Assembly: GCA_001632435.1 (NCBI GenBank)
Contig: KV423947.1
Coordinates: 125,855-189,854, forward strand
Source: Calocera cornea HHB12733
Lineage: Eukaryota > Basidiomycota > Dacrymycetes > Dacrymycetales > Dacrymycetaceae
Length of the DNA stretch: 64,000 nt
Reading direction: 5' to 3'
The notes below the pieces were generated by a model, which was given only the letters and a program-made list of their open reading frames with translations, was not told the DNA's origin and searched no databases. Numbering within the stretch: position 1 is the first letter of the stretch; every line of letters starts with the position of its first letter. Of the stretch, positions 1 to 64,000 are shown in pieces. The translations under genes were made by a program, and so were the position numbers.

Positions 1-3000
1 CTGTCCGACATTTTGAACAAGCTCTCTCCCATGCTTCCAGGAATGAGAGCTCGAGCACTGGTCGGCATAGGGGCAGCAGTTTTCGACCCGAATGCGGACC
101 ACTTATCCAAGGGACAAGCCACAGTTCAGTTCCGCGATGGCACGATCAATACATTGATAATGACAAGTGTTGGATATGATACGGAGCTGCCTCGCTACAG
201 CATTGGCATTCTATTCGATGCATTCGATGGCCTATCTGCGATCACCCTGGTACGCACGGTCGGCATACTATTATCCATCTTGCTAACGCTTGCAAAGCAA
301 GAATCTAATGCTCGCAAGGGCGCAAAAGTACTCCTCATCCTTACCGAGAAAGGAAATCAGAGGGATATGCGCGCCCTTGCAACCCATTCAAGGAAGCGTA
401 GAAGAGAAAGTATATCAAGCGTGTCCAGCGAGAGTCCCTTCTCCCGGAATCGATCTCGCACAACCGACAGCGCAGATGAGGAGGAGGACGAGCGACCGTA
501 CATTGTTGTCCCTGGATCAAGTACTGCAATGAGCGCTCGCGTATACCCTGAAGAAGCGCCTCAGCTGCTCATGCGATACATTTCGATCAAAGAGAAAGCT
601 CCGCTTACGCTCAACGCCGAATATCGTGCCGTCGATGAGAACAATCGATATTTCGAATGCACCATCCACTTCCTCCCGAGTGCTGGGATGGAGGATGTCA
701 AGAGCGAGGCCTGTCCCTCGAAGGCAGCTTCTCGCCGCCGCGCTGCGTACTTGGCTTGCGAAGAACTTAATAGACGCGGACTGTTGGGAGACTTGGTAGC
801 GCAGGCCAAGAGAAAACTGAAAAGCCTCACAAGGGCAGAGAGACCTTCGATCTTCGATGGAGAAGTCGGTGTTGCTCTTGAGAAGAAGATGGCCAAGGAA
901 CGAAACAAAAGAGAGCGAGGATCCAAGCTATACCCTCGCAAGAAGCTTGATTTTTGGCAGGACAGCCTTCTGCATCCCGACAGCCCGTTATATCCTCTTA
1001 TCATTCATCTGGACACTGGGGACATGGTTCTGCCCGATACCTACCGCACGCTATGCGTTCTTACTAGGGTACCCCTACCACCCATCCGGCCGTTTGAGCT
1101 CTTCTTTCCCGAGCTGAACAAGTCGCCAGATCAGGCAATTGCGGCTCCCGTCATGGTGAAGCTTCTACCATGCAAGTCGTTCCACGTACCGCCAGAGCGA
1201 GCATCGGATGTGCATCGTTACACCATTCGTCTGGTTCGCAGTGCTACCAGCAAACAGTTTTTCTGCCTTTCCGACCAGATGGTTTACTACTTTCTGCCCA
1301 TGAAGGCAGGATGGACTCTTCCGACGGGCTCGGTCGGTGAAGCATTGACCCCTGCCATTGATGATGCAATCGATTGGGGAGATGTCGAAACTGCTGCATC
1401 TCAGAACGGCTGGCTGCCATTGGATCGACGGAATCTGGAGGATGAAATCAAGGACGCCATAATTCAGGATCGTGAAATGGAGTTCACCAGGAAATACCGA
1501 CCCATTCGAGTACGTCATGACTTGACCCCGTTGTCTAAGCCGGAAGACAGCCCAGTATGTGATGACGTTTGGCTTCAGACTAGTACTCATGGGACTGTAG
1601 CGGGAACAAGAATATGCCAGCATCCTCGACTATTGCAGAGCAAAGAGGCGGGGCTTCGAGGGTGTGCAGGATGAAAGCCAGCCACTGATCGAAGTCGATA
1701 AGGTCCCCGAACCTCTGACTCGGCTATCCCCACATTGCCGCTTCCATGTAAATACGAAACGGATACCTGCAAAGTGTAGGACTTCATGTTCTTCAATGAA
1801 TAGTTGCTAATGCTCTCTAGATCTGATACCGGAAATCTGTGTCAAGTACTGTCTATCTCTCAGGTGAGTACCTATACTAGCCCGAAAACTGTTTCTCACT
1901 ATCTCCAGCTCTTTTCGCACTGCTATGCTTCTTCCATGCATAATGGCAAGGCTCGAAGAGCGGCTCTTGGCACGAGAGTGTAACGATGCTCTCTTTGAGG
2001 GCCGACTAGACGAAGGTCAGTTGTGTCAAGCGCTTACGGCACCATCCGCTATGGTTGGTTACGACTATCAACGACTCGAACTACTTGGTATGTCTCTACT
2101 TGAATACCGCGGGCTTTACTCATACCTCCTGGAAGGCGATTCATTTCTCAAGTATCTGGCTTCAATCTACCTCTTTGTCACATGTCCCACGGACGGTGAA
2201 GGTGCTATGCACGTTCAGCGGCAGCGAATCATCAGCAACTTCTCCCTAAAGTTTCACTCCGACAGAATTGGCCTACTTCCGCAGTATATCCAAGTTCGGC
2301 AGCAAGGACCACGGCAATGGTGGCCTCCTAATTTCCGCATCTTCAACCCAATCATGTCACCCGTGTTGGATGCCAAAGAGAAATTCATCCAAGGACCGCC
2401 AGATCCTCTAGTTCTCTTGCCGAATCTAGGCAAACCGACAGCCAATGAGAACGGTGATTCATCACTGTTGCTTGCAACTGAGGAAAAAGACGGAGATGAG
2501 CGTGGAGACAATGTAGCTAAAGAGCTCACGGCATCGGGTCATGAAGCAACTGAGCCTCCGTCTGATCCAATGGCATACTCCGCTAGAGAGCGGCGCGCTC
2601 TTGAGGACGAACAGCAGCAGGACCTAGGCGACAAATGTGTAGCAGACGTGGCGGAAGCTGTGTTGGGCGCGGCTTGGTTGACGGGACAGCGCGACATGGC
2701 ACTTTCTGTTTGCCACATCTTAGGTCTTCCGATCTCCCGCATGACTTCGTGGGGGTATCTAAAGGACCGAGCGCCTGAGTTCTTTCGAGACGACGTTGAC
2801 ATTGGGCCTGTTTCAATGGCGAAGGTTCGAGCAGTCGAGGCCATCCTTGGCCACGAATTCAAGCACCCCTTCGTAGCAGCGATGGCGTTGGTGAGCTGCT
2901 CTCCGTGAAACTTTGAATGTTACTGATGTGTTGCGCAAGACCCATCCATCGCGGACAACTCCAGAGCTCCCAGGATACGAAAGGCTCGAGTTCATTGGCG

Positions 3001-3947
3001 ATGCCATTCTGGATTTCCGTATGTGCTGTTCCTTTTTCCAAGGTATATTTGTTGATACTCCTGCAGTTACTGTACGAATGATCTTTACAAGATGGGGCGA
3101 CCAACCCGAAGGTTGGTTGACCCTGCTAAAGGTGGGTAAACACGCACCCTGATATAACACCTGTAATTGACTCTTCCTACCCTCAGGGCGCGATGGTATC
3201 CAATGCAGCCCTTGCGGCCGCCGGGGTGGAGCTCGGGCTGCACAAGTACATTATGCATGACTCTTCACATCTAACCCCCATTATCTCCGCGTATGCTGAG
3301 GAGGTCACGAACCTCAAGGACGAGGATCTTGCGGCGGCCCAAATGGAAGGTCGAGCACCCGGAGAGTACTGGGTGGACCTGGAACCACCGAAGGTACGTG
3401 CGGCGAAGCACAATGGCTACAAGCCTCATTTTGAACATTTATGCCAGGTGCTTTCGGATATCGTTGAGGCAGTCGTAGGCGCGATCTATGTCTCCGACTC
3501 GTTTGATCATACAGGCTACGAAGACGTTTTCGACCGCCTATTCAAGCCGTTCTTCCTTCAGCATATCTCGCTCAGCACGCTCGCGCAGCATCCAACAAAA
3601 CAGTTATTCGAGATTGCTCAAAGGCGAGGCTGCCGCCAGTTTGAACTGGTTAAGTCAAGAGCGGACACAGAGCTCTTAACCGAGGTGCAGTGCGATTGTA
3701 TGCCACTCTTCCCTGCTATCGTACGACCATTGATGATTCCTTCGCAGTCATCTTCCATGGACACATTCTTGGGACAGCCATCGGAAGCACGTCGGCAATC
3801 GCTAGCCGAAGAGCATCCGCCATAGCACTGGAGAGAGTGAGAGCAGAGCCCGAGATATTGACTGTGCTCTGCCAATGCAAGCAGGTCGCTCCGGAGAAGG
3901 GGACCCCCACGACATATCAAGTCACAATACCAGATGAGGACTCATAG
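1..3947 (+). CDS. Dicer-like ribonuclease III, 5' end outside the window
   Basis: This is a double-stranded RNA endonuclease of the RNA-silencing pathway, cut off at its N terminus by the window edge. The order seen is the tail of the helicase C domain (to about 370), a dsRBD-like dimerisation domain (about 560-800), a platform/PAZ-like region (about 1000-1550), RNase IIIa (about 1970-2900), RNase IIIb (about 2940-3690) and a short dsRNA-binding tail. Both RNase III signatures become continuous only after splicing: LELLGDSFLKYLAS across the 48-nt intron near 2089-2136, and YERLEFIGDAILDFL across the intron near 3017. The second acidic pairs (DVAEAVLGA, SDIVEAVVGA) are also present, so both catalytic centres look intact. 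The helicase part is degenerate: after removing the intron at 250-297, motif VI reads QESNAR instead of the usual QxRGRAR. The stop is TAG at 3945-3947 after an intron at about 3698-3746. Confidence 0.93.
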
Positions 3948-4136
3948 TGAACGGCGAAGAGGAGCCATTCACGAAGATCTGAAGAGACGGGTATATCACG
4001 TATCACCATCACGCATATAACCACGCAGTTTTTGAAGAGATTAGATATCCGCATTGTTTGATACACCCGACAACGTTATGAACACTGCAATGACATCATT
4101 TGATGACCGCATCCCAGTTGGTGGTATTGCCTCTCT

Positions 4137-4528
4137 CTACGCCGCACCCGCACCCGCGGACTTACGCCTATGATAGCCTTGTCAGAATCCTTCGCGGTGC
4201 ATAAGAATGAGAGACGCACAGTTGATACCAGGCAGCAATGAACGGGAGAGCGAAGCTACGGAAGCACTGTTAGCAGAGACGCGTGAAAAAGACGGGATAA
4301 AGCGCCTACCCCGTGCCGAGATAAGCGATCAGCTTTATGGCAAAGGTCGTCTTGTTCCTGTAGTCGAACGGCATGTTCTGTAACTGTATCAGCCTCCTTG
4401 GGCCCTCTCACGCTGCCAATTTGACTTACGTTGTACACGGTGTTCTCGAAATGCACGCCACGAGCCTGAATGACAGGCCGGGCAAGAGCGCGCGAAGCGA
4501 CGGGGCGGATAGCAGCGCGGGCAAGCAT
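4137..4528 (-). CDS. COX8: Cytochrome c oxidase subunit VIIc-type (Cox8)
   Basis: This is a small nuclear-encoded subunit of mitochondrial complex IV. The spliced protein is about 74 residues: a basic presequence rich in Ala and Arg, the family core RGVHFENTVYN / NMPFDYRNKTTFAIK, one membrane segment (YLGTGFALPFIAAWYQL) and a short basic tail (RKSAGAGAA). Four exons are needed. The last two introns were placed because they restore the GFALPF membrane helix and the QL[RK]KS tail known from yeast Cox8. If the final intron is not removed, the protein would instead stop at 4168-4170. The gene is divergent from APC11, 190 bp away. Confidence 0.85.
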
Positions 4529-4720
4529 CGTGTACGCTGGTTGGTCGTTGTCGGGATGGAGGAGGGTGAGGGCGATGTAGGGAGAGGCCCGGAGCGGAGC
4601 CCGAATGGGAGCCCGAATGGGAGACGCCACTGAGGCTCGGGTCCGAAGTTGTTTATCCGGGCAGAGTCGCGTCGCTTCTTCACACGCGTCGACCACGGCC
4701 GCTGGCAGCACCTCAACAAG

Positions 4721-5145
4721 ATGAAGGTCACAGTAAAGCAATGGAACGCCGTTGCCTATTGGAAGTGGGATACGGGCTCGACAACTGAAGCGGATCCAAA
4801 CCCAGACGAGGATGCCGAGGACGACGTATGCGGCATATGTCGCGTGTCATTCGAAGGATGCTGCCCAACGTGCAAGATGCCTGGGGATGACTGTCCTTTG
4901 AGTGAGCTGACCTTTCAATTGAAAGGACTTTGTAGGCTGATGACGCGAATATAGTATGGGGCCAGTGTACCCACGTCTTTCATATGCATTGTCTTCTTAA
5001 ATGGCTGAACACGGCAAGTAGTAAGCAGCAATGTCCAATGGATAGGCGGACTTGGGGTGCGTCAGCATTTACAGTCTTCAAATCCACCAAACTGACCCTT
5101 GTCCCAGTTACTGCTGAACGAAAGGTCGACCGCGTGACTCTGTAA
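4721..5145 (+). CDS. APC11: Anaphase-promoting complex subunit 11 (RING-H2)
   Basis: This is the catalytic RING subunit of the APC/C ubiquitin ligase, which recruits E2 enzymes in mitosis. The start MKVTVKQWNAVAYWKW is the family N terminus. The zinc ligands lie in order in VCGICRVSFEGCCPTC, CTHVFHMHCLLKWL (across the intron ending near 4953) and QCPMDRRTW, which is the usual APC11 layout including the extra cysteines. A second intron of about 50 nt precedes the last 12 codons. The length of about 108 residues is slightly longer than average because of an acidic Asp/Glu linker after residue 20. Confidence 0.93.
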
Positions 5146-5444
5146 CCGGTGACCGAAAATTTGGGAACCCCATCTAGCATTGACAATGCACCGATTCACC
5201 CGCTCATGGGACGGGTCTCAATTCTCCGCACTGCGATCCGCATTCGAAGGTCGATGGCCCATGTCGGCTGTTTCGACTCTCTCTCCTGTATCTATCCCCC
5301 TGCGGTGACAGGAAGAACAAGAAGCTTGATGCATCTCTCGAACGTCATCTTTCTGCGCCCGCCGGTGCATATAAGAACACGGCTGTTTTGCCTTGAGCCT
5401 GACCTCGCCCCGCCCACAACCGAGGGCACTCGCCACCTTCCGCA
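5146..5444. promoter_or_regulatory. Promoter region of cysteine-rich peptide copy 1
   Basis: There is no supported gene here. A TATA-like element (CATATAAG, about 5368-5375) lies about 75 bp before the ATG. Similar elements lie at comparable distances before the other copies: AGATAAAG upstream of copy 2, TTATACTT upstream of copy 3, TTACTTAAG upstream of copy 4 and GGCATAAAG upstream of copy 5. Confidence 0.45.
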
Positions 5445-5636
5445 ATGCGTTTCTCAACCTTTCTCTTCGCCATCATTTTCGCATCTGGCGCGACCTCCGT
5501 TGTCGCTCATGTCTGCCCCGACATCAGTTGCGCACCGGCCATCGATTGGACAGAAGACAGCGGGTGCTGTGTACCCATCTGTGGTCCTATTGGCAGCACC
5601 GCTACTCCCGTGCCTCGCCCTAGCTGGTGCACTTGA
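5445..5636 (+). CDS. Small secreted six-cysteine peptide, copy 1
   Basis: A 63-residue single-exon protein of unknown function. Residues 1 to about 20 form a signal peptide (MRFSTFLFAIIFASG, then an Ala-rich cleavage region). The mature part of about 42 residues has six cysteines in the array framework C-P-x3-C-x3-[IV]-x-W-x5-C-C-x3-C-G-x2-G, then a Pro-rich stretch (TPVPRPSWC) holding the last cysteine. The CPDISC, DSGCC and ICG blocks are visible. Three disulfides and secretion are inferred from this pattern. I recognise no described family. The ATG follows a TATA-like box by about 75 bp. An intron follows the stop by 12 nt. Confidence 0.8.
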   Translation: MRFSTFLFAIIFASGATSVVAHVCPDISCAPAIDWTEDSGCCVPICGPIGSTATPVPRPSWCT

Positions 5637-5648
5637 AGGCAGCCAGAG

Positions 5649-5698
5649 GTAAGCAGCTCGTTGCGCACGTTTCGTGCCATGCTCACACCGCCTTTCAG
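5649..5698 (+). other. 3' UTR intron of peptide copy 1
   Basis: A GTAAGC donor and TTTCAG acceptor bracket 50 nt starting 12 nt after the stop codon. Introns in the equivalent place follow all other copies: 6089-6140 on the minus strand (12 nt after the stop), 7763-7815 (23 nt), 8377-8434 (24 nt) and 9252-9302 (20 nt). The decayed copy has a similar one at 7015-7070. Confidence 0.6.
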
Positions 5699-6152
5699 CA
5701 AGCTACGCTCCGAGCGGGATGAGGTTGGGAGACGTACGCCGATGTGATGAGATGTGTCGGATAATTGTTGGAATGGGGTGGAACATCAGTGAGGGCCGAG
5801 ATCTCCGGTCCAGTCATTCAAAGTCGCGGATCGCATTCAATGACATGAAACCATTCTCGTAGTTTCGTCCTGAGTTCCTCATCATAAGGATCTTGCACGT
5901 GTGCGATACTCTTGCGGGCGGCTCCATGGGATACCAACTAATGTCTATGCTCATCAGGAGGCTACCGTACATGATCTTTCGGCACATCATCAATATAGTA
6001 GACTCGCGACATGTCCTACACAACCCATGACATCACCGGCTCCTATCAAACTACAACCGTCCCGTCCATCCTCCTGCGTATGTTGGCTCTGAAACGCTCA
6101 GTCTACATCAGTTCCGCTGCCCATATGATGCAGGACATACAGTACTGCGCGA
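5699..6152. other. Intergenic interval between peptide copies 1 and 2
   Basis: This holds the inferred 3' UTRs of the two convergent copies, including the copy 2 UTR intron at 6089-6140 (minus strand, GTATGT donor, TTTCAG acceptor). I see no other gene in it. Confidence 0.5.
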
Positions 6153-6338
6153 TCAAGCGCAACCAACGGGGCGTGGCACAATCACGTCCCCCGAGTCGCC
6201 GCAAACAGGAAGGCAACAGCCATCGTCCAGATGCCAAGCGATGGGAAAGGCGCACATGTACATCGGGCAGGCGACGGGAACTGACGTTGCAGCTACCGTG
6301 GATGCGATGAAAACGATGGCAATCGGCAGGAAACGCAT
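6153..6338 (-). CDS. Small secreted six-cysteine peptide, copy 2 (inverted)
   Basis: A 61-residue single-exon protein on the strand opposite to the other copies. The signal peptide MRFLPIAIVFIASTVAA is followed by the framework: CPMYMC, then IAW, then DDGCC, then VCG, then VPRPVGC. Cysteine spacing to the third-from-last cysteine is identical to all other copies, and the final spacer is 13 residues as in copies 4 and 5. The intron after the stop begins exactly 12 nt downstream, as in copy 1. Function is unknown. An extracellular role (effector, signal or defence peptide) is an inference only. Confidence 0.8.
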   Translation of the reverse strand: MRFLPIAIVFIASTVAATSVPVACPMYMCAFPIAWHLDDGCCLPVCGDSGDVIVPRPVGCA

Positions 6339-6833
6339 GGCGGTGAGATTTGGGTTGCACGAGTGACAACTTGTTATGTGAATGACGGAGAGAATGCAAC
6401 CGTTCGGTTTGCATCTTTATCTGCGTCTTGACAACGGCAGCTGCCTAACAAGTCAGACGGCGCACAGGTTCAAACTCCTGACATCCGCTAAAACAGGTCG
6501 GCAATCGGTGAAGGTCCCATGATCATAATTTTTTGGGAAGCTGGGAGAACGGCAGGGAAACAGCGGGATGGGGTAAACTCGGCAAGTTGTCTTCCGGCGA
6601 GGGCGCTAATTTTTCGGTCACGGCATGTTTTCTATCAACGGAACCCCGCTCAGGTGACTCAGGCACGGAATTCTTGGATTTTCGAGAACCGAGACTTCTT
6701 GTACGTTTGACCACGGGTTTGGTACATTGCTATCACTTCCGATCAAGTAACTAGTTACCAATTCCTCTCTTCCACGAGAGTACAGAGGGCATCCACTGTG
6801 ACGACGAGCGGTTTATTGCTCACTCCAGTTGCC
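6339..6833. other. Intergenic interval with promoter of peptide copy 2
   Basis: A TATA-like AGATAAAG (minus strand, about 6416-6423) lies about 80 bp before the copy 2 start. I see no other supported gene. Short open frames at 6520-6750 have no recognisable features. Confidence 0.4.
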
Positions 6834-7070
6834 ATGTCCGCGGTGTTCGTCCCGGTTCTGGCAAGTCCTCTTCTGATTGCAAATATTTTGCACATGCCAC
6901 AGAGGCGGTTCCAGTTCAGCCTTCGTCTTCGTAGGTTGGACCCTCATGAACGGCTGTTGCATGCTTGTCTGGGAATGGGGATTCGAGCACCCAGACGGGC
7001 TATTGCCTTGTGGGGTGAGAATGTTACTCGTGCTTTTCTTCCTCGATGACATCCCACTGACATTCCCAAG
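6834..7070 (+). pseudogene. Decayed sixth copy of the six-cysteine peptide gene
   Basis: An ATG at 6834 opens a hydrophobic, signal-like stretch (MSAVFVPVLASPLLIAN). A different frame then carries VGWTLMNGCC at about 6930-6965, which keeps the [IV]-x-W-x5-C-C core of the family. The upstream family cysteine is Ala here, and the one three residues after CC is Trp. The frame change between signal-like and core parts means no intact family protein can be read. A GTGAGA...AAG intron-like segment at 7015-7070 sits where the other copies have their 3' UTR intron. It is called a pseudogene from this mosaic of retained and broken features. A chance match is possible but unlikely given its place in the array. 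Confidence 0.55.
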
Positions 7071-7523
7071 TCATGCGGATTGTATGAGACCCTTTCGATT
7101 TATATCCGTCTCCGATCAATCCATCTCTCCGCTACTCAGCTCTTCCGCGGAGTCGGTGGTGTCTGATTCCCTCACGGGTGAACCAGTCATACGTTCCTTA
7201 CTGCATCTTGCATTTGCTCGTTCCCGTCGGTACCTTGATGGACGGGAGACCGAACAACGGACTTTCCACAGCATTCCTACCCAGACTGGACTGAAACAAC
7301 GCCGCTAATTTTGGCGCGGGCGGTACATTGACTGTATTACCCGGCAAGCCATCAGGGATGCTTGACTGCGTGACTGGACATTACCTGGGCTCGTTTTCGA
7401 AATGCCGCGTATCTCTTGTGCACCTTTCGGTGCCAGCCAAGGTTATACTTAACCACTCAGTCTATGAGCACTGCACATCCAAACCCGTACCTTCACCAGC
7501 AAACGACCTTTCATCAGCCCAGC
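7071..7523. other. Intergenic interval before peptide copy 3
   Basis: There is no supported gene. A TATA-like TTATACTTAA (about 7442-7451) lies about 80 bp before the copy 3 start. Confidence 0.4.
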
Positions 7524-7739
7524 ATGCATCTCTCTGTCCTGAGCCTCCTAGCTGTCGCCTGCCTGACGGCTGCGAACCCTTTCCCTGGACCAATGCCCGC
7601 CACCGGACTGCACGTTTGCCCCGACTATGCATGCGTGGTGACTGTGGGTTGGGTGTACAGCGATGGATGCTGTGAACCCATCTGTGGAGCGATCGGCGCG
7701 ACGCCTTCTCCTCACCCGACTTCAGGTCCTTGTGCTTGA
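7524..7739 (+). CDS. Small secreted six-cysteine peptide, copy 3
   Basis: A 71-residue protein from the ATG giving MHLSVLSLLAVACLTAAN, a clear signal peptide. A short Pro-rich propeptide-like segment (PFPGPMPATG) precedes the framework CPDYAC, VGW, SDGCC, ICG and a 15-residue spacer ending GPCA. This is the most divergent intact copy: Val replaces Ile in the IxW block and the Pro-rich loop differs. An upstream in-frame extension exists, but the chosen ATG is the one directly preceding the hydrophobic signal. A 3' UTR intron begins 23 nt after the stop. Confidence 0.78.
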   Translation: MHLSVLSLLAVACLTAANPFPGPMPATGLHVCPDYACVVTVGWVYSDGCCEPICGAIGATPSPHPTSGPCA

Positions 7740-8166
7740 TCATGAGTCAGACATGAAGATCGGTGAGTGCAGAGCTCTTCCTCTCCCAAAGATGCTTAAT
7801 AGGTTCTCTGATCAGGATGGCACCCACAACGGGCCTTGCTTAGTCCTGTTTTCTTCGGACAAGTTATTCATGAGTTTGATGTACAGTTGGACATCGAACG
7901 AAAAGAGTTGTCTCTCATCTCTTCCCGCATGTGATTCCAATGCCATGTGCAACTAGCCTGTAAACCACTTGTTCATCTTTGTGCGCATTTGCTTTCCCAT
8001 GTCGGCACATCCAGATGACCTGTGCTATCCCCGAAAGGCTCGTCCTCACCGCCTCCACTATGTACTGCTATTCCGCATTGTGCCCTTATTGGAAACTTAC
8101 TTAAGACGGGCGACACTCGCCTGTTCAGTCCTCATCCTGCAACCAACTCAGTCTGCCCACTACACC
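7740..8166. other. Intergenic interval between peptide copies 3 and 4
   Basis: It contains the copy 3 UTR intron (7763-7815) and a TATA-like TTACTTAAG (about 8097-8105) before copy 4. Nothing else is supported. Confidence 0.4.
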
Positions 8167-8352
8167 ATGCGCAGCTTTTACATCGCACTTGCCCTTGTCA
8201 TGTATACCGCAGCAGCAGCGCTCCCGGAGCCGGAGGCTTGCCCGCTCTACATCTGTGACATCCCCATCGCCTGGCACAAGCAGGGCAATTGCTGCCTGGC
8301 CACTTGCGGCGGCCTAGGTGATACGCCGGTGCCGCGTCCTTCGTGGTGCTGA
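8167..8352 (+). CDS. Small secreted six-cysteine peptide, copy 4
   Basis: A 61-residue single-exon protein. The signal peptide MRSFYIALALVMYTAAAA is followed by LPEPEA and the framework CPLYIC, IAW, GNCC, TCG and TPVPRPSWC at the extreme C terminus. It is closest to copy 5: both share IPIAWH, CCLATCGG and GDTPVP. That similarity suggests a recent duplication of this pair. The 3' UTR intron at 8377-8434 (branch CTGAC) starts 24 nt after the stop. Function is unknown. Confidence 0.8.
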   Translation: MRSFYIALALVMYTAAAALPEPEACPLYICDIPIAWHKQGNCCLATCGGLGDTPVPRPSWC

Positions 8353-9021
8353 ACATCCCTGTGGAGCAATCATCAGGTAGTACTTCCTACACGGAGAGCA
8401 ATCTTGCAACCTGCTGACTTCCCTTCTCGTTCAGCTTCAGAGTTATGGGGAAGAGGAATGAACGCGTATATGCACAAGCTATTGACTGTTTCGTGTACTG
8501 CGAATGTATGCCGAAGTCATATCCATGCCATGGGAAGAGAACCCAGACTCTCAGGGCAGCAACCGGGTCACCTGAGCGCGCCCATCTGATATAAGTTTGA
8601 TCGATTCAGAGGAAGAGGAAATTGTTCCTCTTCGTTCACGAAGCCTGCATCGCATTCTGCACATTCTCGGGCTGTTCATCACCATCGTCATTTCCGTGCA
8701 AGCGCGTGACCTTGATCATCGGACCTTGATCATCGGCTGTCCGAATACGGCACTCTGTAGCTCCGTTTAATCATGCTCATCGCCGAGGTAGAGAATGTGC
8801 TCACTCAACGTGCGAGCGAAGATGGTCTCCAATTGGTGCAGTGTACGAGTGGCTTGTCGGTCGGCACCGACGTACTCACCAGGTGCTATGGATGATCGCC
8901 AAGGCCCCCGTCCGCAGGGTACTCGCACGGGGCATAAAGACGAGAGGTCTCTCTCGTTTCCCCCAAACTTCAGCACTCCCACCCCCGGACGAGCACCTCA
9001 CGTTCAGCACTATTAGCAGCC
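8353..9021. other. Intergenic interval between peptide copies 4 and 5
   Basis: It contains the copy 4 UTR intron and a TATA-like GGCATAAAG at about 8931-8939, roughly 85 bp before copy 5. I see no other gene. Confidence 0.4.
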
Positions 9022-9231
9022 ATGCGTTTCATCGTTCTCGCCCTTATCCTCTGCACCTCCGTCGTGGTCGCAAACCCGCTTCCCGCCCCCGAGCCTGTCC
9101 CGGCCGTCTGCCCGGATTACCTTTGCGCCATCCCCATCGCTTGGCATGAAGACGACGGCTGCTGCCTTGCGACCTGCGGTGGTGATGGCGACACTCCTGT
9201 GCCGAAGCCCTGGTGGTGCAAGAACTACTGA
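9022..9231 (+). CDS. Small secreted six-cysteine peptide, copy 5
   Basis: A 69-residue single-exon protein. The signal peptide MRFIVLALILCTSVVVA is followed by a Pro-rich spacer (NPLPAPEPVPAV) and the framework CPDYLC, IAW, DDGCC, TCG and TPVPKPWWC, ending KNY. It is the longest mature form with the clearest presequence. The Pro-rich spacer could be a dipeptidyl-type propeptide, which is inference. The 3' UTR intron at 9252-9302 begins 20 nt after the stop. Confidence 0.82.
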   Translation: MRFIVLALILCTSVVVANPLPAPEPVPAVCPDYLCAIPIAWHEDDGCCLATCGGDGDTPVPKPWWCKNY

Positions 9232-10260
9232 ACGCCCGCACGGTTGTAAACGTACGCACTTCTATCTTCTATCGAAACCCGGAGTAACGACTTTTTATAC
9301 AGGACACGAGGCTGCCAGAGGAATGGGCAGTAGTGTGAAGCAGCATCATGTTACGTCTATGAATGTATTGCAATGCTGCCAAGCACCGAGAAGAAATGTC
9401 ATGGATTGAAGTCGCGGGACAACGTCAGCAGTTGCAGAGTGACGACACCCTGTCCGATCTCCCCCCCGCGTCTCTTTAACTCTTTCAGTTTCTACCGCGT
9501 CAAGATGTCATTCCTTCTCCTATCGCGGATCTCTGAACCCATGCCGCGACTGACGATCCAGGGACACGCTGTCCTGTGATCTAGATTAGTCCAGTACGCG
9601 ACATTTGTACAATCCAGTACTCACCGGTTGATCGACGTTTGCTCAACGCCTCCCTGCCTCCTGCGCCGCTGACTGGTTCTCACATCCAAGCTGTGCAACA
9701 GCACCGAGAGGAGCGACCGCCTTCAGCAAGCTATGTAGAATTGACCGGACGTTGGTCTCGTTGTTGTCTTCCTGGTTGATCGTCGCGTTCGCGCTCCCAG
9801 GTGGGCCGAAGGTTTCATGAGCGATGATGAGAATCTGTTCGCCGATTTGTTTTAGGTATTGGCGAGGCTGCAACATGGTGAAGAGACAACCGTGGTGGCA
9901 GAGACAGCTGAGGGCGGTCGGTATGGGGCCAGCAAAGAGGTGAGAACTACTCGGCTCATCAGGGCAATACGTATTGCGCTTCCCTCGGTTCATCTCGGCA
10001 TCGAGCATATGCTCGATCACCTTCCTGTATTAATAACGGTAAATGACAGATGTGTTGGGTCAATTTACGGTGGATCTGCACCCTCATTGAGGGACAGGCA
10101 CTTTCCGGGACCGACGACGACGTCGGAACCCCAACGGCGGATAATGAATGCAGGGCTGGGACCCGCATTTCTTTGCGAACGGCACACACACACGACCAGT
10201 TCATTCATATCAGATATCATTTGTATTGCAGCGAAACACGCCCACGAAAGTAACCCCATT
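9232..10260. other. Interval with one unresolved minus-strand open frame
   Basis: A minus-strand frame at 9643-10020 reads without stops (MLQPRQYLKQIGEQILII and onward). It could be joined by a GTAAAT...ATACAG intron (about 10022-10066) to an upstream exon ending NEGADPP. The protein matches nothing I recognise and no convincing start is seen. It may be a lineage-specific gene or a chance frame. The rest of the interval shows no supported feature. Confidence 0.3.
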
Positions 10261-12072
10261 TCATATCGCATGTCCCTCCCTTGGCGTCAGTATGACCTGG
10301 AGATCGCCCTTGGGCCGAATCATCCCAAACCCTCTCTGACCTTCCCCGAACCGGACGTCCGGCCCATGCCGATCGTCTAGCTTGATATCGAATGTTGTTA
10401 GGAGCAGGACGACAAATGTGCGGATCTGGGAGAGCGCGAGGAAGCGGCCTTCGCATTGGGAGATACCGCCCTGTATGCGCTGTTAGCCAACCGGCGGTGT
10501 AAGGGCGGGAGCACGACGCACCCCAAACGGCAGATATGACGGCTGCTTGTGCTGCCTGTCCATGAACCGTGTCGGCATGAACTTGCCCGCGTCTTCAAAG
10601 ATGTCCTCGCTCAGATGCAACGAGCGGACAGAGCACACAATATGGTCGCCTTTCCTGAGCTCGTACCCGCCTAGGCGCACCGACTCCGCCTCGACACACC
10701 GGACGGAGAACGAGCCCGTCGCGTACCTGAGTGTCTCCTGCACGGCTGAGGTCAGCCTGGGGAGCTGCGCCTCCCCCACGAACTGCACGACGCTGTCCGC
10801 AAACGGCGCAGCGGGGTGCGCCTTCTCCCACTCCGCCCGCGCGGCATCGACCTCCTGCACGAGCGGCTCCAGGCCCCCAGGCGCGCGGAGCATGAGCGCC
10901 AGCAGCCAGTATACGGCGAAGGGCGAGTTGGCCTGGAGCGGCCAGAGCAGCGCCAGGAGCCACACTGCCGTGTCCCGCCCTGACCAAGCGTGCGCCCGCG
11001 CAACATGCACGACCGAATCGATCAGCTCGCTCGCCCCCGCGAAGGCGGGGGCAGAGAGGTACTGCTCGAATATGCGCAGAAGGTGGGCTCGCGCGCGCGT
11101 GAAGGGGACGTCGAGGGAGGAGGGGAGGCCCATGGCTAGGGCGGGAACGGAGCTGTCGAACGTGCTGAAGGAGGGCTGTAGTTTGGAGGCGGGGAAGGAG
11201 GGCCCGAAGAGCGCGTGCGTGGCTGCGTCAAACACCCCGCCGTGGATGAAGGGCAGGAGGAGGACGGTCCTGTGCCCTGCCCCGGCCTTGAGTTCCTCGG
11301 CCAGAGAGCGCATCCGAGCAGCGGCAGAGGCGGCGAATGCCTCACCCAGACCATGCACATGCGCCGGGGACAACGCTCTGCCGTTCATCAGCGCTCAGCT
11401 TCTCACGGCCCATACCCGAGAACTGGACGCACTTGTGAATGAGCGGGAACATCTCCTGCCCCACGGCGCCCACGTTCGCGGCAGCTCCAGCGGAGAGGCC
11501 AAAGATGTTCTGCATCCACTGGAACTGCAGCGGGGAGAGGGCGTACGCGCTCGGGGTTTTGTAGATCGTTGAGATGAGCTGCGTTGAGACGAGACAGTTG
11601 AGCATGTGTGGATGGAGGGAGGGAGGCGGAGGGAGCCAGGGGAGAGGGACGGACCGGCGCTGAGGTGACGTAGTACATCCTCCGACCCAGGCTGGTGACG
11701 CCGAAGCACTCGCCGTACTGTTTCCTACAGCCCTCAAGGCAGCATCAGTGCTGCGACTCCAACCACTCCCCGCGCAACCGCGCCCACGCCAACCAAACCC
11801 AGCAGCAGCAGAAAGCCGACCCACCTCGCACTCTCGACAAACCCGTCAAAGTCCCTCCTCATGGCCCGGTAAGAGCCCAGCCACGGCACGATACTGCTGA
11901 CCAGGGGCGGGCGGCCAGGCTCGGTGCGGAGGTGGGTGAAGAGGGGGAGGGGGCCGCATAGGAGGAGGAGGAGGGACAGGGGGAGGAGCAGCGCTGCCGC
12001 TGTGGGCCAGTAGGCTGCGAGGAGGTTGGCAGGCTGGGGCGGCAGGCTGGGGAGGAGGGAGGTAGTGCTCAT
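10261..12072 (-). CDS. Cytochrome P450, CYP7/CYP8-like
   Basis: This is a haem monooxygenase anchored in the ER. An N-terminal membrane segment (about residues 15-40, LLLPLSLLLLL) and a Pro-rich hinge (PGRPPLVSSIVPWLG) open the protein. The K-helix ExxR is ETLR, followed by the FMPTRF block. The haem-binding loop PFGGGISQCEGRF is formed by joining two exons across the intron near 10470-10520. The I-helix region reads PLQANSPFAVYWLL and lacks the usual acid-Thr pair, as in CYP7/CYP8 enzymes, which use sterol or lipid substrates. The substrate here is unknown. About five exons are needed, with the stop at 10261-10263. No terpene or polyketide genes are adjacent. Confidence 0.85.
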
Positions 12073-14005
12073 CGCGCTAGGCTACTGTAGGTCCGAGCAC
12101 TGGATGGTCTCACGTGCAGTCGAGGAGGAGAGAACAAAACCAGGTCCGTTGCCCTGCTGCTCCTGCCTGCGCCCAGATTCCAGATTCCAGACTCCAAATT
12201 CCAAGTTCCAAATTCCAAGCCACTGAAGTCCCCAGTCCGGAATCCAGAAACAGACATCGATAGCATGCCAGCGCACAAAGCGACGCAGGACGGGCGGCAC
12301 ATGGGCCGCGTGTGATGAGAAGCAGCCGGATAGACTTGCATCACCGGGCGGGGATCAGCGTGCGGCCTGGCCGGCGCCAGTACAACGAAGGGCCCTGAAT
12401 GGATCGGGCTTCCCGCGCACTCTGGTAATCTGCTTCGGGAGGGGATACAAAGGGGCGGATGGGGACGGAAGATGGTGGAGGTTAGCAGGGGGTTGTGTCA
12501 TGTGCAGTTGGGTGATGGGCTGGCCTGGGGGGAAATGTGCTGATAGATTGGCTGCAGACGCGTGAGAATGCGTGGGTGGGTGAGGGTAGATGCTGGGAAA
12601 CGCACACAGTGCTATCCGATGTTAGTAATGTAATGTATCGTATCACCCGCCCCTACGATAGCTGGCCCAACAAGTACTGTAACTATTCCGCAATCGTACA
12701 GTTGTTTCCAGAAATTCGCACGTCGGCGGAGTCCATCGCTTCTGCCCGCCCCGTCGCATGGGCACACCACCATATCGAGCCACTCGCCGAGCGGGCCGCG
12801 GGGGGGTTCCTAGCCCCTGTACGTATTTACTCCTGTTTGTTAGCACCATTGTTCTGGCCTGTTCCTGGGACAAAGTTCGGTGCAGGGACGGGGCGCTGGC
12901 ACTGGCTTGTGGTTTGAAGAGCAAGCGGGTGCGGTGCGGTGAGGGGGCATCGCTTGGGTAAGGGTGGGAGTGAGGATGGAACAAGGGGCCGCGGTGACGC
13001 GCGCTGCGGTGCAGCGTTCCCGCTCCAGCTCCGGCAAAGCTGACCGAGCGCGCGCGCAGAACCCGGCGCAGACCTGCAGCCCACGGCGCAAACCATGAAA
13101 GTGTAAAGCTGTTCATGCAGTCCAGGGAGTCTGTGCATCAATATGAATGCATCAACGCCAAAAGCATAAACGCATTGTAGGAGCTGTCATGCGTCGTTAG
13201 CCAACGGTGCGTCGGCGAAGTCTCTGTCGCTCGAAGCTGCTTCTCGGTTGCTATGGAGCGGGAGCAGAGGACCGCCCGGCGGCAGGGGCTGTGCTGTGCG
13301 GGGGCAGAGGGAGCAAGGAGGATCAGAGGGCGGGCGCCCGCGAGTGTCAGCCCCGGGCGCGCTCAGCCCTTTTCACCCCTCCGCGGCCAGCCGCCCCTTT
13401 CTCCCGCTCACATCACACCCCGTCCCCTCCCCTTCCCCCATCCCACCACCACTGTCCGTCATCCCCTCTCCTCTCCCCTCTCCTCTCTTGCCTCTTCTTC
13501 TCTTTCTCTTTCTTTCATCCCCATCTCTCTCTTCCTAATCTGCAAATCCCAACCTAAGCCAAGCAGAGCCAGTGCACCGCTCGCTGAAACACCAGAAAAC
13601 CTTGCCGCACCGTCGTCCCTCGACACGCGCGCCTGCCTGCCTGCCTCGCATCCGCTTGCTCTCTTCATCGCCGTACCATACCGCCTTAATACACCCCTCT
13701 CCTGCACCTGCACCTGGGCCCTCGCCGCCGCACCTGCACGCTTAGGACCCATCCATCCATCCATCCCGGGCAATTGTATTCGCCCGAACCTTACTGTATC
13801 AACCCCAACCTCGCTGCACCGCGCAGCCCACGAGTCGAACTCGCCCCAATCCAACCAGCCAACCAACCAGCCAACTGCTCCTGTCTCCATCTTCTGCTTC
13901 TATCGGTCATCCACCACCTACACGATCCGCTCCGATCCACTCCGATCTCCAGCCACAGCAACACACGCCGCACCCCAGTCCCAGCCCCAGCCCCAGCCAG
14001 CCAGC
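12073..14005. other. Long intergenic region and pyrimidine-rich leader
   Basis: No gene is supported between the divergent P450 and the next gene. Around 12175-12225 there is an imperfect ATTCCA-type repeat. From about 13360 to 14000 the plus strand is strongly C/T-rich with CATC and CCAAC short repeats, which fits a long transcribed leader of the downstream gene. Open frames here are low-complexity translations. Confidence 0.5.
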
Positions 14006-15424
14006 ATGTCTACCAACGGCCGCGCATCGCTCCTCGCCTCCCTCCGCACGGGCGGCGTACGCTCCGTCTCCGGTCAAGTCCCCGGTTCCGCCCCGCTCCT
14101 CTCGCCCTCCGCCTCGCACTTCCCGCGCTCCTCGACGCTCGACGCCTTCCCGCAGCATACCACGCAGCCCGAGGCCGACCTGCTCGCGGACCAGTTCGCG
14201 CAGATGCAGTTCGCCCAGGCCCAGCACGCGCAGACTGCCGCGCCTACCGCGCATGCAAACGCCATGCGCATGCAGCAGCAGATGATGTACAACATGCTCA
14301 GCGGGAACGGTCAGGGGTACTCGCAGGAGGAGATGCTCGTCCTTGCCCAGATGCAGCGGCAGCAGCAGGCTCAGCTTGAGCTTATGCGCCTGCAGGTGAG
14401 TCACGCGTACAGTCACAAACGTGGCGCATATATTGACCCCGTGCAGGTCCTTCAGCAGCAGGCTCAGGCTCAGGCCCAGCTCCTCGCCCTCCAGGCCCAG
14501 CAGCAGCAGCAGCAAGCCGAAGCCGCGCGTCAGTACCAGCACACCGCGTCGTTCGACACGCTCCGTTCCGCCGCCTCGTCCGCCGCTGCCCGTCGCGCCT
14601 CGCGCGGTGCGGCCGACGTCGCCGCTGAACCGATGACGGCCGCCCTTTCGGGCCGTTTCGGTACGCGGCTGAACCCTCAGGCAAGCGCCTTCCGCAGCTC
14701 CAACATCGTCGAGGAGAGCCTGGGCGGCAGCCCCCCCATGACCGCTGGGTTCATCGCACCCCAGACGGCTAAGGAGCCGGGCCATGTCACCCCGCCGCGC
14801 AAGTCGGATGTTGCGACCTCTTGGCGCCGTGGGAGCAGCGCCTCCCCTGCTCCGCTCCGCAAGACGCCCTCGCCGCCGCTGTCCACGCCGACTGTCGTCG
14901 TCTCTCGCCCTGACGAGTACCCGGTCACCCCGGCGCCTAACACGTCCAGCAGCACGAAGTCCGGCCGTCGTCCATCGCCGCTACAGCTCTCGGGGTCCAA
15001 CTCCCCCAAGAGCGTGAGCAGCCTTGTAGCAAGTGACGAGGAGGCCGTCGATTCCGGTGCGGACGCATCCCCGCCTGCGCTGTCGAACTCGCCTACGTCG
15101 TCCTCCCTGACCTCGCTCTCACCGACCTCCGCGCACCACCCCGCATCCGCGGTGGCCGTGCCCGTCGAGGCCGCCAAGCGCCTCTACGAGGGCCTCGGCA
15201 TGGGCCGCCCGCACGTGCGCAGCACCTCCGTCTCGCTCGCGTCCTCCGGCACGCACACGCCCAGCACGGCAGTCCTGCGCCAGCCCCGTGGCCCACCCGG
15301 AGGAGCGGACGAGCTCGGCATGCGCAACTTTGCGACGCGTGTGCGGAGGCGTGCGGTCTCGGGCCTTGAGGTGCTCAAGAGCGCGCGGGAGCGCGTCCCG
15401 GGCGAGGAGGTGCTCGTGTACTGA
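14006..15424 (+). CDS. Unknown Gln/Ser-rich, largely disordered protein
   Basis: I do not recognise this protein. From the ATG giving MSTNGRASLLASLRTGGVRS it runs about 455 residues after removal of a 51-nt in-frame intron (about 14396-14446, GTGAGT...GTGCAG). Residues about 55-180 are rich in Gln, Ala and Met (QMQFAQAQHAQ, QQQQQ runs) and may form a coiled coil. The middle and C-terminal parts are Ser/Pro-rich with many basic-Ser sites. The tail (MRNFATRVRRRAVSGLEVLK) looks like a short ordered basic helix and could be conserved. The reading frame extends upstream without stops, but that part is leader-like C/T-rich sequence, so the internal ATG was chosen. Confidence 0.7.
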   Translation: MSTNGRASLLASLRTGGVRSVSGQVPGSAPLLSPSASHFPRSSTLDAFPQHTTQPEADLLADQFAQMQFAQAQHAQTAAPTAHANAMRMQQQMMYNMLSGNGQGYSQEEMLVLAQMQRQQQAQLELMRLQVSHAYSHKRGAYIDPVQVLQQQAQAQAQLLALQAQQQQQQAEAARQYQHTASFDTLRSAASSAAARRASRGAADVAAEPMTAALSGRFGTRLNPQASAFRSSNIVEESLGGSPPMTAGFIAPQTAKEPGHVTPPRKSDVATSWRRGSSASPAPLRKTPSPPLSTPTVVVSRPDEYPVTPAPNTSSSTKSGRRPSPLQLSGSNSPKSVSSLVASDEEAVDSGADASPPALSNSPTSSSLTSLSPTSAHHPASAVAVPVEAAKRLYEGLGMGRPHVRSTSVSLASSGTHTPSTAVLRQPRGPPGGADELGMRNFATRVRRRAVSGLEVLKSARERVPGEEVLVY

Positions 15425-16409
15425 GCGGTGGACCGGAACGACGCAGCGGGCGATTGACGTGTTTGGTCGGGGTGGGCAGGGGCGCGCATCGGGGGCACTG
15501 GTTGCCCCCCGCGCGCTCCACCGCCCGCCCCGCCACGTCTGACGACCTTGCCCAGCCGTGCTGGGCGAGCGAGTCCCCTGTTGCCGTTCCCCTCCCGCAC
15601 AGAACGCACTACCCCTCTTCCCTCCCCCCCACTCCCTTCCCCCCTAGAGTGCTCCCGCTGTCTGCCGATCGATGGAAAGCCTTACATGAGAAAATCACAA
15701 AAACACGTTTTCCCCCTCTACCGAATCTGTACCGTACGCCCCCCGACCCCCGCCCCGGCCAAAAACTCGCCCGCTCTTTCCCCTCCCCTCCTTCATCCCT
15801 TCTCTCCCATTTCCATCCTCATCCTTCAATTCCAATTCCAATTTCCAGGTGGGCCTCACTGTTCAACCCCTTCGCAATCAGTATTTGCTACATGACCGCC
15901 TCGTTTCAAATCAATTTGTGCTTTTACTTCCCACGCTTTCCCATTTCTTTCCTTCACGCTTCTCACGACAAACCGCCTGGCGGGGCACTCCCTGTTTTCC
16001 TGCACACCTGCTCCATCCCTCTGATGCAGCGGGCGTGCACTTTGCTGTTTCTGCTGTTGTTCTTTTCTTTCCCCCTTCCCCTTCCGTCTCCCATCCCCTT
16101 TCTCGTTAGTCGTAGGTAGGCCGAATACGAAAGTACAAAATGGAGATCCTCCGAGTATAACTTATTGCAACATCATAACCGCCGCGTCCTCGTTCTAATA
16201 AGTCGAAGTTGTCTATAACTCACGTTCGATGTTGGGTAAGGCCAAGGAAGTTGTTGATAAATGACACTGAACAACTCGGTTTGTTCGGGCCAAACCGTGT
16301 TTTTCCGAACTGAAACCGCCACCGTCACTGAGTACCGAAATTTCGCGGCGCGGGACCCTGACTGCCTGTGCCCCTTCTTGGTCCAGGCGCGTTGGAACCG
16401 CGGAAGATC
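15425..16409. other. Intergenic, pyrimidine-rich
   Basis: There is no supported gene. The plus strand has long C/T-rich runs at about 15590-15660, 15770-15850 and 16040-16100, likely the 3' UTR of the upstream gene and promoter of the next. Confidence 0.5.
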
Positions 16410-19253
16410 ATGCGCAACCAACTGAAGCTAGCTAAGAACGCGCTCTCCCTCTGCTCTAGAACCTCTGTGCGCAGGACTGGCGCTGTGTGCTGGAACCGGG
16501 ATGCTTTCGCTCGGAGGTTGCATGTTTCGCCCTTGACTGGGGAAGATGCGAAGCTTGCAGAATTGGCGGAGGCGGAGGCTTCCACTTCTGCTGCTGCTCC
16601 TCTGAGGGCGCATAATGGTACGGCTGGCCGCTGGGCATTGGTTTGCTTTGGTGCGGGATTGATGGTTAACTGTCCTGCAAAGACGGCTTCCTCGCCAGGA
16701 CGCGGTACTGTGGCGAGCTTACGGAATCGGACAACGGCGCGCGGGTCGTCCTCTCCGGATGGCTCCAGACTGCTAGGTGCTTTTTCCACCCAACGACGCG
16801 ATGCGCTCTCATGGCTCATGGGTGCCCCATAGAAAAATGGGCAGCATGGCCTTCATAGCGCTGCGTGATTATACAGGAAACGTGCAGCTCGTGTATCGCG
16901 GTGCAGATCTGGACGGCCCGCATGAGCTGGACCTTGCGGAGTTCCCGCCCGAATCGGTGATATTGATTGAAGGCACTGTTCAGGCGAGGCCGTCCAAGGC
17001 TAAGCGAGAGGTACACTTTGACTTCTGAAGTGATGTGACTCGCGGTGACCCTTACTTACTTCTAGGGTGCTGGTGGGCAGGTGGAAGTGATCGTCCGGAA
17101 ATATACCCTGCTCAATCCTGCCGAGCGGCCGCTTCCGTTCTACCCCGCTCAGGTGGAGAATTTGGTATGTCCCACTCTTCACTTGGATTCCTTTGCATTC
17201 CTGAACCGAATTATTAGCCCTCGCTTGAGTTCCGGAACAAGTATCGGTACCTTGAGCTGCGGCGTCACCAGCTGGCCAACAACATCCGTAAACGAAGTAA
17301 AGTTACCCGACTTATTCGAGACGTCTTAGACAACCAAGGTACTTGAGGTTCAGATTAGCGCACTGCATAATCTGAACATGGTGTACCTAGGCTTCCTGGA
17401 TGTCGAAACACCAATACTTCTGAACTCAACGCCAGAGGGAGCGCGCGAGTTCCTGGTGCCTACTCGACTCCATCCGCTAGACAAGAATGGTGTACCAGTA
17501 GCCCACCAGCGCGGTGACCCCCCGCGGACACCGACATTCTACGCATTGGCGCAATCACCGCAGCAGCCAAAGCAGCTCTTGATCTGTTCCGGGGCTGTGG
17601 AGAAGTATTACCAGTTTGCAAAGTGTTTCCGGGATGAAGATGGCCGGAAGGACCGCCAGCCGGAGTTCACCCAGCTCGATATGGAAATGGCATTTGTGTC
17701 CTGGGCAGCCAATGAGCAGGATATTGATCAGGGCTGGCGAATAGGTGGCGTTGAGGTGAAGACTGTCGTTGAAGATATTGTTCGCCGCGTATGGAAGGAG
17801 ACGAAAGAGGTTGAATTGCCTGAGCAATTTCGAGTCATAACATACCAAGAAGCAATGTCGAAGGTTCGCTCCGACTCTTGCCTTTCGGCTGTGCTGACCT
17901 CGATTCTAGTACGGCTCTGATAAACCCGATACCCGAATACCCTTGGAGGTGAATGCCCACCCTTACGACGTTGCAGTTTTGAAATTTGACCTATGGGCTA
18001 GATCATTGATCTTACAGCACACCTGCCAATGGAGTATCAAGAAGAGCTTCTGAGGGCCAAGCCGCACGAAGGCCGTGCCGTAGATTGCATCCACATACCC
18101 GTGGGGAGCCTCTTTGCAGTGCAAGAAATGCATGAATTATCGCAGAAAATAGCACACGGGAACCGTCTTGTTGGACCTCTGGTGATCACAGAGGAGAATC
18201 TTGTTGACTGGTTTCCGAAGCACCCGGCGGTTAACTTCCGCAATGAGAGTCTTATCAGGGGCCTGAACGAGAAGCTAAACGTTGCGATTGGTGACATCCT
18301 GTTCTTCTCCTGGCGGGATGCTGTACATTCGGTGCGCTGCCTGCCTCTTGTCGGAAGTCTCGGACTTACGGATCACAGGGCGCAATGACACCTCTCGGAG
18401 CACTCCGGATTGCACTAGCAGACCGTGCCCAGCGGCAGGGTACGTGTTAAGCTCCCGATCATCCGCCTTCTCAAGTTAATCCTCTCTTCAGGATCCTACG
18501 TTCCATCCAAGGAACCACATTTCCTCTGGGTCACGGAGTTCCCACTCTTCGCCAAAGACGAGGAGAAGGCCGATCTAGTGGGAGGCGAGTGGGCAAGCTC
18601 GCATCATCCTTTCACCGCACCGATGGCAGAGGACATGGAGCTGCTGATGCTGGGAGACGGTCATCTGCTCGAGAAGGTTCGCGGACAGCATTACGACCTC
18701 GTTCTGAACGGCGTCGAGATTGGTGGCGGCTCTGTGCGTATACACGACGCCTCGTTGCAGGAGTACATCATGCGGAACATTCTCAGGGTGAGATGCGCGT
18801 TTTCTGTCAGCTTATTTCTTACTGACCCTTGTGGCAGCTGGACGACAATCAGGTGTCCAGGTTCGGCCACCTCCTCCAAGCTCTGCGGAGCGGTGCACCG
18901 CCGCACGGCGGCCTAGCGCTCGGTACATCTCTTCCTGCCACGCTGCTGTACGTCTACTGACCAAACGTCTAGGGTTTGACCGCCTCATGTCCCTCCTCTG
19001 CGACACGCCCTCCATCCGCGAAGTGATCGCCTTCCCCAAGACGGCCGACGGGCGCGACCCGCTGTTCGGCAGCCCCTCCCCAACGCAAAACAAGACGCTG
19101 GTACCGTATGGCCTACGGCCGTGGCGGCTCAAGCTGGACGGACCGAGCATGCTGCGCTCGGTGCGCGCTAGGGTGGTGGGGCCGGAGGAGGCGCGGGCGG
19201 ACTTGGAGGCTGAGGCAGAAGAGCAACGGGAGAGGGAGAGGGAGCAGAAATAA
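16410..19253 (+). CDS. MSD1: Aspartyl-tRNA synthetase, mitochondrial type
   Basis: This enzyme charges mitochondrial tRNA-Asp. A presequence rich in Arg, Ala and Ser ([20 protein letters not shown]) leads into the anticodon-binding OB fold. Joining the exons around 16680-16850 gives [25 protein letters not shown] and [15 protein letters not shown]. The class II motif 2 is [18 protein letters not shown] (about 17630-17690). The bacterial-type insertion domain follows, then [10 protein letters not shown] and HHPFTAP (about 18525-18630) and motif 3 FDRLMSLL near 18980. The C-terminal basic/acidic extension ([16 protein letters not shown]) is long for the family. About ten exons are needed. The gene is convergent with the next one. 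Confidence 0.92.
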
Positions 19254-19534
19254 GGATATATTATTCAACGCCTACGCCTCGCACTGGGCTTCCGAAGAGT
19301 CTGGGTATAGATAGGGGGTATGCCATGCATGCACCGCTATGTACAGATGTCGCCGCTCAATGCCATCCCTGCTCACTTCTCACTTCTCACGTCTCGCCGA
19401 GCGGCTCTGCCCGTCCCATCCACCCATCCATCCCGTTCTCGAGGCAGAACTTCACCCGCCCGCCCGCTTTCACACAGCTCCTGAGCCGCAGCGCAGGGAT
19501 CGTACGCGTACGCACGATCCTCCATTGCCGGCCC

Positions 19535-21356
19535 TCACCGCACCTCTTGGGTAGGGCTCCTCGCCCCCTCCCAAGGCGCGCGCTCCTCAAGTATCCGATC
19601 CTCCCTTAATAAGCCCATCTCCTCCCCACCCCCACCCCCATCGCTCACGTCCTCCACATCTTCCTCCTCCCCTGCCCCTCCGCGTCCCACCGGCCGCAGC
19701 TTGCTCCCTGTCTCGTCCAGGTCGAGGCGTCTCTGCGAGGTAGAGGCAGAGGTGGAGGGAGGAAGCACAGGGAAATACGGGTTGTTGCCCCCCGCATCAA
19801 CCTGCGTCGGCTCCCCCTCAACCGCCGGCGGGGTCAGTACCTCCGGCACCAGTGCAGGCAGGTGGCTCGGGTGCCCTATCCCTATCCCTATCCCTGGCTG
19901 GGGCGTAGGCGTAGGCGTAGCAGCTCTTGAAGTGCTCGGCGACGGTGTGCGGGACGTGCTGGGCGGCGAGGCGGAGGCCTGGGAGCGGGCCTCCGCTATA
20001 GGCGGGAGGACGCTCGGGGAGCCTGAGCCCGTGCCCATGCCTGTGCTTCTGCGCTGTGCCGGTGTACGCGTGGGGGTGCGCTCGTGCGCCTGCGCCTGTG
20101 CTTGTGAGGCTGAGCCGTTCGGACCCCCTCGCGCTTGCGCTTGCGCAGGGCTCTCCTCCCCCCAATGCGGCTTGTCCGCGTCCCCCTCCAAGCTCACGTC
20201 CGCCGGTGTGCTCGTGCCGAACCCCATCCCGCCTCCCGCAGTGCCCGCAGTGCCAAACCCTCCCCCCCCGCCCAGCGCAGGGCTCAGCATCCCCAGCGGT
20301 GTGAGGATACTGAACATCTTATCCTCGCCGCCCTCCGGCTGGCCGTACGCGTTGAACGGGTCCGGGTTGGCAGTGAGCATGGGCTCGAGCGCCGAGTCGC
20401 TCCCCTTCGCGGCCACGCGCTCGTAGATGTCCAGGCTCGCGCGCACGACGTGGGCCACTTTGCTCAGCACAAAGTCCCAGGTCTCTTCTTCCGCCTGCAG
20501 CACAGAGGTGTAGTACGCCGCCTTGAGCCGGTCCAGCTCGTCCACTTGCGCTTGGAGCTGGGTCAGCGCGGCACGGAAGGAGGACAGGTCCCGCTGCCGC
20601 CGCCGGCCGTGCCGCATGTTCTCGGCTTCGGTCTGCCGGATCTGGCGCGAGAGGTCCGTTTGTGCACGCTCGTAGGCGACGGTGCGCTCCTGTGAGCGGG
20701 ATCAGCTCCTTCCCATGACACAGAGAGTGGGGTAGCACAGGGTTGGTAGCGGGTGGTAGGAAAGTTTAGCACGGAAAGGACAGACGCACCGTAACAGTCT
20801 TCCTGTGCACCTCGAGCTGCTCGCCCAGCGGCCCCTCCAAGCTCCCCCTGAGCGTATCCCCCAGCACCTGCTCCTGGTTCGCAATCATATAGTGCAGACC
20901 GGACGCCGCGAGGAGCGCCGAGGCCGAGTCGGAGGAGACGCCTTTCAGGCGGGCGCAGCGCTCGATCGAGAGGGCGAAGGATGCGGAGGCGGAGGAGACG
21001 GCGGTGAGGGCGGTGCGGTAGGCGCGGGAGGCGGATATGAGCTGCGTGGGGGGGAGGGGGTCAGTATATGCGGGTTGTTGCGAGAGGGGAACGCCGGCCG
21101 ACAGGGCCGGGGCTGGGGAGGGGAAGTAGCAAGCAAATAAAGGTCAGGCACACACCTCCTCATACGCGGCCAAGCTCGCCCTGAGGTCCTTCTTGCTCAC
21201 GATCCTCTCTGGGGCGCCCTCAAAGTCGCCGACGACGGAGGTGGCGGCGGTGCTGCTCCTCTGTGAGAAGGTGGGCGATGGCGGGCCCGGGCGGGCGAAG
21301 GAGGACGAGGGGGTGGTGAGGAGCGGGCGCGGGTGGGCCATCGCTGGGTGGGCCAT
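19535..21356 (-). CDS. Ivy1-like I-BAR protein
   Basis: Likely a membrane-binding protein of the vacuole/endosome, by similarity to yeast Ivy1 (phospholipid, Ypt7 and Vps33 partner). A Pro/Ser-rich N terminus precedes SKKDLRASLAAYEEV. A long helical region (about residues 70-260) follows, with heptad-like stretches such as LRGSLEGPLGEQLEVHRKTV, RQIRQTEAENMRHGRRRQRD and QLQAQVDELDRLKAAYYTSV, the I-BAR-type coiled coil. The C-terminal half is Gly/Pro/Ser-rich and probably disordered. The first ATG in frame is at 21356. Longer readings need a GTG. Three coding introns are evident. Confidence 0.72.
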
Positions 21357-21571
21357 CGCTGAGTGGGCAGGGGACGGCGTTGGCCGGGGAGAGGGCGGCG
21401 AGGTGGGGAGGGGAAAGGAGATTGGGTGTCTCACGCCCGGTGGGGAATGCGGGCCACCCTATTCCACCACGGTGCACCCTGACCCTCCTACTTCTCACAC
21501 TACTTACTGTACCACCGGCACCCGCTCGCCCGACCCCCTGCGGCCGTCCACCGCACAACCAAAAAGCCAAA

Positions 21572-22564
21572 ATGGTCCGCCTCCTTCACTCCGTCGCCGC
21601 TTCACTCCTTAGGGAACGTACTGACTGACAAATGAACTGATCATTGCAACAGGCAAACGCAGCTGCGAAGCGGGTTGCGGCGCAGAACGAGAGCGCGATC
21701 AGGAGGCTCAATATCGGCATGGCGGTCGTCAACGTGCGTCCTCCCGCGCTCCATGCGCTTTCTGCATGTATGTCTGTGCAGGCCCAGCTAAACCCCAGCT
21801 CAGCTCAACTGGCTCCTCCTGCGGTACCTCCTCAACCGGCGCTTCCCGCTCTCCCAAATCGCGCTCTACGTCCTAACCCTCGCCCCGACCCTGCTGATCT
21901 ACCGCCACCTCATCACCTCCGGTACGCCGCAGCGCGGGCCCACGGGCGAGCTCGTCTCCCCCGGGGAGGACCTGGCCGCGGGGGGCGTGACGGAGTGGGA
22001 GTGGGACGTGCTGTTCGTCACGTGGGGGTGCTGTCTGGGGAGCGCGCTGCTCGGCGGGTGGGTGTGGTGGTTCTACTTGCTGGTGCGTTCAATCTCCCTC
22101 CCAATCCCTTCCCACTCCTCTCGGCCCTCCCACCCCAGTTCCCAGTTCCCAGTTCCCATCCCACTTCGCCCGCAGCAAACAAGCTAACAACACTCCAGAT
22201 CCCCGGCTACGCCCTCTACAAGGGCGTCTCTTTCCTCATCCCCCTACTGCGGCCCCTCCTCTCCTCCTTCTCAGGCGCCCGCACCATCTCGCCCATGACG
22301 GGCCCCGGGCAGCCCGGCTGGCCAGAGGACGACCCGGCCCGGCCCGGCCCCCGTACGCGAGCTGGTGGGCGGAGGGCTCCTGTTGCCCGAGGTGCTGGTG
22401 CTGGTGCTGGTGCGGGCGCTGGTGCCGGTGCTGGTGGGTGGGGCCCCGGAGACGCCCCCGAGGGCCTTGAGGGCGGTGTGGAGAGCAAGCGGCAGGCGAA
22501 GCTTAGGAAGCGGATGGAGAGGGGTGATCCGAGGATCAAGCAGGTTGAGCGGAAGGCTGCTTGA
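21572..22564 (+). CDS. SND2: SND2/TMEM208-like ER protein
   Basis: An ER membrane protein of the SRP-independent targeting pathway, by family. Joining exons gives ANAAAKRVAAQNESAIRRLN, then LNWLLLRYLLNRRFPLSQ, a helix pair (IALYVLTLAPTLLIY; LFVTWGCCLGSALLGGWVWW), then IPGYALYKGVSFLIPLLRPL. This is the TMEM208 pattern of N-terminal Lys/Gln segment, paired helices and a YALYK motif. The tail has a (GA)n run from a GGTGCT microsatellite (about 22384-22440) and ends in a basic segment. The first coding exon appears to be ATG alone, with the next codon GCA after the acceptor at about 21654. The donor is a weak GTCCGC, so the start is uncertain. Confidence 0.8.
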
Positions 22565-22665
22565 CCTTGAGCTACGGTACTTGCTGTACTGTTCCGCACC
22601 ACACGTATGTACATGGCACTGACGTGTGCATGTTCTACTGGTGGATTGGTGAATGGATGGTTTCT

Positions 22666-22850
22666 GACGTCTTGCTGCACGAAGGCCGTTGAGAGGCAGC
22701 TTGAACACGCGGTTCGGGGTACGCTGACCGGTACAGGCTGGCGTTGTACTGGTCAAATATATGTCCGCCGACATCTTGCTGCACGAAGGCCGTTTGGTTG
22801 GAACCCACTTGAACACACGGTTGACCAGTAGGCTGAGCTGGCGCTCAGGT
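22666..22850 (+). repeat. Two-copy direct repeat, about 100-bp unit
   Basis: The segment starting GACGTCTTGCTGCACGAAGG at 22666 recurs as GACATCTTGCTGCACGAAGG at 22770. Both copies continue with a TTGAACAC(G/A)CGGTT block and a GCTGG(C)G end. Copies differ at scattered positions and in a short central stretch. It lies between the convergent ends of the flanking genes. Confidence 0.75.
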
Positions 22851-22939
22851 GGGATGCGTGGAAAGCATAGTTCCTATTTTGGTGCATACGGGACATGCGG
22901 CCACCAACTACCTACGCCTAAGAAGCCTAAGGATGAAGA

Positions 22940-23917
22940 TTATACGGACGTGAGGATCTCCGGCTCCTTGAACTCCTTCGCGACCTTGGCGCCCGTCTCG
23001 TCCGCCGCCGCCGCCTCGCCGCCGTGCAGCTCGAGCAGCTTAGACGGGTCGTACTTGGGCGACTTGAGGATCTTGGCCTTGCGGATGTAGACGTTCTGGA
23101 GCGGGTAGATGGACTTGCACGCCTTCTCAATCTCGCGGCCGATGGCCTCGGGGATGAACTTCTGCACCAGCTCCTTCAGGTCGCAGTTGGACGCCTCGCG
23201 GGTCATGATCTCGAACATCTTCTTGCGGATCTCGCGGACCTGCGCGCTCTGCGCGTACGTCGTCTTGCGCACTTGCGTCGGCCGCCGCCGCGTGAAGGCG
23301 ATCGCAAACATCCGGATCAGGTACCCGTCCGTCGTCTTGACATCAACGTGCGCCTCAATCAGCGTCTGCCACTTGCGCACGAGCGACCGCAGCTTGTCCG
23401 ACGTAAAGTCCATCCCGTGGAAGTTGGTCAGGCAGTTCTTCCCCGCTACCTCGTCGATCCGCAGCTTGATCTTCCGGAACGACGACTCCTCGTCCTTATT
23501 TAGGTCGGCGAGGGACAGCTCGATCACACGGCCCTTGAGCGAGTCGGCAGAGTTTTCTGTTTTCGCGGTTAGCGCGCATCCAGCGAAAAACGCAACAGTA
23601 GCTACGCACTCAGGCCTTGCGACCGGTTGGCGAGCGTCTTCCCAGCACTCTTGGCCTCGAACACGTTTGGTACCTTGATGTCGAACCAGTCTGGATGCCG
23701 CGGGTCAGCACAACCGCATCTGCGTCCACGGTGACTCAACGACTACGCACCCTTGCGAGAGAATGGGTCCACGACCTTCTTCTTGATACCCTTCTTGCCC
23801 TTCGACAGTCTCTTATTCTACAGCAGGATGCGCATCAGTGTACTGTACTGGCAGACGTCGGCAGCCCGTGTGGAGCGGGCCGACAGTAATGTAGCAACGA
23901 ACCTTGCCAACAGCCAT
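22940..23917 (-). CDS. RPS1: 40S ribosomal protein S1 (eS1, S3a family)
   Basis: A cytosolic small-subunit ribosomal protein. The start MAVGK is followed by an early intron, then [29 protein letters not shown], and after another intron the core [76 protein letters not shown] and [20 protein letters not shown]. All are diagnostic of S3Ae. The length is about 255 residues, as expected. The position of the first intron after five codons is typical of ribosomal protein genes. Confidence 0.97.
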
Positions 23918-24237
23918 GGTGCGTCACGCTTTTAAGATGCGATAACTGTAACCCGCGAACCTGCACAACACACACAGATCAGCTCCTGCGCTCGCCGTCA
24001 CTACCAAGAAAGTGTACACACCAGAAAAGAGGGAATGGGGGGAGAGAGGTATCGTCGAGATGCGCGGGAGACACCAAATGGACGAGGGACTAGCTTTGCC
24101 TGGCGGTGGAGGATGGTTGCGTCCGAATGCGCTGCCGGAGGCAAATTCTGGCGGAAGCCACAGTTGTACAGTTCTCCGCTTTAGGGCAAGGCGCGGCGTG
24201 GGTGGCACGGAGGCAGTTGCTCCCCGGTTGACTCCCT

Positions 24238-25121
24238 ATGCCCCCGAATGAATGGCCGGCCGTCTTGAATCGAAAGCAGTTTGAGCAGGCTTGCAAGGCG
24301 TTGCTGGAAGAGCGAGAACAGCAGGCGCACGAGGATGATGCGCTCCGCTTAACAGACATATGGAGCGGGTGGGAGTGGAAGGAACATTCGGTTAGGCTGT
24401 CTCCACCGGCAGGTTGGGAAATAGACTGAACGTGTCTGCTATGCTCTCTGCCTGTGCGAATATATGCCCCTGCCTATAGCGCTTCCTGGGCTTTGGCTAC
24501 CTGAATCGTACTGTTGCCTTGACTGGTCGACTCAATTCCCCAGCTTCTAATGCTGAGGCCGCTGCCGCTCTCGACCATGAGATACCCGATATGCCAGAAA
24601 TACCGGACGATCCTGCGATGTTTTCGGACCCACAACTATCCGGCACCCGAATAACCGTAGAAGAGCACATTGTCTACTCTCCGACGTTCCAAGTGCCCGC
24701 TTTCTACTTCACAGCATCCGACTCAAGTACGTTCCGTCCCCTCATAGCCACCCCTCTGCTGAACCTCCCACTCCTAGGCGGCGCCCCCCTCCCCCTTCCC
24801 CAAGTCATCCGCTCGACCCTGTTCCACCTCCCCCTCCCGCTCTCAACCCTCTCAATCCACCAGCACACCGTCGATCTCCCCGGTACCTCCTCTGACCTTC
24901 CCGACCCCGACCCCGACCCTGCGCCCTTACCCCTGCTGACGCAGGGCGAGCACCCGACGACGGGCAGGGCGTGCTGGTACATCCATCCGTGCGAGACGTC
25001 TGCGGCTGTGAAGGAGCTGCTGGACCATCGCGCTGCTCCTATCATAGAAGGCTGGGAGGTCGAGTGGCTCAGGGTGTGGTTTGTCATTCTAGGGCGAGTC
25101 ATCTATCTGCGCTCTAGCTGA
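24238..25121 (+). CDS. ATG10: Autophagy E2-like enzyme Atg10
   Basis: This is the E2-like enzyme that conjugates Atg12 to Atg5. The N terminus (MPPNEWPAVLNRKQFEQACK) and the exon continuing GFGYLNRTVALTG lead to the core EEHIVYSPTFQVPAFYF. A second core block is RACWYIHPCETSAAVKEL, in which the HPC cysteine (near 24990) is the expected catalytic residue. An Asp/Pro-rich loop (about 24880-24930) is longer than usual. The C terminus (WLRVWFVILGRVIYLRSS) matches the closing strand/helix of the family. The gene is divergent from RPS1, 320 bp away. Confidence 0.85.
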
Positions 25122-25140
25122 GCTGAGCTGAGCTGAGCTG
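25118..25140 (+). repeat. (TGAGC)n microsatellite at the ATG10 stop codon
   Basis: About four and a half copies of a GAGCT/TGAGC pentamer. The first copy contains the ATG10 stop codon. Confidence 0.85.
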
Positions 25141-25359
25141 GACGTGGAAGTGCAAGTGTGATTTTGTACACATGGTCATTAGATGACGGTTTCCGCACAC
25201 AAATATAGCGATATACATAATTTATGCAGCAGACAACATCATTAACCATCCAACGATCCTGGACGTGCCCGACTTCCACGGCCCACGGCCCGACCACCTC
25301 CCGTCCATGTCGCTTTCACACACGGCAACACGCAGCACGCAGCACATAACGCGAAACGC

Positions 25360-25863
25360 TTAGTGCTTCTTGTTGTTCTTCTTGGCATCAACGGCCTTTG
25401 CGATCGCCTCGCCGCTCTTGATCGCGACCTTTGCGACGCGGCCGACGGGGATGATGGACGTGGCCACCTTGGCGACGACGCTAACTGCCTTCTTGATCCC
25501 GTTGCCGACCTTCTTGAAGAAGTTCTTGATCTTGTTGCCGATCTTGGAGCGGTCCTCGAGCTGCACGACATCCTCCTCGTCGAACTCACGCTCGTAGAGG
25601 TCCTGTGCAGCCTGCTTAGGGGGGGTAATGGGGTATTATATGAGGCAGGGACTGACCTCCTCGTCATCGTCGTAGAAGCGGGCCTCAAGGTCCCGGCGGT
25701 ACAGCACGTCGCCGTTCGGGAGTTCAGTGAGATCAAAGTCGCGTGCCGAGAGATATTCCGTCAGGTCGTCGCCCACCGCGCGCCTGGTGATGCGCTCAGG
25801 GGTTGGGAGGGCGAAGATGGGGCTGAGGAGGGAGAGGAGGAGGAAGAAGCTGAAGATCTGCAT
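25360..25863 (-). CDS. Secreted precursor with cationic amphipathic tail
   Basis: A 152-residue protein from two exons; a 45-nt intron at 25612-25656 (GTCAGT...AAGCAG) is removed. Residues 1-19 are a signal peptide (MQIFSFFLLLSLLSPIFA). Residues about 20-88 are acidic, with dibasic sites at ITRR (24-27) and LYRR (54-57) that fit Kex2-type processing. From about residue 89 the sequence turns strongly basic and amphipathic: SKIGNKIKNFFKKVGNGIKK, a Val/Ala-rich segment with regularly spaced Lys, then KKNNKKH. The pattern of signal, acidic pro-part and cationic helix resembles helical antimicrobial peptide precursors. No homologue is recognised and activity is an inference. It is convergent with ATG10. 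Confidence 0.78.
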
Positions 25864-27072
25864 TGTTGTTGCTTTGTTTTGTTTTGCGGTGGGTGAAAGC
25901 TGTTTGTCTGTTTGGGTGGGTGGGTGGTGGGAAGGGCTGGGCAGTGATGGGCGACCGGCGCCGGTGGAGTGGGCAAGGAGCGTAAGAGAGGGGAGCGAGA
26001 GACCAGCTGCTGAAGAACCCATCCTCGGGCAGGCAATCACTATTTATCCCGCGCCGTGTTCCGCGCTACCCAGACGAAACGTGAGGGGGGTTGCGCTCGG
26101 AGTGGTGCACAGGCAGCCCGGACAGCATAAAGAGCGTCCGGAGTGTGAGAGTACTAGTGCCCAGGGGCTGCCGAGTGGTGGTAGCATAGATATTGCTGGA
26201 TAGGGATCAGGCTGCGAAGCACCCGGACAGATGAGTCGGTCTGGGAATGAAACGGGCTGTGCGGGAGTTGAAACGTGACATCGCTCTGTAATTGTGTCGG
26301 ACAGCTTCTCCCGTTGCTTTCAACAGAGTGTACTATATGGCTGAAAGAGAGTCATACTTAATTGGAATACAGTAGCAGTAAGCAAGCACAGCTGATGTGA
26401 GTCGTAACGGTAGCCTTCGTTTCGTGCAGAAGTGATGAGTCGAGAAGCTTTGTGACTTTGAGAAGCAACATGGCTGTGCAGCGCCCGGTTAAGTCCAGAT
26501 TACAATACCCATCAACCATGTCCGAACAGTCCGAGATATTCGGATGTCGACCCAACGATAAGACGATAGCAGAGGGCTCCAACGACAGTGATGATCGGTG
26601 CCGACGACGCTGCGCTGCATCTGGGAGCGAGGCCGTCGGTGCGGGTCCGACGCCGCCGCGGCGTATCGCCCAACCGTGCGCGCCAACCGCGTATTGATGA
26701 TGGCCGACGGCAGCATCACGCTGGCGGCGCGGGCGTGCACCCTTCCTCGCCCGAACACACGCCGACTCACGGTCTGATAGCGCAATTCGCCATCCAACCT
26801 CTGTGTATTTTCGCCCAGGAACGCGCACTGTCGGGCCCGAAGCGAGCGCCGACCAAGGCACGAACCGGAACAAGGAGCGAAGGGACCCTTGCGGCCGCGC
26901 CGACTGAGAGGATAAGGAAGCCCTCACTGGATTAGTCAGCCCCCAGCCCTGCGCCGTGCGGTTTTCCTTGGGAACGAAGAGCGTCCCCAAGCGATTTCGG
27001 CCCATGTCCGCCTCCCTTTTAACCCCAGGCTTGCACGCTGCGAAACGTCGTCTCGCCCGCTTGGCTTCAACC
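25864..27072. other. Intergenic region without a supported gene
   Basis: It separates the cationic precursor from the thiolase gene (divergent). A TATA-like TATTTAT at about 26040 lies about 180 bp upstream of the precursor. The open frame across 26358-27074 has no recognisable domain and biased composition. Confidence 0.45.
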
Positions 27073-28422
27073 ATGGTGTGTCTCCCCGCTCACGGCTCTC
27101 GAAGCAGAGGGCCCGTCGCTGATCCTCCAACCAGTCCTTCACCGTCCCGAACGAAGTCGTCATCGTCTCTGGTGCCCGCACCCCCGTGGGCAACTTCCAG
27201 GGCGCACTCAAGGGATTCACCGCCCCCCAGCTCGGGATCGTCGCGGTCAAGAAGGCGCTCGAGAACGGCCATGTCGCGCCCGAGCTCGTCGAGGAGGTCT
27301 ACATGGGCCATGTCATCCAGGGCAACTCGGGCCAGTCCCCCGCCCGCCAGGTCGCTATCGGCGCTGGGCTGGGCCAGAACACGGAGGCGACGACCATCAA
27401 CAAGGTCTGCGCCAGCGGCATGAAGGCTATAACCCTTGCGGCGCAGTCCATTCAGCTCGGCCACCGCAGCGTCATGATCGCCGGCGGCATGGAGAGCATG
27501 AGCCAGGCCCCGTGCGTCCCCTCGATTCTCCCGTCTCTGCATCGTTTCTAATGCTGAATACAGCTACTACCTGCCACGTGTCAACCCTGCCTTCGGCCAT
27601 GTCCAGATGAAGGATTCTCTGCTCGTCGACGGACTGTGGGACGTGTACAACGACTTCCACATGGGCATGTGCGCTGAGAAGGCGGCGAAGGACCACCAGA
27701 TCAGCCGCGAGGCGCAGGATGGCCACGCCATTCAGACGTACCGCCGTGCGGAAGAGGCCTGGAAGAACGGTGTGTTCAAAGCGGAGATCGCGCCCGTTGA
27801 GAGCGTGGACAAGAAGGGCAACAAGTCCGTTGTCGACGAGGACGAGGCGTACAAGGTCGTCAAGTACGACAAGATCCCGACGCTCAAACCCGTGTTCGAC
27901 AAGGCTGGTAGCGTCACCGCTGCCAACGCCTCTGCCCTGAACGACGGCGCGTCCGCCGTTGTGCTGACCTCTGCGGCTAAGGCGCAGGAGCTTGGCCTGA
28001 AGCCGATCGCAAAGATCATCTCTTATGCCGATGCGGCGATCGCTCCCGAAGACTTCCCCGTCGCTCCTACCGTCGCACTTCCGCTCGCCTTGAAGAAGGC
28101 CGGCCTGACAAAGGACGACATCTCCCTGTTCGAGATCAACGAGGCGTTCAGCGTCGTTGTCCGCGCGTGCGAGAAGGTGCTCGGCCTGGACCCAGCAAAG
28201 GTGAACGTGAACGGCGGCGCTGTCGCGCTTGGGCACGCGATCGGAAACTCGGGGTGCAGGATAGTGGTTACTCTGGCGCATGCGCTCAAGCCTGGCCAGT
28301 ACGGCGCGGCCGCGGTGTGCAACGGGGTAAGTGGACCCTCCTTTCGCGAGTGATCCCTTGGACTTATCAAATGGCTATTTTAGGGCGGCGGTGCCTCTGC
28401 CATCATCATCCAGCGTTTGTAG
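27073..28422 (+). CDS. ERG10: Acetyl-CoA acetyltransferase (thiolase II)
   Basis: This enzyme condenses two acetyl-CoA to acetoacetyl-CoA, the first step of the mevalonate/ergosterol pathway. The N terminus SFTVPNEVVIVSGARTPVGN leads to the acyl-accepting Cys in NKVCASGMKA, GGMESMSQAP, the YYLP and GLWDVYNDFHMGMCAEK blocks, NEAFSVV, and the catalytic His/Cys pair in GGAVALGHAIGNSGCRIV. The end is CNGGGGASAIIIQRL across the last intron. The first coding exon is only the ATG (27073-27075), followed by GTGTGT...ACCAG and then TCC. No peroxisomal signal is seen at the C terminus, which fits a cytosolic enzyme. Confidence 0.95.
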
Positions 28423-29129
28423 GTTAGGGTTTGACTCGGACCTGAGCGCAGCAGTGCTGGAATGCGGCCGTGGTCATTGATAATTGGACTGTAATACCGG
28501 CTGTGCTCTGGCGATTACTACTGTATAAGGGTCCAGATCAATTTATGGCCTTATGTCCCTAATAACGAAACTTGGTTTGGCCCTGACGGAGAGTGTGGAC
28601 CTGCGGGGGGTCGGTGTGTGCGTGTGGCATAAAGGTAACGGGGTGTTGTCTTAACCTGCTACGTGCGGGAATACGATGGATGACGAAGGGGGGCCTCCGC
28701 TCAAACTCTACCGTTGAGGCTCGTTGCATCTCCGGTGAGACAGGAGTGGCTGAGTAAACGTGCCTTTCGGTTGCCTGGGCCAGCCTGCTTCCGCAGCGCT
28801 AGCTTAATTAGGGCGCGTCCTTTCCCGCTGACCCCTCGACTCTTTTCTTCCGTCGGTTTGTTCCCACCCCTTCTTCCGGGCCTTCTTTCCTCACCCCTCC
28901 TCTCGACGTCCACCTTCCTCGGTTCTTCCTCACCTTCCCCTCTCACCTCTCTCTCCTCGCCCTCTCCTCGCGTCCAAGGCACCTCTCTTTTGCCGTCTGT
29001 ATAAACAGATCCGTCACTCTCTTCCCCCTCACGCTCCTTCATCTCCGAACGCGCCAAAGCTTCCATTCAGAAGCCCAAGCAATATCCCTGTCTCACACCC
29101 TCTCCCACCGCATTTGATCGTCACCAAAA
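28423..29129. other. Intergenic, promoter of the secreted barrel protein
   Basis: There is no supported gene. A C/T-rich tract at about 28850-29030 precedes a short TATA-like TATAAAC (28999-29005) about 130 bp before the next ATG. Confidence 0.5.
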
Positions 29130-29976
29130 ATGCAGCCTACCGCCCTCCTCGCCATCGCCGTCCTGGCAACCTCCGCGCTCGCCGCACTCGACTCATCCTT
29201 CCACGGCGCTGGCGCGGTGGGCATGCCCCACCGCCGTCACCACGCCAAGGCCGAAGCAGCCAAGCGCGGATCCAAGTGCAAGTCGAAGAACAAGTCCGCG
29301 ACCAGCACTTCCTCCTCCTCCTCGCCCGCCTGGGTCGCCCCCACCAGCACGAGCACCGCCGATGACTCTACCCCTACCGACGACGGCAGCTCGGACAACT
29401 CCGACTCAGGGTCTGGCGGCAGCAGCTCCGGTAACGGCGGAACCGCCAACGTCGCTTCCACCCCCAGCAATGAGCAGTCCGGTGCTCTTGCGGGCATTAC
29501 CGCTTTCCTGGGCGACAACACCGGCAACATTGGCTGTGCGTCTAGTTTCTGCCACACTGCTAAAACGCCTGCTGACATTTGCCCCAGCCTGGTTCCGCAC
29601 TGACTCGTCCTCCGACTCCACCAACGGCCGTTCCTGGTGCCAGCTGAACTACCAGGATTCTTGGATGGGCACTGCCATCCCCGTCGGCACAATGATCGAC
29701 TCTATGGGCGGTGACTCACTCGCAGCAATGAAGGCATACTGCGGTCTCGAGATCGAGGCCACCAACCCGGCGAACGGCCAGACCGTCACGATGTATGTCG
29801 TGGACGGCTTCGACGAGGCCTGGGTCCTGACCCCCGGTGCTATGGACATGACTATCGCGGCCTTTACCGCTCTCAACGGCTTCTTCGACAACAACAAGGA
29901 CACGGTCGTACAAAACATGAGCTGGAAGTTCACTGGTAACAGGAACCCCTCTTATGCGTACGACGCGTCCGGTTAA
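29130..29976 (+). CDS. Secreted double-psi beta-barrel (expansin/RlpA-like) protein
   Basis: An extracellular protein of the DPBB fold. The signal peptide MQPTALLAIAVLATSALA is followed by a basic patch (PHRRHHAK, KRGSKCKSKNK) and a Ser/Thr/Asp-rich linker of about 70 residues likely to be O-glycosylated. The barrel domain follows: GAL..ITAFLGDNTGNIG, then, after an intron near 29535-29587, WFRTDSSSDSTNGRSWCQLN, AYCGLEIEATNPANGQTVTM, YVVDGF and MDMTIAAFTALNGFFDNN. The C-G-x-x-I and VVD elements are the barrel signature. The expansin carbohydrate-binding second domain is absent. Wall binding is likely but the substrate is unknown. Confidence 0.8.
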
Positions 29977-30916
29977 ATCGTCAATGCCTTGAAGGCTGAG
30001 GTCGCCCACGCCGGTCCGTAGTGCGGCTGATACCTGTATCTGAATGTTTCCTGTCCTCTCATTTTCTGTCTTATCATCACTTGGAGTTGATCCTCTGGGG
30101 TACTGTATCAGGTTATACACGCCCGCTCTCTAGCACTGTCACGTTCACGCGTCGCCTCCCGCATTCTGTCAAGACCTCTTTTCTCTCGTTTCCATGAAAG
30201 TAGGGCGGGCTTGATGCCAGCAGTTTGGTCGATAAAATTGCAATTGATGCTTGCAGTTTCGCAATTGTACCTTCTCGCGCCAGAGCCCCATACGCGTGTG
30301 TACATTGTTCATGATCCGCGCGCAACGGGAGCACGCCGGAAAGATGATGAAAACGCGTTCAAGGGCGTGTTGTTATGGAGACCCCATCTTCGCTTGCAGG
30401 CGCCCAAACACCCCCGTTTACGCCAGGTGATCGGCCGTCGCGAGGACGCGACGTGGCTGGCCATCTCTGCCTCCGCGCCGAACGCGTCCTGACATGCTCC
30501 CGTGTGGGGCGAGGCCCCAATTGATGAAGTGGCTGTGCTCGCTTCCGGGGGGAGATTCCCCGAGGCCGAGCGTTATCACCCGCAGGGTCCTGCCCCCCGA
30601 CACACGTCAAGCACCGAGGAACGCCTCCGGTCCGCTGCTTATCCGGAATTGAAGGCCGGGCTTCTACTGGCTGAGGACAGCGACGGCGTCTCAGGGATTG
30701 AAAGCTGGATTAGACCGGTTCACTCCTCTGTGCGCTAATTGGGCATTCACTTGGGGACCGTTGGGATATAGCCCACTGGGGAAAGACGAAGATTGGAGCC
30801 TCAGCAGGTTGCGCTCGTGCGATCATCTGCTTGCTGCTTGCTTCGACCGCGACTAGACTACGTTGCCTTTGTTGCGACTTGCGACTTGAACAGGACTGGT
30901 GAACAGCGACGACAAG
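29977..30916. other. Intergenic region
   Basis: Short open frames on both strands have no recognisable features. No RNA gene was found by eye. Confidence 0.45.
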
Positions 30917-33750
30917 ATGCCCGTCCCCGACCTCACCCCGCTCGCCGAGGCGTGCTTCGCCTACCCCTCGATCGACAACCACACGCACAACCTGCTCCTC
31001 CCCAAATGCGCCATGGACCCCCCGCTGCACATCATGACGACCGAGGCGCTCGGCCCGCCGCTGGACGACGTCTGGTGGGGGATGTCGCACATCCGCGCGC
31101 GGAACATGCTGTGCGAGCTGTATGGCCTGCCCAAGGGCAGCACGTGGGAGGAGATGCTCAAGAAGAGGCAGGCGATGGACTATGAGGAGATGTGCAAGTT
31201 CAACTTCGGAAAGATCGGCATTCAGTGCCTGCTGCTCGATGATGGGCTCCACAACCTCTCCGAGACGTGCTATCCCTACCAGTGGCATGACCGTCTCACC
31301 ACAAGCCCGACTAAGCGCATTGTCCGCCTCGAGGTGGAGGCGCAGGTGCGTTCCCTGCCTACACCTTACAGCGTCATGCTGATCCAGACGTTAGGCGATC
31401 ATCGTCAAGATCCTCTCCGGCCCCTCGGCCTCAGTAGCCGAGCTCAAGTCGACGATCAAGTCCCAGATCGAAGCCTTCATCAAGTCCTGTGTGGCGGACC
31501 CGGAAGTAGTCGGGTTCAAGTCCATCGCAGCCTACCGCACGGGGCTCGACATCATCGCCAAGCCCGAGACGCCCGACGACGAGGTGGTGGGGCTTGAGAA
31601 GCTGCTTGGGCAGTTCGAGAGTCTCAAGAGCATCAAGATCTGGAGGGAGAATATGGACTTCGAGAGCTGGCTTATTAGGAGGCTGCTCACGTTCATCAAG
31701 GATAAGCCGCGTATGCTCTCCCATACTACTTCGCAAGGGCAAAGCTGATACGGAGTAGTGCAATTCCACACTGGGCTGGGAGACACGCATATGCGCTTGT
31801 ATAAGGGCGATCCAGCGCTGCTGCAGGAGCTCTGCGAGGAATTCCCCGACGCGCGCATCGTCCTCCTGCACTCGTCCTACCCGTTCACCCGGCAGGCAGG
31901 CTACCTCGCTACATGCTTCAAGAATGTCTACTGTATGCGCATATATCTCCTCACCTGCCCGCAATGCTGACTGGATATGTAGTGGACTTTGGCGAGGTCT
32001 TCCCCCAGGTCGCCGCGCACGGACAGCGCGAGATCATCCGGGAGATGATGGAGCTGACGCCGCTGAACAAGCTGCTCTGGTCAACCGACGCACACCATCA
32101 CCCCGAGTGCTACTACGTGAGCACGATGCAGAGTCGCGAGGCCATGTATGCGGTCATCTCCGAGTTTGTCAAGGCCGGCGACCTGACGCTCGACGAGGCC
32201 GTCGACGGCGTCCAGAAGATGCTGTTCCACAACTCGAACAAGGCGTACAATCTCGGCCTCAAGCCGATCCCGACTAATCTGCCGATCCCGCCCGCGGTCG
32301 CGGCGACGCTCGCCCCGTCGCTCACGGGCGACTCGACGCACCTGACCCTGGACCAGCTCGTCCCGGCTGGGATCAAGTACGTGCGCGTGTCCTGGACAGA
32401 CTACACGAACAACTTCCGCTTCCGCCTGATGCCGACGGCGCGCTTTATCCACCTTGCTACATCCGACACGCCGGGCGTCAACCTGACGAACGCGACGCTG
32501 GGGCTCGGCCAGACGGACATGATGGCCAAGGGCTTCTCCGGTGTCGGCGAGCACATGTACACGTTCGATCTCAGCACGCTCCGCCGCTTACCGTCGGAGA
32601 TCGCCAAGGACCACGCGAGCGTCATGGGCTGGTTCGAGTACAAGGACCAGCGCGCGGTGCGCAATGCGCTCTGCCCGCGCTCGCTCGTCGAGCGGCTCGA
32701 GAAGGACGCAAAGGCAAAGTTCGGCGCGACGATGCTCGTGGGGTTCGAGACCGAGTTCATCCTCCTGGAGACGCTGGACCCGCCCACACCGGCGCAGATT
32801 GGAGGGTGGTCGAGCAGCCTGAAGCACAGGACGGGCAGTGTCGCCGCCGCGTGCTGCGAGGAGATCGCGAGCACCGTTCAGGCGGCTGGCATCGAACTTC
32901 AGATGTTCCATGCTGAGAGCGGGCCTGGGCAGTACGAGATTGTCACCGGGCCGCTGCCGCCTCTCGAGGCGTGCGACGCGCTCGTGCTTACCAGAGATAT
33001 CATGTACCATGTTGCGGCCAAGTACGGTCTGAAGGCGACCCTGATCCCCAAGCCTTACCTCAAGCCCAAGGCAGACTACGGTGAGTCGTTTCCCCTTCCA
33101 TAGTGATTCCGACTGACTCCGTGCTAGCCGCATCGGCGACACATGTCCATCTCTCGCTGAAGTCCGAGCCGAAGGCGCCCGCCTCCAACCACCCCGACGT
33201 CCCTCACCTGCCGGCCGACTTCGCCTCCTTCATGGCAGGCATCCTCGCCCACCTGCCCGCAATCGCCTGCTTCACCCTGTCCGTGCAGCCGTCCTACACG
33301 CGTGTCGTCGACGGGAACTGGTCCGGCGGCACCTGGGTCGTCTGGGGCCGCGACAACCGCGAGGCACCGCTCCGCCTGTGCGGAGGGTACCACGGCGACG
33401 GGTTCAATGTCGAGCTCAAGACGCTGGATGGTACTGCAAACCCGTACCTCGCACTTGGGGCTGTGATCGCCGCAGGTCTCTGGGGCGTTGGCAAGAAGCT
33501 CGAGCTGAAGCAGCGTAACGCGCCTGGCATCGTAGATCAGATGAGCGCCGAGGAGAAGAAGAAAGTCGGTGCTGTGCTGCGCATCCCGAAGAGCTGGGAG
33601 CTAGCCAGGGAGGAGCTGGTGCACGATCCGGAGCTTCAGGAGGCGGTAGGGAAGGAGGTTGTGGATGCCTGGATCGAGGTCAAGGAGGCGGAGAAGCGCC
33701 TTGCGTCCACGTATGACGACACGCACAACTTCTACCTGACCTACTACTAG
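30917..33750 (+). CDS. FluG-type amidohydrolase / glutamine synthetase fusion
   Basis: A two-domain protein of about 880 residues. The N-terminal half is an amidohydrolase-like barrel: the metal-binding NHTHN (about residue 20), CLLLDDGL, a later QFHTGLGDTHMRLYKGDP block and LLHSSYPF, WSTDAHHHPECYY. The C-terminal half is a glutamine synthetase fold: VRVSWTDYTNNFRFRLMP, FETEFILLE, FHAESGPGQYEIVTGPL, THVHLSL and TANPYLALGAVIAAGLWG. The fusion order matches FluG, which in Aspergillus is linked to a conidiation signal. In basidiomycetes its role is unknown. Five short introns are visible. The ATG at 30917 starts the first block, MPVPDLTPLAEACFAYPSID. Confidence 0.88.
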
Positions 33751-33991
33751 ATGTGGGCATGTTTCAGACCGTTTAGAATTCCCGGTTCTGGGGTTGGCAG
33801 CTCTAGGTATATTCCATGATTGTAATACACAAGTTTGAAAGTCAACAATTGGTGCAAAGAGAGGAACGAAACGCTTATAAGTTAGTTATTGCAAGCCCGC
33901 GGGACGGAACCGAGAGCGGAAGCAAACACGTCGCAGAACAGGCGCTGTCCTCGACGTGTACGCGCTGCATTGCACCAAAGTACAAACCAAA

Positions 33992-34794
33992 ATGGTGAGT
34001 GCAATAGTCACACTCGCAAAGAAATATGGTCATTGACATCCAATCTGCACAGGCTAACCTCTCGCTCTACTGTGTGTCGGCCACTCTCATATTGGACACT
34101 GACGGGAACCGAATCTTGGCCAAGTACTACAAGCCTCCGCACGGCTCGCCTGCCAACAGCACACGAACGCTGCACAACCTCAAGGAGCAGCGGGCGTTCG
34201 AGAAGGGCTTGTTTGACAAGACGAAGAAGGCGGGAGGTGCGCGTATATGCCTTGATCCTTACCGTTGGATCACGTTGCTCACGGGTGAATAGGGGATGTG
34301 ATCCTGTACGACACGTACCTCGTCACGTACCGACACTCGCTCGACCTCATCTTCTACTTCCTCGCACCGCCGTCCGAGAATGAGCTCATGGTATCGGCGG
34401 GCTTGCAGGCGTTCTTTGATGCGACGCAGCTGCTACTGAGGCATTCGGTCGAGAAGAGGACGATGCTGGAGAATCTGGATTTGGTGCTTCTTGGGCTGGA
34501 TGAGACGGTTGACGATGGGTGAGTTTCTGTACCCTGTCACCTTTCCTCTTGCCATCTTTCAAGCAGCATGTACTTTCAGTACTGCTCTGAACTTCACTCT
34601 TCGCTCTGTTGTCGCATGCTGGTGCTGACCGCGCTTCCAGTATCATCCTCGAGACTGACCCTGCAACGATCGCCGGACGCGTCTCACGACCAAAGGCGGA
34701 CACGACCGACATTGTACTGAACGAGCAAACCCTACTGTATGCGTACAACCGGGTGAAGGAGGGTGTGCAGCAGCGCATCTCAGCAGCGCTATAG
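33992..34794 (+). CDS. RET3: Coatomer subunit zeta
   Basis: Small subunit of the COPI vesicle coat, acting in Golgi-to-ER transport. Exons give ANLSLYCVSATLILDTDGNR, ILAKYYKPP, LKEQRAFEKGLFDKT, then VILYDTYLVTYRHSLDLIFY, SENELMVSAGLQAFFDATQL, TMLENLDLVLLGLDETVDDG and IILETDPATIAGRV, the full longin-fold pattern. The first coding exon is the ATG alone (33992-33994) followed directly by GTGAGT, with the next exon starting GCTAACCTC. Confidence 0.95.
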
Positions 34795-35215
34795 ATTCCT
34801 CCTCCTGTACCATACTTTTGCCGTCTCCGCATCGCAGGGACTACATTGATGCAATGACGATATCCATACATTGCATCCCCTTCTCCACGGCTTACCAACA
34901 CAGGCTCTCGCCGTCTGTCCTGTCGCAGTCCGTTCCCTCCGGTACTTTGCAATGCAACGGCAGCGGGAAAACCCGCCGGTGTGCTCGGCACGCAGTTTTC
35001 ATTAGAGTAAGGGACTGCCTCCGTACCGCCGTTCATGAGGTTTGCCGATGTCTCCCGCCCCCCGCCCCGGTCCGAGGACGTTCGGAATTCGCCGCCCGCC
35101 CTCTCAATCCCTGAACTTTTCTGTTGTCCACATACAAAAGCGGTCTACAAACGTCGTGCGGCACCGTAAGGCCTATTGTCAGCTTCCCATCGCGATCAAA
35201 CATACCTAAGAAACC
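34795..35215. other. Intergenic interval
   Basis: There is no supported gene here. It probably holds the 3' UTR of the coatomer gene and the promoter of the next one. Confidence 0.4.
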
Positions 35216-35783
35216 ATGTCCGCCAACGCCGAGAAGAGAAGGAGGGACGCGGACCAGGCGCTCTACATGCAGACGAAAGGTGGCCTCCTCGTACGTTTTG
35301 CTCGTTCCAGGTGCGAGGTCGTCCGCTGAGATTGGAATAGGGCGCCGTCCGGTGGACGGGCTATGGGCTCTTCGCCGTAACGATCGCACACTTTACCATC
35401 CCCGTCTTCCGGTATGTGCTGCGCTCAACAGACTCCATGGTCGTGTGCTGACATTCTGGCAGGCGACAGACTCTTGCTATCAAGGGATTCCTGGTCATGG
35501 GTGGTGCGTACACTACGCAGACTTGCGCTTCTCGCATGCTGATGTGAACGCAGCCACCACGTTCGGCCTCTGTATGGGTGCTGAGACCTACCTGCAAGCA
35601 TTCGAGAAGAAGCAGCGCAGCGAGGAGAACGAGATGCGCCGGCAGGCACGTTACGAGCTCGCCAAGAGGGGTATGCTCGCGACGGAAACCAACATCTCCA
35701 CCTGGAAGGAGGAGCAAAGGCAGGAGATGGCCGCCGCTGCGAAGGCCGCCGAGGCCGCTCCGCCGACTGGCAAGCCTACGTAA
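35216..35783 (+). CDS. Small two-helix membrane protein, possibly Rcf2-like
   Basis: About 138 residues from four exons. The N terminus MSANAEKRRRDADQALYMQT is basic and acidic. Two hydrophobic helices follow (YGLFAVTIAHFTIPVF and IKGFLVMGATTFGLCMG), then a charged helix with QAFEKKQRSEENEMRRQARY and an Ala-rich tail. The pattern K-G-G-L/I-x-G followed by two helices resembles the N-terminal part of yeast Rcf2, a respiratory supercomplex factor. The similarity is weak and the function is unproven. Confidence 0.6.
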
Positions 35784-35972
35784 GATGCTTGTATAGTGCG
35801 AGTCTTCCTCTTATTGTGTCGGCGTGCAAGTTGCACCGTGCAGCTCGCATGAGCGCCACAATATTACATTTAGCAATGTCCGTACATAATGTATTTCTAT
35901 CGCAGGCAACTTGTACCTCACAATCAAAACCACTACTCTCGAATTAAGGCTATTCGTACTCTGAAGGTCCAT

Positions 35973-38900
35973 CTAGCGGTAATTGTACGTCGGGGCGACG
36001 GGAGGAAGTGGTCGTCCGCCATTACCAGGGGGACCGGGGGGCCAGTACTGCGAGGGTGGCTGAGGCGGCAAGCTGGGCGGTTGCGGAGGAGGTCCGGGGA
36101 AGTAGGACTGCGGTGAGGGTCCTTGATGGCCGGGGAATTGTGGGGGTGACATATTGGGCGGAGAGTTGAAGGGACGCGGGCCACCAAGTGGCGGCGTATT
36201 CGCGTATGTCGGCGCGGGAGGTGGTGGCCCAATCGGTTGGCCCCGGCCGAAGCTCATGGACGGCGGTAGCTGTGTATGGGTGGGGGACGGCGGCTGATAT
36301 GGAGGCTGAGGAGGAGGTGCCGGAGGAGGCCCTGGAGGGGCTGCATGCTGAGGCGCAGGCGGCGGTGGGAGTGGTGGCCGAGCCGGTGGAGGCCCAGTCG
36401 GAGGGGGTGCGTAGGACTGTCCCGGCGGGGGACCATGGGGAGGTGTGCCATTTGGATATCCTGACTGGGATTGCATCGGAGGTGGTGCACTAGGAGGCGG
36501 CCCACCGTACATGGGTCTGGGAGGGGTCGGGTAACCCTGCTGAGGAGCCGGAGGTTGGGGCGGGAAGATCTGCTGCTGTTGGGGCGGGGGTTGTTTGTAT
36601 GGGAAGCCTTGGGGAGGCGAATTGGTAGGCGGGAAGTGCTGTGACGACTGGCTACTGGAGAAGTTTTGCTGAGGTTGATTGTTGGGCGGGAAGCTTGATT
36701 GAGATTGATTGTTGGGCGAGAAGCTTTGCTGCGGTTGGTTGTTGGGCATGAAGCTATGCTGAGGAGGAGGATTGCTCGGCGGGAAGTGTTGCTGTTGCGG
36801 TGGTGGTCCATGCTGAGGAGGCGGGTATGGTGGGTAACTTGGAGCGGCTGTCTGCGGCCGGGGTGCTTGGTTCGGCGCAACGAGCGGCTGCCAAGGGGGC
36901 TGAGCCTGGTTCGGAGACGCAAGCGGCGGCGGGGGAAAGGGTGGCGGGGCGGATTGCTGCTGATACGGAGGACCAGGTGGCGGTGGCCCAGGAGGGAAGG
37001 ATGGACGTAGCGGTCCGGGAGGATAGGAGGTCTGGGGCGGCGACTGAGAAGGATACTGCGGCTGCGGCTGCGACTGCTGCGGCTGTTGCGAGGGAGGGGG
37101 CCCCTGATGCTGCTGCGGCACAGGCATGTATTGCTGTTGTTGCGGCGGTGGTCCGTATTGAAGTGCGGAAGGTTGGCCAGAACCCGAAGGCGAGCTATTG
37201 GTATGCATGCCCATTGGCGGCCGCATCTGCGGTGGATACTGGATCGGCATCTGCGGACCGATTTGCGTTGGAAGAGAGTTCGTACGCTGCGGCGATGGGA
37301 TCGGAGATACAGGCGAATGTGTCTGAATCTGCGGCCCGGCATTCAGATGCGCCGGAGTGGTCGGAGGATATGCGGTGCCTGGAGGGGTAGGCAGGGGTAC
37401 AGATTGGCTGGGTGGAGGGTATTGCCCAGGCGGAGGAGGGTAACCACCTTGCATCTGCTGCGGGTTCGGCGGCAGAGGACGACCCGCAGACGAAGCACGA
37501 GGCGGTGAGGGAATAGGTGCCGGAAGGTGAGGCGGAGATTGACCATACGGCTGCTGTGGGCCGGCCTGGGGCTGAGGGGTCGGCAGCGGCGGCCTTAGGC
37601 CATGATTTTGTGCTTGCGGTGGAGCCGCAGCGGGTTGAGTTGGGGGAGTGTACTGTGCAGGAGGGAGCTGCTGCTGATAGACGTAGGGCTGTGGGGATGG
37701 AGGTGGTCTAGGCGGAGCATTGGCATTGGGGAATGGTGGAGCGCTCTGAGGGAATGGCATCGACGGAGACTGCCCAAAGTTGCTCGACGCGGACAACGGT
37801 GTAGGCGTTGACCCACGAGAAATGCCGGAGCCGGGAGGAGGCTGTAGAGATCCGAACCCACTGGTCGGCCTTTGGATATTCCAGCCGTCGTTGGGTGCTG
37901 CCAGGCCGGATTGGAGCACCTGAGAAGCCTGCCCGGCACTGAACGACTGGCTGTGCGGTCGGGGGAGGGGCGAGTGCCCCCGCAGTGGTAAAGCACTGCT
38001 CGGTGCCGACGTCGCCAGAGAGAGGCTCGAGAGCGAGTCTGACAGGCTGCTAGCCGAGTCGTAGCTGGAGAGGGTTGACAGAGCAGGTCGCGGAATATGG
38101 TGCGACGAGAGACTTTGCGACCCAGGCAGATCGAACATGGACATTGGACGTTGTCCAGCCCTAGCAGGCATTGTGTCCGGCCGCCGGTGATCGACAAGCG
38201 AGCCACCAAACTCGTCGTACTCTTCCATCCCGGGATCCCGAGCTGGGACAGGCGGACGAGCACCCCCTCTTGGGAGAGACTCGTAAGGCGCCGTGTACAG
38301 CTCCAGGGAAGCCATCGAGCCGGACTGTCGTAGGCTCGGAACGGTCGTTGCGTCCGAAGCGACTCGCGGTCGCCCAGATATTCCGTTCACGGATCCCGCA
38401 GAGATGGACTGCCGACCACCTGCAAGTAGCGCCGCTGGAACGTCGACAGGGGCTACACCGACTCCACCAAGGGAGTCTACTACGGGTACCACCGGTTTCT
38501 TCTTCTTGGGTGGGGGTTTCTCCTGCAGCGGCGATTCAGTATCATTGAGAAATTTAAATCCAGAAGTAAGCGCACGTTAAGCCAATAGGTCATCTCCAAA
38601 TACACCTCACCCTGGTACCGGTCTTTGCTGTAGATCGTATACCACTCTGCACATCGCATCAGTCACCTAGTGCACGGTCGTCGAAAGAGCAGACGCACCA
38701 TCGTGCTCTCCCGCCTTCAGGACAGCATCCAATTCCACCGTTCCCTCGCCGATGAACTCCGGCTCTCTCGGGTCATCAGCGTAGACTTGTACACGGAGCG
38801 ACTTGCCCCCCTTGATTTTGAGGACTTTCTCCTTCTTCGGCGTCGCGTCTTTGGGCGGTGGGGCGGGCACTTCCTCCTCCTCCTTGCTCTTGGTTTTCGC

Positions 38901-39172
38901 AAGAATGTCATCAACGTCCTCTAGGACAGGGAAACGGATCTCTTCGTCCCACTCTGGGTGCTGCCCGCCGCGCTTAACGGCCTTGGTGCGTTTGATGGTC
39001 CCATTCATCATTACAGTGCAGTACGGGTCCTGCTTTCCAATATGCCGCTTGTTCGGCAGGTTTCGCTACACACTTCGGTTTAGACGCGGTAGGACGCGTC
39101 AGCAAGGCGTAGACTTACCGCTTTGAGCACGACGACGATGAGCGTGCCCAGCTCTCTTTCTGTGGACGCCAT
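35973..39172 (-). CDS. C2-domain protein with long Pro/Gln-rich tail (Inn1/Fic1-like)
   Basis: Probably a cytokinesis protein. An N-terminal C2 domain reads MASTERELGTLIVVVLKA, then after an intron RNLPNKRHIGKQDPYCTV and KRTKAVKRGGQHPEWDEEIR, continuing to EPEFIGEGTVELDAVLKAGE. The KRGGQ/PEWD block is typical of Inn1/Fic1, which act at the contractile ring. After two more introns comes a tail of about 830 residues that is Ser-rich, then almost entirely Pro, Gln and Gly with dozens of PxxP motifs that could bind SH3 partners such as Hof1/Cyk3. The tail ends PPVAPTYNYR. The tail is very long for the family. Confidence 0.8.
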
Positions 39173-39527
39173 GATGCGCGCACGTGTTGCTGGCCCTTGG
39201 TGTGGAAGATGGCGCCGGTGTTGCTCGCGGACTGTCCTGCAATGGCGGGCAAGTTAAAGGATGGATGGTGGTACACAGCTAGCGGTCGAGGTCGAGATGT
39301 CGCAGCCAAGACAGTGCCCTGTGTGGGCTGAGCGCCAAAGCCGACGTCAAGGAGTGGGGGACACCGCCACCCTTCAACCAACTCTCGTCACGTTTGACGC
39401 GCCCAATTCACATCCATTCCAAACAAATCCGGCAACTGGTGGTGGGAAACAGGCGAGAAGCGGTATTAGACGTAATTCTGGTATCGTGTTGTACAGAAGC
39501 GCAGTAATAAGTTGACAAAGAAGCCGC

Positions 39528-40579
39528 TCAACGTGCGCTGTCCCCATGCGCAGACTGCAGCGCGCGCAGCACCACCTCATAGCACCACATCGTGATTGCG
39601 CTGCTTGGCGCAGCTTTCACCAGGCTCACGCCCAGCCCTCGATACAGTCCACGCATGCCCTCCCGCTGCACAATTGCCCTCATCCCGTGATAGACCTCGA
39701 TGTCCTTCTGGAGGTACCTGTCTCTCGTCGGGCCCTGCACCTGGAGGCGCTTCCGGATCAGGTCGAGCGGAAAGACGCCTGTCTTGGCTACAGTGCTTGC
39801 GAAGCCACCCGCCAGTGCCGACTCGTATCCGGAAAGAGACAGCGCTCCCGCCTCGTTGTGCCGCGTCAGGAAGGCGCGTGTCGGCTCGTAGGTCGTAAAG
39901 AACAGGCCCATGTAGGGGACGACCTGGCCGACACCAGCCGACACGCCTCTGAAATATCCAGGGATGCCCTCGGTCGTATATATCGTCCGTATTGCATGCG
40001 CGAGCGAGGTGTATATGCGCAGGTCTCCACTGCCTTGCGCGGCGAAACGTGTCCGGAGAAGGTCGAAAGGATATGTCACGAATGTTGCGACCGCACCTGC
40101 CGCGCCACCAGCCACAAAGTCCTGCGCCGAACGAGGCAGTATACCAGTGCTGCTGAGGGCGACGTGCGTCGTTCGGTAGGTGTAGAATTGTGCCGCTCCG
40201 TACGTGAGGTAGAGCAGTTCGGCAGGGATGTTCCCCTTCCACAAGCCTGTTATGCCCTCTTCGCGCGCGATGGTGGACATGGCATGGAGCATGCCCCTAT
40301 ACGTAGGCGGGATAGAAGCGTCGCGGGCATGATGTTGCAGCTGTAGTCGAATTTTGACAACATCTAGAGGCGCGATTATAAATCTGGTAGCTATGCTCAG
40401 CGATCGTAAGAGAGAAGATGTGGCGCATCGGCGCACCGTGATATTACTCCTGCAGTGGATCCAGCGATCGCTACGTCCAAGTTCGAGCTCTGCACTCGCC
40501 TGCATCAGCTGCATGCCCCAAGAAGCGTGCTCACGACACTCACCTTATCAGAATCCTCCTTTCCCGCAACTCTAGGCAT
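39528..40579 (-). CDS. TPC1: Mitochondrial thiamine pyrophosphate carrier
   Basis: Inner-membrane solute carrier. Three carrier repeats carry the signatures PLDVVKIRLQ, PFDLLRTRFA and PLDLIRKRLQ, each followed by GLWKG, GYFRG or GLYRG blocks. The N terminus MPRVAGKEDSDK is followed by SSNLDVAIAGSTAGVISRF. This was reached by placing two introns; the second acceptor (ACCAG before ATTTATAATC) restores the ISRFIIAPLDVV reading. The sequence pattern is closest to the fungal TPC1 group, though related carriers (deoxynucleotide-type) cannot be excluded. No transport data can be read from the sequence. Confidence 0.88.
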
Positions 40580-43500
40580 TCCCAGCGGTCACCGCAGGTG
40601 TACGTCGACAGAATGCAGCTTCACGTCTAGTAGTCTATGTCGTATGCAGTCGACAGCAGCTCTTCAACATCGGGGCCGGCTTGGAGAGAGATGCTTTACT
40701 TTGGTCATGGCACGTAGCGCGAAAGGTTTTTGTCGCGCTGTATTTGGGTTTTCAGGGCAGGAAGCGCATGTGAGGGCGTCATTGGGGTGCTTTCGGAGCC
40801 GAGGTGCGAAAAGCCCACAGCGCGCTTTCTCCGAGCCGCGTCCGAGTCCGTACAGTGGCTCAATTCGCAAAGCGCTCGACGATCACCTCGCGATATCCAG
40901 GGGGCACCACGCATATGTCAGCACTGAGAGGATATGTTAGGCCACTGTGCACCCGGAACGAGCTCGATCAGTTGCCGTTTCCTGGAGGTGGTTGACCTGA
41001 GTCCTACGTCGACTTGATGACCGTTCGTCTCAAGCAATAAACGACCCGCCCCCGAACACTTGAAAGCTTTGCAGTCAAGGTGCATCCAATGCAGAAGAGC
41101 CACAATCAGCAAACCCGGTCAAGTATCTCTTGTCTCTGAGAGACTCCTCTACTCTGTGATTACTCGGCATGCGAACTCCCATGGTTGATCTGTCGTTGCG
41201 CCTCATCTGTTTCCTCATCTTTCCAGCTCTGGCTGCCTTATGACATCTGGGTCTGCTCTTATCGCTCCACCATCACGGTATTGCTGATAGACCATAGATA
41301 GCATGTGTCCGCCAAGGACAACGAACGTCTACAAAGAAGACGACAATCGTGATATCGACCGTTACGGCAGCTCCTGTTTCCCGCGACCCCAAATGGGTCT
41401 GGCCCGAATCGGAGGAGACCCTGTGTCGTTGGAGCGTCACGTAACTAAATTGGGCGAGGGGCAGCACGATGTTCCATTCGTTGATTGTCTACTCGTCGGC
41501 CTTTCTTTACTGCGAGATTGCAGCTCAGCACCCCTGTGCCGTCGCTCGGCTCACACCTGTGGCAACCGCATTAGGAGCAGCCGCGGACAGGAACGGCCCC
41601 CGCTCGCTGGGCTCCAGCCTTCCATCACTTGCAGTCCAGCCGCGGCGACAACCAGTATTTCGAAGTTCCAGAGTGAAAGGAGGGCCGCGGCCGTAACATG
41701 TCTGGCATCAGCTAATTGGGGTAAGGAGCGAGCCTTAGGGAGAACATGTTCTGTTGCATTGGCTCTTCATGTGGATTCAGCGTCGCCGCCAGCATCTCGC
41801 CTAGAAAAGTCAGGAGCACGACCGCTTACGTGTCAGACACATGCACATAGCCGAATGTGACATCTTACCAGCATCTCTCATATAAGGCTCATCCGCCTGT
41901 CTATTCTCTAAACCTCTCCATTCTCGTGCCACATGAGCATCTGCGAACCACTCATAATGTCTCGGAGCGTTGTCTCAAAAGGGTCTGTGCTTCTTTTCCG
42001 CATATTAACTGCTGCGCCTGTCCTCGTGCTTCTCCCTCGATCCGATTCCCATTTCTGGGCAGGCACCACCGGAACGGTACCGGTGTTCCTCTTCGAAGCA
42101 GAAGCGCTGATGTGCCTTCGGTTACGTACTCTGGAAAAGGTTGTCCTCTTTGTCTACGACCCAGAAGGGAGACCGGCAGGCTGATCCTGCTTCCTGGTGA
42201 TACGACGAGTCCAACTGCAGACATCACATTCGCTACTACCACTATCAACAGAGTAGGGGACATTGTCGCTATATTGCTTCGCTCCCCCGAGAATAGTACT
42301 TCGAATCCCCATTGTCCACTCGTTTCGAGGGCAAGCTGCATATCTGGGTGCTCCAAGTTCGCGTTGCTTCTGCTCGGCACCGCTGTCAATACCGCTGTGT
42401 CGATGCCCCGTCTTCCCCGATAAGACAAGAGTCAGTGGAAGGCTTCGGATACGGCAGCCCCGCCGTTCACAGCGATAGAATCTTGCCATCCTCGAGCGTT
42501 CCAGCAGGCCCGCTTAAGCCTGTTAGACCATTCAGGCCGTCCGATACGTCTGCGCCTCCCGGCCTGCGATCGGACAGTGGGACCCTCAGTTCCTGTCCAA
42601 ACCCTATGATCGGCCCTTAATGTGCCTCGGTTGTAGTCTGATCAGCCCGTTCAACACGCATGCATGCCGAGGGGGTGTATTGCCGAGCGGTGCCCCGCTC
42701 ACTTTGCACCCTCCTTCCAAGCAGCGGGTACCGACGCCTGGCCGGCTGGTTGATGTGCCCCGCCAGCGCAGCCGGGCGGGAATCCGGGCGATCAGCCCGT
42801 CAATTCCCAGCAGAGTTGCAGTGCGCCGCATGAGCCAAGCGCATGCGGCTGGCGCGGCCGGCGCGGCCGCGGGTGCACGTCGGCGGTGTTTGTCGTGAGG
42901 GGCGCACGGGCGGGCGGTGTTCTGCCAACGAGGGCGGGGGAAAGGCACGGAAGGGCCGCGGCTCTTTGCCATTGGCAGGCGGCGGCGCGGGTGCCGGCGC
43001 GCTGGGCGCGAAGCTGGAATACAGTAGCTTTCGCCGCCGGGAGCGGTACAGCTTCTGGGCGCATCGGGCCCCTTATTGTTCTGTTCTATTCACTCTATTG
43101 CATTGTCACATCGTTGACCAAGACTGGTCCCGAAATCTGGTGGGAGCGGAGGAGTTCGCTTATTGATCAGACGGGCAGGAACAGGCGGTCGCGCGCTCGT
43201 CTGATATCATCAATTCACTTGGGGTTTTCATTATTACAACCAATGACACATGGCGTGAGAGCGGAGCGTTGGAGCTGGTACAAATACACTACGCACAGTG
43301 GGGGAGTCCTTTCTTGGGTTTGTCAGACAACAGGGGCACAACAGGGCAACGAGAGCAGAAATGACGGAAGGCAGCAGCAAGTCGATCGGCGCATAGAAAT
43401 GAGAGAAAACGAGCGATAAGGTGATAGTTATGTGAAATTGGATATTGGAAGAAGATCTGTTTTTGGTGTGGCTTTGCGGTTTGGGGGCCCAAGGAAGGTG

Positions 43501-44016
43501 TACCGAAATAGGCTGAACATAGTGAAGACATGGAATAGGATCCAGTACATGCGGATGCCGAAGCGGGAAGGAAGGCACGATGGCGTGTAACCCCAGGGGG
43601 GTGGGATCTGGGCGTGCAAGCCTGATGCAAAAGAGGGGAATCGTTTTGTGGTTGTGGGGCGGGTATCCCGAATGTTTTGGTGGTCTGTCGAGTCGGGGTG
43701 CGACTGGGCTGTTGGTTATTTCGCGGATCGGATCAGGAACGGCGTGCGTGTTGTCCAAGTGTGTGGGCCAGGTCATGAGCGCATGTTCGGCGGGAAATCA
43801 CAAGCGGTCGTCGGCGCACCTGACGGTGCGCGTGCGTGTTCGACGTTTTGGGTAAATCGAGTCCAGCGTGAGAGAAGCAAAGAGGCAAGGAAACAGTGGT
43901 GATGCGTGCGGGAGATAGTGCTACAGGTTGTATTGGAGGAGTGGTTCCAGCCGGTCCGTAAAGAGTCATGGGTATCGTGTAGTCCACGGTATTTTGAGTG
44001 GTGGTTCAGCAGCACG
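40580..44016. other. 3.4-kb region without a supported gene
   Basis: Open frames here are short and lack recognisable motifs. A TATATAAG-like CATATAAGG (about 41879-41887) precedes a frame from 41933 with a hydrophobic N-terminal stretch. I could not build a convincing spliced protein from it. GC-rich stretches occur at about 42770-43020. No terminal repeats were seen. Confidence 0.4.
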
Positions 44017-45946
44017 TCAGGCGATCTCCAGCAAGACCGCGCGCGCCGCGTGGAAGTTTGGCTCGGTGACGAATACGTTCGCCGTCCTGAGCGTGCTGGT
44101 GTAGAGGTGGTTGATCTGCGCCCCGAGGAGCGCATCGGAGATGCGGGTTGCCAGCCCGACTTTGTCTGCGGCAGGGATGAGCAATACACTCGCGAGGGCT
44201 GGCGCGTAGAACGCACCAAGACCAAATGCAGAAAAGTCGATCTGCAGGCACCGCAGCGGGCCCCGGAGCGCCTCGGACCCGTCCCGCAACGCACCGCCGT
44301 CGTCCTCGTACTCCCCGTCCTCCGTCTCCTCATCGTCACTGTCATCCTCGTACACATCCAGCTCCCCAGCACTCATGACCATGTACCTCTCGTCCTTCTT
44401 AAACAGCTTCGCCAGCACCCGTGTGTTCGCCGTGAGGGAGGTGGCGCCACGCGTGCGGATGAAGGAGAAGAAGGGGAGGGCGAGGATGGCCGGATGCACA
44501 GCCTGTGGGGCTGAGATTGAGCGCTGCCTGCCCGCCGACGTGGAGGGGCGGGAAGGTTCTGGGCTGATGCGGGGAGGAGTCATGGGGTGGGTGAGCGGCG
44601 GATGCTGAATGGAGGACGTGGAGGATGACGGCGAGCGGGAGGGCATCGACAGCGAGGAGTCACGCGAGGAGCGCGAGGACGAAGACTCGTCGGAGTCATA
44701 CTCCACGTCGCTGGGGTCGGACCACTCGGCCTCCGGCCCGCTCCCTCCGCCGCTGCTCGAGCTGCTGCCTTCGCTGGGCGCGTCCTCGGCAAGGATGTCA
44801 TCCAGCGCAGATTCCCCCTCGGCTTGCTGCCGCCCCGCTGGTGCAGACCGGCGGCGTTTCGAGCGGCTGCGGCGGCTCCCGTCGCCGTCGAGCAGGATCT
44901 GGTGGGCGAACGCAACAAGCTGAATGATCTTGAGCAGCCATTGGGAGGAGTGTTCCTCCGCCAGGCCGACGCAGGCGATGCTCCCCGAGATGGGGCTGAC
45001 GACGTACTCCGGGCCCTTGACGGTCATAACCGAGTGTTCGGAGGACGGGGCGGGGCTGGGGAGGCTGTCGAAGTCGCCATCCGAGGTCGGGGACGGGAGA
45101 GCGTGAATGTCAAACTGGTGGTCGAGGCTCAGCGGAGGCAGGATGACGTCCTCCCCCGGCTCGTGCGATGAGGGCCAGTCACCCCGTCCCCCTGCAGGAG
45201 GCAGGTACGGCGACATGCCGTGCTCGTCGTACATGCTGAACCCCTCCTTGCGCAAGCGGCGGACGACATCAGGCAGCAGACCGGACTTGACGAGGACAAA
45301 GTCGGCGCTGTGTGAGGAGACGAAGAGGATGGGGATGCCCGCTGAGCTCAAGCATGACGAGATCTGATGTATGCGTGTGCCAGCATCTGCGAATGGCGTG
45401 AGTATATGCGCATATATGGCACTATAGCGACATACCCTCATCGTCGTGCGTGTCCACCTGCAGGACGCTCCAACGCTTGGAGGAGTACTCCATCGGCTTC
45501 CACCCAGGCTTCCTCATCTGCTTCGAGTCCCTCGCCATCCTGTGCTCCTTCCTCGCCATCTTGATGAGCTTGGTGCGACGAATGGTGGCCGCATCGGCGT
45601 AGATGGACAGCTCGAGCTCGTTGGCGACGATGGCGAGGAACTCGGCGCTCTCGACGGAGTTGAGGAGGTTGTAGATGATGCGGTTGCAGACCTCTCCTTG
45701 AACGGCCCGCTGCCGGGGGATATTCACCAGTGACAGCGTCGTCGGGAGGATAGTGAGCGTCGTCTGGTTCTCGGACAGGTTGATGGTTGAGGTCGAGGGG
45801 GACGAGGAGGACGGCGGCTGGTAGTAGCCTGGGTAGGCACTAGCAAAGACGGAGCGGACCGAGTCTGACCTCGAGCGGGACGGGGAGGGTGCGTCCGGGG
45901 AGGAGGGCGGGCTGAAATACGGGTAGTAGTCTCGCGGGGTGCGCAT
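44017..45946 (-). CDS. ACT-domain protein, CASTOR-like
   Basis: Probably an amino-acid-sensing regulatory protein. A Ser/Pro-rich N terminus (MRTPRDYYPYFSPPSSP) precedes TTLTILPTTLSLVNIPRQ, then NRIIYNLLNSVESAEFLAIV. The ACT block RWSVLQVDTHDDEDAGTRIH is formed across the intron near 45393-45434, continuing SSCLSSAGIPILFVSSHSAD and VVRRLRKEGF. The second part has a long disordered acidic/Ser insertion, then PLRCLQIDFSAFGLG, VLLIPAADKV and TSTLRTANVFVTEPNFHAAR. Two ACT units with this wording match the GATS/CASTOR family, arginine sensors for TORC1 in animals. The ligand in fungi is unknown. Confidence 0.75.
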
Positions 45947-47029
45947 GGCTGCTGGTTGCTTGGCAGGCAGAGCTGCGGCGGGGATATCGTTATATACCAA
46001 GGGGGGGGGAGGGGGGGAAACAGTCACACGGCTGCGGGCAGCGTGGACGAGGGGACGGCGGGCCACGTCAGGACGGGCAACGGAGTGTCACGATGAGGGG
46101 GAGGGCGGCAGACGGGAGAGGAAGAAGGGGGGGTTAAATGGGGAGGGGAGGGGAGAGGAAGGGGACCGTCCCGGCCAAGAGGTGCACCTGGGCGGGCGGG
46201 AAATGTGATAGAGTAGGGATAATATGTGCGATGTCGAGAAGCCATCCCATCGGCTCGCAGGAGGCAGGAGGGGGGCCATCATTCGTGAACGGTCACTGGG
46301 AGGGGCCATCGCAGCCCCGCCGCACCGGCACAGGACCCTCACTCCGCCCATTCTCGGTTCGCGCCAGGCGGCTGCCCGATTGGGAAACGACTGGGATGGG
46401 ACCCACGGCCAAAACTGGTCGTGCCTTCTCTTCCGCCACTTCCCTCCCCAAGCCCACATGCTCCTCCGTGCCCACGACCGCCGATGCCCCCGCTGGCCCT
46501 CTCCTTCTCTCGTCTTCCGCAATTACCGTACCCCCTCCAAGCTCAGCCTCCCCTCATACCCACCCCTTCCAGATGGATTACCATGGCTAACCCGCCCTCC
46601 TTCTCAATCACATATCCCGTCCTCATGTTCGCCCTTCTGGCCAAATGACAATCCCCAACCCCAATCCCCTTCTCCCGCTCCTGAGCTGTCAAGAACCCGT
46701 TTCGCATGTCCGGCTCCTTTGGCCCGTACTTCCAACCGGGAGCAACGTCTAAGTACTGCTGCATTTCGCTTCGTTCTCGTAAGCGGGCTGCTTTTGACTC
46801 CCCATCTCCTGCACAGCGCTCCGCGGCCGGCCGCAGGGCTCGCCGCAAACTCCGCGCAGGGACCCCGGCCCAGTTTCGGGACCACGTGCCTCGCCGGAAA
46901 GCCGCTGTCAACCGTGCATTCGCAATTTAAAGACGGTATACAATCAATGTCGGCGTCCCGCGATTGCTTCCATACCAGTCGCGGCCTCCGATTCTGCCAG
47001 GGAGTGGAGACGCAAGGCCAAGAAAATGA
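45947..47029. other. Intergenic region up to the transposon
   Basis: There are Pro-rich low-complexity frames only, and no supported gene. Confidence 0.4.
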
Positions 47030-47049
47030 GAGCCTGTTCGGATACCGGA
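47030..47049 (+). repeat. Left terminal inverted repeat of the Harbinger element
   Basis: Twenty bases identical to the inverse complement of 49727-49746. Confidence 0.95.
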
Positions 47050-47182
47050 GCACGGTCAGCCGCGTAGCGCATCTGAGGGGGTGTGGGCAGGGTGCAGATG
47101 CGCTACGCTCAGATGCGATGTTCTGTCCAACTGGACCCTGTTCGGCATGCCAGTAGCCCCGCGCATCTTGTCTCCATCCACC

Positions 47183-48504
47183 ATGGCCCCAACCCGGACT
47201 CAGCACCTTGCGCAGAGTGTGCATACCCGTCTTGTACGCCCTGCAGGCATTGCAACACTATACCTCATTGCAGCTGCCTTTGAGCTCTATGCGGAGCACT
47301 ATGTTGCCAGCCAGCTACGACACACATCCATTCGACCTGGCGCAGTCTGGATCGAAGAGTTGCTGCATGCTCCAGCTTCCCGCATACATGACGTGCTTGG
47401 TATGCACAAGAACGTCTTTCGCAGACTGTGCAACCTCCTCTTTGCGCATGGTGGTCTGCGTCCAACTCGCTTTGTGGGCATTGAGGAACAGCTGGCACTA
47501 TTCCTTGTTGCTGTGCGCAAGGGCGAGTCGAACCGTGGTCTCCAGGAGCTGTTCCAGAGAAGTGGAGATACTGTATCACAGTGCGTCAACCTGACCTTGC
47601 GCAAGGTATCAGTCTGACTGATTGCTTCTCAGTGTCTTCCATCGCATCCTGCGCATTCTCACATCACCCAACATCTATACTCGCTATGTCCGCTTGCCAG
47701 AGACCAGTACACCACCCGAGATTAGCGAGAGTCCAAAGCTATACCCATTTTTCAAGGACTGTTTGGCGGCAATTGATGGGTCGCACATTGCTGCCAAACC
47801 TTGCGCAGAGGATCGACCCCGTTACCGTGACCGCAAGGGTGGACTGAGCATAAACGTGCTTGCTGCATGCACTTTTGACATGCGGTTCTGCTATATCCTG
47901 TCCGGTTGGGAGGGGAGCATTGCTGATAGCATGCTCTTTGACCATGCGCAGAGTGGGGATCTTGTTGTCCCAGCAGGCAAATACTATCTGGGTGATGCTG
48001 GCTTTGCGCATTGTGATGCATTGCTGGTGCCCTACCGTGGAGTGCGGTACCATTTGCGTGAATGGGGAGTTGCAAAGTTACGGTATGGTCAGCTCCACTC
48101 TCACCTTGCGCCTGGTCTCACCAGATTTCAGGCCTAGCAATGCACAAGAGCTGTTCAATCTCCGTCATGCACAGGCTCGCAATGTCATAGAGCGTGCCTT
48201 TGGCATCTTCAAGAACAGATTTCGCATCCTCCGTCATGGCAGCGAGTACCCAATGAAGACACAAGTGCGCATTGTCCCAGCATGTGCAGTCTTACACAAC
48301 TTCATTCGCATACATGATGCAAGCGACATGTTGGAAGATGAGGATGAGAACATTGACAAGGTCCCTGCTCCGTCCTTTTCTCTGCCATTGCCGTCTCTCT
48401 CTGTGAGTGCAGCAGAGCTGGCTCGGGCAAATAGGAGGCGAGATGACATTGCGCAGGGTATGTGGGAGAGCTACACTAGCCATACTAGGAATCGGCGCCC
48501 ATGA
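47183..48504 (+). CDS. Harbinger DDE transposase
   Basis: Catalyses cut-and-paste transposition (DDE_Tnp_4/HARBI1 family). MAPTRTQHLAQSVHTRLV starts the protein. The helical N-terminal domain contains RRLCNLLFAHGG and EEQLALFLVAV, then after an intron (about 47583-47631) VFHRILRILTS. The three catalytic acids are visible: Asp in AAIDGSHI, Asp in YYLGDAGFAHCD, and Glu in ARNVIERAFGIFKNRFRIL. A second intron (about 48083-48130) contributes R-P-S-N. The end TRNRRP overlaps the partner gene by 20 bp. All catalytic residues are present, so it could be active. Confidence 0.92.
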
Positions 48505-49540
48505 ATGAAGGGGTACTGTACTGGCTATAGTCGGGCATGCTAGGTAGGGGTGAGGAGTGAATGCTACCGAATGGTTCACCAAAACCTTGCGCCTGGTCCT
48601 CCCTCAACTTCTTGCGCAACCACAAAGTGCGCAGGTTGGGCTTGGACAGTGCTGCATAGCTGAAAGCAACTGCCTGATTCCGTGCAAACAGATCAACTGC
48701 AGAGATGATCTCCTCATCCGAAAAACCCTCCTCATCCTGCAAAAGCTGGATGGCACGCTGCTGACGCTCTGGGGAGGTCATCACCGACCCAGAAGTTGCA
48801 CTGACCATTGCCTCAGACAGCCCCTTTACTGCCTCTGCCATTGCAAGAAAACCCTGCGCACCAGAGGCACGAACCCGCTTGGTAGCTGGGCCAGAGGGGA
48901 CAGCTGCCTTGCGCTTGCGTGACTTGGGCTGCTCATTGTCCTCCTGATCAAGCTCGTCCTCTTCGGTGCTACCTTCATCTGCCTCTTCACCTTGCGCAAG
49001 GTGAAGGGCATGCTCGCCAGTTGCAATAACTGGAGCAATGAGCGGGGCAAGCTTGTCATACAGCGGAAAAGGCTCCTTCCTGAATCGCTTTGCATCGGAG
49101 TGACTCTGCGCTTTGTTCAGTTGATGCCAACATGCATGCATCTAGGCACGCGTACTGCAATGTATGCCCTCCAAACAGCCTCAGTCGCTGTGACCATCTG
49201 ATTGTCCTCATCCCACCCAAAGCCTGATGCATGGCGCAAATCATCAACAATCTTCCAGTCGCGCTTCATCTAGGTTATGGTCAGGTCTACTCTGAGAACT
49301 CTGCGCAAGGTTGCATACCCTGTGCCAGCGCGACTTGACCTGCTTCTTGTCCTTCTTCCCTCCGTCTACCTCAGGGAAAGCTTGCGCAAGGTGGTCTGCA
49401 CAAGCTGTCCATACGACTGGCTTCCACCCACTCTCCGCCTGGTTGCCCTTTGCATGCTGTATGACAAGCTGATCGACAAGTTCTTCATCCTCTGCTGGTG
49501 TCCAGTGACAGACCGGGCGCTTGGTTTGTGTCTGGGACAT
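48485..49540 (-). CDS. Myb/SANT-like Harbinger partner protein
   Basis: Probably the DNA-binding, nuclear-import partner of the transposase. The start MSQTQTKRPVCHWTPAEDEE opens a trihelix-like domain (VDQLVIQHAKGNQ, SGWKPVVWTACADHL, KKQVKSRWHR). An intron follows, then KRDWKIVDDLRHASGFGWDE and TATEAVWRAYIASHSDAKRF, KEPFPLYDKL across a further intron. The C-terminal half has an acidic stretch, a basic nuclear-signal-like patch (PKSRKRKAAV), and a helical region (QQRAIQLLQDEEGFSDEEII). The first ATG at 49540 opens the conserved part. The gene is convergent with and overlaps the transposase gene. Confidence 0.85.
48985..49006. repeat. 22-bp perfect palindrome centred on CCTTGCGCAAGG
   Basis: The longest instance of a motif found about ten times in the element on both strands: near 47206, 47515, 47595, 47799, 48104, 48584, 48909, 48990, 49303 and 49381. 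It occurs in coding exons, in introns of both genes and near the ends. Confidence 0.85.
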
Positions 49541-49726
49541 GATGGACGGGAGTGGAGAGCGTGATCTGAAGGAGATACAGGTTGGACGAGTATCTGAGCG
49601 CATCTGGGTTTTGGGTGGAGATGCGCTTTGCGCATCTGACAAGTCCCTGCGTACCGAACGCGTGCGCATCTTACACAGATGCGGCGGAGGTATCTCACGA
49701 GATGCGCCCCCTCAGATACGAGCGTA

Positions 49727-49746
49727 TCCGGTATCCGAACAGGCTC
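49727..49746 (-). repeat. Right terminal inverted repeat of the Harbinger element
   Basis: Twenty bases matching the left end in inverse orientation, followed by the TGA target duplicate at 49747-49749. Confidence 0.95.
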
Positions 49747-52700
49747 TGAACAATGACCCTGTGGCTCACGACGAACGGCGTGGGAGGGGTCTGGAATGCA
49801 ACCGATGCGGCGCATTCGGCCAACAACTCATTTGGTGCGAGACAAGGGGATAGGGACTCGCCCGCTCCTGACTCCTAGTGTTGACGCTGGGCCGCTCGGG
49901 GAATGATGTGGTGCGACTCCGGCCCCTAGCACTTTCTACTCGCCTTCCACAACAGCTCGGTGGGTCCACGTCCGGCGCTAGGAGCTCTAACGCTGGCACA
50001 CGTGTCGACATCGTGTAACGGCGATCGTGAATCGCTCCTATTATAGCGCATAGCGAGCAGCCCCACCCGAGCCGTTCCAAGAATAACAATCATACTGTCA
50101 CTACATTGTATATTATTATCCACTCCCGCGCAGCGCTGGCTTTTGTTCGCTTTCGGCGTACGCTTCTCCAGCATCGCACGCGCGCGCATCCCGCCCGGCT
50201 ACGCATCGGGAAACGCTGGCCCGAGCGGCGGCATTCGCAGCACCCGCGATCGCTGATGGGCGCCCGAAGGGAACTGAAGAGGGGAGCGCACAGCTTCCGG
50301 GGAAACGACGCAGCGCGCCCATGACGCCCCCGCCGCGGCCGCGGGAGAAGCGGCGCCAGCTGAATTCGATTCCAGCTGGAATTCAACGCACGACCCTCCT
50401 GCACGTCCCTGTATCCTGCGGTTTCTGTCAGCTGCTGAGAGATAGCCTTTCCCGGCATTCAGACAGGGCCGGCTAGTCCGACTGTGGCTGTCCGCCCCTT
50501 GTGGCCATACTGCCGCGGTATTGGGATGCCCCGCACAGTTGGCATGGATCCCATCGCTCGTCCCCACCCATCATTCTGTAGCACACCTGCTGACTACGCG
50601 CTCATTGATCCCGATCGAGCACTGAGAGCCAGCTTGAAAGCGTAGTAACACGAAACGCCCATCTCTGCAGAGAACGTCTATCTCCTGTAAGATCGCCGAG
50701 ATGTTCAGTGTAGTGTGCTACAGTATGGTATTCTGTGCGCTGAATCATTGGACACTATTCGATGACCGCCCCGGCCCCCACATACAGCCAGCGGGGGCCG
50801 AAAGCCGCTTCACGCTCGCATCAGCGATCGTACGATCTGCATACAGCGCAAACGCACTACGTAAAGTGTTCTGCGCAGCACCGCGGATTATGCACACCGA
50901 GGTGTTCGTTAGTGCGCATGACGCCCAACCCTTTGATGATGCGAAGAGGGGCAAGGGGGCCCGCCCACCCGTCGCGAGGACCAAATAATGCCTATTCTCT
51001 TTCTCCACCCCTTGAGAACGCGGCCCAGGCTCTTTCTTCTGTTGTCTTTCTCGCAACCCGCGGAACCTTGCATGCGCTGCACTGGACGTCACCAGATCGT
51101 CATCCCCTTGCCGTCCTCTCGGACTCACGCCAGGTCTGAGCATGCACCCTTCCTGCGGCACAAGACCACCTCCGGCTCTGCCGCCGGGGTGACCGGTTTC
51201 AACACGCCCGGTTCGAGAAGCCAAGCAGCAGCGGTAGAGGCAATTCGCACTCCGCTCGGACTGCACCTCCGAACCGAAGAATAGGGCGACTGGGGTGATT
51301 CGGTCGATAATGATGGCTGGGGATCACGATCCCACTTTGACTAATATTGATGATCGTGTGCGGGCGTTCGGTAACTCCGGGGCCGAGATCTCAGAGATGG
51401 CGGATCTTGAGCCCCTGCCTCGGCTTCGCTTTGTTCTTCGGAACGCCTACCGTCGGTTGCGTGCTCGGTGCTCATCAGCTGCTGCCTGCTTTCTGTGCGT
51501 GCTTTCTCTCCGACCGCAAGGCTGCTGTCCAGTGATCAGGTGATGAGGCTGGTGCCGCATGCGTGGGTAGCCAAGGAGACCCTCACTTACACGCCGGAAA
51601 AGTCAAGGCGTTGCGCTGGCGCGCACTAAAAGCATGCCGAGTCCAAGGGGACGCGAGAAGACGGGGTGCGAAACCGACGGCCTGCGCAGTCGTGTCTTCT
51701 GCGGGGTTGATGCCCAGGACCGGTAAGTATTCTACACGAAGCTCACTCAAACCGCAAGGCACGCCTCACCCTTGCGATGCATCTGACGAGACCCAACGGT
51801 TGCGACGAAAGACCGGGATTCTGAGTTCTGATGTTTTCGAGAAAATTTCAGCACGCCATTTGATTCGTTCTTGCGTTGCATATGACGGGGCCCGTAGCTA
51901 AGAAAGTGCAGTCAGGTGCACCTCTTTAGAGGTGCGAATCAAGCGTGGAAGTCCGGGCTATCAACGACACCGCGTACGAGAGTTTTATGACCCACACGGT
52001 TTGCTTTCAGCCCTGAGGGTGCAATGCCCGGGGCAAGGTCGCCCCCCACACACCTCTAAATCTCTGTCCCTGGGACAAAGATCAGTACGCCCCATCACGT
52101 CATCGGCAGTCTGCCGCGCAACCCCATCCAGCGGTATCACCGTTCGGACCCTGCCCTGCTTTCCCGCTCGGTGCTTTCTGCAGCTTCCACCCGCTTCTGA
52201 CGACCTGCCGTACGTAACCGCAATCAGGGTGTCATCGTACGTCTATCGGGGCAGCCCTTCCACATTCGGATGCCGCCCCGGATTTTTTAGCTCTGCGACA
52301 TCGGTACTACTGGTGGGAAAGTCGAGAGCTCGTCGTCCCACGGTTTTGTATAGGCCGCCCTGAGGAAGGTCGGCGTGGGCTTCGGCTCTCCATTGTTTGG
52401 CTCGCCCATCGGTCCAGTTCTGAATTGTTCCTATGACACCACAAAACGAACGTGGTATTTGCGGACGGGCCTAGCAGGGTCACTACTCGCTTCCGAACAA
52501 ACCGCAGTGCAGCCTTGCTGCTGATCCTTGCTCAGATCGGCCTTCCCGCTGTTCAAAATCGGGGGTGAGCATGGCATGTCACGTTCCACCGGCTCGCCGT
52601 GCCGGAGGGCAAGAATGGACCGGAGCGGTACCAAGTCGCGGAGCGCATGTGCGCTCTCATCGTCCAACAGATGGCCGATCTCCCATCACGTCGATGTTGA

Positions 52701-54050
52701 TGATGTGCAGATCATCATCAATATTAAATGCATACGATTTTAGCAATCAGGATGGGCTCCCTTCTCGTACAGACGCACCTAGCCGTTGCTAGGCTCTAGA
52801 TAGCAGAGTGAACGTGCTACTAGTACCGAGCTCTTTCGCAATGCTTTTGCTCTGCTAGAATTCGCTGTCTCACTGTATCGGGATGCAGGAAGATCATTTA
52901 CTACTGCATCTGTTGGATCTTAGCTGCCCGATGTATTTCCAAAGGCGTGATACGATATTAGATGTGGGTGTCTCGCGGAATCCTGCCATATTGAGTGAGT
53001 TATATCAACTGGCAGAACGGGTCAACAAAAAGTGAATAGGTAAATCCGCAGAAGTATCGAGCGATGAATGGGCGTTCCTTGGAAGGATGCCGGCGGTACC
53101 GTAGACGCGGTCATTTCAATGACGGTCACTGTATGTCATGAGCTCCCAGTATCTGAAGAATACATTCTCCTCTGCTTCTTCGGCAGCCCTTTCTTGAAGG
53201 TATCCTTCCTTGGTTGAGTGGACGTTGTCTGTTCTTCGGCTGTGCAGGTAACGGAGCCCTATTGCTGGCACAGCGAAAGCGGATAACAGCCAGGCTAGGA
53301 GGTAGCTGAGGAGGACCGGGCGTCGTATTCCCAACGAGGCATGGAGTAACCTCGCCCTGGTCCACTATGTCCTTCTGCGAGCAAATTCGCTAATGAGCAT
53401 GTATACGGGAGCCTTGAACCAAGCCGGACTGTCAACTCCAGCCACGCTTCCAGTGTGCTGACAGTTGTGGCTGAAACCGGCTAACAAACGCAAGGACAAC
53501 ATCGCCATAGCGGAGCTGGACCGAAGAGAAAGCAAGGCATGATGAGACCGTGTCCGCCTTGCACTGCGTGTGGTGAGTGGATGCCGAATGTCCAGTCCTT
53601 GTCTGGGGTTGAGACACATTGGGATTTTGACCGAGACAGTTATTCCGTAACGCTTCCGACGGACGATTTCCCAATGCCTGCATGCATGGAGCGTGCATCC
53701 AGCCACTAATTCGAGCGGAACGACGATTTTGTATTATCGCCCAGCGGTAGGATCTGTGGGGCAAGTCCCCTGTTTGGTGACGGAAAATTGAGTCCTGTTG
53801 AGCAAGCTCAAGCATAGATAGGAGGTTTGTCGGGGAAGAACGGGGCGTTGGGGTTCAGTGGCGCCCATCGGTTGGAGCAGGTCGCGTTTTGGCTGCCCGG
53901 GATCAGACAACGACGTCACGGAGCGGCAATGATACCCTGAGCGAGTTGGGGTTAGAGGCGAGCCCCCCTTCCTGCACGACCCATCGAAACCTTTGACACT
54001 TTCTTCTCATCTCCTGCACTTTTTCATCAAATTGGACTGAGATTGACACC
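49747..54050. other. 4.3-kb region without a supported gene
   Basis: There are many short frames, none with recognisable domains. Codon-like bias is absent. Small local features are a 14-bp ATTCCAGCTGGAAT palindrome (about 50369-50382) and a GCACCTC-TTTA-GAGGTGC hairpin (about 51918-51935). Possibly decayed transposon or heterochromatin-like sequence, which I cannot show. Confidence 0.4.
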
Positions 54051-56417
54051 ATGGCTCATACCAACGGCAATGCAGGCGTTGCGCCTGGCGCGTTCAATCC
54101 TCAGCCCCTCCTGCAGCTCGACCCATGGCTGGGCCCCGATATGCCGAATATCACCAAGCGCTACGAGCACTTTCTCAAGTGGAAGTCGACCATCCAAGAC
54201 ACCGAGCACGGCTATGACCAGTTCAGCCAGGGATGGCACAAGTTCGGCCTGAACCTCAACAAGGACGGCTCAATCACCTACCGCGAGTGGGCGCCGAGCG
54301 CGAAGGAGGCGAGCCTGATTGGCGAGTTCAACAACTGGGACAGGAACAGCCATAAGATGGTCAGGGACATGTTCGGCGTGTGGAGCATTACTCTGCCTCC
54401 CGTCAATGGCGGCCCTGCTATCCCTCATGATAGCAAGATCAAGGTGTGCACCACTGCTCAGAGCGCATATATCCTGGTTCTAACAGTGGCCAGATCTCTA
54501 TGGTCAGTCCGTCGGGTGAGCGTATCGACCGCCTCCCCGCATGGATCACCCGCGTTACCCAAGACCTCTCCGTTTCTCCTGCGTACGATGCCCGCTTCTG
54601 GAACCCATCCCAGAAATACACCTTCAAGCACCCTCGCCCCCCAAAGCCCACCGATATGCGCATTTACGAAGCGCACGTCGGCATCAGCACCTCTGAGCCA
54701 AAAGTCGGAACCTACAAGGAGTTCGAGGTCGGCGTCCTGCCTAGAATCAGGGATCTGGGCTACAATACCATCCAGCTGATGGCGATCCAAGAGCACCCAT
54801 ACTATGCTTGTGCGTCCCTATGCACCCCCCCTGCGCCTGACCTTACTGATGTGCATATATTTAGCCTTTGGGTACCAAGTCACCTCCCTCTTTGCCGCTT
54901 CATCTCGCTATGGCACTCCTGAGGACCTCAAGTCCGTCATCGACACTGCGCATTCCATGGGGTTGACAGTACTGCTCGACGTCGTGCACTCCCATGCTTC
55001 CAAGAACGTGCTTGACGGGCTGAACGAGTTCGATGGGACCGACCATCAATACTTCCACGCTGGTCCGAAGGGCAGGCACGAACTATGGGACAGCCGCCTG
55101 TACAACTATGGTTCCCATGAGGTGCTCCGCTTCTTGATGTCGAACCTCCGGTTCTACATGGACGAGTACATGTTCGATGGCTTCCGCTTCGACGGAGTCA
55201 CCAGTATGATGTACACCCATCATGGTATGGGCACGGGCTTCTCCGGCGGGTACCACGAGTACTTCGGCCCTGACGTTGATGAGGAGGCCGTCGTCTACCT
55301 CATGCTCGCGAACGACATGCTCCACTCGATCTACCCTAACGTCACCACCATCGCTGAAGACGTCAGCGGCATGCCTACGCTTTGCTTGTCCACCAATATT
55401 GGCGGCATAGGCTTTGACTACCGCCTGAGCATGGCTATCCCTGATATGTGGATCAAGCTTCTGAAAGGTGCGCTGCATATGTCCTGGCTGCGCGCAGATG
55501 CTGACACTCTATACAGAGAAGCAGGACGATGAGTGGGACATGGGCAACATTGTCCATACCCTCGTCAACCGCAGGCATGGTGAGAAGAGCGTTGCGTATG
55601 CGGAGAGTCATGACCAGGCCCTTGTCGGTGACAAGACGCTGGCATTCTGGCTAATGGACAAGGAGATGTGTAAGTTTCAGTTACTCGCTCAGCTCCGTGA
55701 CTATGTCTGACTGATATTCAGATACAAATATGTCCGACTTGTCGCCCATGACGCCCGTCATTGAGCGCGGTCTGTCCCTGCACAAGATCATTCGGTGCGC
55801 ATAACGGAAGGATCGTGACAACACTTACTGACCACCTCACAGCATGATCGTGCATGCCTTGGGTGGTGAGGCATACCTCAACTTCGAGGGCAACGAGTTT
55901 GGCCATCCAGAGTGGCTCGACTTCCCTCGAGCAGGTAACAACAACTCGTTCCACTACGCGCGCCGACAGTGGAATGTCGTCGATGATGTCTTGCTGCGGT
56001 ACAAGTACCTGAACGAGTTCGATAAGGCGATGAACTGGTTGGAGGAGAAATACCATTGGCTTAGCTCCCCGCAGGCCTACGTTTCGCTCAAGCACGAGGT
56101 GCGTACTATCCTGTGGTAATTAGAATAGCGACTCACCAGCGCGACAGGTTGACAAGGTCATCGTGTTCGAGCGCGCCGGCCTCCTCTGGATCTTCAACTT
56201 CCATCCAACACAGTCTTTCGCCGACTACCGCGTGGGCGTTGACACGCCTGGGAAGTACAAGGTCATTCTGTCGAGTGACGAAAAGAAGTTTGGCGGGTTT
56301 GACCGCATCGACGTCAACGGGGAATACTTCACGACTCCGATGTCGTGGAACAACCGGGCGAACTGGGTGCAGGTATACGTCCCCTTAAGGACGTGCCTGG
56401 TTCTGGGCCTGAACTAG
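54051..56417 (+). CDS. GLC3: 1,4-alpha-glucan (glycogen) branching enzyme
   Basis: It makes alpha-1,6 branches in glycogen (GH13_8). The CBM48 part contains [20 protein letters not shown]. The barrel carries the four GH13 regions: [20 protein letters not shown] with the nucleophile Asp, IAEDVSG with the acid Glu, and [12 protein letters not shown] with the third acid. The conserved FNYGS-type block reads [14 protein letters not shown]. The C-terminal beta domain includes [19 protein letters not shown] and ends VLGLN. Six introns are evident, including one ending CTAACAGTGGCCAG near 54492. The length of about 680 residues is typical. Confidence 0.96.
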
Positions 56418-56718
56418 GCAACCAACGGCGCTATCGAATAATGGACTAGTGAATGCTGTCTCTCCTCTACCTCCTCGTTCGAGTCTCTTAGGTATATAAA
56501 ATGCGCACTGTAACAGCTTCTGGTTCTTTGATGCAATGAAAATGATCGTCCAATGTCTGCAGTCGCTGACAAGGCGCAGTTCGCATTACTAGCATTATTC
56601 AGTCTATCCAGTTACGGGACATCCCAGCGCCCGTCTGGCCCTTGTGCCGAGTCAGCATCGCCTCTCCCGCAGTCTACCACTCTCCCTGCTCCGACCATCC
56701 CCATCCATCCCAGTCCGT
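56418..56718. other. Short convergent intergenic interval
   Basis: It contains the likely 3' UTRs of GLC3 and the phosphoribosyltransferase gene. Nothing else is seen. Confidence 0.4.
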
Positions 56719-57573
56719 CTAATCCCCCTCCACCATCCAATAAGCGGGCGCGTCGAGCTTCTCATGGCCCTTCAAGAACGGCAGGCCGACGACAAACAGG
56801 TACTCGAGCACCTTGCTCCCCTGCAGGCCGACGAGCTCGCCCGCCGCCTTTGCGCTCCCGCCCGTCGCGATCAGGTCGTCGATCACTATTACGGACTGGC
56901 CGGGGGCGATCGAGTGCGCTTGCATTTCGAACATGTCCTGCGAGACACGACACCTGGGTGAGTACCGGGCCGCGGCAGGGACGGGGTAGGGTAGGGTGGG
57001 GACAAGGAACGGCAGGGAGTGAAAATGGAAGATGGAAGATGGAAAGTGGAAGCGGGAAGGCACGCACCGTCCCGTACTCCTTCTCATACTCGACCTTGAC
57101 ACACTCCCCCGGGAGCTTCCCCTTCTTCCTTACGGGCACGAACGCGGCATGGAGCCTTAGCGCGAGCGGCGGGCCGAGCAGGAAGCCCCTTGCGTCCAAG
57201 CCGACGACGACGTCGATGGAGGAGAGGCGGTTGCGCGGGAGGGTGACGGTCGTTATGTGGTGCACTAGGTGCGTGAAGAGCGTTTCGAGCGCGAAGGGCG
57301 AGCGGAAGATCGGGAAGATGTCTAGGAAGACGATGCCCTGCGCCAGCAGAGCACACGGACGGCCATTCGATCAGCCCCCGTGCTGCGTCGGACCCCCACA
57401 ACACTACGCTGCTAGTGGTGAAGAGGCCAGGAGGGGGGACGCACCGGCTGGGGGAAATCGGGATACTCGCCGAGCAGGGAGCGCAGGTAGGTCACATCCG
57501 CCTTTGCGCGATTGGACTCGGCGGCGGAGGCGGCCTCCTCAAAGTTGGCCGCGGGGACGAGGTGGGTCGACAT
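56719..57573 (-). CDS. APT1: Adenine phosphoribosyltransferase
   Basis: It converts adenine and PRPP to AMP (purine salvage, cytosol). The N terminus MSTHLVPAANFEEAASAAES has a non-homologous lead, then TYLRSLLGEYPDFPQP. After an intron: GIVFLDIFPIFRSPFALETL, DVVVGLDARGFLLGPPLALR and FVPVRKKGKLPGECVKVEYE. After a second intron: DMFEMQAHSIAPGQ and the PRPP loop VIVIDDLIATGGSAKAA, then GELVGLQGSKVLEYLFVVGL. The three exons account for a normal-length enzyme. Confidence 0.95.
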
Positions 57574-58087
57574 CCCCGGTAGAGCAGGTGACCGGCAGAC
57601 AGTGAGTCGAGAGGAGTCACGAGTTGTTGAAGCCGGTGATGGAGAGCTCCACGCCGTGCGTCCGTGAGCGCCAGCCAGGGCAGATGAAAGGCACAGCACG
57701 AGCACCGATAAGGGCCCTTGCCTGTCCCCATCAGGCTTCCTGTGGCGCTGCACCACCTTGCTTGTTTGCCCTGAGGGCCCAACGGGGCCAGTGGCGGATC
57801 CGCCTCCGGTGACGCACATGCTTCGTGGCTTCCCTTCTGGCTGGGACCCGCGGTGGACCCGAGCCGCCCGGTGTGATAGGCGGGCAGCATGGAGCGCTGT
57901 TTGGACTGGGCGGGGAGGTGACTCCCGCCGTGTCACCTCTCCATCTTCCACCATCTTCACTCCCACACCAGCAGGTGTCATACACGCTGTGCAGCCGTCG
58001 CTCGTAAATAATATAGACGCAGGCGCGCACACCTCTGATACACCTCTCCACCTGACATCGTGAGCACCTCCCCGCACGCATACAGCG
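57574..58087. other. Divergent promoter region
   Basis: It lies between two divergent genes. I see no coding feature. A TAAATAATATAGA segment (about 58007-58019) may be a TATA region for the plus-strand gene. Confidence 0.4.
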
Positions 58088-59172
58088 ATGGCCCCCGTTG
58101 ACGGCGCATCCCCAGCCGGTAACACTGCGCAGCACCCCGCCCAGCTCGCACTCACCACCTCGTCTCGCCCTGCCCCTCTCACCCCTCCGCCTACCTTTAC
58201 GCATACACCTCCCACACCCCCAAGACACCATTCACCCTCCCCGCCCCCCTACGTCCCCACCCTACTACCTCTCCACCACCAGCCTATGACGGCCCTCTCC
58301 CTCCCCTCCTCAACCACCAACTCATCATCACTGGCGGCCCCCATCCCAACCCCGCTCCATTCCCTCCTCTCCCTGCTCCTCCTCCCGCTCCACATCCTGC
58401 AGCGCGTCCTCGCCCTCCTCGCCACAGCACTGCGCTCCCTAGCCGCCTTCCTGCCGCTCCCCGCCTTCTCCTTCTCCTCCCTCCCCTCCCTCCTCCCCTA
58501 CACAGGCACAAAAGAATCCCTCAACGACCGCTGGCTCCTCCCCCCGCCCATCCCCGCCACACCGGCCTCCACCCCCACAGGCCTGCTCACCCCCCCAGGG
58601 CCCCCAGGGCGGCGCGAGCGCCAACCGCTGACCCTCCACGTGCCCCCCTCGTACAAGTCCCTTTCCCTCTCCCGCAACCCCTCTTCGCCCAGGCCGATCC
58701 TCAAGGTGCGCACGCCGAGCGAGTGGAGCGAGTTTGATGTGGAGGATCTGGAGGGTGGGGAGGAGCATGACCATGAGCAGCATGAGCAAGGGGGCAACAA
58801 GCGGGAGCGGGACGAGCGGGTGATACGGTTCGACAGCGTGCCCGACATCTGGTGGATCGAGCGTGCCGAACGGAGGAGATCAGTGAGTCCTTCCTCTCCA
58901 AGCCATTGCTGCTCATCTACCGTCCGCTCTCCCTCCCGTCTTCCATCCCCCACCCCATCCCCCATCATTTCAGCCTTCCCTCAACCGGTCACCGTCTGTG
59001 AGACAGAGAGCATATATTGACCCTCCTACCGCAGACATCGAAGCCCCGCCCGGCGAAGGAAGAGCCGGGCCTCTGGGAGTCCTGGTTCGCGGGCATGGCC
59101 CTGCCCCAGACGGCTGCTACGCGCGAGGCGGCGTTCGGTGCGCGGATGCGGTATGACCAGATGGTCTGCTGA
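58088..59172 (+). CDS. Unknown Pro/Ser-rich protein
   Basis: I do not recognise this protein. From MAPVDGASPAGNTAQHPAQL it runs about 310 residues plus a last exon after an intron at about 58879-59034. The N-terminal 70 residues are Pro/Thr-rich. Residues about 90-140 form a Leu-rich, amphipathic or membrane-associated stretch (LLSLLLLPLHILQRVLALLA). The C-terminal half has RPILKVRTPSEWSEFDVEDL, an acidic/His tract, and DERVIRFDSVPDIWWIERA. The last exon gives TSKPRPAKEEPGLWESWFAG and ends RMRYDQMVC. The compact Trp-containing C-terminal motifs suggest conservation among fungi. Confidence 0.65.
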
Positions 59173-59586
59173 GGTGTTCACACGACGGGCGAGTGGAGGG
59201 GATGTTGCTCAGGATATGATGTGATGACCAGTGTTCGTTCGGCCTTGGGCTAACAGCGGTTGAGGGGAATCGCGTTTCCTGCAATTTTGTACATATGCGC
59301 ATGACTGACGACTACGAGCCGGGAACGAAGGAGCAAGGGAGCGTTAGATCCAGTAGACAGACGCACGGCCCTACGAGGCCCCGTATGTATCCATATTTGG
59401 GTTGTTGTGAATTTTCTTATATTCATATTTCGTTCTCGTTGTGCCATACGTGTCGTGATCCGTCACTCGGCGGTCGGCTCGCGGTACGAAAGAATGAATG
59501 ATGCATCGAGTTATTATTACGTGCAGCGCCGTGTCGTTAGTGCGCATCTAGGAGCCCAATGTACAGGAAATCAACAGCCACAATCA
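59173..59586. other. Convergent intergenic interval
   Basis: Likely 3' UTRs of the two converging genes. Nothing else is seen. Confidence 0.4.
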
Positions 59587-61059
59587 TCAGATCGACCCCG
59601 ACAGCCCGAGCCCCTCGAACCCCCACGCATAGTACCACGCAGGCGGGGCGAAGTCGGCGCCGACCTGCTGGCCCTCGGCATTCAACAGCCTCACCCGCCT
59701 CACATACGCGATCCGGAGCAGCTTGGCCATGCACATCCTGTACTCCACCGGGAAGTCGCCGTGCGTCGCGCGGAGCGCGCGCCCTTCCTCCGTCGGGCGG
59801 TGCACGTCTGCCAGCTGCACCTCCTGCAGGTTCGGGTACGTCCCCAGCCGGCAGAGCGCCTTGAAGACAGAGAGCACGGTCTCGCAGTGCTGGCCCAGGA
59901 GGGCGGGGCCGTACTCGCTCGGGTTGTAGAAGAACTCGCGGAGGACGACGCGCCTGAGCGTGCGGACGGGCTGGCCGAGGTACGAGGCGACGTCGTACAC
60001 GCTTGTGTGCGGGAGGTGGAAGGCGAGCGTGCGGAGGGAAGGGCAGAGCTCGACGAAGGGGAAGACATGCCTGTTGCGCGCGCCGGCGGTCGTGCGTGTG
60101 AGGGAGAGGGAGGTGACGGAACGCCCGGGGCGGAGGAGCATTGGAAGCATTTCGGAGTGCATGAACGCGTTGTCGTCGTACACGCCGCTCCACTCGTTCA
60201 AGTGCAGGCCGAGGTGCCGCAGGTGGGGCAGCTGGAGCATGCCGAACAGACGGGCGAAGCTCAGCGGCTCGTCCGCCGGCTGAAGGTGCTTCACCTCCCA
60301 GATCAGCACGCGCAGGGCGAGCGGGCGCGTGAAGAGGATCGCGGGGATGTCCCGCAGGGCCAGGGAGCGCCCGAAGCCGCTCCCCGGGTGATCGGACTCC
60401 TCGGGCGGGGGTGTGTCGTACCGTGGGCCGCCGAAGTGCAGGTACTCGAGCCGCGGGCAGTACAGCAGGAGGTTGACGATGTCATCGAACCGCTGCGAGA
60501 TGGAGGAGCGCAGGACGACAGTCTTGAGCGTGCGGCCGCAGTTGGCGATCAGGTCGGAGCAGAGCGCCGGGTAGGTGAGAGCGGACGTCATCCCGATGAA
60601 CTCTTCCAGTTGCGGACAGCTTTGCAGCATCCGCGAGATGGGCGGCTGCTTGCGGCCGTGCAGGTCTTCAAATCGCTCCATAACTTCGGCATGCGTGATG
60701 CGAGCTCGGACTTCGAGTCGCTTGGTCCAGCGCCCGACCTGACCGTTCCGACACATCCTGACGACCGATTCCGAGACGCCCTTCATCTGGTCCTTCTGAT
60801 TGATGATGACCCATTGCAGGCGGAGCGGATGCAACATCCAGCGCCATCCTCTGCAGACCGCTGCAAAGTTGCGCAGGTCGGCCACGGCTTGCAGGCGATC
60901 TTCATATGCCTCGGTGATGTTGTCGCTATACGTGCCGTCGAGGTAGAAGCGCTCCATTTGCAGCGGGTCCTTGAGCATGTCCGGGCCCTCGGCTTGCGTC
61001 GCATATCGCAGTATTTCGCACCAGATCTCGACCGGACATCTTGCCAACGCCGTGCTCAT
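59587..61059 (-). CDS. F-box-like protein with leucine-rich pattern
   Basis: A single-exon protein of about 490 residues. MSTALARCPVEIWCEILRYA begins an F-box-like helix pair, followed by NFAAVCRGWRWMLHPLRLQW. The rest shows irregular Leu-rich repeats (CPRLEYLHFGG, LPHLRHLGLHLNEW, CPSLRTLAFHLPHT, YPNLQEVQLADVHR). This layout is the common agaricomycete F-box family, substrate adaptors of SCF ligases. The substrate is unknown. In-frame upstream ATGs at 61077 and 61158 could extend it. The F-box-proximal ATG was chosen because the extra residues have no family features. Confidence 0.8.
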   Translation of the reverse strand: MSTALARCPVEIWCEILRYATQAEGPDMLKDPLQMERFYLDGTYSDNITEAYEDRLQAVADLRNFAAVCRGWRWMLHPLRLQWVIINQKDQMKGVSESVVRMCRNGQVGRWTKRLEVRARITHAEVMERFEDLHGRKQPPISRMLQSCPQLEEFIGMTSALTYPALCSDLIANCGRTLKTVVLRSSISQRFDDIVNLLLYCPRLEYLHFGGPRYDTPPPEESDHPGSGFGRSLALRDIPAILFTRPLALRVLIWEVKHLQPADEPLSFARLFGMLQLPHLRHLGLHLNEWSGVYDDNAFMHSEMLPMLLRPGRSVTSLSLTRTTAGARNRHVFPFVELCPSLRTLAFHLPHTSVYDVASYLGQPVRTLRRVVLREFFYNPSEYGPALLGQHCETVLSVFKALCRLGTYPNLQEVQLADVHRPTEEGRALRATHGDFPVEYRMCMAKLLRIAYVRRVRLLNAEGQQVGADFAPPAWYYAWGFEGLGLSGSI

Positions 61060-61479
61060 GGTGAGGTACTGGATCATCCACGGATGTGCAGATGTCGAGG
61101 GGACGAGAGAGCTGCAAAAGTGAGCGGACGGCCATTCCAAGCGCGCGCAGACGACCATTTAAAACGGCCGGAGACATGGTCCAGCCATCTGCCAGCCATC
61201 ATCGCGTCTCAGCCTCATGTGTATGCTGGAACCAGGCACCTGCGTCAACCCCGGCTATAGGCCGTGTCTTGGCACCAAGCCAGCTAGCAACAGCCATTTC
61301 GTTGACAGCGGAGGGACCCGGATGGCGAGAGAGGCAAGCAGGTACCAGTCATTGTTGGCACGGGTAGTGGTCGTACTCGAGACAGTACTGTTGAGGTTGT
61401 CGGTCCGGTGGACAGCCACCTCACCTCATCCCTTGACTTTCTCCCCGGGCGCCTAACTCTCTCACTTGTACCAGCCACC
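61060..61479. other. Divergent promoter region
   Basis: No gene is supported. It may include an N-terminal extension of the F-box-like frame (to 61158). Confidence 0.4.
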
Positions 61480-62586
61480 ATGCGCTATGCAGTCCTCGTC
61501 GCGGGTATGGATTGTCAAACATGCCTCGGGCTGGTCGACTAATGCGATCTACAGGCCCGGCCGGTTCCGGCAAGTCCACATTCTGTACCGCCCTCTTGAC
61601 ACATCTCGCCACCATGAAGCGGACCGCCCACCTGTTCAACCTTGACCCAGCCATCGGCCCGTCCGAGTATCATGTCCAGCCAAGCATAGACATCCGAGAG
61701 CTGATATCGCTGGAGGATGTCATGGAGGAGATGGAACTTGGGCCAAATGGCGGGCTGGTGTACTGTTTCGAGTGAGTCCTCACAGGTTTTTCGGCTTGGA
61801 GTCATTGCTGATAATGCTAGGTATTTGCTGCAAAATCTGGATTGGTTGGACGATGAGATTGGAGATTATGATAACGATTATATAATAATAGACTGTCCTG
61901 GTGCGCTCCGGGCTATGCGCTGCAATAGAGTGTGCTGACATATCTCCCAGGCCAAATCGAGCTGTATACTCACCACCCCTTATTACCAAAGCTAATATCG
62001 CACCTCTCCATCCAATCCATCCGAATATGTGCCGTCTACCTGCTCGAGTCCCAGTTTATGGAAGACCGGTCCAAGTTCTTCGCGGGCGTGATGAGCGCCA
62101 TGAGCGCCATGGTCAACCTGGAGGTGCCTCATCTGAACTTGATCAGCAAGATGGACCTGGTGTCGAAGAAGTCTGGGAAGGGCACGGGGATGAGGAAGGC
62201 ACTGATAGAGCGATATATGGAGACGGATCCGCTGCTGCTAGTTGATGAGCCGCATTCAAGGACGAATCCGAAGTTCCATGCGCTGAATCAGGCTATCGTA
62301 CAACTTGTGCGTTGCAACTTGCTCTTCTTCGTTGACAGTTCTGACTGAGACAGATTGAGGACCATAATATGGTTCAGTTCCTGCCGCTGGACGTGACGGA
62401 TGAGGACTCGCTGCAAGGAATACTGGAGCATATCGACTATATGCTGCAGTACGGTGAGGATGAGGAACCGAAAGAGGTGCGTTTGTTCGGTAGCCCAGAT
62501 CGTTCCGACTGTTGATGCTTTCCCAGCCCAACGACATGGACGATGGCGACTTTGTAGAGGGAGACGACGAGGTAGAGTTCGATTAG
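61480..62586 (+). CDS. GPN3: GPN-loop GTPase 3
   Basis: Needed for RNA polymerase II assembly and nuclear import. MRYAVLVAG is separated by an intron from the P-loop GPAGSGKST. Then [20 protein letters not shown], the defining loop [32 protein letters not shown] (G3, across an intron), [10 protein letters not shown] (G4) and [13 protein letters not shown]. The C-terminal exons give [20 protein letters not shown] and an acidic end ([16 protein letters not shown]). All GTPase motifs are present. Six exons were placed. Confidence 0.94.
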
Positions 62587-62676
62587 AAGATGCACTCGCG
62601 ATTCATCTCAACCAGCATACTGTATCTTAGCGCATACGTAATTGAGTCTCACAACGCTCCCCGTATATTGTCCCAT

Positions 62677-64000
62677 CTAGTCCATAAGCACAGTATTGAC
62701 CAACGGCTTCCCATCCACGAAAAGGTGCCTCGGCCCCGTCCTCGTGCTCACCTCCCTCTGTTGACTCTGCACGTTGACCCACAGCTGGCCCCCGCCGCCT
62801 TTCTGCACGCGCTCTACCACCCCGGCACTCGCAGCACGCGAAAGGACGACGAGCCAGGTATCGCCCTCCTCCCACTCCCAGCTCTCGCCCTCCCCGAGGC
62901 TCGGGGTGATTCGCTCAGCTTCGTTCGACAGCACCAGCACGCCGCGCGCGCCGGACTGTTTTGCAGCCATGAGCTTCTCGAGGAAGTTGCACTCTCCGCG
63001 TTGGACGAGCCAGACCACTGACGCCGGGGCCGGGCCGGGGTCTGCAGCCGGAGTAAGTGGAGAGCAGCCGAACCCCACGGGCGGCACGGTGGGGATGACA
63101 AGCTTTGCTGGCTGGGGAAAGGCGCTGGGTGCTGGGCCGAAGGAGGCGGTCCACGCTTCGGCCACCCAGTCGGTGCTGGATCCGGAGTCGGAAGAGTACC
63201 ACGAGAGCTCGAGCTTCGCTGTGTCGGAAGGGACATCGACGGCGACGGGCCGCAGGATCCGGCTGTCGTTCACGTACACTGTTTGGCCGGTCAAGACGCG
63301 GTGGGGGCCCACTGTGACATCGTTCAGCATACAGCATATACGCGGTAAAGACCACATGGGCACTGCTTACGCTTCGTGATATCGTAGCCTTTGTCGTCCA
63401 GCCGCCGCACTATATGCGCTCGGATACCCGAGATGTCGTTGAGCACAAAGCCATCAGCTACCTTCCTCAGCTTCTTGGCATTTGGTGCGAGATCTTCAGG
63501 TTTCGGCTTCCCATCGGTCGACAGGATAAAGTCGAACGCGTACTCCTCCACTTGGGGTACTTCACACCACCCATCGGCAGTCCACCACTCCTGGCCACTG
63601 TCGTCCCCTCCGACCAGATGTCGTGCGGTCTCAACATCCACTCTGTCCTTCACCCCGCCCACGATGCCTGGACTCCACTGATCGTTTTCTGCAATACCTA
63701 GCAAGGGAGGGTAGTATGCAGGGCATGATAGCTTCTCTGCTTGTCGCAAATTGTGTCGTCCTGCTGGTGGCCGGACCATCTCCTCGGGAAGGATGAGCGG
63801 GTGGCCTTCGGTGGTATAAATAATGGGTATGTCCTTTAGGTGGAAGGGGTGGTTCTCATCAAATAGAAGATACAGATACTGTGGATCCATCAGCTTTTTT
63901 TTCGTGATGTATTGTGCATGAGACATACCTTCAGGGTTTCTGATAATACAAATGATTCCATGCGGTCGGCCAACTGGCCAGTCTCCACATCCCGGAGACA
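62677..64000 (-). CDS. EDEM/Htm1-type GH47 mannosidase, 5' end outside the window
   Basis: An ER protein that trims mannose on misfolded glycoproteins. Visible from the window edge: RDVETGQLADRMESFVLSET, then across an intron LMDPQYLYLLFDENHPF and IPIIYTTEGHPLILP, which contains the GH47 C-terminal TTEGH motif. A Cys-containing stretch follows (ADGWCEVPQVEEYAFDFILS). After another intron comes a PA (protease-associated) domain (LNDVTVGPHRVLTGQTVYVN, VQRGECNFLEKLMAAKQSGA). The PA domain after the catalytic domain matches EDEM/Mnl1. No HDEL-like end is seen; it ends VNTVLMD. The catalytic acids lie outside the window. Confidence 0.88.

What the first reader, a model, noticed from the sequence alone, without database searches (positions are those of the whole stretch)
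5445..9231. Array of small secreted six-cysteine peptides with a private W-CC framework
Five intact 61-71-residue proteins share a signal peptide and the exact spacing C-P-x3-C-x3-[IV]-x-W-x5-C-C-x3-C-G-x2-G, then a Pro-rich 13-15-residue spacer to a terminal-region Cys. Outside the framework they differ strongly. Conserved cysteines with variable loops in a tandem array is the pattern of effector, defence or signalling peptide families. I know no named family with this spacing.
Basis: partly seen in the sequence, partly recalled or inferred. Interest (0 to 1): 0.88.

Follow-up and report, generated by a model that had tools for sequence, protein, structure and literature searches.

The report
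Five-gene family of six-cysteine miniproteins
One spot in a likely fungal genome holds five small, related genes for predicted secreted proteins that share an exact six-cysteine pattern; no relative turned up in the protein and structure collections searched, and the proteins likely act outside the cell as tough binding peptides, though their target is unknown.

Summary
Five intact 61-71-residue ORFs (four on +, one on -) match C-P-x3-C-x3-[IV]-x-W-x5-C-C-x3-C-G-x2-G, with 13 or 15 residues from Cys5 to Cys6; 100 simulated windows hold none. Genome searches with four of the five proteins found only these five places in 32.1 Mb. No homologue appeared in 5.77 billion proteins, Pfam, NCBIfam or PDB, but their coverage of fungi is unknown. 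The spacing just misses the published knottin range. The peptides are mostly acidic. pN is below pS in 10 of 10 pairs, and the Cys1-Cys6 core changes less than the signal peptide in 9 of 10, the reverse of a diversifying toxin or effector array. All five have a possible 3'-UTR intron and a TATA-like element. AlphaFold2 gives a beta-hairpin with the Trp and the CC pair (best pLDDT 81). Best reading: a family of secreted, likely disulfide-stapled binding miniproteins, effector-like in the broad sense, functionally untested.

The parts
5445..5636 (+). g1: predicted secreted six-Cys protein, 63 aa
   Evidence: ORF and framework
6153..6338 (-). g2: predicted secreted six-Cys protein, 61 aa, inverted copy
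   Evidence: ORF and framework; 83-nt inverted match to g5 at 75%
7524..7739 (+). g3: predicted secreted six-Cys protein, 71 aa, with an X-Pro arm before Cys1
   Evidence: ORF and framework
8167..8352 (+). g4: predicted secreted six-Cys protein, 61 aa
   Evidence: ORF and framework; listed as P0001 in the protein collection; AF2 model
9022..9231 (+). g5: predicted secreted six-Cys protein, 69 aa, with a five-fold X-Pro arm before Cys1
   Evidence: ORF and framework; listed as P0002; AF2 model
5649..5698 (+). possible 3'-UTR intron of g1 (GTAAGC...TTTCAG, 50 nt)
   Evidence: sequence signal only, no RNA evidence
6089..6140 (-). possible 3'-UTR intron of g2 (GTATGT...TTTCAG, 52 nt), one of several candidates
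   Evidence: sequence signal only
7763..7815 (+). possible 3'-UTR intron of g3 (GTGAGT...GATCAG, 53 nt), one of several candidates
   Evidence: sequence signal only
8377..8434 (+). possible 3'-UTR intron of g4 (GTAGTA...GTTCAG, 58 nt; weak donor), one of several candidates
   Evidence: fails the strict donor consensus
9252..9302 (+). possible 3'-UTR intron of g5 (GTACGC...ATACAG, 51 nt), one of several candidates (donor 9246 is an alternative)
   Evidence: sequence signal only
5370..5377 (+). TATA-like element of g1 (75 nt before ATG)
6413..6420 (-). TATA-like element of g2 (82 nt before ATG)
7443..7450 (+). TATA-like element of g3 (81 nt before ATG)
8100..8107 (+). TATA-like element of g4 (CTTAAG type, weak; 67 nt before ATG)
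8934..8941 (+). TATA-like element of g5 (88 nt before ATG)

Best explanation
The locus is a set of five paralogous genes, the only copies that whole-genome searches found, for small proteins that share a six-cysteine framework and are predicted to be secreted and likely to act outside the cell as disulfide-stapled binding peptides. Shown: the five ORFs, their framework, their single locus as far as the searches reach, their relatedness and the excess of silent over amino-acid change. Predicted: a signal peptide is removed in each. Inferred: three disulfides form in the secretory path. Inferred: in g3, g4 and g5 an alternating X-Pro arm before Cys1 may be trimmed by a dipeptidyl aminopeptidase, leaving little more than the Cys1-Cys6 core. 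Predicted by AlphaFold2: the core is a two-stranded beta-hairpin, one strand with the invariant Trp and the other with CC-x3-C. Inferred: the CP-x3-C loop and the Pro-rich tail ending in Cys6 are clamped to it. Inferred and untested: the conserved Trp and Pro-rich face binds one extracellular partner common to the family, and separate promoters let the copies be used at different times or places, which makes them effector-like small secreted proteins in the broad sense that includes saprotrophs.
For: Framework in 5 of 5 and 0 in 100 simulated windows. Four genome searches, one each with g5, g2, g3 and g1, found the same five places. N-terminal hydrophobic stretch (best 12-residue Kyte-Doolittle mean 2.1-3.0) and at least one (-3,-1) cleavage site in 5 of 5; no strongly hydrophobic second stretch and no GPI-like hydrophobic tail. 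pN below pS in 10 of 10 pairs for the whole ORF and the core. AF2: same hairpin columns for g5 (pLDDT 75.4, pTM 0.47) and g4 (pLDDT 81.1, pTM 0.52; five models 72.8-81.1). TATA-like element 67-88 nt upstream in 5 of 5 (no chance control run). Possible 3'-UTR intron: strict rule 4 of 5 against 28 of 628 other ORF stops, loose rule 5 of 5 against 148 of 628.
Against: No expression, proteomic or functional evidence exists here. AF2 used five sequences; pTM is only 0.47-0.52, and four of the five g5 models scored 45.6-55.7. Disulfide pairing was not read from the models. The intron rule was framed after looking at the five genes. dS saturation weakens pN/pS, and the ten pairs are not independent. 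No more upstream 7-, 8- or 9-mers are shared by three or more genes than in random 400-mers, so common regulation is not shown. No partner is known.
Confidence: 0.45

Rival explanations
1. They are host-interaction effectors in the narrow sense: peptides released into the space around a living plant or other host to block its defences, kept as an array that diversifies under an arms race.
For: Small, predicted secreted, six Cys, single array, no known homologue. Rust knottin-like effectors of similar size exist (PMC6889267, passages read).
Against: The mature core is more conserved than the signal peptide in 9 of 10 pairs and pN is below pS in 10 of 10. The host and lifestyle are unknown. Small secreted Cys-rich proteins are about as common in saprophytes as in plant pathogens (PMC7105643, passages read).
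Confidence: 0.2
2. They are antimicrobial or antifungal peptides used against competitors.
For: Size, Cys density and a predicted disulfide-rich fold fit; paralogues with separate promoters are common in such sets (general knowledge, no call).
Against: Net charge counting K/R and D/E is -2 to -5 from residue 18 on, and -4 to 0 for the core alone (g4 core 0), whereas most membrane-acting peptides are cationic (recalled). No Pfam match.
Confidence: 0.15
3. They are self-directed signals or regulators of fungal development or secondary metabolism, like the effector-like Ssp1 of Pleurotus, or wall and surface proteins.
For: Purifying selection on the core and likely separate promoters fit a housekeeping or developmental role; the X-Pro arm recalls trimmed secreted precursors (recalled).
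Against: No dibasic (Kex2-like) site in any of the five; the only STE3-type receptor locus found lies on another contig, C41; no hydrophobin match.
Confidence: 0.18
4. The ORFs are relics that are no longer expressed.
For: No RNA data were available; g1, g2 and g3 did not appear in the protein search results, only g4 and g5 did.
Against: Five intact frames with silent change in excess in 10 of 10 pairs at saturated dS; intron-like and TATA-like signals in all five. No convincing degenerate copy in the window.
Confidence: 0.02

Closest known systems
Knottin-like rust effector MLP124266 / AvrP4 family (Melampsora)
   Same: Fungal, secreted, mature protein of 69 aa with six conserved C-terminal Cys (eight in all) in a multigene family of 13 (PMC6889267, passages read)
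   Different: There the spacing fits C-X2-7-C-X3-10-C-X0-7-C-X1-17-C-X4-19-C and signal peptides are highly conserved; here the second loop is 11, one over the limit, and the signal peptide is the less conserved part. No knottin appears in the PDB sequence search at E up to 10.
WAP four-disulfide core (recalled motif)
   Same: A start with CP, and CC-x3-CG close to the end (resemblance recalled, no call)
   Different: WAP has eight Cys (recalled); here six, and neither Pfam nor the PDB sequence search reports it at E up to 10 (HMMER's filters drop most very weak matches)
Fungal hydrophobins (PF01185)
   Same: Small secreted Cys-rich fungal proteins; three matching places exist in this genome
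   Different: Eight Cys with two CC pairs (recalled) against six with one CC; no Pfam match
Orphan fungal small secreted proteins, such as effector-like Ssp1 of Pleurotus ostreatus
   Same: Short, signal peptide, no known domain (PMC7105643, passages read)
   Different: Ssp1's sequence was not compared here; a partial table seen lists Ssp1 homologues in several Agaricales and other fungi, while none was found for this family

Membership tests
Fungal small secreted protein (SSP) | Shorter than 300 aa with a signal peptide (definition in PMC7105643) | tested here: met
   61-71 aa; hydrophobic N-terminus and (-3,-1) site in 5 of 5; rule-based, SignalP not run
Fungal small secreted protein (SSP) | Actually secreted | not testable with these tools
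   Needs secretome mass spectrometry
Knottin / inhibitor cystine knot | Spacing C-X2-7-C-X3-10-C-X0-7-C-X1-17-C-X4-19-C (PMC6889267) | tested here: not met
   4-11-0-3-13/15 in 5 of 5; the second loop is one residue too long
Knottin / inhibitor cystine knot | Disulfides I-IV, II-V, III-VI | not testable with these tools
   Model coordinates are not exposed; no knottin among the Foldseek hits (4 for g5, 0 for g4)
Hydrophobin | PF01185 profile match | tested here: not met
   0 of 5 members
WAP domain | Eight-Cys core (recalled) / Pfam match | tested here: not met
   Six Cys; no such Pfam match in 5 members
Diversifying effector or toxin array | Mature region evolves faster than the signal peptide, amino-acid change in excess | tested here: not met
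   pN below pS in 10 of 10 pairs; signal peptide has the higher pN in 9 of 10, equal in 1; dS saturated
Diversifying effector or toxin array | Expression during contact with a host or competitor | not testable with these tools
   No RNA data
Cationic antimicrobial peptide | Net positive charge (recalled) | tested here: not met
   -2 to -5 from residue 18 on in 5 of 5; core alone -4 to 0, g4 core 0

The most novel reading that the evidence does not exclude
A previously undescribed, lineage-restricted miniprotein family with its own disulfide fold: a Trp/CC beta-hairpin locked by an N-terminal CP-x3-C loop and a Pro-rich C-terminal strand, outside the knottin spacing, kept by purifying selection as a five-gene toolkit of extracellular ligands in one fungal lineage.
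Probability: 0.35. Interest if true: 0.6.

Novelty: new member of a known kind. Interest (0 to 1): 0.38.

Why it matters
Most fungal small secreted proteins are coded by orphan genes of unknown use (PMC7105643, passages read). This family is unusually tractable: all five copies found sit in 3.8 kb, so the whole set could be removed in one step and its effect read directly. The strict framework and conserved core suggest a stable scaffold with a defined binding face, and the sign that the core is more constrained than the signal peptide argues that not every such array is an arms-race product.
Full report
What was checked. The five ORFs are present as stated: g1 5445-5636 (+), g2 6153-6338 (-), g3 7524-7739 (+), g4 8167-8352 (+), g5 9022-9231 (+). 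All 5 of 5 match C-P-x3-C-x3-[IV]-x-W-x5-C-C-x3-C-G-x2-G; the window has 5 strict and 5 loose matches, 100 first-order Markov windows have 0 and 0. Cys gaps are 4, 11, 0, 3 and 13 or 15. The array is mixed in orientation: g2 is inverted and its longest inverted DNA match is to g5 (83 nt, 75%). By shared residues g2, g4 and g5 look like one group (PIAWH) and g1 with g3 another; no tree was built.

Copy number. Whole-genome six-frame searches with g5, g2, g3 and g1 (4 of the 5 members) each returned the same five places on contig C34 and no other (the first at E up to 0.001, the last three at E up to 10; 7, 5, 5 and 5 candidates, all scored). The genome has 32,095,676 bases in 302 contigs. The first look is loose-worded and distant copies could be missed. 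Within the window no degenerate sixth copy is convincing: the next profile hit has E = 0.044, and the best tblastn hit beyond the five has E = 0.005 over 18 residues without the CC pair (57548-57601, -).

Are they genes? The N-termini have a hydrophobic stretch (best 12-residue mean 2.1-3.0) and a cleavage site by the (-3,-1) rule in 5 of 5; the mature part has no strongly hydrophobic second stretch (best 15-residue mean 0.79-1.47) and no GPI-like hydrophobic tail. A TATA-like element lies 67-88 nt before each ATG (that of g4 is a weak CTTAAG type, and no chance control was run for this). Just after each stop codon there is a possible intron (chosen candidates: donor 12-24 nt after the stop, 50-58 nt long; g2, g3, g4 and g5 have further candidates). 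By a strict donor rule 4 of 5 pass (g4 fails), by a loose rule 5 of 5, against 28 and 148 of 628 other ORF stops in the window and 0.046 and 0.219 of all window positions. The rule was framed after looking at the five genes, so the contrast is suggestive and not a test.

Selection. Nei-Gojobori counts on the codon alignment give pN below pS in 10 of 10 pairs for the whole ORF and for the Cys1-Cys6 core; for the first 18 residues in 9 of 10 (g2-g3: pN 0.54, pS 0.53). pN in the signal peptide exceeds pN in the core in 9 of 10 pairs and is equal at two decimals in g1-g2. The closest pair, g4-g5, has core pN 0.19, pS 0.74. The ten pairs come from five sequences and are not independent. dS is saturated or above 1 in all whole-ORF pairs, so the duplications are old or fast-evolving, and rare positively selected sites cannot be seen. 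The pattern is the reverse of a conserved signal peptide joined to a hypervariable mature part.

What the protein looks like. From residue 18 on the proteins are acidic, -2 to -5; the Cys1-to-end core alone is -4 to 0, g4 being 0. None has a dibasic site. g5, g3 and g4 have alternating X-Pro stretches before Cys1 (NPLPAPEPVP, NPFPGPMP, LPEP); g1 has no Pro there and g2 one. This suggests, by recalled analogy, stepwise dipeptide trimming in those three; it is untested. AlphaFold2 with the five-member alignment gives the same two-stranded hairpin for g5 (strands 21-27 and 30-35; pLDDT 75.4, pTM 0.47; the other four models 45.6-55.7) and g4 (16-22 and 25-30; pLDDT 81.1, pTM 0.52; five models 72.8-81.1). 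The strands are PIAWHED and CCLATC in g5, the matching columns in g4. No fold match is credible. Disulfide pairing was not read from the models.

Relatives. Three protein searches together hold all five members: A1 (five full-length; 340 candidates, E up to 0.1), A3 (mature g5, g4, g2; 3 candidates, E up to 10), A4 (mature g3, g1; no candidate); only g4 and g5 themselves came back. Pfam, NCBIfam and PDB sequences give no relative. Bacterial/archaeal and viral contigs give none. The protein collection holds g4 and g5 from this contig, so some fungal DNA is in it, but how many fungal proteomes it holds is unknown to me. Absence there does not show absence from fungi.

Neighbours. Left: two RNase III domain exons (1868-2905, 3130-3822; Dicer-like by inference) and an APC11 RING-H2 exon (4676-4954). 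Right: a cytochrome P450 exon (10486-11394, -). Further right: eS1, an autophagy (PF03987) domain, a glutamine synthetase domain and a mitochondrial carrier, among 20 chosen ORFs scanned, of which 10 had a Pfam family. The array sits between ordinary genes; nothing ties it to a mating locus: the one STE3 locus found is on contig C41. Organism and lifestyle remain unknown; fungal identity is inferred from hydrophobin and STE3 matches.

Comparison with known kinds. It is an SSP by definition (length, predicted signal peptide); SSPs make up 40-60% of fungal secretomes, and small secreted Cys-rich proteins are about equally common in saprophytes and plant pathogens (PMC7105643, passages). It is near the knottin spacing but one residue outside it, and the knottin-like rust effector MLP124266 has highly conserved signal peptides in its family (PMC6889267, passages). 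WAP and hydrophobin tests are not met. So: a new family, as far as the searched libraries go, inside a known kind.

Verdict. The arms-race reading is not supported by the substitution pattern; a conserved extracellular binding role is the better guess, at 0.45, with the target unknown.

Noticed in passing
window 35976-38576 (-): An 867-residue open frame, very rich in Pro, Gln and Ser, in the region of strong GC skew at 36-38 kb (0.376); no Pfam match (translation). Possibly a low-complexity region of a larger protein (a guess).
   Followed up: partly
window 8708-8736: A perfect 14-nt tandem duplication (GACCTTGATCATCG) between g4 and g5.
   Followed up: no
window 6339-7523: The widest gap in the array (about 1.2 kb between g2 and g3); its ORFs (such as 6877-7308) were not scanned for domains. 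A short VFVGWTLMNGCC stretch at 6925-6960 resembles the W-x5-CC part (tblastn E 0.084) and may be chance or a worn relic.
   Followed up: partly
window 1868-4954: Two RNase III domain exons (Dicer-like by inference) and an APC11 RING-H2 exon directly left of the array.
   Followed up: partly
own genome G000: Only one PF00141 peroxidase place (two matched pieces) and one CBM1 match found, and no AA9 match (no control rang for AA9): a thin lignocellulose set for a hydrophobin-bearing fungus, if the searches did not miss exons.
   Followed up: partly
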